Assembly: GCA_017795005.1 (NCBI GenBank)
Contig: CP051242.1
Location: forward strand, 3,154,119-3,218,118
DNA length: 64,000 nucleotides
Direction: 5' to 3'
Origin: Balneolaceae bacterium
GTDB taxonomy: Bacteria > Bacteroidota > Rhodothermia > Balneolales > Balneolaceae
Shown: piece by piece, positions 1 through 64,000 of the stretch
Numbering within the stretch: position 1 is the stretch's first letter
Layout of the letters: each line of letters begins with the position of its first letter
Made by a program: the position numbers and the translations under genes
Notes under the pieces: model-generated
Seen by the model: the letters and a program-made list of their open reading frames with translations, nothing else
What the model was told of the DNA's origin: nothing
Database searches by the model: none

Positions 1-224
1 TTTTCACAGGTCTCTCGGTTTTCTCTTAACCATTCAATCTCTTCTAATGGACCTATCTGATTCTTTACACTATCTGATGCTAACAAATTTTTCTGAACAC
101 ATAGTGTATAATCGGAGTACGGATTAATTTTCAAAGAATCTTGCACAGTTTGTGCGTCAATATTTGGGCTAAGGATAAAGCTGTTTAATACTAAAAAGGA
201 GGTAATTACTTTCCGGAATATCAT
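1..224 (-). CDS. Secreted protein of unknown function, C-terminus outside the window
   Basis: Reading the minus strand from the ATG at 224 gives 74 codons without a stop before the window edge, so the gene is partial. The product starts MIFRKVITSFLVL and has a hydrophobic stretch ending near NIDAQ, which looks like a Sec signal peptide cleaved around residue 25. The mature part is polar and has no motif I recognise. A second in-frame ATG lies 45 nt upstream, at 269, but starting there would bury the signal peptide behind 15 polar residues, so I prefer 224. Function unknown. Confidence 0.6.
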   Translation of the reverse strand, partial: MIFRKVITSFLVLNSFILSPNIDAQTVQDSLKINPYSDYTLCVQKNLLASDSVKNQIGPLEEIEWLRENRETCE

Positions 225-329
225 TCTATTTAAATGGTTTTCTATTATGCACAACTCAAAATGATGCATTATAGTCTATCAAAGTATTAAAAAGATTTCA
301 TAGTCTATTTCAATTGCAGAAATCCCTCT

Positions 330-1280
330 CTAAAGCTCATCTTTCAATGATGGCTTCTGGTGCTCAACATGATTCTTATTAATCAATTCGCCAAGCAAAC
401 CTGTGGAAAAGAACTGGACACCCAATACCATCATAAGTATTCCTAAAAAAAGTAATGGGCGGTTGCCAATTCCCATATCTAAGACTAATCGAAGAAAGGC
501 CATATATATATTAATTACACCACCAATAAAAAGTAAAAGCACGCCAATGCTACCAAAAAAATGCATCGGCTTTTGGAGATAACGTTGAACAAAAAGAATG
601 GTAACTAAATCCAGAAATCCATTAATAAAACGCGAAAGTCCAAATTTGGTATTTCCATATTTACGCGGATGATGTTTTACAACCTTCTCAGTGATTTTAT
701 TAAACCCGGCGCGCTTTGCAAGCATCGGCACATATCGGTGGAGTTCACCATATAAATAAATATTCTTTACAACATCACTTTTATACGCTTTAAGACCACA
801 ATTGAAATCATGGAGTTTAATTCCGGCTGAAATTCTTGTTACAAAATTGAAAAATTTTGATGGTACCGTTTTAGAAATTGGGTCATGACGTTCTTTTTTC
901 CAGCCACTAACCAAATCATACCCATCTTTCAACATCTGCACCATTTCCGGAACTTCATTTGGGTCATCCTGCAAGTCAGCGTCCATAGTTACAATAAACT
1001 CTCCTTGCGCTTTTTCAAAGCCCGCCTGAAGTGCTGTACTTTTACCATAGTTATTCCTGAAAGAAATCCCTTTAATATGATCACCTTTTTCTTCCAGGCT
1101 TTTAATAACAGTCCAGGAAGAGTCAGTTGATCCGTCATCCACAAAAATTACTTCGTAAGTAAATGCACCTTTTAATGATGATTCTATCGCTTTCTCAAGT
1201 TCCGGTAACGATTCTTCCTCATTATATAATGGAATAACAATGCTTATATCAACCGGATATTTTTTTTCCTCAACTGCCAA
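330..1280 (-). CDS. GT2 family glycosyltransferase with two C-terminal membrane helices (DPM1/GtrB-like)
   Basis: A 316-residue protein. Residues about 12-180 form a GT-A fold of family 2: SIVIPLYNEEESL at the start, DDGSTD near residue 48, and DADLQDDP near 100 carrying the metal-binding acidic residues. Two hydrophobic segments follow (about 240-262 and 275-298). This is the layout of polyprenyl-phosphate sugar transferases such as GtrB, ArnC and bacterial DPM1-like enzymes, which move a sugar from a nucleotide donor to undecaprenyl phosphate on the inner membrane. The donor sugar cannot be read from sequence. It is a single gene with no polysaccharide genes beside it. Confidence 0.88.
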   Translation of the reverse strand: MAVEEKKYPVDISIVIPLYNEEESLPELEKAIESSLKGAFTYEVIFVDDGSTDSSWTVIKSLEEKGDHIKGISFRNNYGKSTALQAGFEKAQGEFIVTMDADLQDDPNEVPEMVQMLKDGYDLVSGWKKERHDPISKTVPSKFFNFVTRISAGIKLHDFNCGLKAYKSDVVKNIYLYGELHRYVPMLAKRAGFNKITEKVVKHHPRKYGNTKFGLSRFINGFLDLVTILFVQRYLQKPMHFFGSIGVLLLFIGGVINIYMAFLRLVLDMGIGNRPLLFLGILMMVLGVQFFSTGLLGELINKNHVEHQKPSLKDEL

Positions 1281-1360
1281 AATGGATTCTTTTAAAATAG
1301 GTTAGAAATGATTTTCTTAACTGAACTAAATTTGATGATAAAATACACTTTCTGGAAGCT

Positions 1361-1687
1361 ATGAAAAAATTGTATTACTCAATGGGGGAAGTAACCAAAC
1401 TAACGGGACTTGCTCCTCATGTACTACGGAACTGGGAAAAAACATATACTCAACTCAACCCAAAAAAGAATAGCGCCGGAAACAGAGCATACAAAGAAGA
1501 AGAAGTAAACCTGATTTTTAAAATCAAAGAATTGCTGGAAGACAAAAAATATACCAGTGAGGGAGTCCGTAAAGTTTTGAGCGGGCAATCTGAAGTATCC
1601 GAACCGAATGCTGATTTATCGGCTGACCTAAAAAAAGATCTTACTGAGATGAAAATTTTTTTGAACGACCTGCTCGAGAAGCTTTGA
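1361..1687 (+). CDS. MerR-family transcriptional regulator (short, DNA-binding domain plus coiled tail)
   Basis: A 108-residue protein starting MKKLYYSMGEVTKLTG, the winged-helix opening of MerR regulators (helix-turn-helix about 6-30, wing with NSAGNRAY about 46-53). A short helical region follows, ending in a leucine-rich stretch that could dimerise. There is no C-terminal effector domain and no cysteine for metal binding, so the signal is unknown. The stop codon at 1685-1687 abuts the stop of the convergent ctaA with no spacer. This compact type, with LRNWEKTYTQL after the recognition helix, is common in Bacteroidota. Confidence 0.85.
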   Translation: MKKLYYSMGEVTKLTGLAPHVLRNWEKTYTQLNPKKNSAGNRAYKEEEVNLIFKIKELLEDKKYTSEGVRKVLSGQSEVSEPNADLSADLKKDLTEMKIFLNDLLEKL

Positions 1688-2716
1688 TTACTCCGTTCTC
1701 ATTCTCATCAAAAGAAGTAACAAAAACTGTGCACAAACCATAAGCGCAACCCCTACCAAGTGTACAACCTGAAATGCGGGAGGCATTCCGAAATATTCCA
1801 GAATCACACCTGCAGCTATTTGTCCGATTATTAAACCTGCATTTAAATACGAGAGCTTAGAAACAATTCCATCAACTTTAAACTTTCGGATTAGATATAT
1901 CAGATAAGCACCTGCAATTACTACTAGCCACGAAAAGCTCCTATGAATCAGGAAAACACTTCCTGATTGCTCTACCCAGTTACCTCGCTCTGATACTAAT
2001 TTGATTGCATCAATGGCTTCTCTGACCTGAGTGCCCAGAATAAGTTGTGCAGTAGTACATATTAAAAGCGCAATTGTAGCCCAATAAATTTTCTTACTTA
2101 CATCTGAATTCAATTCAAGAGTCACATATTCTGAAGTTGCCTTAAATGCCCCGTAGAGTAATACATTCACAATTACCAAAGCAAAGATCATATGAATAGT
2201 AATTGTTCCAGGGAGAAGATTCGTACTAACTACAATTGAGCCCAGCCACCCTTGAAATCCAGTTAAAAACACTGCAATTCCTGATACTATGGTAATAGAC
2301 CGTTCTGTTTTCCAATATCTGAACGATGCCAGAAAGGTTCCAAAAACCAGAATACCAATAATAGCCCCTACTAACCTGTTTAAATACTCCGTCCATGTTT
2401 TAATTGCATTAAATTCTTCCGGGATTTTAACCTTAGGATCGTTTTCTATTTTATTGGCAAGCTCATCAAAACCCAAAGAATTTAAATAGCCCACTATCTT
2501 TTGATTCTTTTTTATTCTCTGCTCCAGAAAAACTTCTTTATAATTTGCAGGTAATTCAGAAGCATCGGTTGGGGGAACCCATTGACCGAAACATTTTGGC
2601 CAGTCTGGACATCCCATACCGGCACCTGTGGAACGAACCAGCCCTCCAACTAAAATTAAGAACAAAGTTGCAGCAACAGTAGTTATCGCGATCTTTTGGT
2701 AGGCATTTAATTTCAT
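1688..2716 (-). CDS. ctaA: Heme A synthase (CtaA/Cox15)
   Basis: Converts heme O to heme A for aa3-type cytochrome oxidase in the inner membrane. The 342-residue protein has about eight hydrophobic segments and the family's extracytoplasmic motif RSTGAGMGCPDWPKC, with its cysteine pair, near residues 28-42. Heme-ligand candidates appear as IHM, IHRSFSW and VVHLVG. The first ExxHR-type motif reads EYLNR, so Asn replaces the usual His; I believe related phyla share this. The gene is divergent from ctaB 78 bp away, so both may be expressed from the shared intergenic region. Confidence 0.93.
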   Translation of the reverse strand: MKLNAYQKIAITTVAATLFLILVGGLVRSTGAGMGCPDWPKCFGQWVPPTDASELPANYKEVFLEQRIKKNQKIVGYLNSLGFDELANKIENDPKVKIPEEFNAIKTWTEYLNRLVGAIIGILVFGTFLASFRYWKTERSITIVSGIAVFLTGFQGWLGSIVVSTNLLPGTITIHMIFALVIVNVLLYGAFKATSEYVTLELNSDVSKKIYWATIALLICTTAQLILGTQVREAIDAIKLVSERGNWVEQSGSVFLIHRSFSWLVVIAGAYLIYLIRKFKVDGIVSKLSYLNAGLIIGQIAAGVILEYFGMPPAFQVVHLVGVALMVCAQFLLLLLMRMRTE

Positions 2717-2794
2717 GCGGAAACAGGTACCAAATTTGTGTTGAATTGGTTAACTTTCTGATCTTTAAAAATACGTTTCTATTTAAAGAAATTC

Positions 2795-3697
2795 ATGAGT
2801 TCACAAGAAGAAAAAGTAGTAATTGAGCGTTCCCTTTCGAACACCATTTCAGATTATTATCAGTTAACTAAACCCGGCATCACCTTTGCCGTTTTGATAA
2901 GTATGTTGGTTGGTTTTGTTGTTGGAAGTGCTGGCTCTATCGACTTTATTTCCATGATTCATGCTTTGGTTGGGACTTATTTAATTGCTGCGGGAACAGG
3001 TGCTCACAATCAATTTATGGAGCGAAATCTGGATGGTTTGATGAAGCGAACAGAGCGACGTCCGCTTCCAGCTCAAAGAGTACCCGCAAAAAAAGGTGCT
3101 ATTTTTTCTCTTACCCTATTATTCACCGGACTTACTTATTTGGTTTTGATGGTTAATCCAGTAGCAGGTGTTGTGTCTTTTGCTACTGCTCTTATTTATT
3201 TGGCAGCCTATACTCCGATGAAGCGTATTTCTGCTTTTAATATTTTGATTGGAGCTATACCAGGAGCACTTCCTCCGGTTGGTGGATGGGCTGCAGCTAC
3301 CGGAACCATTACAGACCCAGGCATGTGGCTCTTTTTTGGGATTTTATTTCTTTGGCAAATTCCACATGTAATGGCTATCGCATGGATGTATAAAGATGAT
3401 TACTCCGGTGCCGGTTTTAAGATGCTACCAAAAAATGATTCAGAAGGTAAAAAAACTGCGTTCTATGCACTATTGTGTACCATTTCACTTTTTCCCATTA
3501 GCTATGCTGTATATGCTTTAAATATAGCAGGTGTAGTATTTCTGACGCTCGCAGTTATCCTTGCAATTATTTTCTTTGTTTACGGAATTCGCTTTGCCAT
3601 TGACCGTACAAGGTTAAATGCCCGAAAGCTGATGTTTGCTTCGATTATATATCTACCTATGATTTGGGTAGCTGTATTTATAGATATGCTATTCTAA
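2795..3697 (+). CDS. ctaB: Protoheme IX farnesyltransferase (heme O synthase)
   Basis: Transfers a farnesyl group to heme B to make heme O, the substrate of the neighbouring CtaA. The 300-residue polytopic protein carries the UbiA-superfamily signatures: TKPGI near residue 27, then N-x3-E-x3-D-x2-M-x-RT-x2-RP around residues 71-90 (polyprenyl diphosphate/Mg2+ site), and a second acidic loop with MYKDDYSGAGFKML near 198-211. The length is typical of the family. The start ATG follows an A/T-rich region with no clear Shine-Dalgarno. The end overlaps the convergent RDD gene by 9 bp. Confidence 0.95.
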   Translation: MSSQEEKVVIERSLSNTISDYYQLTKPGITFAVLISMLVGFVVGSAGSIDFISMIHALVGTYLIAAGTGAHNQFMERNLDGLMKRTERRPLPAQRVPAKKGAIFSLTLLFTGLTYLVLMVNPVAGVVSFATALIYLAAYTPMKRISAFNILIGAIPGALPPVGGWAAATGTITDPGMWLFFGILFLWQIPHVMAIAWMYKDDYSGAGFKMLPKNDSEGKKTAFYALLCTISLFPISYAVYALNIAGVVFLTLAVILAIIFFVYGIRFAIDRTRLNARKLMFASIIYLPMIWVAVFIDMLF

Positions 3698-4447
3698 TAC
3701 TCCGTGCAAAGCATTGTAATCTTTGATTACCTGTTTTAAGAATATGGGATCTGTCATATTTGTTTTCCCTATCCCCATTTTTTCCTGAATTTTCATTCTG
3801 GTTTTGGCTGTCATTCGTATCCAGGTGGCATAATCATATTGCGCACTAGCTTTCAACACTTCATTAATAATAGAAATATCATCGTCAGATAATTCCATAA
3901 CCTGTGGGAATACAGCTTCATATTCTTCCTTAAAGTTTTCAAAAACAGTATCTGACAGCTTTGTTCTTTTGCCAAGCTTAATAACACATGTCTTGGCTGC
4001 TATATCTCCTAAACGCTGACCTTTCCCATTGATTAATACAGCTACCAATGCTACCCCTCCGGATGTTGCTGTCACTTCAAATAATCTAATTAGCCACCTT
4101 AAAAGGTAATTACTAAGCTCTGGTTGAGTTCCATCAAGTTTAACCACTCGAATACCAATCAACCATTTTCCGACACTATAACCATTCCATAAAATTTCTA
4201 TGACCAGATGATAGAGCATGATTGGCAAAAATATAATCAATAAAGTTAGCCACATATATTCATCACCTGAAGAGCTGTCAACAGGGGAATCTGAACCTTC
4301 TGCCATTGAACCAATTGAAATAAGAAAAATCCAATATGCACCTATCACTATTAAATCAAGAAAATATGCAATACACCGATCCAGAATACTTGCCGGCTTA
4401 TAATTTAATTGCACATGTTGCGCTGTCTCTACTCCAATATTGGCCAT
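3689..4447 (-). CDS. RDD-domain membrane protein
   Basis: A 252-residue protein. The RDD domain spans about residues 17-155: ASILDRCIAYFLDL contains the Arg-Asp type pair, followed by two to three hydrophobic helices, and GQRLGDIAAKTCVIK closes the domain. The C-terminal 90 residues are soluble and charged. RDD proteins are small membrane proteins of mostly unknown role; some are proposed transporters. It is transcribed away from the SpoIIM-like gene, 94 bp apart. RDD and SpoIIM genes commonly sit beside MoxR/DUF58 genes, so I place it with the 4.5-10.6 kb operon. Confidence 0.85.
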   Translation of the reverse strand: MANIGVETAQHVQLNYKPASILDRCIAYFLDLIVIGAYWIFLISIGSMAEGSDSPVDSSSGDEYMWLTLLIIFLPIMLYHLVIEILWNGYSVGKWLIGIRVVKLDGTQPELSNYLLRWLIRLFEVTATSGGVALVAVLINGKGQRLGDIAAKTCVIKLGKRTKLSDTVFENFKEEYEAVFPQVMELSDDDISIINEVLKASAQYDYATWIRMTAKTRMKIQEKMGIGKTNMTDPIFLKQVIKDYNALHGVLE

Positions 4448-4541
4448 CTGTTAGTTTTTATTTTGTATGAAATAGGGTACTATTAAAACGGAAGTTAAAG
4501 TACATTCCACCCACTCAAAAGAAAAGTCAAAGTTTAGCAAT

Positions 4542-5504
4542 ATGAGGGAAGTAGCTTTCCTGAAAAAAAATTCTGAAAAGTGGAAGACATTTGAGGCCAT
4601 GCTGATCAAACCGGGAAAAGAGTCTGCGGATACCCTTGCTGATTTATACATTAAAATTTCCAATGATCTCGCATTTGCTCAAAGTAATTATCCAAACAGT
4701 AAAACTACTGCCTACCTGAATGATCTTACGATAAAAGCGCACAATACGCTTTACAAAAATAAACGCGCTGATCTATCCTCCATAATTGAATTCTGGACTA
4801 AAGAGATACCTTCTATTTATGGTCGGCGACAAAAAGAAGTATTACTCTCTCTTCTGGTTTTTTCTATTGCTATAATTATAGGCGCATTATCTTCCTACCT
4901 CGAAGACGGTTTTGTTCGAAGTATTTTGGGAGACCGCTATGTAAACATGACCATAGATAATATAGCGAACGAAGACCCTCTTGCCGTGTATAAAGATGAG
5001 CACGCTATGAATATGTTCCTTGGTATTACAATAAATAACATCAGGGTCTCATTTCTGGCATTTGTATTCGGATTGATTTCGTCCATTGGTACCGGCTTAC
5101 TCCTTTTTTATAATGGAATTATGGTAGGTGCTTTTCTTCAGTTTTTTGCTAAATACACACTACTAAAAGAGGCTTTATTAGTAGTATTTATTCATGGAAC
5201 ACTAGAACTCTCAGCCATTGTACTTGCTGGAGCGGCAGGCTTTGTTCTTGGAAACAGCTTTCTTTTTCCTCGTACATATAGTCGCTACGAATCTTTTCTA
5301 AAGGGAGCAAAAGAAGGAGCAAAAATGGTGTTCGGGCTAACTCCGATTTTTATTATGGCTGGTTTTCTGGAATCTTTTGTAACCAGATATACTGAAATGC
5401 CTCTCTTTTTAAGTTTGACCATTATTCTGGGTTCAGCTGCATTTATACTTTATTATTTCGTTATTTATCCAATCTCAATCAATAAAACTAACACTGCTTT
5501 ATGA
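4542..5504 (+). CDS. SpoIIM-family (stage II sporulation protein M-like) membrane protein
   Basis: A 320-residue protein. The N-terminal 100 residues are soluble and helical (MREVAFLKKNSEKWKTFE), followed by five or six hydrophobic segments. The segment with NNIRVSFLAFVFGL, then FIHGTLELSAIVLAGAAG, matches the SpoIIM/DUF95 family core, including the HG-x-LE motif near residues 225-230. Despite the family name, there is no sporulation here. It is the first gene of a six-gene same-strand run; its last codon overlaps the next gene in an ATGA junction at 5501-5504, suggesting translational coupling. Confidence 0.85.
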   Translation: MREVAFLKKNSEKWKTFEAMLIKPGKESADTLADLYIKISNDLAFAQSNYPNSKTTAYLNDLTIKAHNTLYKNKRADLSSIIEFWTKEIPSIYGRRQKEVLLSLLVFSIAIIIGALSSYLEDGFVRSILGDRYVNMTIDNIANEDPLAVYKDEHAMNMFLGITINNIRVSFLAFVFGLISSIGTGLLLFYNGIMVGAFLQFFAKYTLLKEALLVVFIHGTLELSAIVLAGAAGFVLGNSFLFPRTYSRYESFLKGAKEGAKMVFGLTPIFIMAGFLESFVTRYTEMPLFLSLTIILGSAAFILYYFVIYPISINKTNTAL

Positions 5505-6337
5505 AGACAATTACACTGAGAGAAGCACGCGATTTTGGGGAAATCATTTCAGATACCTTTGGATATGTGCGTGTTCACTTTAAGTCCCTCACCAAAGGAT
5601 TACTCTTATTTTCTCTCCCTTTCATAATTATTTCCGGAATCTTAATTGGTGGTTCCTTTGGAGATATAATAACTAATGCTGAAAACCCAGAAGCCATAGA
5701 TGCAATGGCTGGCATGGTTGGGCAGTTTTTCCTTGGCATTCTTCTATTAATGGTAACTTTCCTTTTTATCATTATTATTGTGCTTAAGCACATCCAGTTA
5801 GTTGATGAAGGCGTTGAAGAAATTGATATGGGGATGCTTACTGAGGGATTAGGGAGAAATATTGGTGGACTTCTTGGTATCATAATTATCACAGCAGTAG
5901 CAACCACTATTGGATTCTTTATATTTGTACTCCCAGGAATTTATTTAGCGATCAAATTATCCCTGGCTCCTGCTATTTATGTGATTGGAGAAGAAGATTT
6001 TGGTGAAGCATTATCTAAATCATGGGAGTTAACCAAAGATTATTGGTGGTTTACGTTTGGTGTTAGCTTTGTGATGTCATTAATCTTAAATGTGATTTCA
6101 AACGCATTTATTATTCCGCTTTACATTGTTCTTAGTGTAATCATATTTTCTTCCGGTGACCCAAATCCTGATTCCTTTGGCTCCGTATTTAGTGTTATTT
6201 ATGGACTTTCCATGGTCGTTGTAGGAATTTTTTATTGCTTCCCGATCATCTCTCAAGCACTTGTTTATTTCCATTTGAATGAAGTAAAAACCGGAGCTTC
6301 CCTGTTTGACAAAATAGATTCTTTGGGCGAAGACTAA
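5501..6337 (+). CDS. Polytopic membrane protein of the MoxR/DUF58 operon
   Basis: A 278-residue protein with about six hydrophobic segments and a soluble N-terminal stretch (MKTITLREARDFGEII). The repeated glycine-rich membrane blocks and the segment around GEALSKSWELTKDYWWFTFG resemble the membrane domain found in glycerophosphoryl-diester-phosphodiesterase-type or DUF7847-like proteins. No catalytic residues are evident. It overlaps the SpoIIM-like gene by 4 nt and is followed 2 nt later by the DUF4129 gene. Its role is unknown; position makes it a probable membrane partner in this system. Confidence 0.75.
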   Translation: MKTITLREARDFGEIISDTFGYVRVHFKSLTKGLLLFSLPFIIISGILIGGSFGDIITNAENPEAIDAMAGMVGQFFLGILLLMVTFLFIIIIVLKHIQLVDEGVEEIDMGMLTEGLGRNIGGLLGIIIITAVATTIGFFIFVLPGIYLAIKLSLAPAIYVIGEEDFGEALSKSWELTKDYWWFTFGVSFVMSLILNVISNAFIIPLYIVLSVIIFSSGDPNPDSFGSVFSVIYGLSMVVVGIFYCFPIISQALVYFHLNEVKTGASLFDKIDSLGED

Positions 6338-6339
6338 GA

Positions 6340-7083
6340 TTGAGTATAAATAAGTTCATCAGAAAAATGTTTAATAAAGCATTAATAATCATAATGCTTT
6401 TAAGTGGCTTTTTTACAAATGCTCAGTCATTGTATGCATTCCAGTCAGCGTCTGTAGATACAACTGCAGAATTAAGAATACCCAATGGTGAGCGACTTGC
6501 AGAAATCAGTCAAAACTCAGATTACAATTACAGAGAAACCCAGGCTGAATTAGGACTTTGGGATCGTTTCATGATGTGGCTTCAAAATCTGGTAGGCGAA
6601 TGGCTACGGGAAGAATATGTAGAGCTTTTCCTCAAAATTACTGCCGGTATTGCATTCATTGCTGTGTTATATCTTCTCATTAACCAGATTAGCAAAGGCG
6701 AACTTCGAAATGCTTTGAGAAAAAGAAGAGATAGAACCTTGTTGGACTTAAACTTTAAAACAGTACCTGAAACAGATTCCAAACTGGATGAATTACTCCA
6801 AAAAGCACTTGAGAAAAGAAATTACACACTAGCAGTCCGGTTTCTATATCAAAAATCTATACTGTTATTGAAAGAACAAGGGCTTATTAACTGGAAGGTT
6901 GATAAAACCAACCACGATTTTTTATATGAACTAGGGAATCATCCCGTAGCTATCCCTTTTGATCGACTAACGTATTTCCATGAGTATGTAGATTACGGAG
7001 ATTTCAAGATCGATGAGCACCGATACCGAACCATAAATAAGGTATTTGAGGAATTCAAAAAATTGGTACAGACATCAAAATGA
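6340..7083 (+). CDS. DUF4129-domain membrane protein
   Basis: A 247-residue protein starting with TTG at 6340, two bases after the previous stop. An ATG at 6367 is an alternative; either start precedes the hydrophobic segment ALIIIMLLSGFF, a likely signal sequence or anchor. A second membrane helix lies near residues 107-127. The C-terminal 110 residues (LLQKALEKRNYTLAVRFLYQ, then INWKVDKTNHDFLYEL) match DUF4129, a helical cytoplasmic domain usually found near MoxR ATPases or transglutaminase-like proteins. It overlaps the next gene by 4 nt (ATGA). No biochemical role is known. Confidence 0.82.
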   Translation: MSINKFIRKMFNKALIIIMLLSGFFTNAQSLYAFQSASVDTTAELRIPNGERLAEISQNSDYNYRETQAELGLWDRFMMWLQNLVGEWLREEYVELFLKITAGIAFIAVLYLLINQISKGELRNALRKRRDRTLLDLNFKTVPETDSKLDELLQKALEKRNYTLAVRFLYQKSILLLKEQGLINWKVDKTNHDFLYELGNHPVAIPFDRLTYFHEYVDYGDFKIDEHRYRTINKVFEEFKKLVQTSK

Positions 7084-8264
7084 AGAAGGAATATCGTTAC
7101 ATAACCTTTCTCGTTCTTTCTATTTTGTTGTATGTAACAGTAGAAGTTATGAAGCCCAAACCGGTAGATTGGTCAGATGACTTTACTAAACAACGAACTA
7201 TTCCTTACGCTACAAAAATTCTTCACGAAGAACTTAGTACGCTATTCCCGAATCAACTAATTGATGAAAACCGGGAAACCCTTTTTTTGGTCGATTATTA
7301 TACCGGTTCCAAAAACTGGTTATTTATAAATGCAGAATTTCAATTCGACGAATTTGAAGCCGAAACTTTACTTGATCGCGTTTCATCTGGTGATGAAGTA
7401 TTTATTGCCGGGCGGTTAACCGGTTTTTTAGCGGATACTTTGAATCTTGATTACGGATATTATTATGGTGGCCTTGACAGCACGATCTTCCTTGATAGTA
7501 TGCGTTTAAATATTTCATCACCTTCAGCTTCTTTGAATGGGGAATGGAAATACGATGCAGATGGCACCTTCTTTTATTTTAACTCATACGACTCCTCCCG
7601 AACTACGGAACTTGGTAGTTGGGAAAACACCTATGTAAATTTCATTCGGATTGATCTCGGTGAAGGAGCATTCTACTTAAATAGTACACCTTATTTGTTC
7701 ACGAACTATTATATGAGAGAGCCGGAAAAAGCAACATATGCCTTTCATGTTCTTTCACATCTACCTGTCCAGGGTACCATTTGGGATAGTTATTATAAAG
7801 CCGGAAAAAGCATTTCCGGAACTCCCATGTATGTCATTCTATCCACTGAAAGTTTGAAATACGCCTGGTATTTGGCTCTGTTTTCATTGTTCTTATTTAT
7901 GATTTTCAAAGCACGAAGAAAGCAACGTATTATCCCAATTATTAAAGCCCCTGAGAACTCTACCCTTAATTTTACTAAAACTATAGGGCTACTATATCTC
8001 GAACAAAGTTCGCATAAAAATATTCTTGAAAAGAAAGTCCGCTTCTTTTACGATTATATTAAAAATCATCTTCGATTGGATACCAATGAAGTTGATGAGG
8101 TATTTAAAACCGATTTGGCTGCGCGTTCCGGAATTCCCAAAAAAGATATTATCAAACTATTCGATCTGATTGAACTCACTCAGCATTCAACTAAAATCTC
8201 GGATACAGAACTAAAGCTGGTCACCGACCAAATCGATCAATTTTATCAAAACACACAACGATGA
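7080..8264 (+). CDS. DUF4350-domain membrane protein
   Basis: A 394-residue protein. An N-terminal helix (about 6-24) anchors an extracytoplasmic DUF4350 domain with IPYATKILHEELSTLFP near residues 41-57. A second helix (about 262-280) leads to a cytoplasmic helical tail of about 110 residues with FDLIELTQHSTKISD. DUF4350 proteins are regular neighbours of MoxR and DUF58 genes, and one idea is that they present an extracytoplasmic sensor or scaffold. It has ATGA overlaps at both ends (7080-7083 and 8261-8264), so it should be made together with the DUF4129 protein and the ATPase. Confidence 0.82.
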   Translation: MKKEYRYITFLVLSILLYVTVEVMKPKPVDWSDDFTKQRTIPYATKILHEELSTLFPNQLIDENRETLFLVDYYTGSKNWLFINAEFQFDEFEAETLLDRVSSGDEVFIAGRLTGFLADTLNLDYGYYYGGLDSTIFLDSMRLNISSPSASLNGEWKYDADGTFFYFNSYDSSRTTELGSWENTYVNFIRIDLGEGAFYLNSTPYLFTNYYMREPEKATYAFHVLSHLPVQGTIWDSYYKAGKSISGTPMYVILSTESLKYAWYLALFSLFLFMIFKARRKQRIIPIIKAPENSTLNFTKTIGLLYLEQSSHKNILEKKVRFFYDYIKNHLRLDTNEVDEVFKTDLAARSGIPKKDIIKLFDLIELTQHSTKISDTELKLVTDQIDQFYQNTQR

Positions 8265-9280
8265 GCGAAAACGAACTACCACCATCAGAAGAAACGCCTT
8301 CAGAAGAAGAACTTACCTTTACAAGTAGAATGGATTTATCTGGAGTGAAATCCCTTGTGGAATCCATCAGAAAAGAAATCGGCAAAGTAATTATTGGTCA
8401 GCAACAAATGATTGATTTAATCATTACCGCTATGCTTGCCGATGGACATGTACTTATAGAAGGAGTTCCAGGTGTTGCCAAAACGCTTACCACTAAATTA
8501 ATGGCGCAAGTGATTGATGTGGATTTCTCCCGCATTCAATTCACACCCGATCTTATGCCTTCGGATGTAATCGGTACTTCCGTCTTCAATCCTAAAAACA
8601 CTGAATTCGAATTCAAAAAAGGTCCGGTTTTTTCTAATATGGTGTTAATTGATGAGGTGAATCGTTCTCCTGCGAAAACACAGGCAGCCCTTTTTGAAGC
8701 TATGGAAGAACGTCAGGTTTCGGTGGATGGAGTCACACATAAACTGGAAGCTCCATTTATGGTGATTGCTACTCAAAACCCAATTGAACACGAAGGAACC
8801 TACAGGTTACCGGAAGCCCAACTCGATCGTTTTTTATTTAAAATAGAGGTGCCCTATCCAAGTCTGGAAAACGAAATCGATATTCTTAAAACCAGTTTTG
8901 AGCGTGGTAATGTGCTCGATATTTCTTCGCTGAGCAAAGTGGCATCCGCTAAAGAATTAGTTACACAGAAAGAAACCATAAATAAGGTACATGTAGAAGC
9001 CGACCTTATGAAATACATTGTAGAAATTGTACAGCAAACACGAAATTCCAGTTCTATCTCGGTGGGCGCTTCCCCAAGAGCATCCGTTTTTGTAATGCGC
9101 GCTGCTCAGGCATGGGCTGCTATCAAAGGCCGGGATTTCATCACTCCAGAGGATGTAAAATCCATCATCAAACCCGTTCTTCGACACCGGATTATCCTCA
9201 CTCCCGAAAAAGAAATGGAAGGTGTGAGTCCTGATCAGATAATTGATGTGACTCTTGAAAAAATTGAGGTACCGAGATAA
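8261..9280 (+). CDS. MoxR-family AAA+ ATPase
   Basis: A 339-residue cytoplasmic AAA+ protein. Walker A is GVPGVAKT near residue 68, Walker B VLIDEVNRSPAK near 127. The MoxR hallmark ATQNPIEHEGTYRLPEAQ near 170 is followed by LDRF with the arginine finger. The lid domain ends at about 330. MoxR ATPases act as chaperone-like remodelers with VWA- or DUF58-type partners; the DUF58 gene follows directly. The acidic N-terminal 30 residues (SEENELPPSEET-type composition) are unusual but short. The stop is TAA at 9278-9280, inside the ATAA junction discussed for the next gene. Confidence 0.93.
   Translation: MSENELPPSEETPSEEELTFTSRMDLSGVKSLVESIRKEIGKVIIGQQQMIDLIITAMLADGHVLIEGVPGVAKTLTTKLMAQVIDVDFSRIQFTPDLMPSDVIGTSVFNPKNTEFEFKKGPVFSNMVLIDEVNRSPAKTQAALFEAMEERQVSVDGVTHKLEAPFMVIATQNPIEHEGTYRLPEAQLDRFLFKIEVPYPSLENEIDILKTSFERGNVLDISSLSKVASAKELVTQKETINKVHVEADLMKYIVEIVQQTRNSSSISVGASPRASVFVMRAAQAWAAIKGRDFITPEDVKSIIKPVLRHRIILTPEKEMEGVSPDQIIDVTLEKIEVPR
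9277..9280 (+). promoter_or_regulatory. ATAA stop/start junction between MoxR and DUF58 genes
   Basis: The four bases hold the TAA stop of the MoxR gene (9278-9280) and the likely ATA start of DUF58 (9277-9279). Three other junctions of the same operon are ATGA (5501, 7080 and 8261). One G-to-A change at 9279 would turn ATGA into ATAA, keeping a stop (TGA to TAA) while changing ATG to ATA. Confidence 0.55.
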
Positions 9281-10611
9281 GACGCTTTTTCTCTGAAATA
9301 TTTCTTACGTCCAGGTTATTTTATGCGCTACTGGTAACGGTGTTTTTATTCATCTTTGGATATTTCTATCCCGTAGTTATGGGTATTGCTCAAATCTCTT
9401 TGATTGGAATTGGAGCGCTTTTCATACTGGATCTTATATTAATGTTTTCGGTCCGGAATCCTGTCTCAGCTGATCGAGTTGCCCCAAACCGGTTATCCAA
9501 TGGAGATGAAAACACAATTCGATTGAATCTGGAAAGCTCATATACCATGTCGGTATTAGCAGAAGTGATAGATGAAATTCCGCATCAGTTTCAGGTTCGG
9601 AATTTTAGTTTGAAACTAGTGCTAAATCCCGGTGAAAAGAAAAGCATCACCTATGAACTCCGCCCTACGGAACGTGGAGAATATGATTTTGGGAATATTC
9701 GGGTATATGCCCAATCCATTATTGGATTAGTGAACAGAAGATCTACCATTCCACAACATGAAGTCATTCCCGTTTATCCTTCGTTTATCCAGATGCGGAA
9801 ATTTGAAATGTACGCCATTTCAAATCGTTTGACTGATATTGGAATTAAGAAAATCCGTCGACTTGGTCATACAATGGAGTTTGATCAGATTAAAGAATAT
9901 GTACCCGGTAATGATATCCGTTCCATTAACTGGAAGGCTACAGCCCGATCAGGTTCTCTGATGGTAAACCAATACCAGGATGAACGGTCCCAGCAGGTTG
10001 TGAATGTGATTGACATGGGGCGTGTTATGAAAATGCCTTTTGACGGACTGAAACTCCTGGATTATGCCATAAATACAAGTCTGGTAATTTCGAATATCGC
10101 ACTCATTAAAGAAGACAAAGCCGGACTCCTCACTTTTACTAACAAAGAAGTGACGGTTGTACGACCTGAAAAAAGACGAACACATATTCAGCGAATTCAG
10201 GAAAGTTTATATAATCTGGATACCAATTTTCTGGAATCCAATTATGAACGTTTACTTATTGGATTGAAGACACATTTGAATCAACGCAGTCTGATACTAC
10301 TCTATACTAATTTTGAGACTTTGGATAGCATGCGCCGCCAGCTTCCTTATCTGCAGCGTATTGCACGGGATCATTTACTCGTAACTATCTTTTTTGAAAA
10401 CACCGAACTTTCCGAACTCCTGAAAGAACCGGCAGCTTCAACGAGTGATATTTATATAAAAGCCGTAGCAGAGCAGTTCGATTATGAAAAACGTCAGATT
10501 GTGAAAGAGTTAAACCAGCGTGGAATCCGAACTATCCTTACTCCTCCCAAAGAACTCTCGGTAAATGCCATCAATAAATATCTGGAACTAAAGGCCAGAG
10601 GGTTGATTTAA
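9277..10611 (+). CDS. DUF58-domain protein (MoxR partner), apparent ATA start
   Basis: The first ATG/GTG/TTG in this frame is the GTG at 9340, but that start would fall inside the first membrane helix. Upstream codons from the ATA at 9277 read I-RRFFSEIFLTSRLFYALL, which matches the usual DUF58 N-terminus (basic residues, an LT-x-R-LFY-type motif, then two helices). I therefore start at 9277, giving 444 residues. The DUF58 core EYVPGNDIRSINWKATAR, then VNQYQDERSQ, lies near residues 210-240. A VWA-like region with a degenerate metal site (DMGRVM) follows. The function is unknown; it is thought to work with MoxR at the membrane. Confidence 0.85.
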   Translation: MRRFFSEIFLTSRLFYALLVTVFLFIFGYFYPVVMGIAQISLIGIGALFILDLILMFSVRNPVSADRVAPNRLSNGDENTIRLNLESSYTMSVLAEVIDEIPHQFQVRNFSLKLVLNPGEKKSITYELRPTERGEYDFGNIRVYAQSIIGLVNRRSTIPQHEVIPVYPSFIQMRKFEMYAISNRLTDIGIKKIRRLGHTMEFDQIKEYVPGNDIRSINWKATARSGSLMVNQYQDERSQQVVNVIDMGRVMKMPFDGLKLLDYAINTSLVISNIALIKEDKAGLLTFTNKEVTVVRPEKRRTHIQRIQESLYNLDTNFLESNYERLLIGLKTHLNQRSLILLYTNFETLDSMRRQLPYLQRIARDHLLVTIFFENTELSELLKEPAASTSDIYIKAVAEQFDYEKRQIVKELNQRGIRTILTPPKELSVNAINKYLELKARGLI

Positions 10612-10702
10612 CCAAATCTTGTGGGCAATAAAATTAATCCGTTACTTCAACAAAAACCAAGAACCTGCGCCCCCCGGCGTTAGAAAGCCTTAAACTACAT
10701 TA

Positions 10703-11203
10703 ATGAAAAATCTAGCAATACTTGGAGTTCGATTTCTTGCATTATTTGCTCTACTTAGAGCATTAATGTATTTGGAGTTTATCCCTTCAATTCTGGTCGA
10801 TGAATATTTCAGTCTCTCCGATAGCTGGCATTCATTTGTAGTAATAGGATTTTACTTACTTTTTTCAGGCTTTTTGTTTATTACCTCTGAACGTGTAGCA
10901 TCATTCATGATTCCAGAATTGAAAGATCAAGACTTTCAAATTGATAATTATGAGAAGTTTTCGGCTGTTCTATTTTCTTCAATTGGTTTACTCATAATCT
11001 ATTGGTCTATTCAAAGTCTGTTCAATAGTATTGCTTCAATAGTAAACATGAATATGATGTACCCGGATAACCCAGACATGCAAGAATATCGAAGACTAAC
11101 AATAATTTTTGGAGGTCTTATTCAAGTAATTCTTGGAATACTTCTTTTTATTGGAGGTAAGAAACTTGCAAAATGGTGGTATGATTTTAGAAACTGGACA
11201 TAG
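10703..11203 (+). CDS. Hypothetical four-helix membrane protein (cassette-borne)
   Basis: A 166-residue protein with four hydrophobic segments (about 4-24, 45-65, 88-108 and 135-157) and short polar loops, ending in KLAKWWYDFRNWT. I recognise no family. It starts 24 bp after the R'-like box and stops 6 bp before the R''-like box of the attC-like site, which is the usual tight fit of a gene in an integron cassette. It is on the same strand as, but separate from, the DUF58 operon 91 bp upstream. Its function cannot be inferred. Confidence 0.65.
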   Translation: MKNLAILGVRFLALFALLRALMYLEFIPSILVDEYFSLSDSWHSFVVIGFYLLFSGFLFITSERVASFMIPELKDQDFQIDNYEKFSAVLFSSIGLLIIYWSIQSLFNSIASIVNMNMMYPDNPDMQEYRRLTIIFGGLIQVILGILLFIGGKKLAKWWYDFRNWT

Positions 11204-11208
11204 AAATC

Positions 11209-11255
11209 GGCTTACTAACAAGCGTTCCAAGCAGACCCGGACAAAATGCGGTTCG
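11209..11255 (+). repeat. attC-like site 1
   Basis: R''-like CTAAC within GGCTTACTAAC is followed by AAGCGTTCCAAG. The same string, with one change, recurs at attC-like site 2. A short imperfect stem (GACCCG with CGGTTC) could fold near 11234-11254, ending at the G of GTTATAC (11255). The site is shorter than a standard attC and may be decayed. Confidence 0.45.
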
Positions 11256-11281
11256 TTATACTACCTTACCAATTAAAGCTT

Positions 11282-11605
11282 ATGAAAAAATGGAAAATTT
11301 TGTTCTTTACTTCATTAGTTCTTTTAGTTGTAACTAATCTTTTCTGGCTATATAAATCTATTGACATTGGAATAACTCAGACCTACCAAGGTGATTCAAC
11401 TGAGAAACAAGAAGAGGTAATAGGTATACTTAGTGAGTTGATCATTGAAGGAGCAAAAAAGTACTCTCAAGAAGATATTCTCTTTTTACTTCGACAAAAG
11501 TATCCCGATGGATTTATCGTAATGGAAGAGAACAAAGTTATCTATTACGGAATCCATTTTGAGTTCGAAAATGATTCTTTGGTTTCAATTATTGATAATT
11601 GGTAG
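11282..11605 (+). CDS. Hypothetical membrane-anchored small protein (cassette-borne)
   Basis: I use the ATG at 11282 (MKKWKILFFTSLVLLVV), which puts a membrane anchor at the N-terminus. The upstream ATG at 11246 lies within the attC-like site and would add 12 residues of unconvincing sequence. The 107-residue product has one helix (about 5-25) and then a soluble domain with charged helices and a short beta-rich C-terminus (DGFIVMEENKVIYYGIHF). I know no family. The stop codon (11603-11605) falls inside the R''-like box, a common feature of cassette genes. Confidence 0.6.
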   Translation: MKKWKILFFTSLVLLVVTNLFWLYKSIDIGITQTYQGDSTEKQEEVIGILSELIIEGAKKYSQEDILFLLRQKYPDGFIVMEENKVIYYGIHFEFENDSLVSIIDNW

Positions 11606-11640
11606 TATAACAAGCGTTTCAAGTCGACTAACTAGCCAAT
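11601..11640 (+). repeat. attC-like site 2
   Basis: GGTAGTATAAC (R''-like), then AAGCGTTTCAAGTCGAC. It shares TATAACAAGCG-TT-CAAG spacing with site 1, 392 bp upstream, and in both cases the box follows or contains an ORF stop. The second half of the site is not recognisable. Confidence 0.45.
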
Positions 11641-11650
11641 AGCTTATCTC

Positions 11651-11806
11651 ATGGAATACATCTTACTCTTTTTAATATTCGGGTGTTGTGCTACTGTGTA
11701 TAAAATTATCGTTGAGGCGAGAAAAAAAGAGCAGGAACGGCGAGAGCTTATTGATGAACTTGGCGATGATTACGAGGAATACCTGAAGCGGAGAAAAAGA
11801 AAGTAA
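11651..11806 (+). CDS. Small single-helix membrane protein, 51 residues
   Basis: A short ORF beginning MEYILLFLIFGCCATVYKII, one hydrophobic helix, followed by a very charged tail (RRELIDELGDDYEEYLKRR). It starts 40 bp after attC-like site 2. The tail weakly recalls the acidic C-terminus of isoprenylcysteine/phospholipid methyltransferase-like membrane proteins, but this may be chance. Coding status rests on the clean helix-plus-charged-tail layout and the position in a run of same-strand small genes. Confidence 0.45.
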   Translation: MEYILLFLIFGCCATVYKIIVEARKKEQERRELIDELGDDYEEYLKRRKRK

Positions 11807-11910
11807 ATTGTCCTCTATGCTGGTATCCAAAAGCTTAAAGGATTGAATAAGCTTAAGAACATATCTTTCTAACAGGCTGGATTTAGTAAATAAAATCAAT
11901 ATTTTCGGAT

Positions 11911-12876
11911 ATGCGGAATATCTCTTTTTTATTAATTTTTCTGTTCTCAGGAATAAATGCTTTTGCACAGGAAAACACCCAAAGCGGAATTATAATTAGT
12001 ACTAATATCAATGATCATTTTTTAATTATCGATGATGATTTTGAAAATGCTGTCAGAATAACTGAACCGGATACTATATTTTTGGATCCCGGGACTTATC
12101 AATTCCGAATAGCAAGTCCGCTTAAAAATGACTTCGTTTTCAGTGAGAATATTTCACCGAATGAGTTTCTTATAAAACAATTAAATCTTCATTCTTCGAA
12201 CTATGACCCTCAGTTTAGTTCTTATCCTTTACTCTACTGGGATTCCAATATTATCGTATTTAGTGAAGAGAATGCCGATATTTATCTGAATGGTGAAAAG
12301 GTTGGATTAACAGCTGTTGCACTAAAAATTCCATCAGGGATTGTATCCTTAAAAGCGGAGAATAATTCACTCTCTTCGATAAAGAATATTTATGCATCCA
12401 ACCGTAGTCTACAGGTTATTAACTTGACTACGTTACCTGTAAAAAAGAAAGCTCTGACACTATCTTTCATTCCCGGAGGAAGTCAATTCTATAAACAACA
12501 AAAAATAAAAGGTGGTTTACTGGCCGCTGGCTTTCTCTCTTTTGTGACTACATCAATCATTTTTAACCAAAAATTCAATGATGCTGAAAATGACTACGAT
12601 GTCTTCCGAACTTTTTATCAAAGTTCCTCTGATCCATCTGATGTATTAAGATATGCCCGATTAGCTGAGGAAAGCCTGGACGATTCTGAGAAGTATTACA
12701 AACAACGAAATCTGGCACTTCTTGGTACAGGTGTTATATATCTATATAATGTTTTGGATGGACTTTTATCGGAACCAAGTCAAGGATATTACAAACCCTG
12801 GAATTTCGATCCCTATTTCCAGTTCAGTAATGATGCATTGGATTTTTACGGAATTACGGTGACGAGGAAGTTTTAA
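11911..12876 (+). CDS. Secreted PEGA/DUF5683-like protein
   Basis: A 321-residue protein with a signal peptide (MRNISFLLIFLFSGINAFAQ). A segment at about 120-140 (EENADIYLNGEKVGLT) has the PEGA-type beta pattern, and the second half contains LSFIPGGSQFYKQQKIKGG, then a hydrophobic stretch and YLYNVLDGLL, the layout of DUF5683-type envelope proteins in Bacteroidota. It likely sits in the periplasm or at the inner face of the outer membrane. The stop and the start of the next gene share one base (TAATG at 12874-12878), so the two are probably co-translated. Confidence 0.7.
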   Translation: MRNISFLLIFLFSGINAFAQENTQSGIIISTNINDHFLIIDDDFENAVRITEPDTIFLDPGTYQFRIASPLKNDFVFSENISPNEFLIKQLNLHSSNYDPQFSSYPLLYWDSNIIVFSEENADIYLNGEKVGLTAVALKIPSGIVSLKAENNSLSSIKNIYASNRSLQVINLTTLPVKKKALTLSFIPGGSQFYKQQKIKGGLLAAGFLSFVTTSIIFNQKFNDAENDYDVFRTFYQSSSDPSDVLRYARLAEESLDDSEKYYKQRNLALLGTGVIYLYNVLDGLLSEPSQGYYKPWNFDPYFQFSNDALDFYGITVTRKF

Positions 12877-14321
12877 TGAAGAGCTGTAAAACGCTATTAT
12901 TCCTCTTACTAGCTTTTATACTGTTTCAGTTTTGTAATTCTCCTCCTGCAGGTTTTGAACGGAATAATCCTTATGACTTTGAAAGTGAAAGTTTAGATCT
13001 AAGTCTTCTTAGTGACTTAGATTTTAAAGTGCAGGTAGTAGATTTTAATTCAGTAAATATCTCCTGGCCTTATATACCGGAACTTAAAGAACTTCAACTG
13101 TTGCGAGTATCTTATACTAATGAAGAACAGGAAATTATTTTTGAAAATACTATAGATACGGACACCACATTTACAGATTCTATTCAGAATTCTGGGAATT
13201 ACTTTTATAGACTTAACTTCATCACTTCAAAAGATGATCAAATTAGTTTTGAAAGTGATACCATATTAAGTAATTGGATTGAAGGACCTGTGTTGGAATA
13301 CAATGATGATGAATACAGAATCTCTGGCTCACAAACGTTTGCAATGAGAACAGAGGATAACAAAGCTCTAATTCAGTTTAACGAATCCTTCAATTATAGT
13401 CCCATACTTACTGAAATAGATCTCGAAAATGAAGTTTGGGAAATCAAACCTTTTATAAATAATCTTGGATCAAGTCACGATTTTATTCGTTCAAATCACT
13501 TTCATAAACTTAATAATGATCAGTTTCTTGTTATTGCAAAGTTTTTTCGGAACCAAAGCTTCCTTGGATATACCTGTAATGTAAATTCTGAAAATTGTAC
13601 CGAAATCGGTCCGGGGAATTTGAGTAATAATGCAAATCTTACCAATACATCCTTCTCAACATTAAATGATGGAAGGGTAATATTTACAGGTTGGAGAGGA
13701 AGCTCTTTTGCCAGGATATTCAATCCATCAGACAATAGTGTAACCAATATCAGTTCTCCACGGGATAATAAAATAATTTCTACCCTTACAACGCTTGAAA
13801 ATGGAAACGTCATAGGTTGTGAAAGCAATCAGGGTGAGGAAGTAGGAAATACCTGTCAGATTTTTAACGTTTCAACGGGTATCTGGAGCTATATAAACCC
13901 TCATCCTCTAAATCAATACGAGATAAATTCAATTTTAATGAAAGATGGAAAAGTCTTTTTTATCGATAGATGGGATGGCAGTACAAATCAAGCACAGATT
14001 TATGATCCTATCGCAAATAATTGGTTTTTAACAAGCAATACTAAATTTAGCACCAACAGATTTTTCTACTATTCATTTATACGCCCTTTTCAAATACTTG
14101 AGTCCGGTAAAATTTCTGTTATTACTAACCAACAAACCAATTTAAAAATTGAGATTTATGACTCAAACAGTGATTCATGGATAAAGACTTATCACTTACC
14201 TGATCATGTTTCGGTTTTGTATAATATGATAGAGTTAACATCAGACAAATTTTTGGTTACATATGCTGCGGAGGAATTCCCTTTGGTTCCAAAGTCTGCA
14301 ATGATCAAAATTCAGGATTAG
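12876..14321 (+). CDS. Lipoprotein with kelch/galactose-oxidase-like propeller repeats
   Basis: A 481-residue protein. The signal peptide MKSCKTLLFLLLAFILFQF ends in a Cys that fits a lipobox, so it should be lipidated. The mature N-terminus reads CNSPPAGFERNNPYD, a motif nearly repeated in the next protein. A fibronectin-III-like stretch covers about 45-130. From about 170 onward, blocks such as LNDGRVIFTG and LMKDGKVFFIDRWDG, spaced about 50 residues, look like kelch propeller blades. Probably exported to the cell surface; ligand unknown. Codon use and A/T content resemble the neighbour at 14384. Confidence 0.7.
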   Translation: MKSCKTLLFLLLAFILFQFCNSPPAGFERNNPYDFESESLDLSLLSDLDFKVQVVDFNSVNISWPYIPELKELQLLRVSYTNEEQEIIFENTIDTDTTFTDSIQNSGNYFYRLNFITSKDDQISFESDTILSNWIEGPVLEYNDDEYRISGSQTFAMRTEDNKALIQFNESFNYSPILTEIDLENEVWEIKPFINNLGSSHDFIRSNHFHKLNNDQFLVIAKFFRNQSFLGYTCNVNSENCTEIGPGNLSNNANLTNTSFSTLNDGRVIFTGWRGSSFARIFNPSDNSVTNISSPRDNKIISTLTTLENGNVIGCESNQGEEVGNTCQIFNVSTGIWSYINPHPLNQYEINSILMKDGKVFFIDRWDGSTNQAQIYDPIANNWFLTSNTKFSTNRFFYYSFIRPFQILESGKISVITNQQTNLKIEIYDSNSDSWIKTYHLPDHVSVLYNMIELTSDKFLVTYAAEEFPLVPKSAMIKIQD

Positions 14322-14383
14322 CTTTTGAATATTTCAAATTCAATAAAGAATAATTATATCAAGATTTTGTTCTAAACGAAAAG

Positions 14384-16549
14384 ATGAAAAGAATATCATT
14401 ATTACTTTTTTATGTTATAGGGTTGATCATATTTCAGCAGTGTGATACTCCCTCTTCCGGACTGGAAAGAAATAACCCTAATGATCCTGATTTAGAAAGC
14501 TTTGTTATTCAAGCTCCTCAATTTTCAGGTTTCGAATTTTATTCTGACAAATCTGTAAAACTAACCTGGACTGATACAACAAGTTATATAGACGGTTATA
14601 TACTTGAAAAATCTCTCGATGGTATTAATTTTAACCTGCTCGATACGGTAGAATATCCAACTTCAGAATATATTGACGATTCTAAAGCATTAACACGAGA
14701 CACCCAATATTCCCTTAAATCATTCCGAAAAATTGAAACAGGACTTAATGTTTCCGACTCTGCTATATACGGTATCGATTTCGGAACTATGCTGCTAGTA
14801 AACTCTTCCTATTCGCCCTCTCCTTCTCAACTGAACCTCTCATGGGAGTTTACTTCTAGCTGGCCTTTTATTGTAGAGATTGTTGTTTTTTCCGGCTTCG
14901 ATGGAGTTTCTTATGTGGATACCCTAAGAAACGGAGAAACAAGTTTTACTTATCCATTCGAACAGGACTTTGAAGAAAGATATTTAGAAGCGCGTGCTTA
15001 TGTCTTTGAGGAAGAACTTCTTGATACCACTGAAAACCAAATGCTCACACGCATAGGAACGCAATATCTTACCATGGATCATTTACCCGATAACTTCCAG
15101 GTTAATGTGGTTAATGAAATGGAAGTAAACATGAGCTGGGAAGATAATTCGGGTATAGAAGAAGGTTTTCAAATTTTGAGAAGCAAAAAGTATCTGGGAT
15201 CTGATCCTGAGGTTATTGCAACCTTACCACCTAATACTACAACCTATACTGATTCAGACTCTCCTTTTACCAATGCTTATTCTGATTTTGATGGAAATAG
15301 AATTGTCGAATATGGAGTCCGAGCCTATATAGGAGATACTCATACCGGTGTTTTTGGGTATGAAGCAGTTTTACCTTACTCACAACCTCCAACGTTATAC
15401 GAAAATGCTACAACATCTTCGTCCATCGGGCTATTCTGGACACAACCGAATAGTAACGTTCCTATTACAAGTTATATCCTGCAAAGAAGCGTCAATAACG
15501 GTCCTTTTTCTGATTACCAAACCTTTGATTCTAGTGGTAATAGTTATGTAGATACCGATTTACAATCTGAAAACGAATATTCTTATCGCGTACGGTCAAA
15601 TGCTTCTCCTTATTCAAACCGCATTGATTTCCATCAATCTATCTACTTAAAACTTTCACGTGATATGAGAATAGATAACCCCGGCTTTTTTAAGCTATCT
15701 GATTCAGGAAACCTTCTCGTTACTTCCGGTATTATTAGTGGAAAAACTTATATGCTTATTTATAATGTAAATACCGGAGGAAGAACCAAAAGCTATCAGG
15801 TATCTGGGTATGAAATTACAAACTCGGATATAGATGAAGAAAGAGGAAGAATTGCCTTTACTTCTAATGAAACTAACTCTCTGGTAGTTATCGATTATGT
15901 AAACGACGAAATTATCGCTGAAGAGAACAATTTCAGCAACGTATATGATTTAGTTTTTTCTCCGGATGGTAAGTTCATCTATACGGTAAACATGAATTCT
16001 GAAGTGAAGAAATATGACATCAATTCTAATTCGGTAGTCTTTACCAAAGCACTTAATAGTACTACCGGAGGTTTTAGAGGAATCACAATAAACCCAACCG
16101 GCGATAAAATTGCAGCTAATTATGATGGTCTGTTTTCAATAATTGATTCATCTGGAACTACAGTAGAACAAGCAGGTATAGATCAAGGGTCTGTTTCTAA
16201 CTTTATCAGTTTCTCCGGATCGGGAAATACACTTTCTTATATTTCGCATTTCAATCATGCCTTTGCTTTTGATGCAAATAGTAAGGAACGCTTATTTGGA
16301 GCCAGCGCACAACACATTTCCGTCAATTTTGATGATAGGTATGCAGTAATCAAAAACAGAGATGGAGTTTATTTAATCGATTTACAGCTTCAACAATCAG
16401 TATCATTTCTTTCTTCAGGTGCTAATCAAATCCGGTTTTCACCAAATTCTAATAAAGTGATGCTCCTGAATTCAAACTCCATTCAAGTCTGGGAAATCAG
16501 TGACGATGAAAAATGGATAAAAGATGAGCAACCTAATATTTATGACTAG
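14384..16549 (+). CDS. Large lipoprotein with FN3 domains and a WD40-like propeller
   Basis: A 721-residue protein with a lipoprotein signal (MKRISLLLFYVIGLIIFQQC) and a mature start CDTPSSGLERNNPND, nearly that of the upstream lipoprotein. Three to four fibronectin-III-like domains lie at about 45-420 (for example VKLTWTDTTSYIDGYILEKS and IGLFWTQPNSNVPITSY). From about 430 to 715 a WD40/YVTN-like propeller is visible (LVFSPDGKFIYTVN, FSPNSNKVMLLN). Expected on the cell surface or in the periplasm. Same strand as the previous gene, 62 bp apart. Function unknown; adhesion or polymer binding is a guess. Confidence 0.7.
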   Translation: MKRISLLLFYVIGLIIFQQCDTPSSGLERNNPNDPDLESFVIQAPQFSGFEFYSDKSVKLTWTDTTSYIDGYILEKSLDGINFNLLDTVEYPTSEYIDDSKALTRDTQYSLKSFRKIETGLNVSDSAIYGIDFGTMLLVNSSYSPSPSQLNLSWEFTSSWPFIVEIVVFSGFDGVSYVDTLRNGETSFTYPFEQDFEERYLEARAYVFEEELLDTTENQMLTRIGTQYLTMDHLPDNFQVNVVNEMEVNMSWEDNSGIEEGFQILRSKKYLGSDPEVIATLPPNTTTYTDSDSPFTNAYSDFDGNRIVEYGVRAYIGDTHTGVFGYEAVLPYSQPPTLYENATTSSSIGLFWTQPNSNVPITSYILQRSVNNGPFSDYQTFDSSGNSYVDTDLQSENEYSYRVRSNASPYSNRIDFHQSIYLKLSRDMRIDNPGFFKLSDSGNLLVTSGIISGKTYMLIYNVNTGGRTKSYQVSGYEITNSDIDEERGRIAFTSNETNSLVVIDYVNDEIIAEENNFSNVYDLVFSPDGKFIYTVNMNSEVKKYDINSNSVVFTKALNSTTGGFRGITINPTGDKIAANYDGLFSIIDSSGTTVEQAGIDQGSVSNFISFSGSGNTLSYISHFNHAFAFDANSKERLFGASAQHISVNFDDRYAVIKNRDGVYLIDLQLQQSVSFLSSGANQIRFSPNSNKVMLLNSNSIQVWEISDDEKWIKDEQPNIYD

Positions 16550-16571
16550 GAATAGTCTGAATCCAAAAAAT

Positions 16572-18992
16572 TCAATAAATCTCAGGGAAATCACCCGGAC
16601 GACATTCCTTCATGATGTCGTAGATCTCATCAAATATTTCTTCGGCATTAGGTTTACTGAAATAATCTCCATCTGAGGCGTACGCAGGTCGGTGTGCTTT
16701 AGCCGTTAAGCAACGGGGTTCTGAGTCGAGAAAATAAAAGCCTTTTTGCTCCTGAACTATGTTCTGCATAATAAATGCGGAAGCTCCACCGGGAACGTCT
16801 TCATCCACAACAAGTAAACGGTTGGTTTTCTTAACCGATTCAACAATTGTATGATTGATATCGAAAGGCATAAGTGTTCTTACATCAATTACTTCTGCAG
16901 AGATTCCTACTTCCTCCAAGTCCGGTAAAATGGAGGTAAGAATATTCAATGTAGAGCCATAAGATACTACGGTAATATCTGTTCCTTCGTTTAATACTTC
17001 AGGAATACCCAAAGGAGTAGTGAACTCACCCATATTAGTTGGTTGTGGCTCTTTAAGTCGATATGCATTTAACGGCTCTATTACTATTGCAGGATCATCT
17101 CCTTGCATCAGAGTATTATAGAAACCTGCCGCTTCGGTCAGATTTCTTGGAACACATAAATGAACTCCTTTAGCTCCTCCCAAAATAACTCCCATCGGAG
17201 AACCTGAATGCCAGATTCCTTCCAGTCTGTGACCTCTGGTTCTGATTATAACTGGTGAAGCTTGTCCTCCTTTTGTTCTGTAACGTAGTGTAGCGAGGTC
17301 ATCACTTAATACATAAAAACAATACAACAGATAGTCGAGATATTGAATTTCTGCAATAGGGCGAAGTCCACGGAGTGCCATTCCAATCCCTTGTCCAAGA
17401 ATAGTAGCTTCACGGATTCCGGTATCTGTGACACGAAGTTTACCGAACTTTTCCTGAAGCCCCTCCATTCCTTTGTTCACATCACCAAGTGCTCCTACAT
17501 CTTCCCCGAAAGCAAGCACTTCTGGATGGTTGTCAAAAATCTTCTCAAAATTATCCCGAACTACAATTCTTCCATCCACCAGATCGGGTTCTTTTGAATA
17601 CTTAGGTGGAACATGCTCTACATTCAGCGGCGAATAAGGAGTTTGGCTGAGCAAATGAGAATTATACCGCTCTTCATTAACAGGCTCATTTTCTTTTAAC
17701 CAGTTTATAAGTTCTTTTCTTGCTGTATGGTCTGATCCTACCGTAAATCGTACAGCTTTTCTAGCCGCAGGAATAATATCTTTACGGATTGCGTTAGGAG
17801 TAATTTTTAACTTTTTGATCAGATCACCCAGTCTTGAATCTCCGGTAGCTTCAATAAGCTGATTAATTCGTTCCATAACGAATTTCTTCTCTTCTTTCAT
17901 CGGAGAAATATAGGTGTCCCAGGCTTTTGCTTTCGCTTTGGTTACTTCCTGTAAAGCCTCTGCTTCAATCTGGTCCAAATCTGCTTCATGGGCAATCTTT
18001 TTGGCCAGTATCCATTTTCTCAATTGTTGTAAGCAACAATATTCCACTTCCCATTCAAGACGCTCCTTACTTTTATAGCGCTCATGCGAACCTGAAGTAG
18101 AATGACCCTGAGGTTGGGTTACTTCTTCCACATGAACAAGAACCGGAACATGATCTATTCTGGCGATCTCAGCAGCTTGTTCGTAGGTAGCAATCAAATC
18201 CTGATAATCCCATGCCTTTACATTAAAAATCTCGTAACCTGGCTCATCTTCTGTTCTTTGGAATCCGGCAAGTGCTTTTGAAATACTTTCTTTAGTGGTC
18301 TGATATTTTTTAGGAACAGAAATACCAAATGCATCGTCCCAAACAGACATCACAAAAGGAAGCTGTAACACTCCAATTGCATTCATAGCTTCCCAGAATA
18401 CTCCTTCCGAAGTGCTGGCATCGCCAATTGTGCCAAATGCTACTTCATTTCCGCCATTCGAAAATTTCTTCCATTTTCCTTTGTGGAGAGCCTTATTCTC
18501 GCGGTACACTTTTGACGCCTGAGCCAGCCCCACCAATCTCGCCATTTGCCCTGCAGTAGGTGAGATACCGGACGCTGAATTTTTACTTTTCGTCTGATCA
18601 ATCCAGTTTCCTTCCTCGTCAACTAACCGGGTACCAAAGTGAGAATTCATTTGTCTGCCAGCTGAGAATGGATCTGCTTTCTCATCAGGATGAGCATAAA
18701 GCTGAGCAAAAAACTGTTCGATTGTCAATTCACCTATAGCCAGCATAAAAGTTTGATCGCGATAATATCCGGATCTGAAATCCCCCTCCCTAAACACTTT
18801 AGCCATGGCTATTTGGGGTATTTCTTTCCCGTCACCAAAAATACCAAACTTGGCTTTCCCGGATAATACTTCCTTTCTCCCGGTCAAAGACATATACCTG
18901 CTAATCCACCCTAAACGGTAGTCTCCAAGTATTTCTTTTTTTTGAGCAGCAGTAAAGGTTTTCCTGGTATTTGGTGCCTTAACTTCAGCCAT
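16572..18992 (-). CDS. Fused E1 alpha/beta subunit of a 2-oxo acid dehydrogenase complex
   Basis: An 806-residue thiamine-diphosphate enzyme. Residues about 1-400 are the E1 alpha half with the TPP motif GDASTSEGVFWEAMNAIG near 191, and WDDAFGISVPKK. Residues about 470-806 are the E1 beta half (FGEDVGALGDVNKGMEGL, GGASAFIMQNIVQ). It would decarboxylate a 2-oxo acid and pass the acyl group to an E2 lipoyl protein that is not in the window. The branched-chain type is most similar to me, but the substrate is uncertain. The single-chain form is usual in Bacteroidota. Palindromic GCCCT/AGGGC sequences lie in its leader. Confidence 0.85.
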   Translation of the reverse strand: MAEVKAPNTRKTFTAAQKKEILGDYRLGWISRYMSLTGRKEVLSGKAKFGIFGDGKEIPQIAMAKVFREGDFRSGYYRDQTFMLAIGELTIEQFFAQLYAHPDEKADPFSAGRQMNSHFGTRLVDEEGNWIDQTKSKNSASGISPTAGQMARLVGLAQASKVYRENKALHKGKWKKFSNGGNEVAFGTIGDASTSEGVFWEAMNAIGVLQLPFVMSVWDDAFGISVPKKYQTTKESISKALAGFQRTEDEPGYEIFNVKAWDYQDLIATYEQAAEIARIDHVPVLVHVEEVTQPQGHSTSGSHERYKSKERLEWEVEYCCLQQLRKWILAKKIAHEADLDQIEAEALQEVTKAKAKAWDTYISPMKEEKKFVMERINQLIEATGDSRLGDLIKKLKITPNAIRKDIIPAARKAVRFTVGSDHTARKELINWLKENEPVNEERYNSHLLSQTPYSPLNVEHVPPKYSKEPDLVDGRIVVRDNFEKIFDNHPEVLAFGEDVGALGDVNKGMEGLQEKFGKLRVTDTGIREATILGQGIGMALRGLRPIAEIQYLDYLLYCFYVLSDDLATLRYRTKGGQASPVIIRTRGHRLEGIWHSGSPMGVILGGAKGVHLCVPRNLTEAAGFYNTLMQGDDPAIVIEPLNAYRLKEPQPTNMGEFTTPLGIPEVLNEGTDITVVSYGSTLNILTSILPDLEEVGISAEVIDVRTLMPFDINHTIVESVKKTNRLLVVDEDVPGGASAFIMQNIVQEQKGFYFLDSEPRCLTAKAHRPAYASDGDYFSKPNAEEIFDEIYDIMKECRPGDFPEIY

Positions 18993-19018
18993 AGGTTATC
19001 TTACTTTTTAAAGATTAA

Positions 19019-19052
19019 TTGCCCTAAAGAAAGGGCACTTAATATAGGGCAA
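19019..19052 (-). promoter_or_regulatory. Inverted-repeat cluster upstream of the fused E1 gene
   Basis: TTGCCCT (19019-19025) is the reverse complement of AGGGCAA (19046-19052), and GCCCT can also pair with the nearer AGGGC (19032-19036), so two exclusive hairpins are possible 27-60 bp upstream of the start codon. Operator or leader hairpin are both possible; the sequence does not settle which. Confidence 0.3.
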
Positions 19053-19127
19053 AACTGTGTTTTTTTAAAGTAATAAAACTGTTAAATCTAATAACGACTT
19101 TAACTTAAAGCTCAATAAAACAGTGGT

Positions 19128-20531
19128 TTACAAAATTGATTGATCTGTAAAACCTCCCTTAGTCATCTTTATTGGATCCAAAGCTTTATCCAATTCTTCT
19201 TCCGATAAATCGGTCATTTCTTTGGCTACATCCTTTAATGCACGGTTTTCAGCATATGCTTTTTTAGCAATTTTAGCTGCCAGATCATATCCGATAATTG
19301 GATTAAGCGCAGTAACTAAAATTGGATTCCTCCCAACCATATCAGCGATCCTATCTTTTCTTACAGTAAGTTTTGATACAGACCGGTCTGCCAAGTTCCT
19401 GGCTGCATTTCCTAAAACCCGAATAGACTCCAGTAAGTTATGAGCTACAACTGGAAGCATAACATTTAACTCAAAATTACCCATTTGCCCACCTACCGTG
19501 ATTGCTGCGTCGTTACCGATTACCTGAGCACATACCATTGTAACTGATTCTTCTATAACCGGATTTACTTTTCCCGGCATAATGGAAGATCCGGGTTGTA
19601 GTGCTGCGAGTTGCACTTCTCCTATTCCACTATTAGGACCTGAATTCATCCAGCGAAGATCATTCGCAATTTTCATCATACTTACTGCTATTGTTTTAAG
19701 CTGACCACTTAGTTCGACAGGAGCATCAACGGTTGCCTGTGCCTCAAAATGATTCTCAGCTTCGATAAAATCTTCTCCAGTTAGTTCTGAAATTCTTTCC
19801 GCAAATAATTTCCCAAATTCGGGATGAGTATTAATTCCCGTTCCAACAGCTGTCCCACCCTGGGGTAATTCTTTGACTCTTTCCAAAGCAGCTTCCACTC
19901 GTTGAATGCCTAATTCTATCTGTCTGGCGTATCCACCAAATTCTTGTTCAATAGTAACAGGCATGGCATCCATAAGGTGAGTACGACCTGTTTTTACGAC
20001 ATCTGCATATTCTTTCCCCTTTTCAAGAAAGGTATCATGGAGATGCCTGAGCGCAGGTATCAATTCATTCTTTGCTGAGAGCAGTGCAGCAATTCTGATT
20101 GCTGTTGGAATAACATCGTTAGAACTCTGACCAAAATTTACATGGTCATTTGGATGGATTGTAACATCTGTACCGGATTTCATCTCGTTTGCAAGATGAC
20201 TAATCACCTCATTTGTATTCATATTACTGGAAGTACCAGATCCGGTTTGAAAGATATCAATAACAAACTCCTTGTCGTGCTTTCCATCGACCACTTCCTG
20301 AGCCGCCTGATTTATAGCTTCGGCAACTTCGTTTTCTAATAAGCCTAATTTATTATTTGTAAGAGCAGCTGATTTCTTGATATAGCCTAATGCCTGAATA
20401 AAATCTCTGCTGAATCGAATGCCACTTATTGGGAAATTATCATGCGCCCTTTGTGTTTGCGCACCATAAAGGGCATTTGCGGGCACTTTTATTTCACCCA
20501 TGGAATCTTTTTCTATCCTGTAATCGCTCAT
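19128..20531 (-). CDS. fumC: Class II fumarate hydratase
   Basis: Adds water to fumarate to give malate in the TCA cycle. The 467-residue protein has the fumarase/aspartase signature GSSIMPGKVNPV near residue 318, TGSGTSSNMNTNE near 97, and catalytic His in GRTHLMDAMPV near 188. Class II enzymes are heat-stable tetramers without iron-sulfur clusters, and the length is typical. It is preceded by about 100 bp with no clear Shine-Dalgarno; the start ATG follows an A/T-rich tract. It is a single gene, not obviously linked with the E1 gene downstream. Confidence 0.96.
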   Translation of the reverse strand: MSDYRIEKDSMGEIKVPANALYGAQTQRAHDNFPISGIRFSRDFIQALGYIKKSAALTNNKLGLLENEVAEAINQAAQEVVDGKHDKEFVIDIFQTGSGTSSNMNTNEVISHLANEMKSGTDVTIHPNDHVNFGQSSNDVIPTAIRIAALLSAKNELIPALRHLHDTFLEKGKEYADVVKTGRTHLMDAMPVTIEQEFGGYARQIELGIQRVEAALERVKELPQGGTAVGTGINTHPEFGKLFAERISELTGEDFIEAENHFEAQATVDAPVELSGQLKTIAVSMMKIANDLRWMNSGPNSGIGEVQLAALQPGSSIMPGKVNPVIEESVTMVCAQVIGNDAAITVGGQMGNFELNVMLPVVAHNLLESIRVLGNAARNLADRSVSKLTVRKDRIADMVGRNPILVTALNPIIGYDLAAKIAKKAYAENRALKDVAKEMTDLSEEELDKALDPIKMTKGGFTDQSIL

Positions 20532-20634
20532 TTTTACTCTTTTTTAGACTGTATTATTCAGTCCACAAGATAAGGCGAAATCAAGAAAATTGGGGGAATT
20601 TTGAAACTATTAACAAACAAGATCTATATGAAGA

Positions 20635-21756
20635 TCAAAGTTTCTTTGAATACATTCTGTAGGTTTTATCTTTCGTAGCCCCAAGTCGTTCAGCAGTGCG
20701 AATCATGTCTGGATTATTTGCAAGTACCCAGCTTAATTCTGAAGTATTAATACCTTTTGCGAGAGCTTTTTCAATTGCAGCTTGATGTAAAAGTGCATCG
20801 ATTCCCCTACCCTGTACTTCTGGCAATACTCCCATTAAAGCGGTTCGGTATTGTTTGATTTTCCGACGCCCAAAAAGCAATTTAAAAATCCCAAATGGAA
20901 AAAGATTACCCTTCATTTTTTTGAAGATTTTATTCAAATCCGGCAAACCAATAGAAAATGCGATCGGCTTACCATCTACTTCGGCAATATGGGCAAGGTC
21001 TGGGTCTAAAATAAGTTTAAAATCTTCGGCCGTTGCTTGCAATTCTTCTCGCGTTAAAGGCAAAAAACCCCAATTATCCTTCCAGGTGATGTTATAAATC
21101 TCACGAACAATTTCGACTTCTTCTGATATTTTTTTGAGATTTACGGGTCGAATAACCAGACCAGGATTTCTTTTAAGTACAATTTTTTTTGCTCTTTCGC
21201 CTCTTTCAATATCAACAGAATCTTCATTTATTGTATAGGCCAATAAATCCATTTCCTGTTCATACCCTGCTGATTTTACAAGCTCTTCATAAAATGGTTT
21301 GGTATAAGGCATCATTATGTATGGATCTTTATCGAAGCCATCTACCAGAAAACCAATCATATCCATCAAACTGGGATTGGTTGGTCCAATGACATCCTCC
21401 ATGCCTTTATCGCGAAGCCAGTCTTCTGCTACTCTGAATAGTAAATTTGCGGTAGGCTGGTGATCAATACACTCAAAAAAAGCAAAATGCCCAGTCTTAT
21501 TATTATGGTGTTTATTGAATCTATGATCGACAACTGCTGCTATTCTACCTGCAATTTCACCTTCATGTTCGGCTATAAACAACGCGATTTCAGCATTATT
21601 ATAAAATGGGTTTTTCTTGGTATTGAGCAGTTTTTTTTGATCCATTCTAAGTGGAGGAACAAAATGTTCGTCCATTTTATAATGATCATACTGAAATTCT
21701 ATAAATTTCTTTTTTTCCGCGTCTGTAGTAACAATAGTTACACCACTCGAGCTCAT
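20635..21756 (-). CDS. GNAT-like acyltransferase, candidate ceramide synthase
   Basis: A 373-residue protein. The C-terminal part carries the GNAT acyl-CoA-binding motif (VQGRGIDALLHQAA near residue 315), while residues about 50-170 form a second GNAT-like region with VIGPTNPSLMDMIGFLVDGFD. Such double-GNAT proteins of unknown substrate are frequent beside serine palmitoyltransferase in Bacteroidota. The gene lies 10 bp downstream of spt. Acyltransferases of this fold have been implicated as bacterial ceramide synthases in Caulobacter-type sphingolipid synthesis; I infer that role from position. N-acetylation of another substrate is possible. Confidence 0.7.
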   Translation of the reverse strand: MSSSGVTIVTTDAEKKKFIEFQYDHYKMDEHFVPPLRMDQKKLLNTKKNPFYNNAEIALFIAEHEGEIAGRIAAVVDHRFNKHHNNKTGHFAFFECIDHQPTANLLFRVAEDWLRDKGMEDVIGPTNPSLMDMIGFLVDGFDKDPYIMMPYTKPFYEELVKSAGYEQEMDLLAYTINEDSVDIERGERAKKIVLKRNPGLVIRPVNLKKISEEVEIVREIYNITWKDNWGFLPLTREELQATAEDFKLILDPDLAHIAEVDGKPIAFSIGLPDLNKIFKKMKGNLFPFGIFKLLFGRRKIKQYRTALMGVLPEVQGRGIDALLHQAAIEKALAKGINTSELSWVLANNPDMIRTAERLGATKDKTYRMYSKKL

Positions 21757-21766
21757 ACCCTGTTTA

Positions 21767-22999
21767 TTAATTTGCGGAGTGCCCGTTGTTGTCGATTAAA
21801 CCATGCTTCAAACCAATTTTCCTGAAAGCATCAAGTATTCTATTAAGATGATCATCGGTATGGCTTGCCATGTAACTGGTTCGTAACAGTGATTGCCCCT
21901 GAGGTACAGCCGGAGGAATTACAGCGTTTGCATATACACCTTCCTCAAAAAGATCTTTCCAGAAACGGAAACATTGCATCATATCGCCGATAACTACGGG
22001 AATAATTGGAGACTGGCTACTCCAAACATTAAAACCCAGATTTTTTAACTCGGTTCTCATATATAATGAGATTTCTTCGAGGCGCTTTATTCTCCATGGT
22101 TCTTCCTGAAGAATTTCAAGAGCTTTAAGCACTGTAGCTACATTTGCAGGTGGCATAGATGCACTAAAAATATGAGCTGGAGAATGATGTCTTATAAATT
22201 CAATCACCGGGCGATCTCCTACCAAAAAACCTCCAAGTGATGCAAATGATTTTGAGAATGTACCGCTGATTAAATCCACTTCATCTGTTAATCCAAATAC
22301 AGATGCAGACCCACGACCACCATCACCGACAACTCCTACTGCGTGTGCATCATCCAGATATAACCTGGCACCAAATTCTTTTGCTAAAGCTACTAATTCC
22401 GGGATTTTTGCAAGGGTACCAGACATAGAAAATACCCCATCACTAATAATAATTTTACCGGCATTCGGGTCAGCCTTTTCAAGCATCTTTCGAAGCTGAT
22501 CCATATCGTTATGCTGATACCGAATTGTTTTTGCATTGGAAACCAGCGTACCAACTACAATACAAGCATGATTATCCCGATCAGAGAAAATGAGATCATT
22601 TCTTCCAGCAATAGTTTGGATTGATCCTTCATTAGTTTGGTATCCGGTACTAAAAAGAACACAGGATTCTTTTCCAAGAAATTCCGCCAGTTTTTCTTCC
22701 AATTCGAGGTGTATATCCAATGTACCATTTAAGTAACGCGATCCTGTACATCCTGTACCGTATTTTGTAAGGGCGTCCTGAGCAGCTTTAATTGTACGTT
22801 GATCGTTTGTAAGACCAAGATAATTATTAGAGCCTGCCATGATTACTTCATGGCCTTCTATTTCAACGATGGTTCCATCAGTAGCTTCCAAAGGTTTGAA
22901 ATATGGGTACAACCCCATTTCCTTTACTTCATCAGCTTTTGTGAAGTTAAATGCTTTTGTAAAAATATCCTGAGTAGCTGCTTTTTTATTATCACCCAT
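21767..22999 (-). CDS. spt: Serine palmitoyltransferase (PLP-dependent alpha-oxoamine synthase)
   Basis: Condenses L-serine with palmitoyl-CoA to 3-oxosphinganine, the first step of sphingolipid synthesis. I start at the ATG at 22999; a TTG six codons upstream is an alternative. The protein has the spt-like pattern AGSNNYLGLTNDQR, YGTGCTGSRYLNGT and LEEKLAEFLGKE, the PLP-lysine motif GTFSKSFASLGG near 240, and DDAHAVGV near 220. Compared with KBL or BioF, the GTGCTGSRYLNGT context fits SPT best. Next to it lie a GNAT protein, two GT4 glycosyltransferases and an SDR, consistent with a sphingolipid pathway. Confidence 0.85.
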   Translation of the reverse strand: MGDNKKAATQDIFTKAFNFTKADEVKEMGLYPYFKPLEATDGTIVEIEGHEVIMAGSNNYLGLTNDQRTIKAAQDALTKYGTGCTGSRYLNGTLDIHLELEEKLAEFLGKESCVLFSTGYQTNEGSIQTIAGRNDLIFSDRDNHACIVVGTLVSNAKTIRYQHNDMDQLRKMLEKADPNAGKIIISDGVFSMSGTLAKIPELVALAKEFGARLYLDDAHAVGVVGDGGRGSASVFGLTDEVDLISGTFSKSFASLGGFLVGDRPVIEFIRHHSPAHIFSASMPPANVATVLKALEILQEEPWRIKRLEEISLYMRTELKNLGFNVWSSQSPIIPVVIGDMMQCFRFWKDLFEEGVYANAVIPPAVPQGQSLLRTSYMASHTDDHLNRILDAFRKIGLKHGLIDNNGHSAN

Positions 23000-23086
23000 A
23001 TGGTCGATCCTTACCAAATTTTCTATATAAACACCGCAATATAGCTAGTATTGAATTGCTTTCAAATTGATTAACTCTGTGCCCGC

Positions 23087-24217
23087 TTAATTAGATTTAC
23101 TGTAGTTCTTAACAATATCTCTAAGATAAGAAATATAGCTATCCGCGACTTTATTCCAGGCGAAGTTTTCCTTAACAAAATGACGACTTTCCGCTCCAAA
23201 TTTTCCCGGCTCATTTTTTAATACTTCGTCAATTTTAAAGGCGAATTCTTGAGAGTTATAAACAGGGATTTTAAACCCATTTTCGCCATTTTCAACTACA
23301 TCTTTAATTCCTTCAAGATCTGATGCTACAGCCGGAGTTGCCGCAAGATTTGCTTCTAATAGTACAATTCCAAATCCTTCCATATCCCCTTCAACTGGTA
23401 TATTTGGCATGATGAATAAATCTGCTGCTGAATACGCATTTTTTAAAATTTCGTCTGGTTGTTTACCAACAAGTAGTATGTTGTTTTTATGATCAGACTC
23501 TTCCCTTACTTTTAACAATTCTTCATGCTCAGGGCCTTCCCCAATAGCCAGGTAAATAACTTCTGATTTAATTTTTGGGAGTACTTCGCGAATAAACCAT
23601 TCATGACCTTTTCTTTTTACCTGTCTGCCAACCGTAAGCAAAATATTTCTGCCCGCCAAATCCACAGCGAATCTATTCTCTAAAACTTTTAAACTTTCCT
23701 TCGGATCAGGTACATCTTCGAAATCCGTCATATCGAATCCGTTTGGTAAGGCAATACCTTTTTCAGGATTCATACCTCTTTTGATGCATTCGTCTCTTGT
23801 TGCTCGGGATACTGAAATCACTCCATCCAAAGCATTAAAAACCTTGGGTACAAAATTCTGATAGATTCCAACCGGCATTTTTACATCCTGACCATGATTA
23901 ATGGTTACCATTGGGACATTAATTCGGTTTCTGATGAATTTTGCAAGGCTTGCTGTTACCATTGACGAAAACAGGATCACATCAGGGTTAAACACCTCTA
24001 CAATTTTTGGGAGTTTAATTGCTAACCTTATCAAAAAAAAAGTTGTTCGTAATTCTATACCTTTCCAGGGTGCGTGTTGAATAATCGTTTTAATTACAAT
24101 GTCTTCTCTTTGCTTCAATTCATCTACTAATTGCATACTCACACGTTGCATACCTCCTATACTTTTAAGAGGAGCATTCTCGGGTGGGTGAAGATGTGAT
24201 ATATATAGAATTCGCAA
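23087..24217 (-). CDS. GT4 glycosyltransferase, probable lipid glycosyl transferase
   Basis: A TTG start at 24217 lies one base after the stop of the upstream GT gene and begins MRILYISHLHPPENAP, the expected first strand of a GT-B fold. A longer reading from an upstream in-frame ATG overlaps the neighbour by 79 nt and is probably wrong. The C-terminal domain has the GT4 donor-site pattern GEGPEHEELLKV near residue 220, and PVEGDMEGFGIVLLEA near 285 with the two conserved acidic residues. Substrate unknown; linked to spt, so a glycosphingolipid transferase is plausible. Confidence 0.75.
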   Translation of the reverse strand: MRILYISHLHPPENAPLKSIGGMQRVSMQLVDELKQREDIVIKTIIQHAPWKGIELRTTFFLIRLAIKLPKIVEVFNPDVILFSSMVTASLAKFIRNRINVPMVTINHGQDVKMPVGIYQNFVPKVFNALDGVISVSRATRDECIKRGMNPEKGIALPNGFDMTDFEDVPDPKESLKVLENRFAVDLAGRNILLTVGRQVKRKGHEWFIREVLPKIKSEVIYLAIGEGPEHEELLKVREESDHKNNILLVGKQPDEILKNAYSAADLFIMPNIPVEGDMEGFGIVLLEANLAATPAVASDLEGIKDVVENGENGFKIPVYNSQEFAFKIDEVLKNEPGKFGAESRHFVKENFAWNKVADSYISYLRDIVKNYSKSN

Positions 24218-24218
24218 C

Positions 24219-25376
24219 TTATTCCTTTCCAGATTGTTCGAGAACTTCCCGATAATTATTAACGAGCCCCGAGTTAATCGAATCCCACTGATATCCAAGA
24301 GCCATGTCTCTGGAACTTACTCCCATAGCAAGTCTTTTAGATTCATCAGCAATAACTTTTTCAAGTTGTTTGCTAAAATCCTCTACACTTTCTTTCCTCC
24401 CAAGAAATCCATTAACACCATTTTCAACTAATGATTTACTTCCAATGGCATCAGCAACAATGCAAGGCAATCCACTTGCCATAGCTTCGAGGGTAACATT
24501 GCCGAAAGTTTCTGTATGTGATGGAAACATGAAAACATCTGCACTAGCATATGCTCTTGCTAAATCTTCTCCTTTAGCAAATCCAGTAAAGTGAGCCGAT
24601 GGTAATAACCCTTCTGCTTCTTCCTTTGCAGGACCACTTCCTACAACCAATGCTCTTACTCTTTTATCCTTTTTTTGAACACTTTTTATAGCATTGATAT
24701 AAGTTCCCAGTTCTTTCTCCCAAACCAACCTCGAAACAAACGCTACTACAATATCATCATCTGCAAATCCTACATTTCTTCTCCACTCCATGTCTCTTTT
24801 AGATGGATTGAAACGTTCTGTATCGATCCCCCGGGCCCATAATCTCATATTTCCAGGTATGCCTTCACGATGAAGTTCTTCAATCATAGACCTGGATGGC
24901 ACATAAGTATGTATAAATTGCTTATAAAACCACTTCATCATCATTTTGAAGGGTATTTTAATGGGGTTCAGATACTTTGCGTAATAATCTGCATAACTTA
25001 GAAAATGAGTATGGTATGAGGTAACAACAGGGATTTTTCTTTTCTTTGCCCAACGTAACGCTCCAATACCAAGCCCATCCGGAGTTGCTATATGAATTAG
25101 TGTAGGATTGAATTCTTCCAGTCTTTTTTTGGCAGATCCGGAAAAATGAGTAGCTATTCTATACTCCTCTCTTCCCGGAACCAACATTGGAATTGAAGGG
25201 GTAACAACAAGTTCGCCGCAATGATCAATTTTTGGATTTTTGATACTAGGTCCGAAAACTAACACCGGTATTCCCTGATCTTCCAAATATTTTACTAATC
25301 GGTTTAGAGTGAGAGACACTCCATCTCTGATATGATTATAGTTACCGGTAAAGAGAGCAACTCTTAGTTCTTTCAT
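24219..25376 (-). CDS. GT4 glycosyltransferase (MgtA/SQD2-like)
   Basis: A 385-residue GT-B enzyme. The N-terminus MKELRVALFTGNYNHIRDGVSLTLNRL and the segment SYHTHFLSYADYYA near residue 120 are typical of the alpha-mannosyl/sulfoquinovosyl transferase branch. The C-terminal donor motif is ALVVGSGPAKEEAEGL near 245, followed by FMFPSHTETFGNVTLEAMASG near 282 with the E-x7-E glutamates. These enzymes glycosylate lipids such as diacylglycerol. It is the first gene of the minus-strand run GT4, GT4, spt, GNAT, so it may glycosylate a sphingolipid base or ceramide. Confidence 0.82.
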   Translation of the reverse strand: MKELRVALFTGNYNHIRDGVSLTLNRLVKYLEDQGIPVLVFGPSIKNPKIDHCGELVVTPSIPMLVPGREEYRIATHFSGSAKKRLEEFNPTLIHIATPDGLGIGALRWAKKRKIPVVTSYHTHFLSYADYYAKYLNPIKIPFKMMMKWFYKQFIHTYVPSRSMIEELHREGIPGNMRLWARGIDTERFNPSKRDMEWRRNVGFADDDIVVAFVSRLVWEKELGTYINAIKSVQKKDKRVRALVVGSGPAKEEAEGLLPSAHFTGFAKGEDLARAYASADVFMFPSHTETFGNVTLEAMASGLPCIVADAIGSKSLVENGVNGFLGRKESVEDFSKQLEKVIADESKRLAMGVSSRDMALGYQWDSINSGLVNNYREVLEQSGKE

Positions 25377-25479
25377 AAAAGTTTAAAAGCCAAACTCAGA
25401 TTCGTATCTTTCTTTCTATTAACCTTTCTGAAATTTGGTTGGTTAGATTCTAAAATATAATCGATAAATATACACATTT

Positions 25480-26457
25480 ATGATAGCCTTTGTCACTGGC
25501 GGAACCGGATTTGTTGGCAGCCATTTAGTGGAAGCACTTATCGCCGACCCTGACTATACAGAAGTACGTTGTTTGGTAAGAAGTTCCGATAAATGGCTTA
25601 CAGGATTAAATTTTACAAAAGTTACCGGCGATTTATTTGATTTAAAAACGATTGGGGAAGCCCTTGACGGGGTAGACATCGTGTTTCATAATGCTGCTAT
25701 TCTAAAAGCACCATCGAAAAGAGAGTTTACCAGAACGAATGTAGAAGCCACAGAAAACCTTATCCGAATAGCGCAAAAAAAAGGTATTACAAATTTTGTA
25801 ATTACATCTTCAATTGCAGCTGCAGGTCCAAGTTCCGGTTTCCCCCTTTCTGAAAAAGCCAGAATGAAACCTGTAAGTATGTATGGCGAGTCAAAAAAAG
25901 AAATGGAAACTGTAATCCATAAAATTTCAGGGAAATCTGACAGTATCAAAATACTTCGCCCCCCAGCAGTTTATGGTCCCCGTGAATCGGACATTTACAC
26001 TTTCTTTAAAACCTTTAAATCCGGAATAGCTCCTATTGTAGGCGACGGGAACCATCCCACCCTTTCGTTAGTATATGTGACTGACTTAGTAAAAGGAATT
26101 ATGCTTTCGGCTAAAAAAACTGACTCTGGTATTCATACCTATTTTCTTGGAGGGGAACAGGAGGAGTATTCCTGGAACCAGATTACTGAAATTACCTCTA
26201 TTGTAATGGGCAGAAAAGCGATTAAAATTAAGTTGAAACCCGAATGGGTTAAAAAGCTGGGTTCTTTAATTGAAAATACTGCATCATTATTTGGCAAATA
26301 CCCCGTTGTTAACAAAGAAAAATCTAACGAAATGGTACTTGAGTGGGTATGTTCTTCCGATAAAGCACGAAAAGAACTAGGTTACAATCCGGTAATGAGC
26401 ATTCAGGAAGGTTTTTCCAGAACCATACATTGGTACAAAAAACATAATTGGCTATAA
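25480..26457 (+). CDS. NAD(P)-dependent epimerase/dehydratase-type SDR, candidate sphingolipid (CerR-like) reductase
   Basis: A 325-residue extended SDR. TGGTGFVGSHLVEAL near residue 6 is the Rossmann NAD(P) motif, TSSIAAAG near 112, and the catalytic YGESK near 136 supplies the Tyr/Lys pair. The C-terminal half follows the extended SDR layout. The gene is divergent from the GT4 gene, 103 bp apart. In Caulobacter an SDR of this type (CerR) acts in ceramide synthesis next to spt, so I suggest reduction of a 3-oxo-sphingoid intermediate. Sugar-nucleotide epimerase activity cannot be excluded by sequence alone. Confidence 0.7.
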   Translation: MIAFVTGGTGFVGSHLVEALIADPDYTEVRCLVRSSDKWLTGLNFTKVTGDLFDLKTIGEALDGVDIVFHNAAILKAPSKREFTRTNVEATENLIRIAQKKGITNFVITSSIAAAGPSSGFPLSEKARMKPVSMYGESKKEMETVIHKISGKSDSIKILRPPAVYGPRESDIYTFFKTFKSGIAPIVGDGNHPTLSLVYVTDLVKGIMLSAKKTDSGIHTYFLGGEQEEYSWNQITEITSIVMGRKAIKIKLKPEWVKKLGSLIENTASLFGKYPVVNKEKSNEMVLEWVCSSDKARKELGYNPVMSIQEGFSRTIHWYKKHNWL

Positions 26458-26462
26458 CATCT

Positions 26463-27998
26463 ATGATCAGACGCATTACCATATTTTTAGTTCTTCTTTT
26501 TTGCATTGGAGAAACCTATGCTCAATCTCAGATTATTCAGGATTATTCGAGAATATTAAATATCCCAAACGTAAAAACAATGGAGGCTTCCTCTTCACAT
26601 TTGTATGTGCTTTCTGAAACGGAGGGGATGGCTGTTTTTCGTACTTATGAAGATTCCCTTCAATGGCTATACACCTCATCGGGAATGCAACGCCGTGGAT
26701 ATTTAATGGATGCTGATATCCGTTTCGCATATCTCTATGGAGATTCTCGACGTTTAACAGTTTTAGAACCCACATCCGTTCTTGGGGTTTACTCATCCAC
26801 TTTACTTCCTGCCAGACCATTAGGCGTAGCCCGCCTACAAAATGAATTATATATAGCAATGGGAAGTGAAGGTCTTGGGAAGCTTTCTTTAAGTACACCT
26901 GAAACAGTAGACTCTGATGCAGAGCTTGTTGCGAACGATATTATTGGAAGAGCGAATGTATTGGATGTTGCTTCATCAATAATTAGTAACCAGTTATTTG
27001 TTCTTACAAGCGATTCTAAAATTCATGTTTTCATTATTGAGGAAGCAGAATTTCGACTTGAGTCTACGGTAGGACTAGGCGTTCAAATTCATAACCTTTT
27101 TCTTGATGAAGGCTTAATTTGGGGAGCAACTCAAGCAGGTCAGATTTTTGAAATTAACGCAAACGGACTTGGGAAGAATCTGGGTAATATTGGCGAGAGA
27201 GTTTCAGATTTACTTAGCTGGAGAAATCATATTTTTGCAAGGAGCTCTTCCGGGAAAATCTGGTTATCTACCAACGAACAACCATTTGTTGAATGGAAAG
27301 CTGATCCTTCTTCAATGAACCATATCACAAAAAGCAGTTACACCGTCTGGCTGAATATTTTCAATAAACTAAGTCCTCTAAAGATTGGAGAAGCAGCAGA
27401 ATCAAATTCATTAAATCAACCTCAATACCCGTCCAGACTTAAAATTGAGCCTATTGAAGATCTTATTCTTACTTACCCTAAACCGTTATTACTCGGTATT
27501 GAATTCGAAGGCAATTATCCTGCTGAAGATCTGGAATTAACTTATAGATCTAATGTATCCAACGCTTCTCTCAAAAAACAAGGGTTATACTGGCAACCCA
27601 TGGTTAATCAGGTTGGATATAACTGGTTTACTATCATTGCTACTAATTCAAAAGGGGAAATAGATAGTGTGCGTTTTTCTGTAGATGTTCGCACATTCAA
27701 TGCTCCTCCCAGATTTAGTCCGGTCAGGGGTTCCTCCATAGTGGTAAATGATCCCTATGAAATTACATTTAATGCCGTTGACCCGGAAAATCCTGCCAAT
27801 TCAATCATTCGTTATTTAGGAGTTGACTTACCTGATGGAGCTAATTTGGATGAACGCACGGGAAAATTTACATGGACTCCAACTGAACGTCAGGTCGGCA
27901 AAACCACCTTCCGCATTATAGCTACCGATGCACAAGGGGCTGCTACTTCTCAGGACATCACACTTACCATAATTGATATTTCACGTGAGGGGCAATAA
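26463..27998 (+). CDS. Secreted propeller/Ig-like protein with C-terminal cadherin-like repeat
   Basis: I start at the ATG at 26463 (MIRRITIFLVLLFCIGETYAQ), giving a clean signal peptide; an upstream TTG would add five residues. The N-terminal two-thirds is beta-rich with propeller-like blocks (TSDSKIHVFIIEEAEF). From about residue 330 there is an Ig-like segment, and the last 95 residues (FNAVDPENPANSIIRYLG, GKFTWTPTERQVGKTTFRI) form a cadherin/He_PIG-like Ig domain. The protein is likely periplasmic or surface-exposed. It overlaps the frame of no other gene, but starts 5 bp after the SDR, so co-expression is likely. Role unknown. Confidence 0.7.
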   Translation: MIRRITIFLVLLFCIGETYAQSQIIQDYSRILNIPNVKTMEASSSHLYVLSETEGMAVFRTYEDSLQWLYTSSGMQRRGYLMDADIRFAYLYGDSRRLTVLEPTSVLGVYSSTLLPARPLGVARLQNELYIAMGSEGLGKLSLSTPETVDSDAELVANDIIGRANVLDVASSIISNQLFVLTSDSKIHVFIIEEAEFRLESTVGLGVQIHNLFLDEGLIWGATQAGQIFEINANGLGKNLGNIGERVSDLLSWRNHIFARSSSGKIWLSTNEQPFVEWKADPSSMNHITKSSYTVWLNIFNKLSPLKIGEAAESNSLNQPQYPSRLKIEPIEDLILTYPKPLLLGIEFEGNYPAEDLELTYRSNVSNASLKKQGLYWQPMVNQVGYNWFTIIATNSKGEIDSVRFSVDVRTFNAPPRFSPVRGSSIVVNDPYEITFNAVDPENPANSIIRYLGVDLPDGANLDERTGKFTWTPTERQVGKTTFRIIATDAQGAATSQDITLTIIDISREGQ

Positions 27999-28019
27999 TA
28001 GCTTAAATTTTTACAAGGC

Positions 28020-28085
28020 ATCCTGAGCGGTCAGCGAAGAATCTTGCCGGATATTCGCTAAGATTCTTCGGCAGTATCCTCAGAA
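28020..28085. repeat. Dispersed palindromic intergenic element
   Basis: CGAAGAATCTT (28035-28045) is a perfect 11-bp inverted repeat with AAGATTCTTCG (28060-28070), flanked by CCTGAGCGG and CCTCAGAATGAC. Such 'gagcg...cctcagaatgac' modules recur in FCB-group intergenic DNA. No coding potential; it lies between the propeller gene and mutY. Confidence 0.55.
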
Positions 28086-28113
28086 TGACTATTATTTTTA
28101 TATAAAATCCTCC

Positions 28114-29193
28114 ATGACAAACTCAGAATTCTCCCAAAATATCTTGGATTGGTTCAAAGAACATAGGAGGGAAATGCCATGGAGAGAAACCAGGGATCCT
28201 TATAAAATCTGGATTTCAGAAATCATGCTACAGCAAACCCGAGTTGATCAGGCATGGCCCTATTTCGAGCGATTTATTTCTCTTTTCCCTACTGTGTACG
28301 ATTTGGCAAAAGCCAATCAACAACAAGTATTGAAAGCCTGGGAAGGACTTGGATATTATTCCAGAGCCAGAAATCTTCACGCCGCTTCCAAAATGATTGT
28401 GGATGAATATGACGGGAAACTCCCGGAAGAGTATGATGAAATCATACAGCTAAAGGGAATCGGTCCTTACACTGCGGCTGCTATTACCAGCATAGCTTTT
28501 GGTAAACCTAATGCGGTTGTTGATGGAAATGTGATTCGGGTAATCACACGTTATTTCGGAATTGAAGACGACGTTCGGAAAACCGGCACCACTAAACAGG
28601 TTCAGGAACATGTGAATGAATTGATCAGCAAGGATTATCCTGCAGAATTCAATCAGGGATTGATGGAGATAGGTTCTACTGTATGCACTCCAACTAAACC
28701 AAATTGTCTGGAATGCCCGATTTCTACCAGATGTGTAGCAACTAAAATGGCAAAAACGGATTCCATTCCATACAAGTCACCCGCAAAGAAAAAGCCTCAT
28801 AAACATATTGGCGTTGGTATTATAGAATGCGAAGACGGAAAAGTACTAATTGCGCTCAGACCGGAAAATGTAATGCTCGGTGGACTGTGGGAATTCCCGG
28901 GTGGAAAGCAGGAAGAAGGAGAAACTATACAACAAACGGTAGAGCGGGAATTGAAAGAAGAATTGGGAGTGGAAGTTTATGCTTATAAAGAGTTCATGAG
29001 TTTGAAGCATGTGTATTCTCATTTTTCGATTACACTTCATGCCTATAATTGCAAACTCTTATCCGGAGAACCAAAACCAAAAAGCAGTCAGGAAATCCGC
29101 TGGGTGGATATTAGTGAGTTAGAACAATACCCTTTCCCAAAAGCGAATAAGCAGCTGACAGAGAAACTTATTTCAATCTCTGAATCCCATTAA
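28114..29193 (+). CDS. mutY: A/G-specific adenine DNA glycosylase
   Basis: Removes adenine mispaired with 8-oxoguanine, limiting G:C to T:A mutation. The 359-residue protein has the HhH-GPD fold: EIMLQQTRVDQ near residue 36 holds the catalytic Glu, GIGPYTAAAITSIAFG near 116 the hairpin, and VVDGNVIRV the catalytic Asp. The iron-sulfur cluster ligands appear as C-x6-C-x2-C-x5-C (CTPTKPNCLECPISTRC). The C-terminal 130 residues form the NUDIX-type 8-oxoG recognition domain with the box GGKQEEGETIQQTVERELKE. Confidence 0.95.
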   Translation: MTNSEFSQNILDWFKEHRREMPWRETRDPYKIWISEIMLQQTRVDQAWPYFERFISLFPTVYDLAKANQQQVLKAWEGLGYYSRARNLHAASKMIVDEYDGKLPEEYDEIIQLKGIGPYTAAAITSIAFGKPNAVVDGNVIRVITRYFGIEDDVRKTGTTKQVQEHVNELISKDYPAEFNQGLMEIGSTVCTPTKPNCLECPISTRCVATKMAKTDSIPYKSPAKKKPHKHIGVGIIECEDGKVLIALRPENVMLGGLWEFPGGKQEEGETIQQTVERELKEELGVEVYAYKEFMSLKHVYSHFSITLHAYNCKLLSGEPKPKSSQEIRWVDISELEQYPFPKANKQLTEKLISISESH

Positions 29194-29833
29194 AGCTGTC
29201 ATCCCGGACTTGATCCGGGATCTTGAGCTATCTATCCCATCTCATTTCTAAAAGAAACTCTGGATTCCTGCCCTGTCTGCCGAACAGGCAGGCTTCGCAG
29301 GAATGACTTAGCAGGAATTTTTCCTCGCTCCAATGCTCTGCGTTGGAGCGGAATAACATGGTTCCGACGCAAAGCATCGGAACCAGCAGAAATCTAATAA
29401 TTTTAGACAAAGCCTGGTCTTTAGATTTCTCACATTCGTTCGAAATAACAAAGAAAAGTCTCCCCTTGAGGGGATATAAAAGTCCAAATAAGTTCTTTGG
29501 ACTTTTCGAGGGGTGTTGTGTCCCCTTACATAGTATCGCAACATCCCCCGAAAAATTTCTGAACGAAATTTTCATCCCCTTCTAAGGGGGACTTTTTCTT
29601 ATCTCATAAATATCACTCAGGTAAATACCAGGAGATAAGTATCATTTGTAAAGACCTCCCCTATCCCGTATTTGATTCAAAATTTAGTTATAGAGCCTCC
29701 CCTCCTTAGATAAGGAGGGGATAGAGGGGAGGTCTGAAAAGATGGTACCTTTCTTAGTCGATAATTCAGAAGAATGATGATTTTGATTTTAGCTTTAAGT
29801 GCAGTTAATTAGATTCCATTTACTGAAACTTTT
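29194..29833. repeat. Repeat-packed intergenic region of 640 bp, no credible gene
   Basis: Short ORFs here are not convincing. The stretch holds several palindromes: ATCCCGGA/TCCGGGAT (29201-29221); CTGCC-GAACA-GGCAG near 29270; GCTCCAA/TTGGAGC near 29327-29349; GTTCCGA/TCGGAAC near 29361-29383; a CCCCTTGAGGGG element near 29460 with AAAGTCCAAA/CTTTGGACTTT; and a large imperfect palindrome at 29652-29735 with the core CCCCTCCTTA/TAAGGAGGGG. Several resemble known REP-type elements (the ATCCCGGACTTGATCCGGGAT form occurs in many bacterial genomes). Confidence 0.7.
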
Positions 29834-30625
29834 ATGGAACCAAATTTAATTAGCATTGCAACCATTCTTACAAGTATTGCAACTTTAGTTACAGCTATTG
29901 CCGCACTATTTTCTGTTAGAGAAATAAAAGCTCAAAGAATTAGTAATTCAATGCCCGATCCTATCTTCTCGAAAACTTTCTATTATACATATTGGAGTAA
30001 ACTAAATTATTCAATTCCCCTTTACTGGAGTTCAAAACAAGTAAGTAAGCCAGATTCAGAACTTCTTAAAAAAAATTTTGAGGGACTGTTCAATGATGTA
30101 AGAGTTGAATGTTTCAATGTAGGTTATGGAGTAGCAAAAGATGTTGAGCTGGTATGGGACTTTGATCTTGAAAAATTTGTTGAAGTACTTAAAGACTTAG
30201 ACGATAAGAATATTTTCAAATTTAGTATGAGTGACAGTCAGTTTCTTGAAATTGAATCTTCGAAATTAGATTTAAAGAAGTTTGTTCGAAAAGAAACAAA
30301 AAGCTATTTAGAGTTTAAGTTTATGCTACCAGTAAATAGTTCAAAAACACAAGATTTCATGCGGCTACCCATTATGTATATTGATATTTACTCTATATAT
30401 CTTTACCTCTTGATGAATAATATATCAAAAAGAAAAATATTTGATCAGACAGTTATCCCAAAACTAAAGGCTGAGATCTGCTATAAAGATATTGATGGGC
30501 ATGCATACAAAGGTACTTTTGATGTAATTTTTAGTTTCTCATATATAAAAGCAACTGTTGAAGGTGCTGAATGGGGCGAAGCAACCAAAGTTGAAATAGA
30601 CTTTTCCGAAGTGCAAAGTTTTTAA
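29834..30625 (+). CDS. Hypothetical membrane-anchored protein
   Basis: A 263-residue protein starting MEPNLISIATILTSIATLVTAIAALF, a single N-terminal membrane helix, followed by a charged linker and a mostly beta/alpha soluble domain with DVRVECFNVGYGVAKDVELVWD. No motif or family recognised. It is A/T-rich, sits just after the repeat-packed region, and is followed by the TIGR02757 gene 19 bp later. It may be a recent arrival; proteins of this layout occur in sporadic genomic islands. Start chosen at the first ATG, which matches the helix. Confidence 0.55.
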   Translation: MEPNLISIATILTSIATLVTAIAALFSVREIKAQRISNSMPDPIFSKTFYYTYWSKLNYSIPLYWSSKQVSKPDSELLKKNFEGLFNDVRVECFNVGYGVAKDVELVWDFDLEKFVEVLKDLDDKNIFKFSMSDSQFLEIESSKLDLKKFVRKETKSYLEFKFMLPVNSSKTQDFMRLPIMYIDIYSIYLYLLMNNISKRKIFDQTVIPKLKAEICYKDIDGHAYKGTFDVIFSFSYIKATVEGAEWGEATKVEIDFSEVQSF

Positions 30626-30644
30626 TTTTAGAAAATAGTTTTAA

Positions 30645-31469
30645 TTGAAGTCAGAGCGTAGTTATAATTTTCAAGATTCATTCCTCTCTCTCAAACCCTA
30701 CCTCGATTCCCTCGTTCGGAAAATAGAAGTCCCGGAGTATATCGATTCAGATCCTATCCAGTTTATGCATGCATTCGAGTCGAAAACTGACCAGGAAATT
30801 GCAGGATTTTTTGCAGCAATTATGGCTTGGGGGCGCCGGGATATTGTGATCGCCAAAGTGGATGATTTACTAAAGAGGATGAACTACCACCCTACTGAGT
30901 TTGTGCAAAATTTCAGTGAGTCTAATGTACCCGAACTGGAGACTTTCAAGCACCGCACCTTCAAACCCATTGATATTTATTGGTTGGTTAAGGGATTGCA
31001 AACCATTCTAAAGGAATTTGAGGATTTTGAAGGTTTCTGGTCGAGCTGTTACAAACAGGCAAAGAGAGAGAACCGGGAACTCATTGCTGTTTTTCATCAA
31101 CGATTTTTTGAGCTTCATCCCGAAACCCCTCAACGAACCCGAAAACATATCTCCAATCCGGAGAAGAATAGTTCGGCTAAGCGGCTATATATGTACCTGA
31201 GATGGTGTATTCGAAGAAGTGAAGTGGATTTAGGAATCTGGAGTTTTATGACACCTGCTGAACTTAAAATCCCGCTGGATGTACATGTTGCTAGGCAAGC
31301 ACGGCGTCTTGGACTCTTATCCCGTAAACAAAACGACTGGAAAGCAGTGCTGGAACTCACCGAAAAATTGCGGGTCCTTGATCCGGACGATCCTGCTAAA
31401 TATGATTTTGCTTTGTTTGGATTGGGAGTGTATCCGGAGCTCGAAAAGGAATTAACCTTTTATACCTGA
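30645..31469 (+). CDS. TIGR02757/DUF2400 family protein
   Basis: A 274-residue protein starting with TTG at 30645; no ATG occurs in frame near the N-terminus. The family pattern DPIQFMHAFESKTDQEIAGF near residue 30, then MAWGRRDIVIAKVDDLL, and SAKRLYMYLRWCIRRSEVDLG near 180, then IPLDVHVARQARRLGL, is clear. Members are broadly distributed in Bacteroidota and other phyla; a nuclease or base-repair role has been proposed because of distant HhH-like similarity, but none is demonstrated to my knowledge. mutY lies upstream, with one intervening gene, which supports a repair theme only weakly. Confidence 0.85.
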   Translation: MKSERSYNFQDSFLSLKPYLDSLVRKIEVPEYIDSDPIQFMHAFESKTDQEIAGFFAAIMAWGRRDIVIAKVDDLLKRMNYHPTEFVQNFSESNVPELETFKHRTFKPIDIYWLVKGLQTILKEFEDFEGFWSSCYKQAKRENRELIAVFHQRFFELHPETPQRTRKHISNPEKNSSAKRLYMYLRWCIRRSEVDLGIWSFMTPAELKIPLDVHVARQARRLGLLSRKQNDWKAVLELTEKLRVLDPDDPAKYDFALFGLGVYPELEKELTFYT

Positions 31470-31474
31470 TTTAC

Positions 31475-32263
31475 TCAGGATCTTATTAAGACAAGAATAA
31501 AAGCCCCTACAATTTGGATTATTAAAGTTGCTATGAAGTATAAAAGGTATCCTATAATACAGCTCAGAAAACTCATCGCATATTCAGTGAACCCTTTTAG
31601 TTTCAGGTAATTGACCTGAACATACATTATAAATGCTATCATTAAAGAAGAAGAGATAAAAGTAAATAGGCTTAGAGGAATATCACTCATCATTAATGGA
31701 GCAGTGAGTAATCCAAAAATCGCAAAAGTCGCTGATGTATATAATAGCATCACATAGTGATGACTAAATTTACTTTTCTTTTTCTTAAAGAATAAACGAC
31801 TTGAAAAGGCAATAAGAGGAGCCATTACCACGATATAAACGATCTGGTTAAACTTTGACATCATTGCAACAGATAGATCCTTCATTGCTGTCATATAACC
31901 AGTCACATCCAATCCGCTTTCTTCATCCAGTATGCGAAGATTTTCTTCCATTTGAGCGCTTGAAGTTGAAGATGATCCCATCTCCATTGCACGTTGCATT
32001 ACTACTTCGTAGTCGACAAATAATGTACCTATTAAGGTTGTTACAGCTAAAATCAAAATGGTATATCTGAACGGATTTACGAACTTTTTTTCATCAGCGA
32101 AATAACTGTCAATTACCAGGTTAGGAGATTTTACCATTGTAATAACAGTTGCAGGTAATCCTTTATCGAGATTTACTAAATCCCCCAAAAGGTCTTCAAA
32201 GATATTTTTTTCTTTAATCTCAGGATTTTCGTCCTGTACTTCTGTTTCTTTTGATGAATCCAT
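31475..32263 (-). CDS. DUF3667-like membrane protein
   Basis: A 262-residue protein. The segment LLGDLVNLDKGLPATVITM followed by NPFRYTILILAVT is the characteristic DUF3667 core near residues 25-75, and five hydrophobic helices follow. The usual N-terminal zinc-ribbon-like CxNC segment is missing and is replaced by a short acidic leader. DUF3667 proteins are inner-membrane proteins of unknown role, common in Bacteroidota. It converges with the TIGR02757 gene (5 bp apart) and is divergent from rpsU, sharing a 107-bp promoter region. Confidence 0.75.
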   Translation of the reverse strand: MDSSKETEVQDENPEIKEKNIFEDLLGDLVNLDKGLPATVITMVKSPNLVIDSYFADEKKFVNPFRYTILILAVTTLIGTLFVDYEVVMQRAMEMGSSSTSSAQMEENLRILDEESGLDVTGYMTAMKDLSVAMMSKFNQIVYIVVMAPLIAFSSRLFFKKKKSKFSHHYVMLLYTSATFAIFGLLTAPLMMSDIPLSLFTFISSSLMIAFIMYVQVNYLKLKGFTEYAMSFLSCIIGYLLYFIATLIIQIVGAFILVLIRS

Positions 32264-32351
32264 TTTCCCTGAATTTTATAAAATGAGAAGATGTCGTAAA
32301 TACGTGAATTTTTTGTATATTTACAGCCCCAATTTTGGGAAATAATCTAAA

Positions 32352-32363
32352 TGAAAGGAAGTG
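32352..32363 (+). promoter_or_regulatory. Extended Shine-Dalgarno of rpsU
   Basis: TGAAAGGAAGTG pairs with the Bacteroidota anti-Shine-Dalgarno (SD form AGAAAGGAGGTG) at 10 of 12 positions, with 7 nt to the ATG. Most other genes here have no such element. Bacteroidota ribosomes hide their anti-SD using bS21, and rpsU is known to use a strong SD for autoregulation. Confidence 0.65.
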
Positions 32364-32370
32364 AGGCTCA

Positions 32371-32565
32371 ATGCTAGGCGTTGAAGTTAAAGACAACGAA
32401 AGTGTTGAACGTGCGATCAATCGTTTCAAGAAGATGGTAACTCGTTCTCGTATTCTTAATGAGTACAAAGACAGACAACAGTTCACCAAACCTTCTATTG
32501 AACGTCGCGAGGCAATGAAAAAAGCCGTTCGTGAGCAACGTCGCCGTCAGCGTGAAAACTACTAG
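32371..32565 (+). CDS. rpsU: 30S ribosomal protein bS21
   Basis: A 64-residue basic protein starting MLGVEVKDNESVERAINRF, ending with the Arg-rich helix AVREQRRRQRENY, the standard bS21 layout. bS21 sits on the platform of the 30S subunit beside the 3' end of 16S rRNA. In Bacteroidota it helps sequester the anti-Shine-Dalgarno. The strong SD upstream and a strong terminator downstream make this a self-contained transcription unit. It is divergent from the DUF3667 gene. Length and sequence are typical, and I am confident of the call. Confidence 0.96.
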   Translation: MLGVEVKDNESVERAINRFKKMVTRSRILNEYKDRQQFTKPSIERREAMKKAVREQRRRQRENY

Positions 32566-32598
32566 ATAGTTTTCGTTGTTATCACAACTTTTTATAGA

Positions 32599-32628
32599 GC
32601 CATGCTAATTTTTAGCGTGGCTTTTTTT
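32599..32628 (+). terminator. Rho-independent terminator of rpsU
   Basis: GCCATGCTAA pairs with TTAGCGTGGC across a short T-rich loop (one G-U pair), followed by a run of seven Ts (32622-32628). It lies 34 bp past the rpsU stop. Confidence 0.9.
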
Positions 32629-32644
32629 ATTTAGAAAATCCTAC

Positions 32645-32740
32645 TCTGTGCCTCTGTGCCTCTGTGCCTCTGTGCCTCTGTGCCTCTGTGCCTCTGTGCC
32701 TCTGTGCCTCTGTGCCTCTGTGCCTCTGTGCCTCTGTGCC
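32645..32740. repeat. Tandem octamer array, TCTGTGCC x 12
   Basis: Twelve perfect, uninterrupted copies of TCTGTGCC fill 96 bp between the convergent 3' ends of rpsU and radA, ending 8 bp before the radA stop. Perfect copies suggest recent slippage expansion. The position argues against control of either gene's start. Confidence 0.95.
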
Positions 32741-32748
32741 TCTTAAAT

Positions 32749-34092
32749 CTAACCAAGGGCTTTTTCTATGGCATCCCGAATATATTTTACACCATCTGAA
32801 GATGTACCCGATGGAACCACAGAATTCCCAAATCCTAATTTAGCGGCTTCTTTCTTTCGCTGTTCGATATGTGGAACCGTTCTCACTTCTCCTCCTAAAC
32901 CAACTTCCCCGATAAATGCCGTTTGTTGATTAATGGGCTTATCTATCAAACTGGAAACCAGAGCACAACAGACTCCCAGATCCCCGGCAGGATCGTTAAG
33001 GCGAAATCCTCCTGCGATGTTTAAATACACATCCTGATTAGCAAAACTAAACCCCGCCCTTTTTTCTAGCACGGCGAGTAATAAAGCCAGTCGGTTCCTG
33101 TCAAATCCGTTTGCAGTTCTTTGTGGAGTCCCATAAGAAGTGGGAGTAACCAGCGCTTGTACTTCAATTAAAAGTGGTCGTGAACCTTCCATCGTGCAAA
33201 CAATAGCATTTCCGCTTACTCCTTCCGTTTTATCAGATATAAATAATTCAGATGGATTTACAACTTCACTTAATCCGGTTTCATGCATTTGAAAAACGCC
33301 TACCTCCTGCGCCGGACCAAATCGATTTTTTAGACTTCTTAGAAGTCGGTAAGTGTAATTTTTGTCCCCCTCGAACTGGAGCACGGTATCAACCATGTGT
33401 TCCAGAACTCTGGGACCTGCTATATCCCCCTCTTTAGTAACATGACCAATAACAACGGTAGTTATATTCTTTTTCTTCGCCAACTGCTGAAACAAAGCCG
33501 CGCATTCTTTCACTTGTTGAATACTCCCCGGCATGCTAGAAAGCTCAGTACGATAAACAGTTTGAATAGAATCTACTATTAATAAATCCGGATTTACTTT
33601 CTGAGCTTCTTCAATCACCTTATCTACATGAGTTTCGTTGTAGACCAGAAGTTTGTCAGAATTGACTCCAAGGCGTTGTGCACGTTGTTTAATTTGTCCC
33701 GCTGATTCTTCTCCCGCACAGTATAAAACACTCAACTCTGGATTCGATTTAGCAATCTGAAGAGTGAGTGTGCTTTTTCCTATTCCGGGTTCTCCACCAA
33801 TTAAAATATATGCGCCTGGAAGAAAACCTCCTCCAAGTACCCGATCGAATTCCGAAATATTACTTAGGAAACGGGATTTTTCTGAAGTTTCAACATCTTC
33901 CAATTTCTGTGGTGCTCCCGCACTTTCAAGTCCGGCTACTTTTGCTTTATGATTTACTTCTTTTTTTGAAGATGAGACTCGCTCTTCAAAGGTATTCCAT
34001 TCTCCACAGGATGGGCAACTCCCCAGCCACTTCGGAGAAACATGTCCACAGGTTATGCATTCAAATTGTGTTTTGGATTTGGGCACAATCAA
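32749..34092 (-). CDS. radA: DNA repair protein RadA/Sms
   Basis: A 447-residue branch-migration factor that helps RecA process recombination intermediates. The N-terminal zinc finger CITCGHVSPKWLGSCPSCGEW is intact, the RecA-like ATPase has Walker A GGEPGIGKST near 93 and the RadA-specific LKNRFGPAQEVGVF near 250, and the C-terminal Lon-like domain has NIAGGFRLNDPAGDLGV near 360. The length is standard. Its start overlaps the end of the flippase-like gene by 4 nt (34089-34092), so the two are co-transcribed. Confidence 0.96.
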   Translation of the reverse strand: MIVPKSKTQFECITCGHVSPKWLGSCPSCGEWNTFEERVSSSKKEVNHKAKVAGLESAGAPQKLEDVETSEKSRFLSNISEFDRVLGGGFLPGAYILIGGEPGIGKSTLTLQIAKSNPELSVLYCAGEESAGQIKQRAQRLGVNSDKLLVYNETHVDKVIEEAQKVNPDLLIVDSIQTVYRTELSSMPGSIQQVKECAALFQQLAKKKNITTVVIGHVTKEGDIAGPRVLEHMVDTVLQFEGDKNYTYRLLRSLKNRFGPAQEVGVFQMHETGLSEVVNPSELFISDKTEGVSGNAIVCTMEGSRPLLIEVQALVTPTSYGTPQRTANGFDRNRLALLLAVLEKRAGFSFANQDVYLNIAGGFRLNDPAGDLGVCCALVSSLIDKPINQQTAFIGEVGLGGEVRTVPHIEQRKKEAAKLGFGNSVVPSGTSSDGVKYIRDAIEKALG

Positions 34093-35132
34093 TCCTTATT
34101 CGAAATCTCTACTACTTGGCGGTTGATATACCAGGTAGTAGCGGCCATTCCGATTGCAATGGTGATATAGTAGCTGATGATTCTCCATAAGAACAGAGCC
34201 AATCCAATAAAGGATTCTCTGGAAATAAGTGGCCCCTGAAATAGCACAAATAAGCCTTCCACTCCTCCACTTCCTCCCGGAGTAGGAACAACCAGGAATG
34301 CCAGATTCATAGCTAAACTTCTTAGTGTTGAAAGAATTTCAGGTGCTGGAAGTAAACTAAGTATTACGATAGTTGGCAATGCAATCCTTGCAAGCCAGGT
34401 CATAGTTGAAAAGAAGAACGCCTTCAATAAAAAGCTGAATGGTTTTTTACGAAGCTGATGCGCATAACTTTCCAGATTTTCTGCTTCCGCATTTATTTTC
34501 TCGCTGTACCTTCTGAGAATAGGAAGTTTGAAAACAGCTTTTACTACTTTCTTGATAGCCGCAGGATTTACAAGAACTCCGTACGCTAAAATACTGGCAT
34601 AACTTAAAAGAATGATATAAAGTAATATCATAGAAGCTTCTCCAATTAACCCAACTTCAGGAGGAACGACTTCATAAAAGAGCCCCGTAACAAGTAAAAT
34701 TGGAATTGCTATGGCAAACCAAATCTGATCCAAAAGAACACTATATAAAATAATAGCAGTTGATTCACCTAAATTAAGTCCCTCTTTGCTCATTGCATAG
34801 GTTGCCATAGGAGCTCCACCTATAGTAGACGGGGTAACAGCAGAAGTAAAATCCCAGGTAAGTACAATCCGGAAACATCCCATCCAACTAATAACTCCTT
34901 CAGAAAGCACACGGAATTTTGCTGCAGTAAACCAAACTCTTAAAAAAGAAACGACCAAAGCAATCACTAAGCCAGGCATTCTTTTCGGAACAAGATGGGT
35001 AAGTACACCCGGAGTGTAGGTGTACCAGATAACTCCGGCCATAGTCAACAAACTCAGCGATATCGATAACACCAAATATCGTTTTGAGATAAAATTTTGA
35101 GGCTGCGCTATGTTTGTTCCGTTCGTACTCAA
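34089..35132 (-). CDS. LPG-synthase-TM/UPF0104-like flippase-type membrane protein
   Basis: A 347-residue protein with about eight hydrophobic segments and the pattern VTPSTIGGAPMATYAMSKEG near residue 95 and VVPTPGGSGGVEGLFVLF near 287, which are the paired P-S/T-P-G-G-x2 loops of the lysylphosphatidylglycerol-synthase transmembrane domain (YbhN/AglD2). These domains move lipids or lipid-linked sugars across the membrane; there is no synthase domain here. It is the first gene of a two-gene operon with radA, an arrangement seen in other Bacteroidota. Confidence 0.8.
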   Translation of the reverse strand: MSTNGTNIAQPQNFISKRYLVLSISLSLLTMAGVIWYTYTPGVLTHLVPKRMPGLVIALVVSFLRVWFTAAKFRVLSEGVISWMGCFRIVLTWDFTSAVTPSTIGGAPMATYAMSKEGLNLGESTAIILYSVLLDQIWFAIAIPILLVTGLFYEVVPPEVGLIGEASMILLYIILLSYASILAYGVLVNPAAIKKVVKAVFKLPILRRYSEKINAEAENLESYAHQLRKKPFSFLLKAFFFSTMTWLARIALPTIVILSLLPAPEILSTLRSLAMNLAFLVVPTPGGSGGVEGLFVLFQGPLISRESFIGLALFLWRIISYYITIAIGMAATTWYINRQVVEISNKD

Positions 35133-35153
35133 TTGATTTTATTTGCTCAAGTA

Positions 35154-35186
35154 TAAAAAAAGCCACGTACAAGAATGCACGTGGCT
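35154..35186 (-). terminator. Rho-independent terminator of the aldolase gene
   Basis: On the minus strand AGCCACGT (from 35186) pairs with ACGTGGCT, closing a 10-nt loop, and is followed by a T-run (seven As on the plus strand, 35155-35161). It lies about 20 bp past the aldolase stop. Confidence 0.85.
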
Positions 35187-35206
35187 ACAAATAATTTACG
35201 AAAAAG

Positions 35207-36283
35207 TTACGCTACTGTAACATCATCATTCAGATATACATCCTGGATCATGTTAAGGAGCTTAACACCTTCACCAATTGGGCGTTGGAATGCTTTTCGA
35301 CCGGAAATTAAACCCATTCCACCGGCACGTTTATTGATAATGGCAGTTTTAACTGCATCAGCAAAGTCATTATCTCCTGAAGCACCACCTGAATTAATCA
35401 AACCCGCACGTCCCATGAAACAATTCGCAACCTGATAGCGAGTCAGATCAATTGGGTGATCGGATGTAAGTTCAGAATAAATACGCTCATCTAATTTTCC
35501 ATAGCTCGAATCGCCTGCATTTAATGCTTTGTACCCTCCATTATTAGTAGGCTGCTTTTGTTTGATAATATCAGCGCCGATAGTAGTACCAATGTGGTTC
35601 GCCTGACCAGTTAAATCAGCAGATGTGTGATAGTCAACTCCATCTACTTTAAAAGCATTGTTTCTGGTGTAACACCAAAGAATAGTTGCAAGACCAAGTT
35701 CGTGAGCATAAGCAAATGCTTGTGCTACTTCCTGGATTTGTCTATTTGATTCCTCTGATCCAAAGTAAATAGTTGCTCCAATTGCAGCAGCACCCATATC
35801 ATATGCCTGGTCGATCGTACCATACATTATTTGGTCAAAAGTATTTGGGTAAGTTAATAGCTCATTGTGATTGATTTTCACCACAAATGGGATTTTATGA
35901 GCATATTTTCGGGAAACTACTCTAAGTGCACCAAAAGTCGATGCCACGGCATTACATCCAGCTTCAATCGCAAGTTTAACAATATTCTCAGGATCAAAGT
36001 AATCCGGGTTTTTAGCAAAAGAAGCTCCGGCAGAGTGCTCAATTCCCTGGTCTACCGGTAAAATTGATAAGAAGCCGGTTCCACCTAAACGACCTGCTTC
36101 AAACATCCATTGTAAATTTCCTAATACTCTGTTATTTCTATCAGAGTGTGACCAAACATCATCCACAAAAGTACCGGATGGTAAAGCTAAACGATCAGTA
36201 CTGATGGTTTCGCATTTATGGTCGAGAAGATAAGAGGCTTCATCGCCTAACATTTCTTCAATCTTCGCTAAATCTAGTGACAT
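35207..36283 (-). CDS. Class I fructose-bisphosphate aldolase (DhnA/FbaB type)
   Basis: Splits fructose-1,6-bisphosphate through a Schiff-base lysine. I start at the ATG at 36283 ([12 protein letters not shown]); a reading 19 codons longer adds no conserved sequence. The 358-residue protein shows the archaeal/DhnA-type pattern: [16 protein letters not shown] near residue 75, KINHNELL near 140 and [13 protein letters not shown] near 315. These enzymes need no metal. The gene is single, followed by its own terminator. The strong codon bias (GTAGATGCC-type common codons) suggests high expression. Confidence 0.9.
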
Positions 36284-36426
36284 GTCTTTTGTTTTTGTAA
36301 TTAAATTTATGGGCACAAAATATAGTGTATAATCCTTCAAATGACTAACTCTACTTATTCAGTAAGGCTAATTAGGTTATATCAAACGCATTAAAATCCT
36401 TATCTTTTGCCAACTTTAAAAACACT

Positions 36427-37416
36427 ATGAAGATCGACTCAATTACACTTCCTGAAAAACCGCTTTTTCTTGCTCCAATGGAGGATGTATCGGATTCTCC
36501 TTTTCGACAAATTTGCCGAAGAAAAGGTGCTGATATAGTTTTTACAGAGTTCATCAGTTCAGAAGCATTAATTCGTGATTCGGATATTGCACTTCATAAA
36601 ATGAGTTATACTGAGCGTGAACGACCACTTGGAATCCAAATCTTTGGCGGAAGAGAAGAAGCGATGGAAGGAGCTGCAAAAGTTGCCGAAAGCAATAATC
36701 CCGATCTTGTAGATATAAATTTTGGATGCCCCGTTTACAAAGTGGTTAAAAAGGGAGCCGGAGCAGCTTGCCTAAAAGATATTGGAATGATGGAACGGAT
36801 GGCTGGTACTGTTGTAGATGCCGTACAAAAGAAGCCTGTTACAGTAAAAACACGACTGGGTTGGGATGATGAAACCATCAAAATTCAGGAGGTGGCTCTT
36901 ATGCTTCAAAGTATTGGAGTAAAAGCTCTTACGGTTCATGCCCGGACCCGCTCACAAAAATACAAGGGCGAAGCCCGTTGGGAATGGCTAAAGAAATTAA
37001 AAAACACACCCGGACTTGAAATCCCTATAATTGGGAATGGTGACGTTACAACTCCTGAACTGGCTAAAAAAATGTTCGATGAAACCGGTGTGGATGGAGT
37101 AATGATTGGACGCGGCGCCATTGGCAATCCCTGGATATTTGAACGCTCCCGTCATTATTTGGAAACCGGGGAATTACTACCTGAACCAACACTTCAGGAA
37201 AAACTGGAACTATGTGCCGAACAACTCCGCTTATCCGTTGAGCACCAGGGAGAACGTTATGGAGTTATCATAATGAAAAAACATTATGGGCAGTATTTGA
37301 AAGGAATCCGAAACGGAAAGAAACTTCGACTAGAGCTAATGAAGTACGACACCATGGATCCTATCCTTGAGGTACTTCTCAATTATAAAGAGGAAGAAAT
37401 TTTTACTGTTGTTTAG
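36427..37416 (+). CDS. dusB: tRNA-dihydrouridine synthase
   Basis: Reduces uridine to dihydrouridine in the D-loop of tRNA using FMN. The 329-residue TIM-barrel protein has LAPMEDVSDSPFRQICRR near residue 17, INFGCPVYKVVKKGAGAACL with the catalytic Cys near 116, VTVKTRLGWDD near 140 and GNGDVTTPELAKKM near 200. It fits the DusB branch by length and motif order. In proteobacteria dusB precedes fis; here a 6-copy TTCGTTA repeat and a small membrane protein follow. Start codon context is A/T-rich. Confidence 0.94.
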   Translation: MKIDSITLPEKPLFLAPMEDVSDSPFRQICRRKGADIVFTEFISSEALIRDSDIALHKMSYTERERPLGIQIFGGREEAMEGAAKVAESNNPDLVDINFGCPVYKVVKKGAGAACLKDIGMMERMAGTVVDAVQKKPVTVKTRLGWDDETIKIQEVALMLQSIGVKALTVHARTRSQKYKGEARWEWLKKLKNTPGLEIPIIGNGDVTTPELAKKMFDETGVDGVMIGRGAIGNPWIFERSRHYLETGELLPEPTLQEKLELCAEQLRLSVEHQGERYGVIIMKKHYGQYLKGIRNGKKLRLELMKYDTMDPILEVLLNYKEEEIFTVV

Positions 37417-37420
37417 TTTT

Positions 37421-37462
37421 TTCGTTATTCGTTATTCGTTATTCGTTATTCGTTATTCGTTA
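37421..37462. repeat. Tandem heptamer array, TTCGTTA x 6
   Basis: Six perfect copies of TTCGTTA start 4 bp after the dusB stop and lie 76-88 bp upstream of the small membrane-protein gene. Slippage could alter spacing in any promoter here. Confidence 0.95.
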
Positions 37463-37549
37463 AATGAGTGTAGATATAATTTTTAAATCAACTGCATCTT
37501 TTCAAATCTCTCTGCGTATCCGATTCTCGTTCAAAAAATGGAGATTTTC

Positions 37550-37750
37550 ATGTTATCAAGATTAGCAATGGTTTTTAAGTCATTTTTAGGCGCTGCCGGT
37601 GTTGCTGCATCCCCTATTAAAGCCATTACAGGGATTGTGGTTAGCTTAATTATCCCATACTTATTGTACGCCTTTCTTGGAGGTTTTGGCCTGGCCTTAC
37701 TTATTGGTGGAATAATCTGGGCTGTCTGGTATTTTGCTAAGAAAAAGTAG
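37550..37750 (+). CDS. Small two-helix membrane protein
   Basis: The ATG at 37550 is preceded by GGAG at a 6-nt spacing, so I take it over the ATG at 37538. The product is 66 residues, starting MLSRLAMVFKSFLG, with two hydrophobic segments (about 26-42 and 44-59) and a lysine-rich tail (YFAKKK). The helices are glycine-rich. No family recognised. Small membrane proteins of this type are common and often uncharacterised; the stand-alone position and a good ribosome site support that it is translated. Confidence 0.6.
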   Translation: MLSRLAMVFKSFLGAAGVAASPIKAITGIVVSLIIPYLLYAFLGGFGLALLIGGIIWAVWYFAKKK

Positions 37751-37809
37751 TTTGGTTATCAATTAATGGTTATTTGGAGTCACCAATAACTAATAAAACC
37801 ATTAACAAA

Positions 37810-39078
37810 TTATAGATAATCCCTTCCAATAAAAGGTTTCAGTACTTCAGGAACTCTAACCTTCGCATTCTCCTCCTGATACGCTTCCAGTATCGCAGAA
37901 ACAATTCTGGGTAAAGCTAAGGCGGATCCATTTAATGTATGAACCATTTCGGTATTCTTCTCCTCTTTTCGATAGCGCAACTGCATTCGTCTTGCCTGAA
38001 AGCTTTCGAAGTTAGAGCACGAACTAACCTCAAGCCATCTCTGTTGCCCGGGACTCCAAACTTCCAGATCATACTTTTTACTTTGTGTGAAACCCATATC
38101 ACCAGTACACATAAGTAACGTTCTGTATGGCAGTTCTAACGCTTTAAGTAATTTCTCAGCGTGTTCACGAAGGCTTTCCAATTCATCATAAGAAGTTTCA
38201 GGTTTCACAATTTTAACAAGCTCTACCTTATCAAACTGGTGGAGTCGGTTTAAACCACGTACATCTTTCCCATAAGAGCCAGCCTCACGCCTCCAGCATG
38301 GAGTATAACAAACGTATTTTATTGGCAAATCCTGGTCAGCCACAATTTCATCTCTATGAAAGTTAGTAACCGGAACTTCTGCGGTTGGAATAGCAAAAAA
38401 CTCATCTCTCGGAATTACATACATCATGTCTTCTTTATCAGGAATTTGACCAGTTCCCCGCGCCGAGTTTTCGTTAACAAAATATGGAGCTTGTAATTCT
38501 GTATAACCCGCATTCCAGGCTTCATTTATAAAATAGTTTATCAAAGCTCTTTGTAGTTGAGCTACAGGTCCCACATAAAATGGAAATCCTGCCCCGGTTA
38601 CTTTTACTCCTCTTTCAAAATCTACCCATCCGTACCTCTCTGTTATTTCCCAATGGGGTTTTCTCCATTCATCCTTGTTAGGTTCTCCCCAGGTTGAAAA
38701 CACCTCATTATCATTTTCTGTAGCTCCAACTGGAACACTTTCATGTGGTACGTTGGGAATCCTTAGAAGTAACTCTTCCCGAGCTTCTTGTAAAGCCTTT
38801 ACTTTTTCCTCCATTTCTTTAATCTGCTGTTTCATGGAAGAAGTTTCAGCTATAATTTTTTGAGCTTCCTCTTTCTTCCCCTGCCCCATCAACATTCCAA
38901 TTTCTTTCGCTTTGGAATTACTTTCACTTCTCATCTCATCCGCTTGGTGAACTAAAGACCTCCAATCTTCATCCTTTAAGAGAACCTCCTCAACAATTGA
39001 GGTATCTTTCTCTCCCTTATTTAGCATTGCTTTTTCAACAAGTTCTTTGTTTGATCTAATGAAGTTTATGTCCAACAT
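37810..39078 (-). CDS. serS: Seryl-tRNA synthetase
   Basis: Charges tRNA-Ser with serine. The 422-residue protein has the N-terminal coiled-coil arm (about residues 28-105, with KEEAQKIIAETSSMKQQIKEM), the class II motif 2 around YTPCWRREAGSYGKDVRG near 260, and motif 3 GSALALPRIVSAILEAYQ near 382. The start MLDINFIRSNKELVEKA is the family standard. It is a single gene with about 190 bp to the divergent Lrp regulator. No T-box leader is visible. Confidence 0.97.
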   Translation of the reverse strand: MLDINFIRSNKELVEKAMLNKGEKDTSIVEEVLLKDEDWRSLVHQADEMRSESNSKAKEIGMLMGQGKKEEAQKIIAETSSMKQQIKEMEEKVKALQEAREELLLRIPNVPHESVPVGATENDNEVFSTWGEPNKDEWRKPHWEITERYGWVDFERGVKVTGAGFPFYVGPVAQLQRALINYFINEAWNAGYTELQAPYFVNENSARGTGQIPDKEDMMYVIPRDEFFAIPTAEVPVTNFHRDEIVADQDLPIKYVCYTPCWRREAGSYGKDVRGLNRLHQFDKVELVKIVKPETSYDELESLREHAEKLLKALELPYRTLLMCTGDMGFTQSKKYDLEVWSPGQQRWLEVSSCSNFESFQARRMQLRYRKEEKNTEMVHTLNGSALALPRIVSAILEAYQEENAKVRVPEVLKPFIGRDYL

Positions 39079-39268
39079 TCCTGCAAAAATTTGAAATTTT
39101 GAGTCGAACTGTAAAGATAAGACCTAATCTTAACTTCGTTCATTTTTTTTTTGCGTTCTCTAAAACTTTTATCTTTTATTTTTGATGGGGCTTATCTAAC
39201 TTAACGCCTAAATAAATAAGGCTATTTTATTAATACCATAGAAATTTTAGGAAATTAAGGGATTTTAC

Positions 39269-39748
39269 ATGACCCACCTATTAGACGATATCGATATTGC
39301 AATTTTGAATCATCTTCAAGAGAATGGAAGAGCGCAAAGAAACAAAATTGCTGAGCTTGTAAACCTTTCAGTACCATCTGTTTCTGAGCGTATGAAAAAA
39401 CTGGAAGAGAGAGGACTCATACAAGGGTACCATGCAATCCTGAACAGTAAAGACTTTAATTTTGATATAACTGCATTTCTATTTGTGCAAGTAGATGGAT
39501 CTGAGCACTATCCTGAATTCGTGAGAAAAATCTCTACTGAGCCTGAAGTTCTGGAATGTCATTCAATAACCGGAGACGGCTCTCACCTTCTAAAAGTAAG
39601 AACAAAAAACACAGCTTCTTTTGAGCGATTACTCTCTACTATTCAGTCGTGGGATGGCGTTGATAAAACCCGCTCTAACTTAGTGCTATCAAGTTTTAAA
39701 GAAACCCGTGCCCTTCCAATCGAACAAGCTACAGAGTTGATTAAATAA
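39269..39748 (+). CDS. Lrp/AsnC-family transcriptional regulator
   Basis: A 159-residue protein. Residues 4-55 form the winged helix-turn-helix (LDDIDIAILNHLQENGRAQRNKIAELVNLS), typical of Lrp/AsnC, and residues about 66-150 the RAM effector domain (FLFVQVDGSEHYPEFVRKIS). These regulators respond to amino acids. It is followed by the sigma-54 activator 82 bp away. Which amino acid or which operon it controls is not visible; the only clue is that the gene stands alone and divergent from serS. Confidence 0.9.
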   Translation: MTHLLDDIDIAILNHLQENGRAQRNKIAELVNLSVPSVSERMKKLEERGLIQGYHAILNSKDFNFDITAFLFVQVDGSEHYPEFVRKISTEPEVLECHSITGDGSHLLKVRTKNTASFERLLSTIQSWDGVDKTRSNLVLSSFKETRALPIEQATELIK

Positions 39749-39830
39749 CCTTTTTTACCAAAGAAAAGAGTTAATAAACACATCGGGATTCATTACCTTT
39801 ACGACAGAATGACAGAGGTAATTAAATAAT

Positions 39831-41132
39831 ATGGATCGCGAAGTATTTCAGGAACAGTTTGGACTTTTAGGTAACTCACCTGCAATTCGACAGGTTGTTG
39901 ATAAAATAATGCAAGTCTCCAAGACCGATATCACTGTTTTGCTGCAGGGCGAGAGTGGAGTTGGTAAAGATGTTACCGCACGTGCAATACACGGAACAAG
40001 TGAAAGAAAACGGAATGATCTTGTTATTGTTAACTGTGGAGCCATTCCGGAAGGGATCATCGAAAGTGAACTTTTTGGTCATGAGAAAGGGGCTTTTACC
40101 GGAGCAAATGATTCGAGAGAGGGCTATTTCGAGAAGGCTGATGGTGGCACCATTTTTTTGGATGAAATTGGTGACACTCCAAAAAATGTACAGGTTAAAC
40201 TCCTGAGAGTACTAGAAAATGGAGAGTTCTTTCGGGTAGGTTCAAGTAAAGTTCAAACTACGGATGTAAGACTGATTGCCGCGACCAATCGCGATTTATG
40301 GCAGATGGTTAAAGAAGGCACATTCAGAGAGGACTTATATTACCGGTTAGACACTGTGCAGATACATCTCCCTCCTCTTAGAGAAAGACAGGATGATATT
40401 ATTCCAATTTTTAGAAAATTTGTTCAGGATTTTTCTGCCAGATATGACTCTGTGTTTAAAGGATTTTCGGATGAAGCCAGAGAGCTTTTAATCTCCTATC
40501 GCTGGCCAGGAAATATCCGGGAGTTAAGAAATGTGGCCGAGCAGCTTGTTGTACTTGAAAAGTCCCAGTTTATTGATGTTGAACGACTCCAAAAATATTT
40601 AAAGGGTCGTCAGCACGAGGGGTCTGCCGATAATCTACCAATGATTGCCGGAAATGAGTCCGATCAAAATTCAGATTCAGATTTTGATCGTAGAGACAGA
40701 GAATTAGTTTACAGAGCATTGGTAGAACTTCGAAATGATATTGGCGATGTGAAACGTATGTTAGCGAATTTTCTTTACTCCTCTCTTTCGGATAAAGGCA
40801 TTAAAGCTTTACCGCCGGCTATACGAGATGAAGTAAAAACAGAGCTCCCTTCCAATCTTAATATAGATTTAGGAAATCAGGCTTCTTTAGGAATGAGTTC
40901 CTTTCCAAATCAACACAATGACGAGGATGATTCTGAAATTATTGATCATGAAGAATCTGAGTTGCTAAGATTCTTTGGTGACGGTGAAATTCCTTCCATA
41001 GAAGACACAGAGCAATTTCTCATTAAAAAAGCACTCGAAAAATATGATGGAAACAGACGTAAAGCTTCAGAAACTCTAGGAATTAGCGAGCGAACCCTTT
41101 ACCGAAAACTGGATCAGTATGGGCTTGCGTAA
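39831..41132 (+). CDS. Sigma-54 dependent activator, no receiver domain
   Basis: A 433-residue enhancer-binding protein. Residues about 5-240 are the AAA+ domain: Walker A LQGESGVGKD, the sigma-54 contact loop GAFTGAND, and Walker B GGTIFLDEIGD. The C-terminal 40 residues carry a Fis-type helix-turn-helix (IKKALEKYDGNRRKASETLG). Between them lies a 140-residue acidic linker. There is no N-terminal receiver, so input is unclear. It is followed by lptE in a 14-bp overlap; this order (activator, LptE, TPR) is common in Bacteroidota, suggesting a role in envelope or outer-membrane assembly. Confidence 0.92.
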   Translation: MDREVFQEQFGLLGNSPAIRQVVDKIMQVSKTDITVLLQGESGVGKDVTARAIHGTSERKRNDLVIVNCGAIPEGIIESELFGHEKGAFTGANDSREGYFEKADGGTIFLDEIGDTPKNVQVKLLRVLENGEFFRVGSSKVQTTDVRLIAATNRDLWQMVKEGTFREDLYYRLDTVQIHLPPLRERQDDIIPIFRKFVQDFSARYDSVFKGFSDEARELLISYRWPGNIRELRNVAEQLVVLEKSQFIDVERLQKYLKGRQHEGSADNLPMIAGNESDQNSDSDFDRRDRELVYRALVELRNDIGDVKRMLANFLYSSLSDKGIKALPPAIRDEVKTELPSNLNIDLGNQASLGMSSFPNQHNDEDDSEIIDHEESELLRFFGDGEIPSIEDTEQFLIKKALEKYDGNRRKASETLGISERTLYRKLDQYGLA

Positions 41133-41634
41133 CTATTCTCTGTTATTATTTCTTGGATTACTGTTTTTATCATCCGGTTGCCTTCGGTATAGTTTTACTG
41201 GTACTTCTATACCTGATGGGGTAAATACCATTTATATTCCATTTTTCCCTGATCAATCTAATAGTGGGTTTGGAGACTTAAGCGATCGTTTGAATCTGGC
41301 TCTAATTGAGCGGTTCGTAAATCAAAGCAGGCTTCAACTTGCTAATAATGAAAGTGATGCAGATGCCATTCTCGATGGCTCCATTGTAAGCTACAGCAAC
41401 CGACCTTTCAGTATTGGAGGTGACGAACAAGCTAATCAAAACCAAATTTCAATAAGTGTGAGAGGTAGTTTTCAGTATCAGACAGAAGACGAAGCGCTTT
41501 GGAATAAGTCCTTTACTGGCACTTTTACATTCGACCCTACAGACGATCCAATTAATGGCGAAGAGGAAGCCGCAGATGAAGCACTGGAACAGATTGCTAA
41601 TGATATGTTTAACGATGCGGTAAGCAGTTGGTAA
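41119..41634 (+). CDS. lptE: LPS-assembly lipoprotein LptE
   Basis: Plugs the LptD barrel and helps LPS insertion in the outer membrane. The 171-residue product begins MGLRNYSLLLFLGLLFLSSGC, a signal peptide with lipobox Cys21. The mature part has the Bacteroidota LptE pattern CLRYSFTGTSIPDGVNTIYIPFFPD near the start, with an alpha/beta fold and an acidic C-terminus. The start overlaps the sigma-54 activator by 14 nt; an alternative TTG start lies two codons in. Genes in this position are annotated LptE in many relatives. Confidence 0.85.
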   Translation: MGLRNYSLLLFLGLLFLSSGCLRYSFTGTSIPDGVNTIYIPFFPDQSNSGFGDLSDRLNLALIERFVNQSRLQLANNESDADAILDGSIVSYSNRPFSIGGDEQANQNQISISVRGSFQYQTEDEALWNKSFTGTFTFDPTDDPINGEEEAADEALEQIANDMFNDAVSSW

Positions 41635-41680
41635 TTCCTTTTGTATGTAATTGCGAGTCACAGTATTATTGCCATTAAAT

Positions 41681-42286
41681 ATGCAACAACTGCCATTCAA
41701 TATTCCTAAATCACTTTCTTCTTATGTAGAGAAGTTCGATGAGGATCCTACAGGGATTACCAAAAAACTTCACCGTCATGTTAAGAAAAGAGATCCTGAT
41801 GCTGTTGGTCATTTTTTACTTGCCTGGTTTTATCATCTTCAACAGAAAAATCAGGCTGCAATTAAGGAAGCATTAATTGCAAAAACTTATGCTCCCGGAA
41901 GTCCTTTGATGGAACATCTGCATTATTTTCTGGTTCATCCCGAACTTTTTGAAGCTTCCGTTCCATCCGCTCAATACAGCTCACAGAAGAAGCTTCAGCA
42001 AGCTTCCCGAACTTCTCCTATTCTGGATTTAGACCGACTTATTGAAATGCTTGAAGCTGTTGAATCTCAACGTATTCAAATTCCGATGGATGGAGAAGTC
42101 GATGATACTGATCTGACAGAAAACTCTACTGAAGTAGAAGATATTATCTCGGAAACCTTAGCCAGAATACATGTCAATCAGGGAAATAAGAGTGAAGCGA
42201 TAAAAATGTACGAGCGTCTCATTACCATAAATGAAGACAAAGCTGAAGAATATACTTCAGAAATCTCCAGGCTAAAAAAAGACTAA
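41681..42286 (+). CDS. Hypothetical TPR-like helical protein
   Basis: I start at the ATG at 41681 (MQQLPFNIPKSL); the open frame extends 30 nt upstream from a TTG. The 201-residue protein has no signal peptide and shows a helical repeat near the C-terminus (ARIHVNQGNKSEAIKMYERLITINEDKAEEY) typical of tetratricopeptide units. It also contains FLLAWFYHLQQKNQAAIKEALIAK. This is the third gene of the sigma-54/lptE run. It converges with the SGNH gene by a 4-bp overlap. The role is unknown. Confidence 0.7.
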   Translation: MQQLPFNIPKSLSSYVEKFDEDPTGITKKLHRHVKKRDPDAVGHFLLAWFYHLQQKNQAAIKEALIAKTYAPGSPLMEHLHYFLVHPELFEASVPSAQYSSQKKLQQASRTSPILDLDRLIEMLEAVESQRIQIPMDGEVDDTDLTENSTEVEDIISETLARIHVNQGNKSEAIKMYERLITINEDKAEEYTSEISRLKKD

Positions 42287-43335
42287 TTATTCTGCATAAA
42301 TTTATTTGCTAGGTAAATACCAATTCTATGGTGTGCCTCGGTGTTTATATGTAAATCTTCATCCCAAAACATTTTACCTGCAGGATTAGAGAGTGTATCT
42401 GTTAAATCAATTGCCTCAATTCCATTTGATAAAAGAAATTCCCTATAGCTTTCTTTGAGATTTGAATTAATATTAAGCGTACTATCGGACCAGGAATACG
42501 CTAATTTTACTTTTTCTCTGAACTCGCTGCTTGTCTCAGTTTTTGTAGGAAGAAGGGTAATTAACAGATCAATGTCCTCTGCTTCACAAATACTATCAAT
42601 TTTTGAAGTATAGAATTGGGCGTAATTAAGCGCTTCATGAATATCTTCAGGAAATGTTTTAAAATAGTATTGCTGATCTAAGCCTTGATTTAAAGGCGCA
42701 CTTAATTTTGGACTTAACAGCAACCTTCTTTTAGCTCTGAAATAGCCATTTTTGATAATGTTACCATAACTTTTACTCTCTTCCTCATACAATAACGTCT
42801 CTCTGAAATCATTACCTGTAAATACGTTTATTATGAAATAATCGGGCTTAAGGTTTTTATATTTTTCTATAAAACCATAATAATTTTTAAAGGAGTAGAA
42901 TCCCGTTCCCCCATTAATTACTTCAAATTTATTTGATTCACTTTTGCTATTTAATTGCTCTTCCATAACGTTAGGAAATGATTCCTCATTAAATACTACT
43001 CCATCAGTATGAGAATCGCCCGTCACTAAAATTCTTGAAGTTCCATCAGTTTTTTCTTTTTTAGTATCATTATCCTCTCGAAAACCAAAATTATTTGTAA
43101 TGAACGTGACTTTTTGTTTCTCATGTTCATTCCAATCGAACTCTATGTTCACGTTAGGATGATGGATAAAAATGGCGAGTGAATCAGGTTGATAATAATT
43201 GGAATGCTCTTCTTCAAACTTAAAAAAAGACTCAAGCTTATACACTCCATAGAAATAGACAGGAATAGAGAGAACAAAAAGAATAGATATAAGAACAGCT
43301 AAATTAATAAGGACTATGTTCAGCCATGTCTTCAT
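42283..43335 (-). CDS. SGNH/GDSL-type hydrolase with N-terminal membrane helix
   Basis: A 350-residue protein. An N-terminal membrane helix (about 6-28) anchors an extracytoplasmic hydrolase domain: block I VTGDSHTDGVVF with the nucleophile Ser near 108, NVFTGNDF with the Asn near 175, and block V DEDLHINTEAHHRIG with the Asp-His pair near 328. Such proteins modify acyl groups on polysaccharides or lipids. It follows the MBL gene by 3 nt on the same strand, so they form a pair. Substrate is unknown. Confidence 0.78.
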   Translation of the reverse strand: MKTWLNIVLINLAVLISILFVLSIPVYFYGVYKLESFFKFEEEHSNYYQPDSLAIFIHHPNVNIEFDWNEHEKQKVTFITNNFGFREDNDTKKEKTDGTSRILVTGDSHTDGVVFNEESFPNVMEEQLNSKSESNKFEVINGGTGFYSFKNYYGFIEKYKNLKPDYFIINVFTGNDFRETLLYEEESKSYGNIIKNGYFRAKRRLLLSPKLSAPLNQGLDQQYYFKTFPEDIHEALNYAQFYTSKIDSICEAEDIDLLITLLPTKTETSSEFREKVKLAYSWSDSTLNINSNLKESYREFLLSNGIEAIDLTDTLSNPAGKMFWDEDLHINTEAHHRIGIYLANKFMQNN

Positions 43336-43338
43336 CTG

Positions 43339-43974
43339 TCATCCCTTAACAAATGGGTTAAACTTTTTTTCATGACCAATAGTCGTTTCAGGACCATGCC
43401 CGGGGTAGACTTTTGTATCCTGCGGAAGCACATAAAGTTTATTCAATATTGATTGCTCAAGTAACTCAAAATTCCCTTTATATAAGTCTGTTCGACCTAT
43501 ACTTTCCCAAAATAAAGCATCCCCTGCAAGTATGAAACCTTCTTCCTCAAAATATAGAGAAGTATGATCAGGAGAATGTCCCGGAGTGAATACACATTCA
43601 AATTCGAAAATATCAATTATGAATTTTCCTTCTGTTGGAAGTGCTTCAGGTATGAAACTAAATCCAACCTGATTTAACCCGAACATAGTAGCCTGGCTTC
43701 CGAAATTTTCCCAAAGAAATAAATCCTCGGTATTCAGATAAACCGGGATTTGAAAGTCTTTTAATAGTCGTTGTAATCCTAGTATATGATCGACATGTGC
43801 GTGTGTAAGAACAACAGCTATCGGAGTAAGAGTATTACTCTCCAAAAAGTCTTTAAAACTTATAAACTCATTTTCTCTTGAAAAACCCGGGTCGATTATT
43901 AAACATTTTTCATCCTTAGAAATTACATAGGTGTTTTCCAGGAATGGCCCAACTTCAAACTTTCTTATCTGCAT
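43339..43974 (-). CDS. MBL-fold hydrolase, glyoxalase-II-like
   Basis: A 211-residue metallo-beta-lactamase fold enzyme. THAHVDHILGLQ near residue 57 is the HxHxDH motif, with further metal ligands at PGHSPDHTSLYF near 131 and the C-terminal VYPGHGPETTIGHEK near 193. Length and motif spacing fit the YcbL-type glyoxalase II/hydrolase branch, which lacks the C-terminal substrate-binding domain of GloB. It probably hydrolyses a thioester; the substrate is unclear. It is followed by the SGNH gene. Confidence 0.85.
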   Translation of the reverse strand: MQIRKFEVGPFLENTYVISKDEKCLIIDPGFSRENEFISFKDFLESNTLTPIAVVLTHAHVDHILGLQRLLKDFQIPVYLNTEDLFLWENFGSQATMFGLNQVGFSFIPEALPTEGKFIIDIFEFECVFTPGHSPDHTSLYFEEEGFILAGDALFWESIGRTDLYKGNFELLEQSILNKLYVLPQDTKVYPGHGPETTIGHEKKFNPFVKG

Positions 43975-43984
43975 AGATGAAAAT

Positions 43985-44020
43985 AAAAAAAGGATGCGAT
44001 CATTTCTGATGCATCCTTTA
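43985..44020 (-). terminator. Rho-independent terminator of rpmE
   Basis: On the minus strand AGGATGC and GCATCCT pair across a 13-nt loop, followed by T-run (plus strand AAAAAAA at 43985-43991). It lies 21 bp past the rpmE stop. Confidence 0.85.
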
Positions 44021-44040
44021 AAATTCTTAAGAAAAAAATC

Positions 44041-44253
44041 TTATTTCTTTTTGTCGTACATGCGCTTAAAGCGATCTACACGACCAGCTTTAGCTGTAAA
44101 AGACTTACGAGTATAAAACGGGTGATTTGTAGAATCAATCTCACTCTTGTATACACCGTCAGCTGTTTTAATGGTGCTTCTGGTTTTAATTTCAGAACCG
44201 TCGCTTAAAACAACTGTAACTTCTTTGTAATCTGGATGAATTCCTTTTTTCAT
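44041..44253 (-). CDS. rpmE: 50S ribosomal protein bL31, zinc-free form
   Basis: A 70-residue protein starting MKKGIHPDYKEVTVVLSDG, with HPFYTRKSFTAKAGRVDRF near the C-terminus, which is the diagnostic bL31 motif. The Cys residues of the zinc-binding (C+) form are absent, so this is the C- version used by many bacteria under zinc limitation or constitutively. It is a single gene with its own terminator; a Zur box in the leader would point to zinc control, but I see none that I can defend. Confidence 0.93.
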   Translation of the reverse strand: MKKGIHPDYKEVTVVLSDGSEIKTRSTIKTADGVYKSEIDSTNHPFYTRKSFTAKAGRVDRFKRMYDKKK

Positions 44254-44326
44254 AATTTCTTCACTTCCTTCAGTTTTTTTGGAAAGGCTATAAATATAAG
44301 ACTATCTGTTAGCTAATTCAATCATT

Positions 44327-45883
44327 TTATATTTCAAAATCATTGAAATCTGAATTATCTAAATCACTGAACGATGAGAACATTGAACCAACCATATCTG
44401 AATAAGAAGTTTCGTCATCAAGATCCTGTTTGCTTAGCATTGAATTCTGGTGTAAAGCTTCAAGAACAAGATCCATCCAGGAATAAAATTCAGAATCTCC
44501 TGATGATTTAACCTGTTTTTTAACCAATTCTTTAAGCCCTTTTACATTGCTCAATAACTTGGAATACTCTTTATTTGTAAGTGTGTCAGGAATATTAATT
44601 TCGTTACCACTCGAAAACCAATCCGTGATTTCTTTGTAGCTACTCTTCTCTTCCTCGGAACGACTTTGAGGATCCGGGAAGTATTTCTTGAAAGTTTTAC
44701 TAATGGATTTTCCGATAATAAGCTTTGCTACATTTATAGCTCCTTCCTGTTCACCTTCATATACAAGTTCAAGCTTACCGGTTAATGCCGGAATCATATG
44801 GTACACATCCGCAATTCTGATGGTAGTTTCAAATTCTTCGTTAAAAACAGCTCTTCTTTCAGCCGATGATAACACCTGTTCCATCGCTGTGATTGTCATG
44901 CGTGTTGAGACACCACTTTTCTGATCTACATATTCAGAATCTCTAGCTTCAAATGCGGCTCTTTCTATTATTTCACGATACACTTCCGGAACATGGACTG
45001 TAATATCACTGTTTCGTTGATCCCACGCTTCTTGTTTTGTGATACTAACACCTATTTCCAGTTCTTTCGGATAATGCGTAATAATTTGAGCATCTATCCG
45101 ATCTTTTAGCGGAGTTATAATATTACCTCTGTTTGTATAATCTTCTGGATTTGCAGAAAACGCCATAGAAACATCCAATGGAATTCTGACATTAAAACCC
45201 CGAATCTGAATATCTCTCTCTTGCATTATGTTTAGCAGAGCAACCTGAATTCTTGGTTGCAAATCAGGGAGTTCATTAATTACAAAAATACCTCGATTTG
45301 TTCTTGGAATTAGTCCAAAATTTATTGCCTTTTCGTCAGCCAGATTCAATTTTTGAGTCGCTGCTTTAATTGGATCAATATCTCCGATCAAATCAGCAAC
45401 CGTGGTATCTGGTGTAGCTAATTTTTCGCCATACCTGTGAGAACAATGAACCCATTCAATTGGGGTATCATCTCCTTTATCTTTAATTAAGTCTTTCGCA
45501 AATCGGGATAAAGGCTTAAAAGGGTCATCATTTATTTCGGAGCCAGCAACCACCGGCATATACTCATCAAGAAACTGGACGAGCATTCTCAACATTTTAG
45601 TTTTAGCCTGCCCTCGTAACCCAAGTAAAATTAAATCATGCCTGGATAGTATAGCATGTTGTATTTGAGGAATTACTGTTTTTTCATAACCCAGAATTCC
45701 CTCAAATATAGTTTCTTTGTTTTGGATTTTTTTTATCAGATTATTTCTGATCTCATCTTTTACAGAAACTGATTTCCATCCGCTTTCTTTCAATTCTTTT
45801 AGCGTAAATACTTTCTTGTGTAGATCTGGCATCGTAAAATTTGTGAGGAATTTACTGCTTAACTTTCGTGAATAAGTAATCAT
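44327..45883 (-). CDS. Magnesium-chelatase/ChlI-like AAA+ ATPase
   Basis: A 518-residue protein. The AAA+ domain starts near residue 70 with Walker A GLRGQAKTKML and Walker B VINELPDLQPRIQVALLN near 204, and QERDIQIRGFNVRIPLDV beyond, a ChlI/MoxR-type layout. The C-terminal 150 residues are helical and end in acidic tail (YSDMVGSMFSSFSDLDNSD). ATPases of this group usually work with a VWA-domain protein, but none is next to this gene. An internal ATG (45832) is an alternative start. Function is unknown. Confidence 0.85.
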   Translation of the reverse strand: MITYSRKLSSKFLTNFTMPDLHKKVFTLKELKESGWKSVSVKDEIRNNLIKKIQNKETIFEGILGYEKTVIPQIQHAILSRHDLILLGLRGQAKTKMLRMLVQFLDEYMPVVAGSEINDDPFKPLSRFAKDLIKDKGDDTPIEWVHCSHRYGEKLATPDTTVADLIGDIDPIKAATQKLNLADEKAINFGLIPRTNRGIFVINELPDLQPRIQVALLNIMQERDIQIRGFNVRIPLDVSMAFSANPEDYTNRGNIITPLKDRIDAQIITHYPKELEIGVSITKQEAWDQRNSDITVHVPEVYREIIERAAFEARDSEYVDQKSGVSTRMTITAMEQVLSSAERRAVFNEEFETTIRIADVYHMIPALTGKLELVYEGEQEGAINVAKLIIGKSISKTFKKYFPDPQSRSEEEKSSYKEITDWFSSGNEINIPDTLTNKEYSKLLSNVKGLKELVKKQVKSSGDSEFYSWMDLVLEALHQNSMLSKQDLDDETSYSDMVGSMFSSFSDLDNSDFNDFEI

Positions 45884-45898
45884 TCACTTTTTCAGAAT

Positions 45899-47158
45899 TT
45901 AATCTAAAGTATTTGTTAGGGCCCGCGCTTTTACCAGCGTTTCTTCCCATTCTTCTTCCGGTATAGAATCACTGGTTATAGCTCCACCTACTGGATAAAC
46001 TAACTTATTACCTTCTATAATTGCTGTTCTGATAACAACATTAAAATCAAAATCCTGGGTCGGTTTGATATAACCTATGGCTCCTGAATAAATTCCTCTT
46101 TTATATTCTTCCAGTTCTTCAATAGCCTTCATTGCTGATATCTTTGGTGCACCAGTCATAGATCCCATAGGGAAACATGCCTTAATTATCTCAATTGAAT
46201 TCTGGTTCGTTTCAACTTCGCATTCTACAGTTGAGACCATTTGATGAACTGTTTCAAAACTTTGCACTTCAAATAAATCTTTAACCTTTACAGTCCCTTT
46301 TTTTGCTATTCGACTTAGATCATTTCTGACAAGGTCTACGATCATCAGGTTTTCGGCCCTGTTTTTCTCAGAAGTATAAAGCTGGTTGCGATGTTCTTCA
46401 TCATTTAACCCATTTCTGGAAAGCGTTCCTTTTATGGGTTGAGACCAAACTCTATTATTATTTCGGGAAAGAAACCGCTCCGGTGATGCGCAACAAATAG
46501 TTATCTCATCAAACTGAATAAAGGAAGCAAATGGAACGGGGCCTAATTCCCTCATCATTTTATAGAGTTCAAACTCATTACCTTTAAAATTAAATTCTAA
46601 AGCATGTGAAAGGTTTATCTCATAAAAATCCCCTTCTTCGATATACTTTTGTGCTTCTTTAATTTTTCTTAGGTATTCACTTTTTTGAATTTGATTTACT
46701 AAAACAACTGATACGTTTGTACCTGTTTCATTCATTTCAATACTTTCGGGTAAATCACCTTTAATTACTTCAATATTACCTTCACTTGAAATCTCGAGTA
46801 TCACTCCAGGCACCATAAAAAACATATCAGGAGTAGATGATAAGGAAGAGTTTTCTGATGTTAATGCTTCTATATGGTTTTTAAGATCATAGCTGAGATA
46901 TCCAAATAACCAATCCTCATATTTTTCCTGAAATTCAATTAATGCCACCCACGGATTCTTCTTCTCTCTGTCGATTTTTTTTCCGTCCCAAACCTTTACT
47001 TCATTTTCATAACTTTTAATCCAGGCTTTAGGTTGGGCAGCGAGATATGACTTATTACTTGAAGGATGATCCTTTTTTTGAGACTCAAGAAAAATAATCG
47101 GTCCGTCTTTTTTAAAGCTTTGTATTAAAGATGATATATGGTCACTTGATTCTGCCAT
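45899..47158 (-). CDS. pabB: Aminodeoxychorismate synthase component I (PabB-like)
   Basis: A 419-residue chorismate-binding enzyme. EGDFYEINLSHALEF near residue 172, PIKGTLSRNG near 240, NLMIVDLVRNDLSRIA near 265 and SMTGAPKISAMKAIEELE near 330 are the chorismate-binding signatures. It would make 4-amino-4-deoxychorismate for folate, with a glutamine amidotransferase not found here. The short length (no full TrpE N-terminal domain) and the PIKGT motif favour PabB over anthranilate synthase, but component assignment is an inference. It lies 15 bp upstream of the AAA+ gene on the same strand. Confidence 0.82.
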   Translation of the reverse strand: MAESSDHISSLIQSFKKDGPIIFLESQKKDHPSSNKSYLAAQPKAWIKSYENEVKVWDGKKIDREKKNPWVALIEFQEKYEDWLFGYLSYDLKNHIEALTSENSSLSSTPDMFFMVPGVILEISSEGNIEVIKGDLPESIEMNETGTNVSVVLVNQIQKSEYLRKIKEAQKYIEEGDFYEINLSHALEFNFKGNEFELYKMMRELGPVPFASFIQFDEITICCASPERFLSRNNNRVWSQPIKGTLSRNGLNDEEHRNQLYTSEKNRAENLMIVDLVRNDLSRIAKKGTVKVKDLFEVQSFETVHQMVSTVECEVETNQNSIEIIKACFPMGSMTGAPKISAMKAIEELEEYKRGIYSGAIGYIKPTQDFDFNVVIRTAIIEGNKLVYPVGGAITSDSIPEEEWEETLVKARALTNTLD

Positions 47159-47235
47159 GATTTATAAAGGAATGATACGGTTTCTATTCATCTTATTTGC
47201 AGGGTTTTCCGTATCATTGTCATAAATGTTTACAA

Positions 47236-48261
47236 ATGTTGTATAAGTCCCTCGCTAAACCTTTTCTTTTTCAAAAAGATGCTGAAAGTGCACATAAGTT
47301 CGCAGTAAAACTTGCCTCAAAAACAAGTACTTCTACTTTCCTGCAAAACTCAGCTAAACTGGTATATGGTTTTGAGCATCCCTCGTTAAAGAAAGAGTTT
47401 TTTGGGTTAACTTTTCCAAATCCTGTAGGTCTAGCAGCAGGTTTTGATAAGAATGGCGAAACACCAATCGCAATGCAAGCTCTCGGTTTTGGTTTTGTGG
47501 AAATAGGCAGTATCACCGCTAAAGCATCTGAAGGAAATTCTAAACCTCGCGCCTTCAGGTTGCCGAAAGATCATTCACTAATAAATAGAATGGGACTTAA
47601 TAATCATGGAGCTGAAGCGGTAATCAAACGTCTTAGTTCATTAAAACTGAATATCCCATTAGGAATAAATATTGCAAAAACTAATAACCCGGATATTCAT
47701 GGCGAAGCCGCTATACAAGATTACCTTTACAGTTACGAACTTGCAAACTCAGTTGCTGATTACATTACTATAAATATTTCATGTCCTAACACTGGTGAAG
47801 GAAAGACTTTTGAGGACCCTGATGCATTAGAAGCGTTATTAAACGGACTGGAAATACATAAAAATAATCGAAAACCAACCTTGGTAAAATTTTCTGTCGA
47901 TACAAATAAGCCAACGCTTGAGGTTCTTGTTGAAATTTGTGAAAAGCATAATGTAGCCGGATATATCGCTACTAATACATCTTCAAACAGGGAGCGCCTC
48001 CTAACTTCTGAAGAAAAGTTGCAAGAAATTGGAAATGGAGGACTAAGTGGAAGAGCTATTGCAAAATCCAGTAATCAAATAGTTAAATGGCTTTTTGAAA
48101 TGGTCAAGAATGAAAAGCCAATAATTGGAGTTGGCGGAATTGATAGCCCGGAATCTGCATTAGAGAAAATCGAATCCGGAGCAAGTTTAATTCAGGTATA
48201 TACTGGGTTAGTATATGAAGGCCCAGGTTTGGTAAAAGAAATAAAGAAAGCTCTAGTTTAG
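47236..48261 (+). CDS. pyrD: Dihydroorotate dehydrogenase, class-2-like
   Basis: Oxidises dihydroorotate to orotate in pyrimidine synthesis using FMN and, for class 2, quinone. I start at ATG 47236 (MLYKSLAKPFLFQKDAESAH), which gives the class 2 N-terminal helices; a longer reading from 47197 adds 13 residues without support. The barrel has FPNPVGLAAGFDKNGE near 58 and NISCPNTGEG with Cys183 where class 2 enzymes usually have the catalytic Ser. GVGGIDSPESALEKI near 300 binds FMN phosphate. Length and overall pattern are class 2. Confidence 0.9.
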   Translation: MLYKSLAKPFLFQKDAESAHKFAVKLASKTSTSTFLQNSAKLVYGFEHPSLKKEFFGLTFPNPVGLAAGFDKNGETPIAMQALGFGFVEIGSITAKASEGNSKPRAFRLPKDHSLINRMGLNNHGAEAVIKRLSSLKLNIPLGINIAKTNNPDIHGEAAIQDYLYSYELANSVADYITINISCPNTGEGKTFEDPDALEALLNGLEIHKNNRKPTLVKFSVDTNKPTLEVLVEICEKHNVAGYIATNTSSNRERLLTSEEKLQEIGNGGLSGRAIAKSSNQIVKWLFEMVKNEKPIIGVGGIDSPESALEKIESGASLIQVYTGLVYEGPGLVKEIKKALV

Positions 48262-48263
48262 CT

Positions 48264-50990
48264 TTAAGGGTTCAAATTAAACGTTACTTCACAACTTACA
48301 GGTGTTGCTTCGCCATCAACCAAAACCGGGTCGAAGCTAACATTCTGTTCAATAGCAACAATAAAAGAGTCTATCAATTCCTGATTTTGGGTTTCAGAAG
48401 ACAGTTTAAATTCATCTATTATTCCCCTCATATTTATAAAGAATAGGAAGCTTATTTCATCGTCATCAACTCCATCAGGGAAGCGTACGCTATTCAGGAA
48501 ATTATTAGTCCCACCTCTTATATAAACATCCTGTTGTAATTCAGTACAACTAAGATATTCTGTAGACGGATTTAATTCAGGCTCTTCATTCTCAACTATA
48601 TTTTCGTCTACCGGATCTACTGGAAGAGCGAATTCAACATCTAAGGTACCGACTTGTCCTACATAAACCGACTGAGGATAGTTTTCTAAAAATATTTGAA
48701 TTGAATTTCTTGTTGAGTCCCAATATTCGCCGCGATATGGAAAATAATCTCCGAAATCGGGCTTTGTAAGTGTTGAATCAAGAACGCCTGAAAAGTACAA
48801 GCTATCCGATACAGTTAGATTAGTATCCACAAGTGCAATCCTTGCAGAGTCCTGCACTCTTTCAAACTCGTTTATTGATTCTTCCCACTCATTATTAAAT
48901 TGATTCCACATTGATAAATCAAATGTAAATCCGGAATCTTTTTTAGCGATCATTATATATCCATGAATAGCATCAAAAAGAGCTCGGGCTCCGATTTTTT
49001 CTCCCCTGTATTCCTTCTCAAATTCAGTTAATAAAACTGATTTCAGGGTATCTGATAATTCTTCATTTTCAACTAGTCCAAAATATTCCTCCATTGGATT
49101 TTGCTCTGTTTCATTAATAATATCTGGGCGTTCAAAACCATACGTTTCTATAACACGATCTGCATAAATAGATCCCGGATAAATATCTAATAACTCTTTG
49201 GCGGTTTCCCTGGCTTTATCATCCTCTTTTCTTATTGAGTATAGTTCAGATAATGAATACAATGATACTGGTGCTACTGTACTATTTGGCCTCTCTTCCA
49301 ATACTTTTTTGAAGTAAGTTTCTGCACTATCCGGAAGATTTAACGACAAGAAGAATAAATTTCCTAACTCATAATTTAGTGATGCAATATAATTCCGAAC
49401 TGAATCCTGCTCTTTTGGAGTAAAAGGAACACTGCTCAAATCAATATTAATAAAAACCTGATTTTCTCCTGTTGAAGCTCCCCCCCCGTTAGCCTTACCT
49501 TCCTCATTTTGTTCTATCACCTCATTCACAATTAATGAAGACAGTCTCCAATTGTCTACTAAGGGTCTGCCTTGCCAAATTGCATTAAATTGCTGAGAGG
49601 CATCTGCGAGCATAACCGGGTTCTTATGACTTAAAAACCCATTTCGTTCTGCATTTTGTCCTCTATTGTTTTGATTCTCAGATGAATTGACATTAACAAG
49701 TGTATTTCTTCTTTCTTCCTGCTCTTGTTTAAGTCTTTCAATCTCTTCTCTTTTTTTATTTTCAAGCTCAACAATAACTGAGTCTAACTTATTCTGTGGT
49801 AATAAACCTAACCATAATAAACTATCCTGAAGGAAAATCTCTTCTTTTAGTCGGGCATACTCCCCAAAAGAAATTGCGAGTTCGTTAGCATTATATTCTT
49901 CCGGGAGTTCTTCTCTATTTGCATTTACTCCAGATGCAGAATCATAATAAGCTGCGGCTTGTTCAAAATTATTGTATTCAAACCTATTGATTTCTGCTAA
50001 CCCGTTATATACCCGAGCTTTTGTTACTGCTCCAGGTTTGATTCTGGGATCACGTAAAATATTGATATAAATCTCTTCCGCTCTATCAAAGTTACCCCGA
50101 TCTTGCTCTGTTTTTCCTAATTCATAATTTAACTCTGAAATAAACTCCGTGTTTTTATCATCCCGAACCATACTCGAAAAAACTTTATAAGCTTCATCAG
50201 ATTTACCTAATGCACGAGCAACCTCTGCTTTCTTTTTTTGAGCTTCGAACTGAATATCATAATTCGTGTAGTTTTTTGTTACCTGATCATACGCTTCGAA
50301 AGCCTCATCATTATTACCTAATATTTCATGTATTTGACCTATCAGAAAATATCCTCTTTCCTTGTATGCCTTCTTAGGTAATTTTGGTACAGAGATTGTT
50401 AGTTGGTCAATTGCATTAACCCAATTTTCCCTTTCAACATAATGCTGGGCTAAAACTGCACGAACCTGAAACTCCAATCCTTCTTTCCAGCTATCATCAA
50501 ACAAAGAGAGTTGTTCAGTTAGATATTGCACACCTTGATTATGAATTTTTAGTTCAAGAAGTGCTCTTCCTTTCCAATAGACTGCCCTCTGCTTCATTAC
50601 TTCATTTTCACTAGTCAGATAAAGCTCTTCAAATTTTTCGTCTGCAGAAAAGTACTCTCTTCTATAAAAATATGACTTACCAATTATCTCAAGAGCATCG
50701 TCCACCCATTTAGTCTCATCATATTTTCTGAGAATATCTGCTCCTTTATCAATCGCATTTTGAAAATCCCCTGACCCTGCACCCATAGGTGTTTCATGGA
50801 TTCTTATTGGGAGAAGAGTATTGTAGTTCCGCCCTTGTTCTTCAGACCTTTTTTGACCCAGATTAAAGCTCTTCTTTGCATTATAAAAAGTATTATAGTA
50901 TGCATTAAAGTCTCTAAAGTTAGACTTGAACGAGGTTTTGCACCCGGTTAAAAAAAGAGTTACTAAAATTATACCTATTAATCTTCGCAT
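48264..50990 (-). CDS. PorW/SprE-like TPR lipoprotein with C-terminal TonB-like domain
   Basis: I start at the ATG at 50990 (MRRLIGIILVTLFLTGC), giving a signal peptide with lipobox Cys17; the upstream reading adds 12 residues. The 908-residue protein continues SFKSNFRDFNAYYNTFYNAKKSF, similar to the opening of PorW/SprE proteins of the type IX secretion system. At least eight TPR-like units follow (about 60-330 and 550-650). The final 90 residues (FLFFINMRGIIDEFKLSS, FDPVLVDGEATPVSCEVTF) look like a TonB C-terminal domain. No other secretion genes are adjacent, so T9SS involvement is inferred. Confidence 0.65.
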   Translation of the reverse strand: MRRLIGIILVTLFLTGCKTSFKSNFRDFNAYYNTFYNAKKSFNLGQKRSEEQGRNYNTLLPIRIHETPMGAGSGDFQNAIDKGADILRKYDETKWVDDALEIIGKSYFYRREYFSADEKFEELYLTSENEVMKQRAVYWKGRALLELKIHNQGVQYLTEQLSLFDDSWKEGLEFQVRAVLAQHYVERENWVNAIDQLTISVPKLPKKAYKERGYFLIGQIHEILGNNDEAFEAYDQVTKNYTNYDIQFEAQKKKAEVARALGKSDEAYKVFSSMVRDDKNTEFISELNYELGKTEQDRGNFDRAEEIYINILRDPRIKPGAVTKARVYNGLAEINRFEYNNFEQAAAYYDSASGVNANREELPEEYNANELAISFGEYARLKEEIFLQDSLLWLGLLPQNKLDSVIVELENKKREEIERLKQEQEERRNTLVNVNSSENQNNRGQNAERNGFLSHKNPVMLADASQQFNAIWQGRPLVDNWRLSSLIVNEVIEQNEEGKANGGGASTGENQVFINIDLSSVPFTPKEQDSVRNYIASLNYELGNLFFLSLNLPDSAETYFKKVLEERPNSTVAPVSLYSLSELYSIRKEDDKARETAKELLDIYPGSIYADRVIETYGFERPDIINETEQNPMEEYFGLVENEELSDTLKSVLLTEFEKEYRGEKIGARALFDAIHGYIMIAKKDSGFTFDLSMWNQFNNEWEESINEFERVQDSARIALVDTNLTVSDSLYFSGVLDSTLTKPDFGDYFPYRGEYWDSTRNSIQIFLENYPQSVYVGQVGTLDVEFALPVDPVDENIVENEEPELNPSTEYLSCTELQQDVYIRGGTNNFLNSVRFPDGVDDDEISFLFFINMRGIIDEFKLSSETQNQELIDSFIVAIEQNVSFDPVLVDGEATPVSCEVTFNLNP

Positions 50991-51027
50991 CCGATCTTTT
51001 AGATTTTCAGGACGGTAACGAATCAAA

Positions 51028-52461
51028 TTAATCGATCGTACTTACCTTTATCATATTTGTTTGCCCCCTTTTAGCAATAGGCATTCCGGTAGCAATAATA
51101 ATTCGGTCTCGGGCTTTAACCATACCCCGGTCTTCTAAATAGTGCTCCATTATTTTAACACTTTTATCAGTATCGAAAAGCTCATCTAACCTTATAGACT
51201 GAACACCCCAAACAAGGTTTAACTGACGACGGACTTTTTGAGATTCAGTAAATGCAAAAATAGGTACTTTTGGTCTGAACTTAGCGATTCTTCGAGCTGT
51301 ATTTCCAGAATGAGTGATTGTACTAATAACTTTTGCATCAACATTGTCTGCCATAGCTATACATGAGAATGCAATAGATTCGATAATTTGTTTTTCCTTT
51401 AAATCAGGTTTCCTGTATTCGAGACTATTATATAGTTGCAGCCTTCGCTCTTCAATTTTTCTACAAATTCGATCCATTACATTTACAGCTTCCATCGGGT
51501 ATTTTCCTGCCGCTGTTTCTCCTGAAAGCATCACAGCATCTGTTCCATCAAGTACTGCATTTGCAACATCAGAACTCTCCGCTCTGGTAGGTCTTGGATT
51601 GGTAATCATTGAATCAAGCATTTGTGTTGCTGTAATTACGGGCTTACCATATTTCCTGCACTTCTCGATAATCATCTTTTGAACAAAAGGGACTTCTTCA
51701 GTTGCAATCTCAATTCCTAAATCTCCTCTAGCTACCATAATTCCGTCAGCGACCTCAATAATCTCATCAATATTATCGATTGCTTCAGGTTTCTCAATCT
51801 TTGCAATTACCCCGGCCTCGCAATCCGATTCAGCTATTCTATGCTTCAGATCTAATACTTCCTTGGCTGACCTAACAAATGAAAGTGCTACGAAATCAAC
51901 ATTCTGTGTTAATCCAAATTCAAGGTCTTTGATATCTTTCTTTGTTAAGGCTGGAATTGAAATTTTAACATTTGGGAGGTTTACACCTTTCCTGGATTTT
52001 AATAATCCCCCAACTATTACTTTTGCCTCAAGTTCATTTCCTTTTTTTGCAGTAATTTTAAATTCAAGGAGGCCATCATCCAGTAAAATCTTATTCCCGA
52101 CTTCTGCTTCTTTTACAAGATTTTTATAATCAATCGGTATAGTTGCACTTGTTCCTTCAACATCCTCACCGGTAATAGTAATCAAACTTCCTTCTTTAAG
52201 TTCCTGACCACCATCTTTCATTTGACCTACCCGAATTTTTGGTCCCTGTAAATCCATAAGTACAGCAATACTATAATCATTATCCCGGGCAGTTTTCCTT
52301 ATATATTTAATAGAACGTTCATGAACTTCATGAGAACCATGAGAAAAATTAATTCTTGCAACGTTCATCCCATGTAAAAAGAGATTAGTAATGCCTTCCT
52401 GAGTATTACAACTTGGACCAATTGTGCAAACAATTTTTGTTCTTCGGGGAGCGGTTATCAT
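51028..52461 (-). CDS. pyk: Pyruvate kinase
   Basis: Makes pyruvate and ATP from phosphoenolpyruvate. The 477-residue protein begins TKIVCTIGPSC, has MDLQGPKIRVGQ near residue 68, the K+/Mg2+ site IAKIEKPEAIDN near 220 and IMVARGDLGIEIATEEVP near 240, and the C-terminal allosteric domain (about 360-477). It overlaps no gene, lying 37 bp upstream of the TPR lipoprotein gene on the same strand. Its start has an A/T-rich context without a clear Shine-Dalgarno. The family match is firm. Confidence 0.97.
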   Translation of the reverse strand: MITAPRRTKIVCTIGPSCNTQEGITNLFLHGMNVARINFSHGSHEVHERSIKYIRKTARDNDYSIAVLMDLQGPKIRVGQMKDGGQELKEGSLITITGEDVEGTSATIPIDYKNLVKEAEVGNKILLDDGLLEFKITAKKGNELEAKVIVGGLLKSRKGVNLPNVKISIPALTKKDIKDLEFGLTQNVDFVALSFVRSAKEVLDLKHRIAESDCEAGVIAKIEKPEAIDNIDEIIEVADGIMVARGDLGIEIATEEVPFVQKMIIEKCRKYGKPVITATQMLDSMITNPRPTRAESSDVANAVLDGTDAVMLSGETAAGKYPMEAVNVMDRICRKIEERRLQLYNSLEYRKPDLKEKQIIESIAFSCIAMADNVDAKVISTITHSGNTARRIAKFRPKVPIFAFTESQKVRRQLNLVWGVQSIRLDELFDTDKSVKIMEHYLEDRGMVKARDRIIIATGMPIAKRGQTNMIKVSTID

Positions 52462-52623
52462 AAATCCTAAAATTTGTGCTTGTGAGTGACGTTACTTACT
52501 ATGAAGTCTCCAAAGATAGTTTAAATTTGGCTATCATTTGAAGTGAATTTATTTTTTAAAATAAAAGCCCTTATTGAAGCGTCTTTAATTTTCTATCATT
52601 CATTTTTTCAGAGGAAGATTAGA

Positions 52624-54042
52624 ATGAAATTCAGTCATAGTATTTATTTAGTTGTATTGATTCTTCTTCAGTTTGCATGTTCAAACTCTTATGTAGATGA
52701 AATAGACCGAAGTGGTGGGTATCAATTTATGCCTGGTTTTCCAGAAGTTCGGTTAGTTACTGCTGGAATTGTTGATGAGTATACTGACAGCACCTATGTT
52801 ATTCTTACCGCCGATATAGTATATAGTAGTCTGGTCTATAAAAAAGTAGGGGATAAATTTCGTGCAGATATAGCTCTGGAAATTCAGATTCTGGATTTAT
52901 CGAATCCTGACAATATTATTCAGACTCAAAATTATCCTTTGGTTATAGAGAACAGCAACCAGCTACTTATAAGAAGTCAGGAAGAATATATGTTTCAAAA
53001 AAAATTGGATTTACCTTCAGGGGAATACCAGATTAACTTCTCAGTTACTGATTTAAGTAATAATCGTCAAACAATTCGTTCGGCCGAGGCTTACATTCCT
53101 GATCCAACTGATGAAATTTCTCATATCACTAATATTCAGATTTATTCTAAAGACGAGACTTACAGTAATGAATTCGATCCCATTACAACATATGACATAT
53201 CTAATCAATCCGACTCAATCAAATTCATATTTCAGGTAACCAATAATAAGCCGGATAATCCAATTGTTGTTGACAGCCGGCTTATAAGATTCCGATCGGA
53301 TACTACAATCGCTCGATCAATGAGCTTTCCTAATTACAACAATTCTCATATTTCCTTTAAAGGAATAGACTATGATAAATATGAAGAGATAAGTTCATCC
53401 CGTAGAATTTTAAGTCAACCAGGGAGTGTTTCAATTGAGTTTTATTTCCCTGGTCTTCAAAGGGGTAATTACCGATTTGAAATCAAAATTAATGCTGATG
53501 AGGAAGATGAACTGTATAAAGCCAGAGAGTTTAGTATAAAAAGCCTGAATTACCCTTCATTAAAAACACCGAAAGAACTGGCTGCACCACTTTATTATTT
53601 AATGGACAGAAAAGAATACGAGAGACTAATGTCTATTGAAGATGATGTAGAGTTAAAAAAGGCAATTGATCGATTCTGGTTAAAAAACCTGAAAAATTCC
53701 AGGAAAGCTCAAAATATTATTTCTTTATACTATCAAAGAGTTGAAGAGGCCAATAAACAGTTTTCTAATTTTAAAGAGGGATGGAAAACCGATATGGGAA
53801 TGATGTACATATTATTTGGTCCGCCATGGAGCGTATATCAGTCTGTTGAGCGTGTACATTGGTCTTATTCTTATAATTCATCCGACTTTGAAAAGAATTT
53901 TTATTTCTTCCCACCTAAGTTGAAGAATAAATACTTCCCCTTTGATTCCTTCTTATTAATAAGGAATCAACAATATTTTAGTATTCAGTATCAACAGATA
54001 CAGAAATGGCTTTCCGGAACTATTGTAAGAGATAATCTATAA
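52624..54042 (+). CDS. GWxTD-domain lipoprotein
   Basis: I start at the ATG at 52624 (MKFSHSIYLVVLILLQFAC), giving a signal peptide with lipobox Cys; an upstream ATG at 52543 would bury it. The 472-residue protein has a beta-rich N-terminal half and a C-terminal GWxTD domain near residue 390 (GWKTDMGMMYILFGPP), a motif found in many Bacteroidota and related phyla, typically with WxxxxP-type flanks. Function is unknown; it is probably in the outer membrane or periplasm. It precedes SusC by 122 bp, with a long palindrome between. Confidence 0.82.
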   Translation: MKFSHSIYLVVLILLQFACSNSYVDEIDRSGGYQFMPGFPEVRLVTAGIVDEYTDSTYVILTADIVYSSLVYKKVGDKFRADIALEIQILDLSNPDNIIQTQNYPLVIENSNQLLIRSQEEYMFQKKLDLPSGEYQINFSVTDLSNNRQTIRSAEAYIPDPTDEISHITNIQIYSKDETYSNEFDPITTYDISNQSDSIKFIFQVTNNKPDNPIVVDSRLIRFRSDTTIARSMSFPNYNNSHISFKGIDYDKYEEISSSRRILSQPGSVSIEFYFPGLQRGNYRFEIKINADEEDELYKAREFSIKSLNYPSLKTPKELAAPLYYLMDRKEYERLMSIEDDVELKKAIDRFWLKNLKNSRKAQNIISLYYQRVEEANKQFSNFKEGWKTDMGMMYILFGPPWSVYQSVERVHWSYSYNSSDFEKNFYFFPPKLKNKYFPFDSFLLIRNQQYFSIQYQQIQKWLSGTIVRDNL

Positions 54043-54076
54043 AATTCTCGAAATCTAAAATTTTAAGCGCTTGGGC

Positions 54077-54094
54077 ACTTTTTAATTAAAAAGT
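54077..54094. promoter_or_regulatory. 18-bp perfect palindrome upstream of SusC
   Basis: ACTTTTTAATTAAAAAGT is a perfect palindrome with AAGCGCTT (54065-54072), a LacI-type half-site pattern, 5 bp upstream. The pair lies 71-100 bp before the SusC start. It could be an operator or a weak 3' hairpin of the GWxTD gene. Confidence 0.35.
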
Positions 54095-54164
54095 ATTGCC
54101 TATTTCCCATTAAATGGCTTTCTTTCGTGTTCAATTTAAATATTAATTAATGTAGAGGTCATCT

Positions 54165-57100
54165 ATGTTTAAAAAGCTACTTTCAATAGCTACGCTATTG
54201 CTTTTTGTTGGTACGGCTGCTTTTGCTCAAAGTGGATCTGTTTCCGGTGTGGTAACAGATGCTACTTCAGGTGAAGGAATGCCAGCTGTAACAGTACAAA
54301 TTGTTGAATTATCAAAAGGAACATCCACTAATATTGATGGTGAATACACCATTTCTAGTGTTCCAGCTGGTACTTATACACTAAGAGCAACTTTTGTTGG
54401 TTTTAAGTCATTTGAAACAGAAATCACTGTCGGTTCTGGTGAAACTGTCCAGGACATCAACTTGGTTGAAGACATTCTAGGTCTTGAAGAAGTTGTTGTT
54501 ACCGGTGTAGGTTCTGGTACATCTACTCAAAAACTAGGTTTCTCAGTTGCCAAAGTTGGTGCACAAGAACTTAATGAAGTTCCTGCTGCCGATGTAGGTT
54601 CTGCAATTACTGCAAAAGTTCCTGGCGTAACTGTTGTAAATGCATCAGGAGATCCATCTTCTGCTGCTTCTATTCGTTTAAGAGGTTCAACTTCTCTTGG
54701 TAATGATCAGTCACCACTAATTATTGTTGATGGTGTTATTACTGACGGAAGCCTATCTGATATTAACATGCAAGACGTTGAGTCTATTGAGATTGTAAAA
54801 GGTGCCGCTGGTGCTTCTTTATATGGTTCTTTAGCTGGTAACGGTGTTATTCAGGTTATTACTAAAAGAGCTTCTCAATCAATTGACCGTCCTCAGGTTA
54901 CTTTAAGAAGTGAATATGGATTCTCTACTATTGCAAGAGAATATCCTGTTGCTACAACTCATGCTTGGGTTGATGACTCTGTTGTTGAAGACGGATACGT
55001 TACTTCTTGGGATGGTTGGGAAGTTTATGACACAGATCGTGTGTTTGATAACCCATATCCAGTAAATTACGATAATACAGAACAAGTATTTACAGGACAG
55101 CCATTCAATTCAAACTATGTAAGTATTGCAAACTCTTCCGGAAGCTTCAATTATTTTGCTTCTTTCGAAGATTTGACTCAGAGCGGTGTAATTGAAAACT
55201 TTGATTCTTACGACCGTACTTCTGTTCGATTAAATGCAGATTACCTCTATGACGAGAAGTTTAAGTTAGCTTTTAGTGGAAGTTATGTTACTTCCGAGTA
55301 TCCTGATGTTAATGAACAGGGACAAGGTGCTAACTTTTTCTACTCTACTTTAACCGCTCCTCCAATTCTTAACTTCCTTGAAACCGGTGCTGATGGACAA
55401 CCATTAAATAATGGTCTTTCTGGTTACGGAGTGATTGGTAGTAACGTACAGAATCCTTTATATGTAGCCGAAAATTTCCAGGATGATGAAAGCAGAGAGC
55501 GTTTCATTGTTGGAATTAGCGCATCTTACACTATTAATGACTGGTTATCTGTAGATGCAAGACAGTCGTTTGATAAATCTTATCAACTAAATACAACTGC
55601 TACTTCTCCGGGTTATCAAACTCCTTCTCCACAGAATACCCTAAATAATGGTTACGAAAGTAGATGGATAGCTAATACAACAACTGCCATTTCTGAAGTT
55701 TGGGCTACCAGCCGTTTTGAAATGGATGATTTGAATATCCGAGTAATTGCAAAATACCTCTATGAAGACAGAGATTACGAGCGTTACTTCCTCGAAGGTT
55801 TCAGATACTCTGTTGCTGGTATTCGTAGCTTCAGCGCTTTAGATCAGTCGACCTTCTCTATTACTAATTTAGAAACCGAAGAACGTGCTGAGAATTTTAT
55901 TCTTGACGCTGAATTCGATTATGATGATAAAATTATCCTAGGTGTAATGGGACGTCGTGATGGTTCTTCCAGCTTTGGTGAAGATGAAAGATACCAATTC
56001 TATTACAGAGCTTCTCTTGCTTACCGTTTAAGTGAAGACATTGAAATCGATAATATTCAGGAGTTGAAGTTACGTGCTTCTTACGGTACTTCAGGTCAGC
56101 GACCTCCATTTGCTGCTCAGTATGAAACTTACACTCCAGGTAGTACCGTATTACTTCCTAATGTATTAGGTAACACAGAAATTAAACCTTCTGTTGTTGC
56201 AGAAACTGAAGTTGGTGTAGATGTTGCTTTCTTAGACAAGTTTAGCATGCAAGTAAACTATGCATTAGCAAACATCACAAATGACTACCTACAAGCTCCT
56301 CTTACTTCTGATAACCCATTCGGTTCTCAGTGGCAGAATGTTGGAGAGATTGAAAACAAATCTTTTGAAGTTGGTTTACAAGCTAACCTTGTTAATACCA
56401 AAGATCTACAATCAGGATTTAATCTTTCATTCTCAACAACTGATCAGAAAGTGACTGATCTTGGTGGTGTACCTGCATTTACCAGAGCTGCTGGTGGTGC
56501 ACTTAACCTGTTCAGATTCGAAGAAGGTGTTTCTTACGGAGCAATGTATGGTAACCAACTTATTTCTTCTGTAAGTCAACTTTCAGTAGATGCGAATGGT
56601 TTTGTACTAAACGCTGGTGGTGGAACATTAACTCCTGCTGACTTCGAAGTTAATAGTTTAGGTCACGTAGTTATTTCTGCTGACAGAGGAACTCAGGCTG
56701 AACGACCTATGTATCTCTTTGACGAGGAAACAGGAGACGAAGCTATTGTTAAAATTGGTGACACAAACCCCGACTTTGAACTAGGTCTTTCCGGAAACTT
56801 AAACTGGAAAAACTTTGGACTGTTTATGGTTTGGAACTGGTCTCAGGGCGGTGAAGTATACAACTATACCAAGCAATTACTAATCTTCAACTTCCGTCAC
56901 CAAGATTTGGAAGACCTTACTCGTGCTGGTTATGATCCAGATTATTTAACTGCCTCTGATGGACTTTATAATGCTTCTGATGCACTTAGTTATTACGTGG
57001 AGGATGCTTCTTATTTAAAACTTAGAGAGCTTTCTCTGTCATATACTTTTGCAAATGACATGCTAGGTTCTTTAGGAGATTATGTAAGAGATGTAAAACT

Positions 57101-57254
57101 CGCTATTGTAGGTAGAAATCTTCTAACCTTCACTGAGTACACAGGATATGATCCTGAAGTAGCATTAAGAACCAACTCTACTAACTTCCGTTTAGATGAG
57201 TATTCTTATCCTAACTTCAGAACTTTCACCGGTTCTATTCAGATTAGATTTTAA
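54165..57254 (+). CDS. SusC/RagA-type TonB-dependent outer-membrane transporter
   Basis: A 1029-residue outer-membrane barrel. The signal peptide MFKKLLSIATLLLFVGTAAFAQ is followed by a carboxypeptidase-D-like regulatory domain (about 25-100, SGVVTDATSGEGMPAVTVQI), a TonB-contact region (LGLEEVVVTGVGSG near 108) and the plug with RLRGSTSLGNDQSPLIIVDGV near 168. The C-terminal strand ends FTGSIQIRF with a terminal Phe. Preferred codons (GCT, GGT, TCT, ACT) dominate, suggesting high expression. It pairs with the SusD gene 19 bp downstream. No glycoside hydrolase is nearby, so substrate is unknown; peptides or glycans are possible. Confidence 0.92.
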   Translation: MFKKLLSIATLLLFVGTAAFAQSGSVSGVVTDATSGEGMPAVTVQIVELSKGTSTNIDGEYTISSVPAGTYTLRATFVGFKSFETEITVGSGETVQDINLVEDILGLEEVVVTGVGSGTSTQKLGFSVAKVGAQELNEVPAADVGSAITAKVPGVTVVNASGDPSSAASIRLRGSTSLGNDQSPLIIVDGVITDGSLSDINMQDVESIEIVKGAAGASLYGSLAGNGVIQVITKRASQSIDRPQVTLRSEYGFSTIAREYPVATTHAWVDDSVVEDGYVTSWDGWEVYDTDRVFDNPYPVNYDNTEQVFTGQPFNSNYVSIANSSGSFNYFASFEDLTQSGVIENFDSYDRTSVRLNADYLYDEKFKLAFSGSYVTSEYPDVNEQGQGANFFYSTLTAPPILNFLETGADGQPLNNGLSGYGVIGSNVQNPLYVAENFQDDESRERFIVGISASYTINDWLSVDARQSFDKSYQLNTTATSPGYQTPSPQNTLNNGYESRWIANTTTAISEVWATSRFEMDDLNIRVIAKYLYEDRDYERYFLEGFRYSVAGIRSFSALDQSTFSITNLETEERAENFILDAEFDYDDKIILGVMGRRDGSSSFGEDERYQFYYRASLAYRLSEDIEIDNIQELKLRASYGTSGQRPPFAAQYETYTPGSTVLLPNVLGNTEIKPSVVAETEVGVDVAFLDKFSMQVNYALANITNDYLQAPLTSDNPFGSQWQNVGEIENKSFEVGLQANLVNTKDLQSGFNLSFSTTDQKVTDLGGVPAFTRAAGGALNLFRFEEGVSYGAMYGNQLISSVSQLSVDANGFVLNAGGGTLTPADFEVNSLGHVVISADRGTQAERPMYLFDEETGDEAIVKIGDTNPDFELGLSGNLNWKNFGLFMVWNWSQGGEVYNYTKQLLIFNFRHQDLEDLTRAGYDPDYLTASDGLYNASDALSYYVEDASYLKLRELSLSYTFANDMLGSLGDYVRDVKLAIVGRNLLTFTEYTGYDPEVALRTNSTNFRLDEYSYPNFRTFTGSIQIRF

Positions 57255-57273
57255 TCAATAAATATTATTTATC

Positions 57274-59064
57274 ATGAATACTAAAAATTTAACAAAACTA
57301 TTTTCTGCTGCCTTTTTAAGCCTTCTGGTTTTTGCCAGTTGTGCCGATCTCGGCGTGGAAAACCTGAACGAGCCTACTAAAGAGGCTGTTGAGGGGAATG
57401 CAGAAAATCAGGCTAAATTATTAGCTGGTGGTTTTTATGACCTTACTACTGCTATACATTCATCATATGCTACACACCCTGATTTATTAGCAGATCAAAT
57501 TACCTCAACTAATAACGTACGTAACTTCTGGGATTTCGCTCAGGAGCCAAAAATTCGTCTTTCTAACTCAGCCACTTATTCAGGCGCAAATTCATATGCG
57601 GCTTTTTATGGTGGGTTTAACTCAGCCGTTTCAACTTCCAACTTATTCATCAATAACATTGTGAATAATGGAATTGAAATTTCTGATGCAGTTGGAAATG
57701 ATGTAACTGAATCTATTCTTGCTCAGGCTTACCTGCTGCGTGGACTTGCAAGAGGTTATCTGGGTCTGATGTATGATCAGGCATTCCTGATTGACGAAAA
57801 TTTCGTTATCGGCGAAGATACTCCTACTTTTGCTTCATACAATGCACTTATTGATGCTTCAATTAGTGATTTAGATCAAGCGATTTCACTTGCGACTAAT
57901 TTTGCGGGTGACGGTTTTGTCTTTAATACTATGCCAAATCCGGCTAATACCTGGTCACAGGACGAGTTCATCGACATTGCAAACTCTTACGCTGCTAAAA
58001 TTCTTGCTGGTGAAGCAAGAACAGCGGCTGAAGCGGCAAATACCGACTGGACTGCGGTACTTAACTATGCAAATAATGGTATTGGCGGACCAGATGCTAA
58101 TTCTTCATTGGGTTCATTCTACAATGACAATATTGGTTCTGCTGGTGAATTCGCAAGTTATTACAATGACTGGTCGAACTTCATTGTATCGTGTGCAACA
58201 TCTGCAATTAATTCTTGTTCGGGCTACCTTCCTACTGATGTGAAAGTTGTTCACTCAATGGTTCCTGATTATCCAACGACTTACCCCGCAGATTCTGCTC
58301 AGGGAACAGTTGCTGCCTATGACACTGCATTCAGTGCCGATCCAAGACTGGAAGGGTACTATATCTATACAAGAAATGGCGGTTTCTTAAATTCATCAAG
58401 AAACGCTAATCTTTATAGCAATTACTTCAGTGCGAGATTGTACTCTGGTAATGACTGGTGGGTTGCTACAAATAGTGTACCTTTCTTTACTGATAATGAG
58501 AATACACTTCTTATTGCTGAAGCACAGTTAATGCTTGGACAAGGACCACAAGCAGCTCTTACCCTAAATGGATCTGCTTCTGGTACAGGAACTACTACAA
58601 TCGGATTTGAATTAAACTCCGAAGCTACAAACGTAATAGAAGATGGTACTTTGTCAGGTGGACACACTATGTTAGGCACTGAAGGTGATGCGGCATTCCA
58701 GTTTGCTCTGATGAGAGAATACGCTGTTGAAGTCGCTACTTTAGGTGGTGTAGGCTCAAACTGGTTCTTCATGAGAAGACATGACCTTCTTCAGGAAGGA
58801 ACAATAACCATGTTTCCGGTACCTGTAGGGGAATTGGAAATTCTTGGCATCACAGTTTATCAATTTGGTGGTGTTGATGCTGCTGGAGACGTAGGTACTG
58901 CTTCCGGTGATAATTCATGGACTAATCTGGCAACTGCTGCCGGATTAAAAACCCGTACTAAAGTTGCTAGCATGAGTTTCGAAAGACCATCAACTAATGA
59001 TGCGAAAATCGATGTTGATGCTGCTAAAGCTAATTTTTCAAGCAAAGGTGCTTCTAATAACTAG
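57274..59064 (+). CDS. SusD/RagB-type substrate-binding lipoprotein
   Basis: A 596-residue lipoprotein: MNTKNLTKLFSAAFLSLLVFASC with a lipobox Cys, then the NLNEPTKEAVEGNAENQAKLLAGGFYDLTTAI pattern of SusD N-termini. The middle part contains TPR-like helices (QAYLLRGLARGYLGLMYDQAF), and the C-terminal half the LLIAEAQLMLGQG region. It caps the SusC barrel as a surface lid that binds substrate. It follows SusC by 19 bp and is followed by a strong terminator, so the operon is two genes. Highly biased codons again suggest strong expression. Confidence 0.92.
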   Translation: MNTKNLTKLFSAAFLSLLVFASCADLGVENLNEPTKEAVEGNAENQAKLLAGGFYDLTTAIHSSYATHPDLLADQITSTNNVRNFWDFAQEPKIRLSNSATYSGANSYAAFYGGFNSAVSTSNLFINNIVNNGIEISDAVGNDVTESILAQAYLLRGLARGYLGLMYDQAFLIDENFVIGEDTPTFASYNALIDASISDLDQAISLATNFAGDGFVFNTMPNPANTWSQDEFIDIANSYAAKILAGEARTAAEAANTDWTAVLNYANNGIGGPDANSSLGSFYNDNIGSAGEFASYYNDWSNFIVSCATSAINSCSGYLPTDVKVVHSMVPDYPTTYPADSAQGTVAAYDTAFSADPRLEGYYIYTRNGGFLNSSRNANLYSNYFSARLYSGNDWWVATNSVPFFTDNENTLLIAEAQLMLGQGPQAALTLNGSASGTGTTTIGFELNSEATNVIEDGTLSGGHTMLGTEGDAAFQFALMREYAVEVATLGGVGSNWFFMRRHDLLQEGTITMFPVPVGELEILGITVYQFGGVDAAGDVGTASGDNSWTNLATAAGLKTRTKVASMSFERPSTNDAKIDVDAAKANFSSKGASNN

Positions 59065-59084
59065 CTTATAAAACTTATAAAAAA

Positions 59085-59113
59085 AGCCCTCAAGTAATTG
59101 AGGGCTTTTTTTT
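59085..59113 (+). terminator. Rho-independent terminator after SusD, usable in both directions
   Basis: AGCCCTCAA (59085-59093) pairs with TTGAGGGCT (59098-59106), followed by a T-run (59106-59113) and preceded by an A-run. It serves SusD and the convergent lipoprotein gene. Confidence 0.92.
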
Positions 59114-59124
59114 GTTACGATTTT

Positions 59125-59601
59125 TTATTCAACTACACTTATTTTAACCGGATAATCGGTTGGGGCAGTTATTGTAAAAGTTGTACTATCAGCCCTTTGA
59201 AGAATTAATACCCCACCTATATGTAGCTGATAGGATTCAGACGGAATAATTACTGCAGTATTAAATCCATTTTTTTCACTATTTCTATAAGTCTGAAGAT
59301 TCAATAAAAGAGCAATACTGAATGGGTTATTCGGTTCGAACCGTTCTATTTCGTTAGCCTCATATCTCGATTTACTTGCAGGTAAAGAATAATTATCCTG
59401 CCCCTGCAACTCATAATCTTCATAATGAGTATATCTAATCCCATCAATTTCTATCCAATGTAGATCCTGAATACTATTTACTCCTGCAAATTCAAGTTTC
59501 ATGGTTTCACCCGTATACACATTAGTATCCGAGTTACAACCAATAAAGCATATACTAATAACAAAAAGTAATTTTATCTTATCAGAAACAGATCTATTCA
59601 T
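59125..59601 (-). CDS. Small lipoprotein, function unknown
   Basis: I start at the ATG at 59601 (MNRSVSDKIKLLFVISICFIGC), giving a lipobox Cys; an ATG 21 nt upstream is less likely. The 158-residue protein is beta-rich in its mature part (GVLILQRADSTTFTITAP near the end) and carries no known motif. It is convergent with SusD, ending 12 bp from the terminator, and lies just downstream of the tRNA gene's terminator. It could be related to the SusCD system or independent. Confidence 0.6.
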   Translation of the reverse strand: MNRSVSDKIKLLFVISICFIGCNSDTNVYTGETMKLEFAGVNSIQDLHWIEIDGIRYTHYEDYELQGQDNYSLPASKSRYEANEIERFEPNNPFSIALLLNLQTYRNSEKNGFNTAVIIPSESYQLHIGGVLILQRADSTTFTITAPTDYPVKISVVE

Positions 59602-59620
59602 TTTTATAATATTTAAGTTC

Positions 59621-59654
59621 AAAAAAAAAGCCTCTTCGATTATTCAAAGAGGCT
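59621..59654 (-). terminator. Rho-independent terminator of the initiator tRNA
   Basis: On the minus strand AGCCTCTT (from 59654) pairs with AAGAGGCT, closing a 10-nt loop, followed by nine Ts (As at 59621-59629 on the plus strand). It begins 4 bp past the tRNA 3' end. Confidence 0.88.
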
Positions 59655-59657
59655 TAA

Positions 59658-59733
<76 letters not shown>

Positions 59734-59852
59734 ATTTGAGGACTGAAAAGATACAAGTTTTACGATACCAACTTCAACTCTAATTTTTCAATATTTCTCA
59801 ATTTCTTCTTTACTGCTTTTCATATTTTTAAATAAATAAAAGAATAGAGAAT

Positions 59853-61109
59853 ATGATATCATCAATAGAAGCAATTACCCTTGAAAATGAATTCGGAGCT
59901 CACAATTATCATCCCCTACCGGTTGTATTAGCAAAAGGTGAGGGAGTTTTTGTATGGGATCCTGAAGGGAAAAAATATTTTGATTTCCTTTCAGCTTATT
60001 CCGCTGTTAATCAGGGACATTGCCATCCAGTAATTACACAAGCATTAGTTGGTCAGTCCCATACCTTAACTCTGACTTCCAGAGCATTTTACAATAGCGT
60101 GCTTGGTGAATATGAAAAGTACATTACTGAGTATTTTGGCTTTGATAAGGTTCTTCCTATGAATACCGGAGCTGAGGGTGTGGAAACAGCTATTAAAATC
60201 TGCCGAAAATGGGCATATGAAAAAAGAGGTATTGATGAGAATAAGGCTCAGATTATTGTATGTGAAAACAACTTTCATGGTCGCACTACTACGGTTATTT
60301 CTTTTTCAAATGATACTGATGCGAAAAAGAATTTCGGACCATACACTCCAGGATTTATAAAAATTCCCTATAACAATTTAGAAGCACTTAAAGAGGCTTT
60401 AAAAGAACCTAATGTAGCAGGTTTTTTAGTGGAACCAATTCAGGGGGAAGCGGGAGTTGTAGTTCCGGATAACAATTTTATCAAAGAGGCTACCGAATTA
60501 TGTAACCAAGCTAATATTCTGTTTATTGCCGATGAAATTCAAACAGGAATTGCCAGAACAGGCGGTTTATTAGCGGTTTGTGGAGATTGTACCTGTTTGA
60601 GCCATTGTGAACGACAGGCTTCGTACACAAAACCAGACATACTTATTTTAGGTAAAGCTCTCTCAGGAGGATCATATCCAGTATCTGCTGTATTAGCCGA
60701 TAATGAAATAATGGAAGTTATAAAACCCGGTCAACATGGCTCTACCTATGGTGGAAACCCACTCGCTTGTAAGGTAGCCATGGCGGCTCTTGATGTTGTA
60801 AAAAAAGAAAAGCTAGCCCAAAATGCGCGCACGCTTGGAAAACTTTTCAGAGAAGAAATGAATCAACTTGTTGCTGATTTTGATCTTTTCGTGAAAGTCA
60901 GAGGTAAAGGGTTACTTAACGCAGTTGTAATTAACGACACTCCGGACAGCGATACAGCATGGCGGTTTTGCATAGCTTTAAAGGATAATGGACTACTTGC
61001 AAAACCTACTCATGGAAATATTATTCGTTTTGCTCCCCCTCTTGTTATGACTGAAGAACAACTGATGGAATGTGTAGGCATTATACGAAAAACAGCATCA
61101 GAATTTTGA
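59853..61109 (+). CDS. rocD: Ornithine aminotransferase
   Basis: Transfers the delta-amino group of ornithine to 2-oxoglutarate, giving glutamate semialdehyde. The 418-residue PLP enzyme has [19 protein letters not shown] near residue 105, the Schiff-base lysine in [15 protein letters not shown] near 268, and [17 protein letters not shown] near 295. A four-cysteine insert ([13 protein letters not shown], about 245-258) sits before the lysine, a feature I believe is shared by related Bacteroidota enzymes. It is preceded by the tRNA gene 120 bp away. Standalone position; no other arginine or proline genes are near. Confidence 0.92.
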
Positions 61110-61120
61110 TCACTATTCTA

Positions 61121-61870
61121 TTAAATACCTAACCATGCTTTAAGTTCAGGGGTTTTATTTCTGCTTATGATAATTTCCTGATCAACTTCTGGTTCCAAGT
61201 TCACTATTACCTGACCTTTAAAATATGGTTCCAGATTCACTATTGAGTCTAGCTGAACAATAAACTGACGATTTAGCCGAAAGAAAGTATTCGGATCAAG
61301 AAGATCTTCCAGTTCTGAAAGAGTATAATTAATCACGAACTTTTTTCTGTTTTTCGAGACCAGCCATACCAGTTTATCATTTGCCATGAAATAGGCTATT
61401 TCTTCTATAGCCATAGGAAAAAGCTTTCTACCGTATTTTACCAGGAATCTTTTCTTGAACCCTTCTTGTCGGAGAAAGTCACTTTTAAACATAAATGGTT
61501 CCGCCTGATTCAGGACCTCTTTGAAGCGGATAAACTTGTCTATCGCCTTTTGTAATTGAGGAAAAGAAATTGGCTTCACTAAATAGTCTATCGCATTTAA
61601 CTCAAATGCCTTCAAAGCGTATTCATCATAAGCCGTTGTGAAAATAACAGGTGTTTTAATCTCTACCCCTTCCAGAACTTCGAAACAAGATCCATCAGCT
61701 AGCTCGATATCCATAAAAATAAGATCCAATTTTTCCGAATTAATGATTTTCAGAGCCTCCTCTCCAGTTTCAGCTACTCCTACTATCTGTGTAGAGGGAC
61801 TAGCTTCCTGGATAAGTTTACTCAGCATTCTACTTGCCGGGGTTTCATCTTCACAAATTAGAACTTTCAT
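61121..61870 (-). CDS. LytTR-family response regulator
   Basis: A 249-residue two-component regulator. The receiver domain (about 1-120) has phospho-acceptor Asp in LIFMDIELADGS near residue 55 and Lys in DYLVKPISFPQL near 105. The C-terminal LytTR DNA-binding domain (about 150-245) has IEEIAYFMANDKLVWLV and FFRLNRQFIVQLDSI. It overlaps the upstream histidine kinase by 20 nt, so the pair is translationally coupled. LytTR proteins bind imperfect direct repeats; the target is not visible here. Confidence 0.93.
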   Translation of the reverse strand: MKVLICEDETPASRMLSKLIQEASPSTQIVGVAETGEEALKIINSEKLDLIFMDIELADGSCFEVLEGVEIKTPVIFTTAYDEYALKAFELNAIDYLVKPISFPQLQKAIDKFIRFKEVLNQAEPFMFKSDFLRQEGFKKRFLVKYGRKLFPMAIEEIAYFMANDKLVWLVSKNRKKFVINYTLSELEDLLDPNTFFRLNRQFIVQLDSIVNLEPYFKGQVIVNLEPEVDQEIIISRNKTPELKAWLGI

Positions 61871-62900
61871 TGTATCTGGTATGAATTAATGGAACAGCAA
61901 CAGAGAAGTAATCCTTTGTTTTTTCAATCACAATTTCTTTATCAGAAAGGTATCCATACCTCTCCTTCAAATTGGTTAATCCTACACCTGTACTTCTTAT
62001 ATGTGTACTATTTTTAGGTTGAAGATTATTTTGGATTACTAATGATCCTTTACTTTGAAATATCTTGATGAAAAGTGGTTTTCTTGTAGAAATCTCATTG
62101 TGCTTCACTGCATTTTCGATAATCAATTGAAGAGTAGCCGGAGGTATTGTATAGGTTTCCGGTTTATCAATCTCTACTTTATAATTAATCTTATCGTTAA
62201 ACCTCACTTTTAACAAGAAAATATACTTCTCAATAAATTCCAGCTCTACTGAAAGATCAATTAGCTCCTCCCTCTTTGTTGATAAAATATATCTATAAAC
62301 GGCACTGAGCCGATCTAAATATAATCGTGCTAATTTAGGGTCGTCTTCTATTAATGAGCTAATTACATTGAAATTATTAAATAAAAAATGCGGACTTACC
62401 TGTGCCTGAAGTGCTCCTAATTTAGCTTTTATATTTTCCTTTTCGAGAAACTGATTTCTTATTAAAGAACTCTTCCAATCCTCAAAAATAACTTCAGAGT
62501 TAACAAATCCTGCAATTAAAAAAGAGAAAACTATTGCGAAAAGGTTGTATTCCAGAATACCAGGCCACCAAATTTGCATCGACCAAATGTATTTATAAAG
62601 AATGACCATAAAACAGGTAACAACCAGTGGAGTGAAAATAATAGTTGAAAGTACCTCAACTGCTCCCCGCAAAAGTATTTTTTCTTTCCACCCTAAATAC
62701 CCTTCTAATACGCTACTTTTCAGATTATGAAACTCAAATATTGATACTAAGATGCAGAAAACAACCAATGTATACTGTATATGCGCATAAAGTGTTATTT
62801 CACTTATTTGATAACCCCTTATTAAAAACAGAAGTAAATATGAGGGCAACGCAAAAAGTAGCGATAAAAGAAGCCTATTTGTGAACGTATTAAATTTCAA
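61851..62900 (-). CDS. LytS-type sensor histidine kinase
   Basis: A 349-residue membrane kinase. Four to five N-terminal hydrophobic segments (about 10-145) lead to a His_kinase domain with LQAQVSPHFLFNNFNVISSL near 165 (the phospho-accepting His) and an ATP-binding region with LIENAVKHN near 262 and GVGLTNLKERYG near 306. There is no separate sensory domain. It overlaps the response regulator and follows the SMP-30-like gene by 18 bp, so the three share an operon on the minus strand. Confidence 0.92.
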   Translation of the reverse strand: MKFNTFTNRLLLSLLFALPSYLLLFLIRGYQISEITLYAHIQYTLVVFCILVSIFEFHNLKSSVLEGYLGWKEKILLRGAVEVLSTIIFTPLVVTCFMVILYKYIWSMQIWWPGILEYNLFAIVFSFLIAGFVNSEVIFEDWKSSLIRNQFLEKENIKAKLGALQAQVSPHFLFNNFNVISSLIEDDPKLARLYLDRLSAVYRYILSTKREELIDLSVELEFIEKYIFLLKVRFNDKINYKVEIDKPETYTIPPATLQLIIENAVKHNEISTRKPLFIKIFQSKGSLVIQNNLQPKNSTHIRSTGVGLTNLKERYGYLSDKEIVIEKTKDYFSVAVPLIHTRYNESSNL

Positions 62901-62918
62901 TTCGAATTCAACTGTTCT

Positions 62919-64000
62919 TTAAAGCTTAAAGATATTAATAACCGGCCATGTTTCTGAATCTGGTTTATATTCTTTTGTATAAAATCCCCAGGGACTGTTC
63001 CCAATGAAGTAAAATTCACCTCCCATGAATACCCCCATTGTTGGTTCACTAATAGAATTACGGTTCTGATCAATAATTTCAATTTCCTGAAGATCTCGTT
63101 TGCCACTGTTCTTAAGATTTATTTTAGCTACTCTTCTAGGGTTTGTTCCATTTTGAAGGAGCACCAAATTGTCACCCGAAAGATGTAAACCATCCGTTCC
63201 CCTTGTAATGGAATTATTCTTACTGAGAATTGGAGAAATACTTTTTGAGTCTAATTCCATTTTGTAAACACCTAATATATAGTCAGAAAAATAAAGGTAC
63301 TTCCCATCTTCAGAAAGGTCTAAACCTTGTAAATTCCACAAGATATCAGACTCAAAAAACAAGGAGAGTTGTTGTTCAACATGATCTAATTTATAGATGT
63401 GAGGAGATGCAGAATCTGAAACATATATAGTTCCGTCTTGTGAAATCGCCAGTTCTCCAAAAATATGATTCGTTTCAGTTTCAGCTTTATAAGCTTCAAG
63501 TACATTGCCGGAATTTAAATCAATTTTTAAAAGAGCAGACTCTCCTTCAAATGCTTCTTTATGTCCTTTAAATTCAGAAAGTGAAGCTGTAGTAACCCAA
63601 ATAATCTCAGAGTTCTGTGGATCTACTTTTATTCCAAAAGCTCCCCAAAAACCCTGAGCTGCAATATCACTTACTAATTTTCTATCTTTTCCATTATGAT
63701 CGTAGGAGACTATTCTTCCATTATGTACGTCAGTAAATAAAAATCTTTTTCCTTGTTCATCATATGCCATTCCTTCGGGATGAAAACCAACCTCTTCTAT
63801 ACTGAATACCGTTTTACTTGAACTTTTAGGTTCAGTATTACTTAAATATTTCTCGTTTACTTTTTTAAAATATTCTGTTTTTCTGAACTCTGCGAAATCT
63901 TCATCTTCAAGAAATTCACTGGATGCATTAAAAATAAATCTCTTCTCTAACGTATTTGCGACTTGCTCAAAATTATTAACCTTGCTATAAGCTATAGCAA
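62919..64000 (-). CDS. SMP-30/gluconolactonase-like beta-propeller protein, N-terminus outside the window
   Basis: The frame stays open through the window edge, so the start lies further right; at least 360 residues are visible. The in-window part includes VGFHPEGMAYDEQGKRFLFTD, VHNGRIVSYD and TIYVSDSASPHIYKLD, which are SMP-30/gluconolactonase-type propeller blades, and FLGD-type turns. An internal ATG at 63770 could be mistaken for the start but removes the first blade. It may be a secreted or cytoplasmic lactonase-like sensor, and it precedes the LytS/LytTR pair, a hint that they share a regulatory theme. Confidence 0.75.
   Translation of the reverse strand, partial: AIAYSKVNNFEQVANTLEKRFIFNASSEFLEDEDFAEFRKTEYFKKVNEKYLSNTEPKSSSKTVFSIEEVGFHPEGMAYDEQGKRFLFTDVHNGRIVSYDHNGKDRKLVSDIAAQGFWGAFGIKVDPQNSEIIWVTTASLSEFKGHKEAFEGESALLKIDLNSGNVLEAYKAETETNHIFGELAISQDGTIYVSDSASPHIYKLDHVEQQLSLFFESDILWNLQGLDLSEDGKYLYFSDYILGVYKMELDSKSISPILSKNNSITRGTDGLHLSGDNLVLLQNGTNPRRVAKINLKNSGKRDLQEIEIIDQNRNSISEPTMGVFMGGEFYFIGNSPWGFYTKEYKPDSETWPVINIFKL

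Follow-up and report, generated by a model that had tools for sequence, protein, structure and literature searches.

One of the closest known counterparts of the locus reported here is the ceramide cluster of Caulobacter and Sphingomonas, which comprises spt, bcerS (aca) and cerR (epi). The Caulobacter reductase CerR has been shown to be periplasmic and reportedly acts once acylation has taken place (PMC11087976). A published list of the genes needed to make dihydroceramide includes yghO of Escherichia coli as the ceramide N-acyltransferase (PMC9386255). In Caulobacter, ceramide is glycosylated sequentially by the products of two adjacent GT4 glycosyltransferase genes, sgt1 and sgt2 (ccna_00793 and ccna_00792) (PMC6445935), and in Bacteroides fragilis BF9343_3149 is a GT4 alpha-galactosylceramide synthase (PMC9692976). 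It has been remarked that spt, bcerS, and cerR do not lie close together in sphingolipid-producing Bacteroidota (PMC11334938).

We analyzed a locus in the window, a 64,000-nucleotide stretch of a Balneolaceae genome that consists of a single contig of 3.75 Mb; the closest named loci are those of other Balneolaceae. With the Caulobacter/Sphingomonas cluster it shares an orthologous acyltransferase and reductase (reciprocal best matches with Sphingomonas), and the same set of reactions would be expected. It differs in having a serine palmitoyltransferase (SPT) of the Bacteroidota type, 39% identical to the Sphingomonas SPT, in having no dedicated acyl carrier protein (ACP) or acyl-ACP synthetase gene, and in being compact and divergent, with GT4 genes included. 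The same three genes in the same divergent orientation, an extended short-chain dehydrogenase/reductase (SDR) gene facing away from SPT and a GNAT acyltransferase gene, form a unit in other Bacteroidota and Ignavibacteria (e.g., on an Aureispira plasmid, L059), but there no glycosyltransferase genes separate the SDR and SPT genes. The GT4 pair can be likened, by description rather than by sequence, to Caulobacter sgt1/sgt2, although the locus numbers of these genes lie a long way from spt (ccna_01220), and to BF9343_3149, a GT4 enzyme from a relative within the phylum for which activity on ceramide is known but which works as a single enzyme, not as one of a pair. The locus is very probably a ceramide synthesis locus of a known kind, with a widespread core and an order-specific GT4 pair.

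Gene layout and the condensing enzyme

The five open reading frames described in the initial annotation were recovered in the ORF listing at the same positions and on the same strands, and Pfam searches returned the same domains. Four lie on the minus strand: GT4-a (24219 to 25376, 385 amino acids), GT4-b (23087 to 24217, 376 amino acids), SPT (21767 to 22999), and the GNAT gene (20635 to 21756). The SDR gene (25480 to 26457) lies on the plus strand. Two of these coordinates are corrected, the open reading frames as called being 21767 to 23017 for SPT and 23087 to 24298 for GT4-b, both on the minus strand. The GT4-b start first given, 24298, is too far upstream; a TTG at 24217, 1 base past the GT4-a stop and preceded by GGAAAGGA, is the most likely start, and that of SPT is most likely the ATG at 22999, which is preceded by AAGGA and lies close to where the alignments of its relatives begin. 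With these starts the minus-strand genes are separated by 1 base (GT4-a/GT4-b), 87 bases (GT4-b/SPT), and 10 bases (SPT/GNAT), consistent with a single transcript, and the divergent SDR and GT4-a genes are separated by 103 bases. A promoter scan gave promoter-like matches no more commonly than in shuffled sequence; gene geometry makes this 103-base intergenic region (25377 to 25479) the probable site of both promoters.

The SPT shares 50% identity with 8guh, a Sphingobacterium SPT of solved structure (E value of 1.5e-124), and its active site is complete, with N, H, D, H, and K at the equivalents of N52, H138, D210, H213, and K244 and LLRTS at the catalytic arginine. Its best model was the NCBIfam equivalog NF047600 (SerpalmtaseCFB), at 500.6 bits against a curated cut-off of 640, so the assignment rests on the active site, similarity, and context. 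That shortfall, together with the halocapnines present in the related halophiles Salinibacter and Salinivenus (PMC5167729), could point to an enzyme that yields a sulfonolipid precursor from cysteate, or some other alpha-oxoamine, in place of 3-ketosphinganine. We regard this as very improbable. The sulfonolipid enzyme SulA and SPT are told apart at one position, Lys281 in SulA and Ala in SPT (PMC9304779); active-site comparison placed Ala there in the locus enzyme, and the sulfonolipid reading was rejected on that basis. Alpha-oxoamine synthase genes from three other genomes, suspected to be SulA, encode Lys at the same position, and their products are only 31 to 32% identical to the locus SPT. 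Identity to a Thermus KBL-type enzyme was 38%, against the 50% seen with the solved SPT.

Acyltransferase, reductase, and the core unit

In the protein comparisons, plasmid-borne spt clusters of Sphingomonas and Pseudomonas stood in for Caulobacter CCNA_01212 and CCNA_01222 and for B. fragilis proteins. The GNAT protein (Pfam Acetyltransf_1) aligned over its full length with the acyltransferases of these clusters at 35 to 36% identity. Searched back, the Sphingomonas acyltransferase found the locus GNAT as its sole match in the genome, a reciprocal match at 37% identity (E value of 2.7e-69), and the Pseudomonas relative carries the annotation yghO. An AlphaFold2 model of the GNAT protein (pLDDT of 92.8) adopted a tandem GNAT fold (Z score of 25.4 and rmsd of 3.3 over 304 residues to 7q3a). 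The N-myristoyltransferase fold was also among its structural relatives; N-myristoyltransferase likewise transfers a long acyl chain. That the locus GNAT is an orthologue of the bacterial ceramide synthase (bCerS/Aca/YghO) is well supported by these comparisons, and N-acylation of the long-chain base is the predicted reaction. A second GNAT type was set by similarity rather than as a clade because the GNAT tree leaves its deep forks unsettled.

Residues 312 to 320 of the locus GNAT form an intact CoA-pyrophosphate loop, PEVQGRGID, which is missing from two proteobacterial relatives encoded in spt clusters. The difference may reflect the use of acyl-CoA versus acyl-ACP donors.

The SDR (Pfam Epimerase/3Beta_HSD) carries the nucleotide-binding motif GGTGFVG and a YxxxK motif in the form YGESK, and it aligns over its full length with SDRs from four spt clusters. 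With the Sphingomonas spt-cluster SDR as the query, it was the sole match in the genome (28% identity; E value of 2.4e-21), and both proteins lack an N-terminal extension ahead of the nucleotide-binding motif. The initial annotation had assigned the SDR and the GNAT protein to the Caulobacter-type reductase and ceramide synthase families, and these unique matches to Sphingomonas cluster proteins bear it out; for the SDR they make a CerR-type assignment, still a candidate one, firmer than the general family resemblance first invoked.

Following condensation, the tandem GNAT enzyme would place a second acyl chain on the amine, and the SDR would then most likely act on the acylated product, reducing its 3-keto group, in line with the scheme put forward for Caulobacter. 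Sequence by itself does not reveal which of the two steps comes first. SPTs can also use alanine as a substrate, so products of the 1-deoxy type are one conceivable departure from this scheme; another is reduction ahead of acylation, as in eukaryotes, for which the classical SDR BT_0972 of Bacteroides, an enzyme that reduces 3-ketosphinganine directly, provides a precedent (PMC9278070). Both departures seem unlikely: the locus enzyme is an extended SDR, reciprocal with a proteobacterial spt-cluster reductase, and its Caulobacter counterpart reportedly acts on the acylated intermediate (PMC11087976).

The association of these genes extends well beyond the window. Of 118 genomes sampled from the phylum, 86 have both SPT and GNAT and 28 have neither, with GNAT only in three and SPT only in one (Fisher P value of 1e-22, a figure that overstates the association because the genomes share kinship), and the two co-vary even within families (f10 and f13). 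The initial annotation had made its pathway assignment depend on GNAT being linked to spt in relatives, and linkage held. Of the 21 sampled families in which both genes occur, 14 have them adjacent and in an unchanged order, and among 80 named GNAT loci drawn from many phyla, 54 have SPT close by. A divergent SDR gene beside SPT, arranged as at the locus but with no glycosyltransferases, occurs in a number of families, among them f14, f17, and f29, and the full divergent SDR/SPT-GNAT unit was seen in other Bacteroidota families, in Ignavibacteria, and in a member of the Gemmatimonadota. Co-directional SPT-GNAT-SDR trios were found in Rubrobacter, Acidobacteria, and others. Since the trio recurs across so many phyla, its association is not due to chance. 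The compact unit in many Bacteroidota families runs contrary to the published remark on gene dispersal in that group (PMC11334938), and the breadth of SPT-GNAT co-occurrence supports the tandem GNAT family as the general bacterial ceramide N-acyltransferase.

It follows that the gene arrangement, first described as unlike that of the well-studied cases, is unusual only in its glycosyltransferase pair; the core layout is ordinary, being common in Bacteroidota and Ignavibacteria. On a Rubrobacter plasmid (Actinomycetota; L058, 4704 to 8071) SPT, GNAT, and SDR form a compact operon whose GNAT is 40% identical to that of the locus.

The glycosyltransferase pair

Both enzymes of the pair have GT4 Pfam domains (Glycos_transf_1 and Glyco_transf_4 in GT4-b) and an EX7E motif, ETFGNVTLE in GT4-a and EGFGIVLLE in GT4-b. 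Matches to the PDB were weak and pointed to the GT4 enzymes of PIM and bacillithiol synthesis. By analogy with Sgt1 and Sgt2 of Caulobacter, the two enzymes, co-directional with SPT and GNAT, would add one sugar and then a second to ceramide. GT4-a lies between the SDR and SPT genes, on the SPT strand, in all 18 genomes of the order (the family and a sister family), and GT4-b does so in 16 of the 18. Nine named loci of the Balneolaceae type cover the whole region, and the pair occupies this slot in every one; a tenth ends at a contig edge.

A literature search turned up no record of sphingolipids from Balneolota. Species descriptions in the Balneolaceae note unidentified glycolipids (PMC12260241, PMC5167729), two of them in Fodinibius alkaliphilus (PMC12260241), and the locus is a genetic candidate for their synthesis. 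Our reading of the backbone draws on which genes are present, their homology and active-site residues, and the way they co-occur and keep their order; we infer the enzymatic steps, whether acylation precedes reduction, and above all the glycosyltransferase acceptor. Taken by itself, the ceramide backbone is highly probable. That the locus makes dihydroceramide and also, probably, glycosylates it is the reading we favor on balance, and for the pair as such we lean, from position only, toward ceramide as the acceptor. Of the glycosylated sphingolipid pathway first proposed for this locus, the ceramide part stands on the SPT-GNAT linkage, and the glycosylation is plausible, with relatives of GT4-a occurring both with and without SPT.

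The ceramide part could be correct and the pair still act on diacylglycerol or another lipid, its genes being merely parked between SDR and SPT. We consider this the less probable reading, though one of appreciable weight. The closest curated models of GT4-a are those of phospholipid and diacylglycerol glycosyltransferases, namely the GlcN-phosphatidylglycerol synthase NF053787 (143 bits; cut-off, 480) and the monoglucosyldiacylglycerol synthase NF049988 (115 bits; cut-off, 400), both cut-offs being missed by a wide margin. A B. fragilis GT4 enzyme that clusters with diacylglycerol glucosyltransferases is inactive on ceramide (PMC9692976). Relatives of GT4-a and GT4-b are found throughout the class, mostly as an adjacent pair, but the pair sits between SDR and SPT only in Balneolaceae and the sister family; in the other families of the class it lies apart from spt. 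Outside the class GT4-a does not track SPT, being mostly absent from one family that has SPT (f14) and present in another that lacks it (f9).

Inertia may itself account for where the pair sits, since the flanks are syntenic too: on the SDR side MutY and a 516-amino-acid protein are conserved as far as the sister family, and on the GNAT side fumarase and a 2-oxoacid dehydrogenase are kept in most named Balneolaceae loci. Against such a parked pair stand its location inside an SDR/SPT/GNAT unit that is otherwise phylum-wide, its SPT strand and short gaps, and the refilling of its second slot in G061, one of the two genomes of the order without GT4-b there. In genus g5, to which G061 belongs, the GT4-b orthologue is also missing from the other three sampled genomes; G061 is the one genome of the genus that was read, and its slot holds a different GT4 gene (L158, 8979 to 10154). 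Glycosylation of ceramide by the pair is nonetheless put forward with caution because the flanks are syntenic, because GT4-a does not follow SPT outside the class, and because sequence does not fix the acceptor.

Across the phylum an SDR gene commonly adjoins SPT, and insertion of the glycosyltransferase pair between the two would therefore be the most parsimonious history. Tentatively, and with slightly less than even confidence, we suggest that in the Balneolales a preexisting glycolipid GT4 pair may have entered the ancestral divergent SDR/SPT-GNAT unit and given rise to a self-contained glycosphingolipid operon, which would make the group's unidentified glycolipids and whose second sugar would have been changed by glycosyltransferase replacement in one genus.

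Neighboring genes and a related gene pair

In the other families of the class (L141 to L150), UvrA adjoins the glycosyltransferase genes, and several of these loci also encode an MMPL-type transporter and a DUF3047 protein. As a clue to the acceptor these neighbors are suggestive of lipid work, not decisive; the last two would also suit an acceptor other than ceramide. In the window, the gene for the 516-amino-acid protein (26448 to 27998) directly follows SDR; its product has a C-terminal Ig-like domain and is 39 to 56% identical to its Balneolaceae and sister-family counterparts. Downstream of GNAT, on the same strand, are the genes for fumarase and a fused 2-oxoacid dehydrogenase (16572 to 20531).

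Three genomes of a further family (f18) have no SPT of the window type. In each, a distant GNAT relative (24 to 28% identity) adjoins an alpha-oxoamine synthase gene encoding Lys at the SulA-281 position (L160, 6931 to 9367; L161, 5088 to 7521; L162, 5002 to 8067), and this GNAT is a candidate N-acyltransferase in sulfonolipid (capnine) synthesis.
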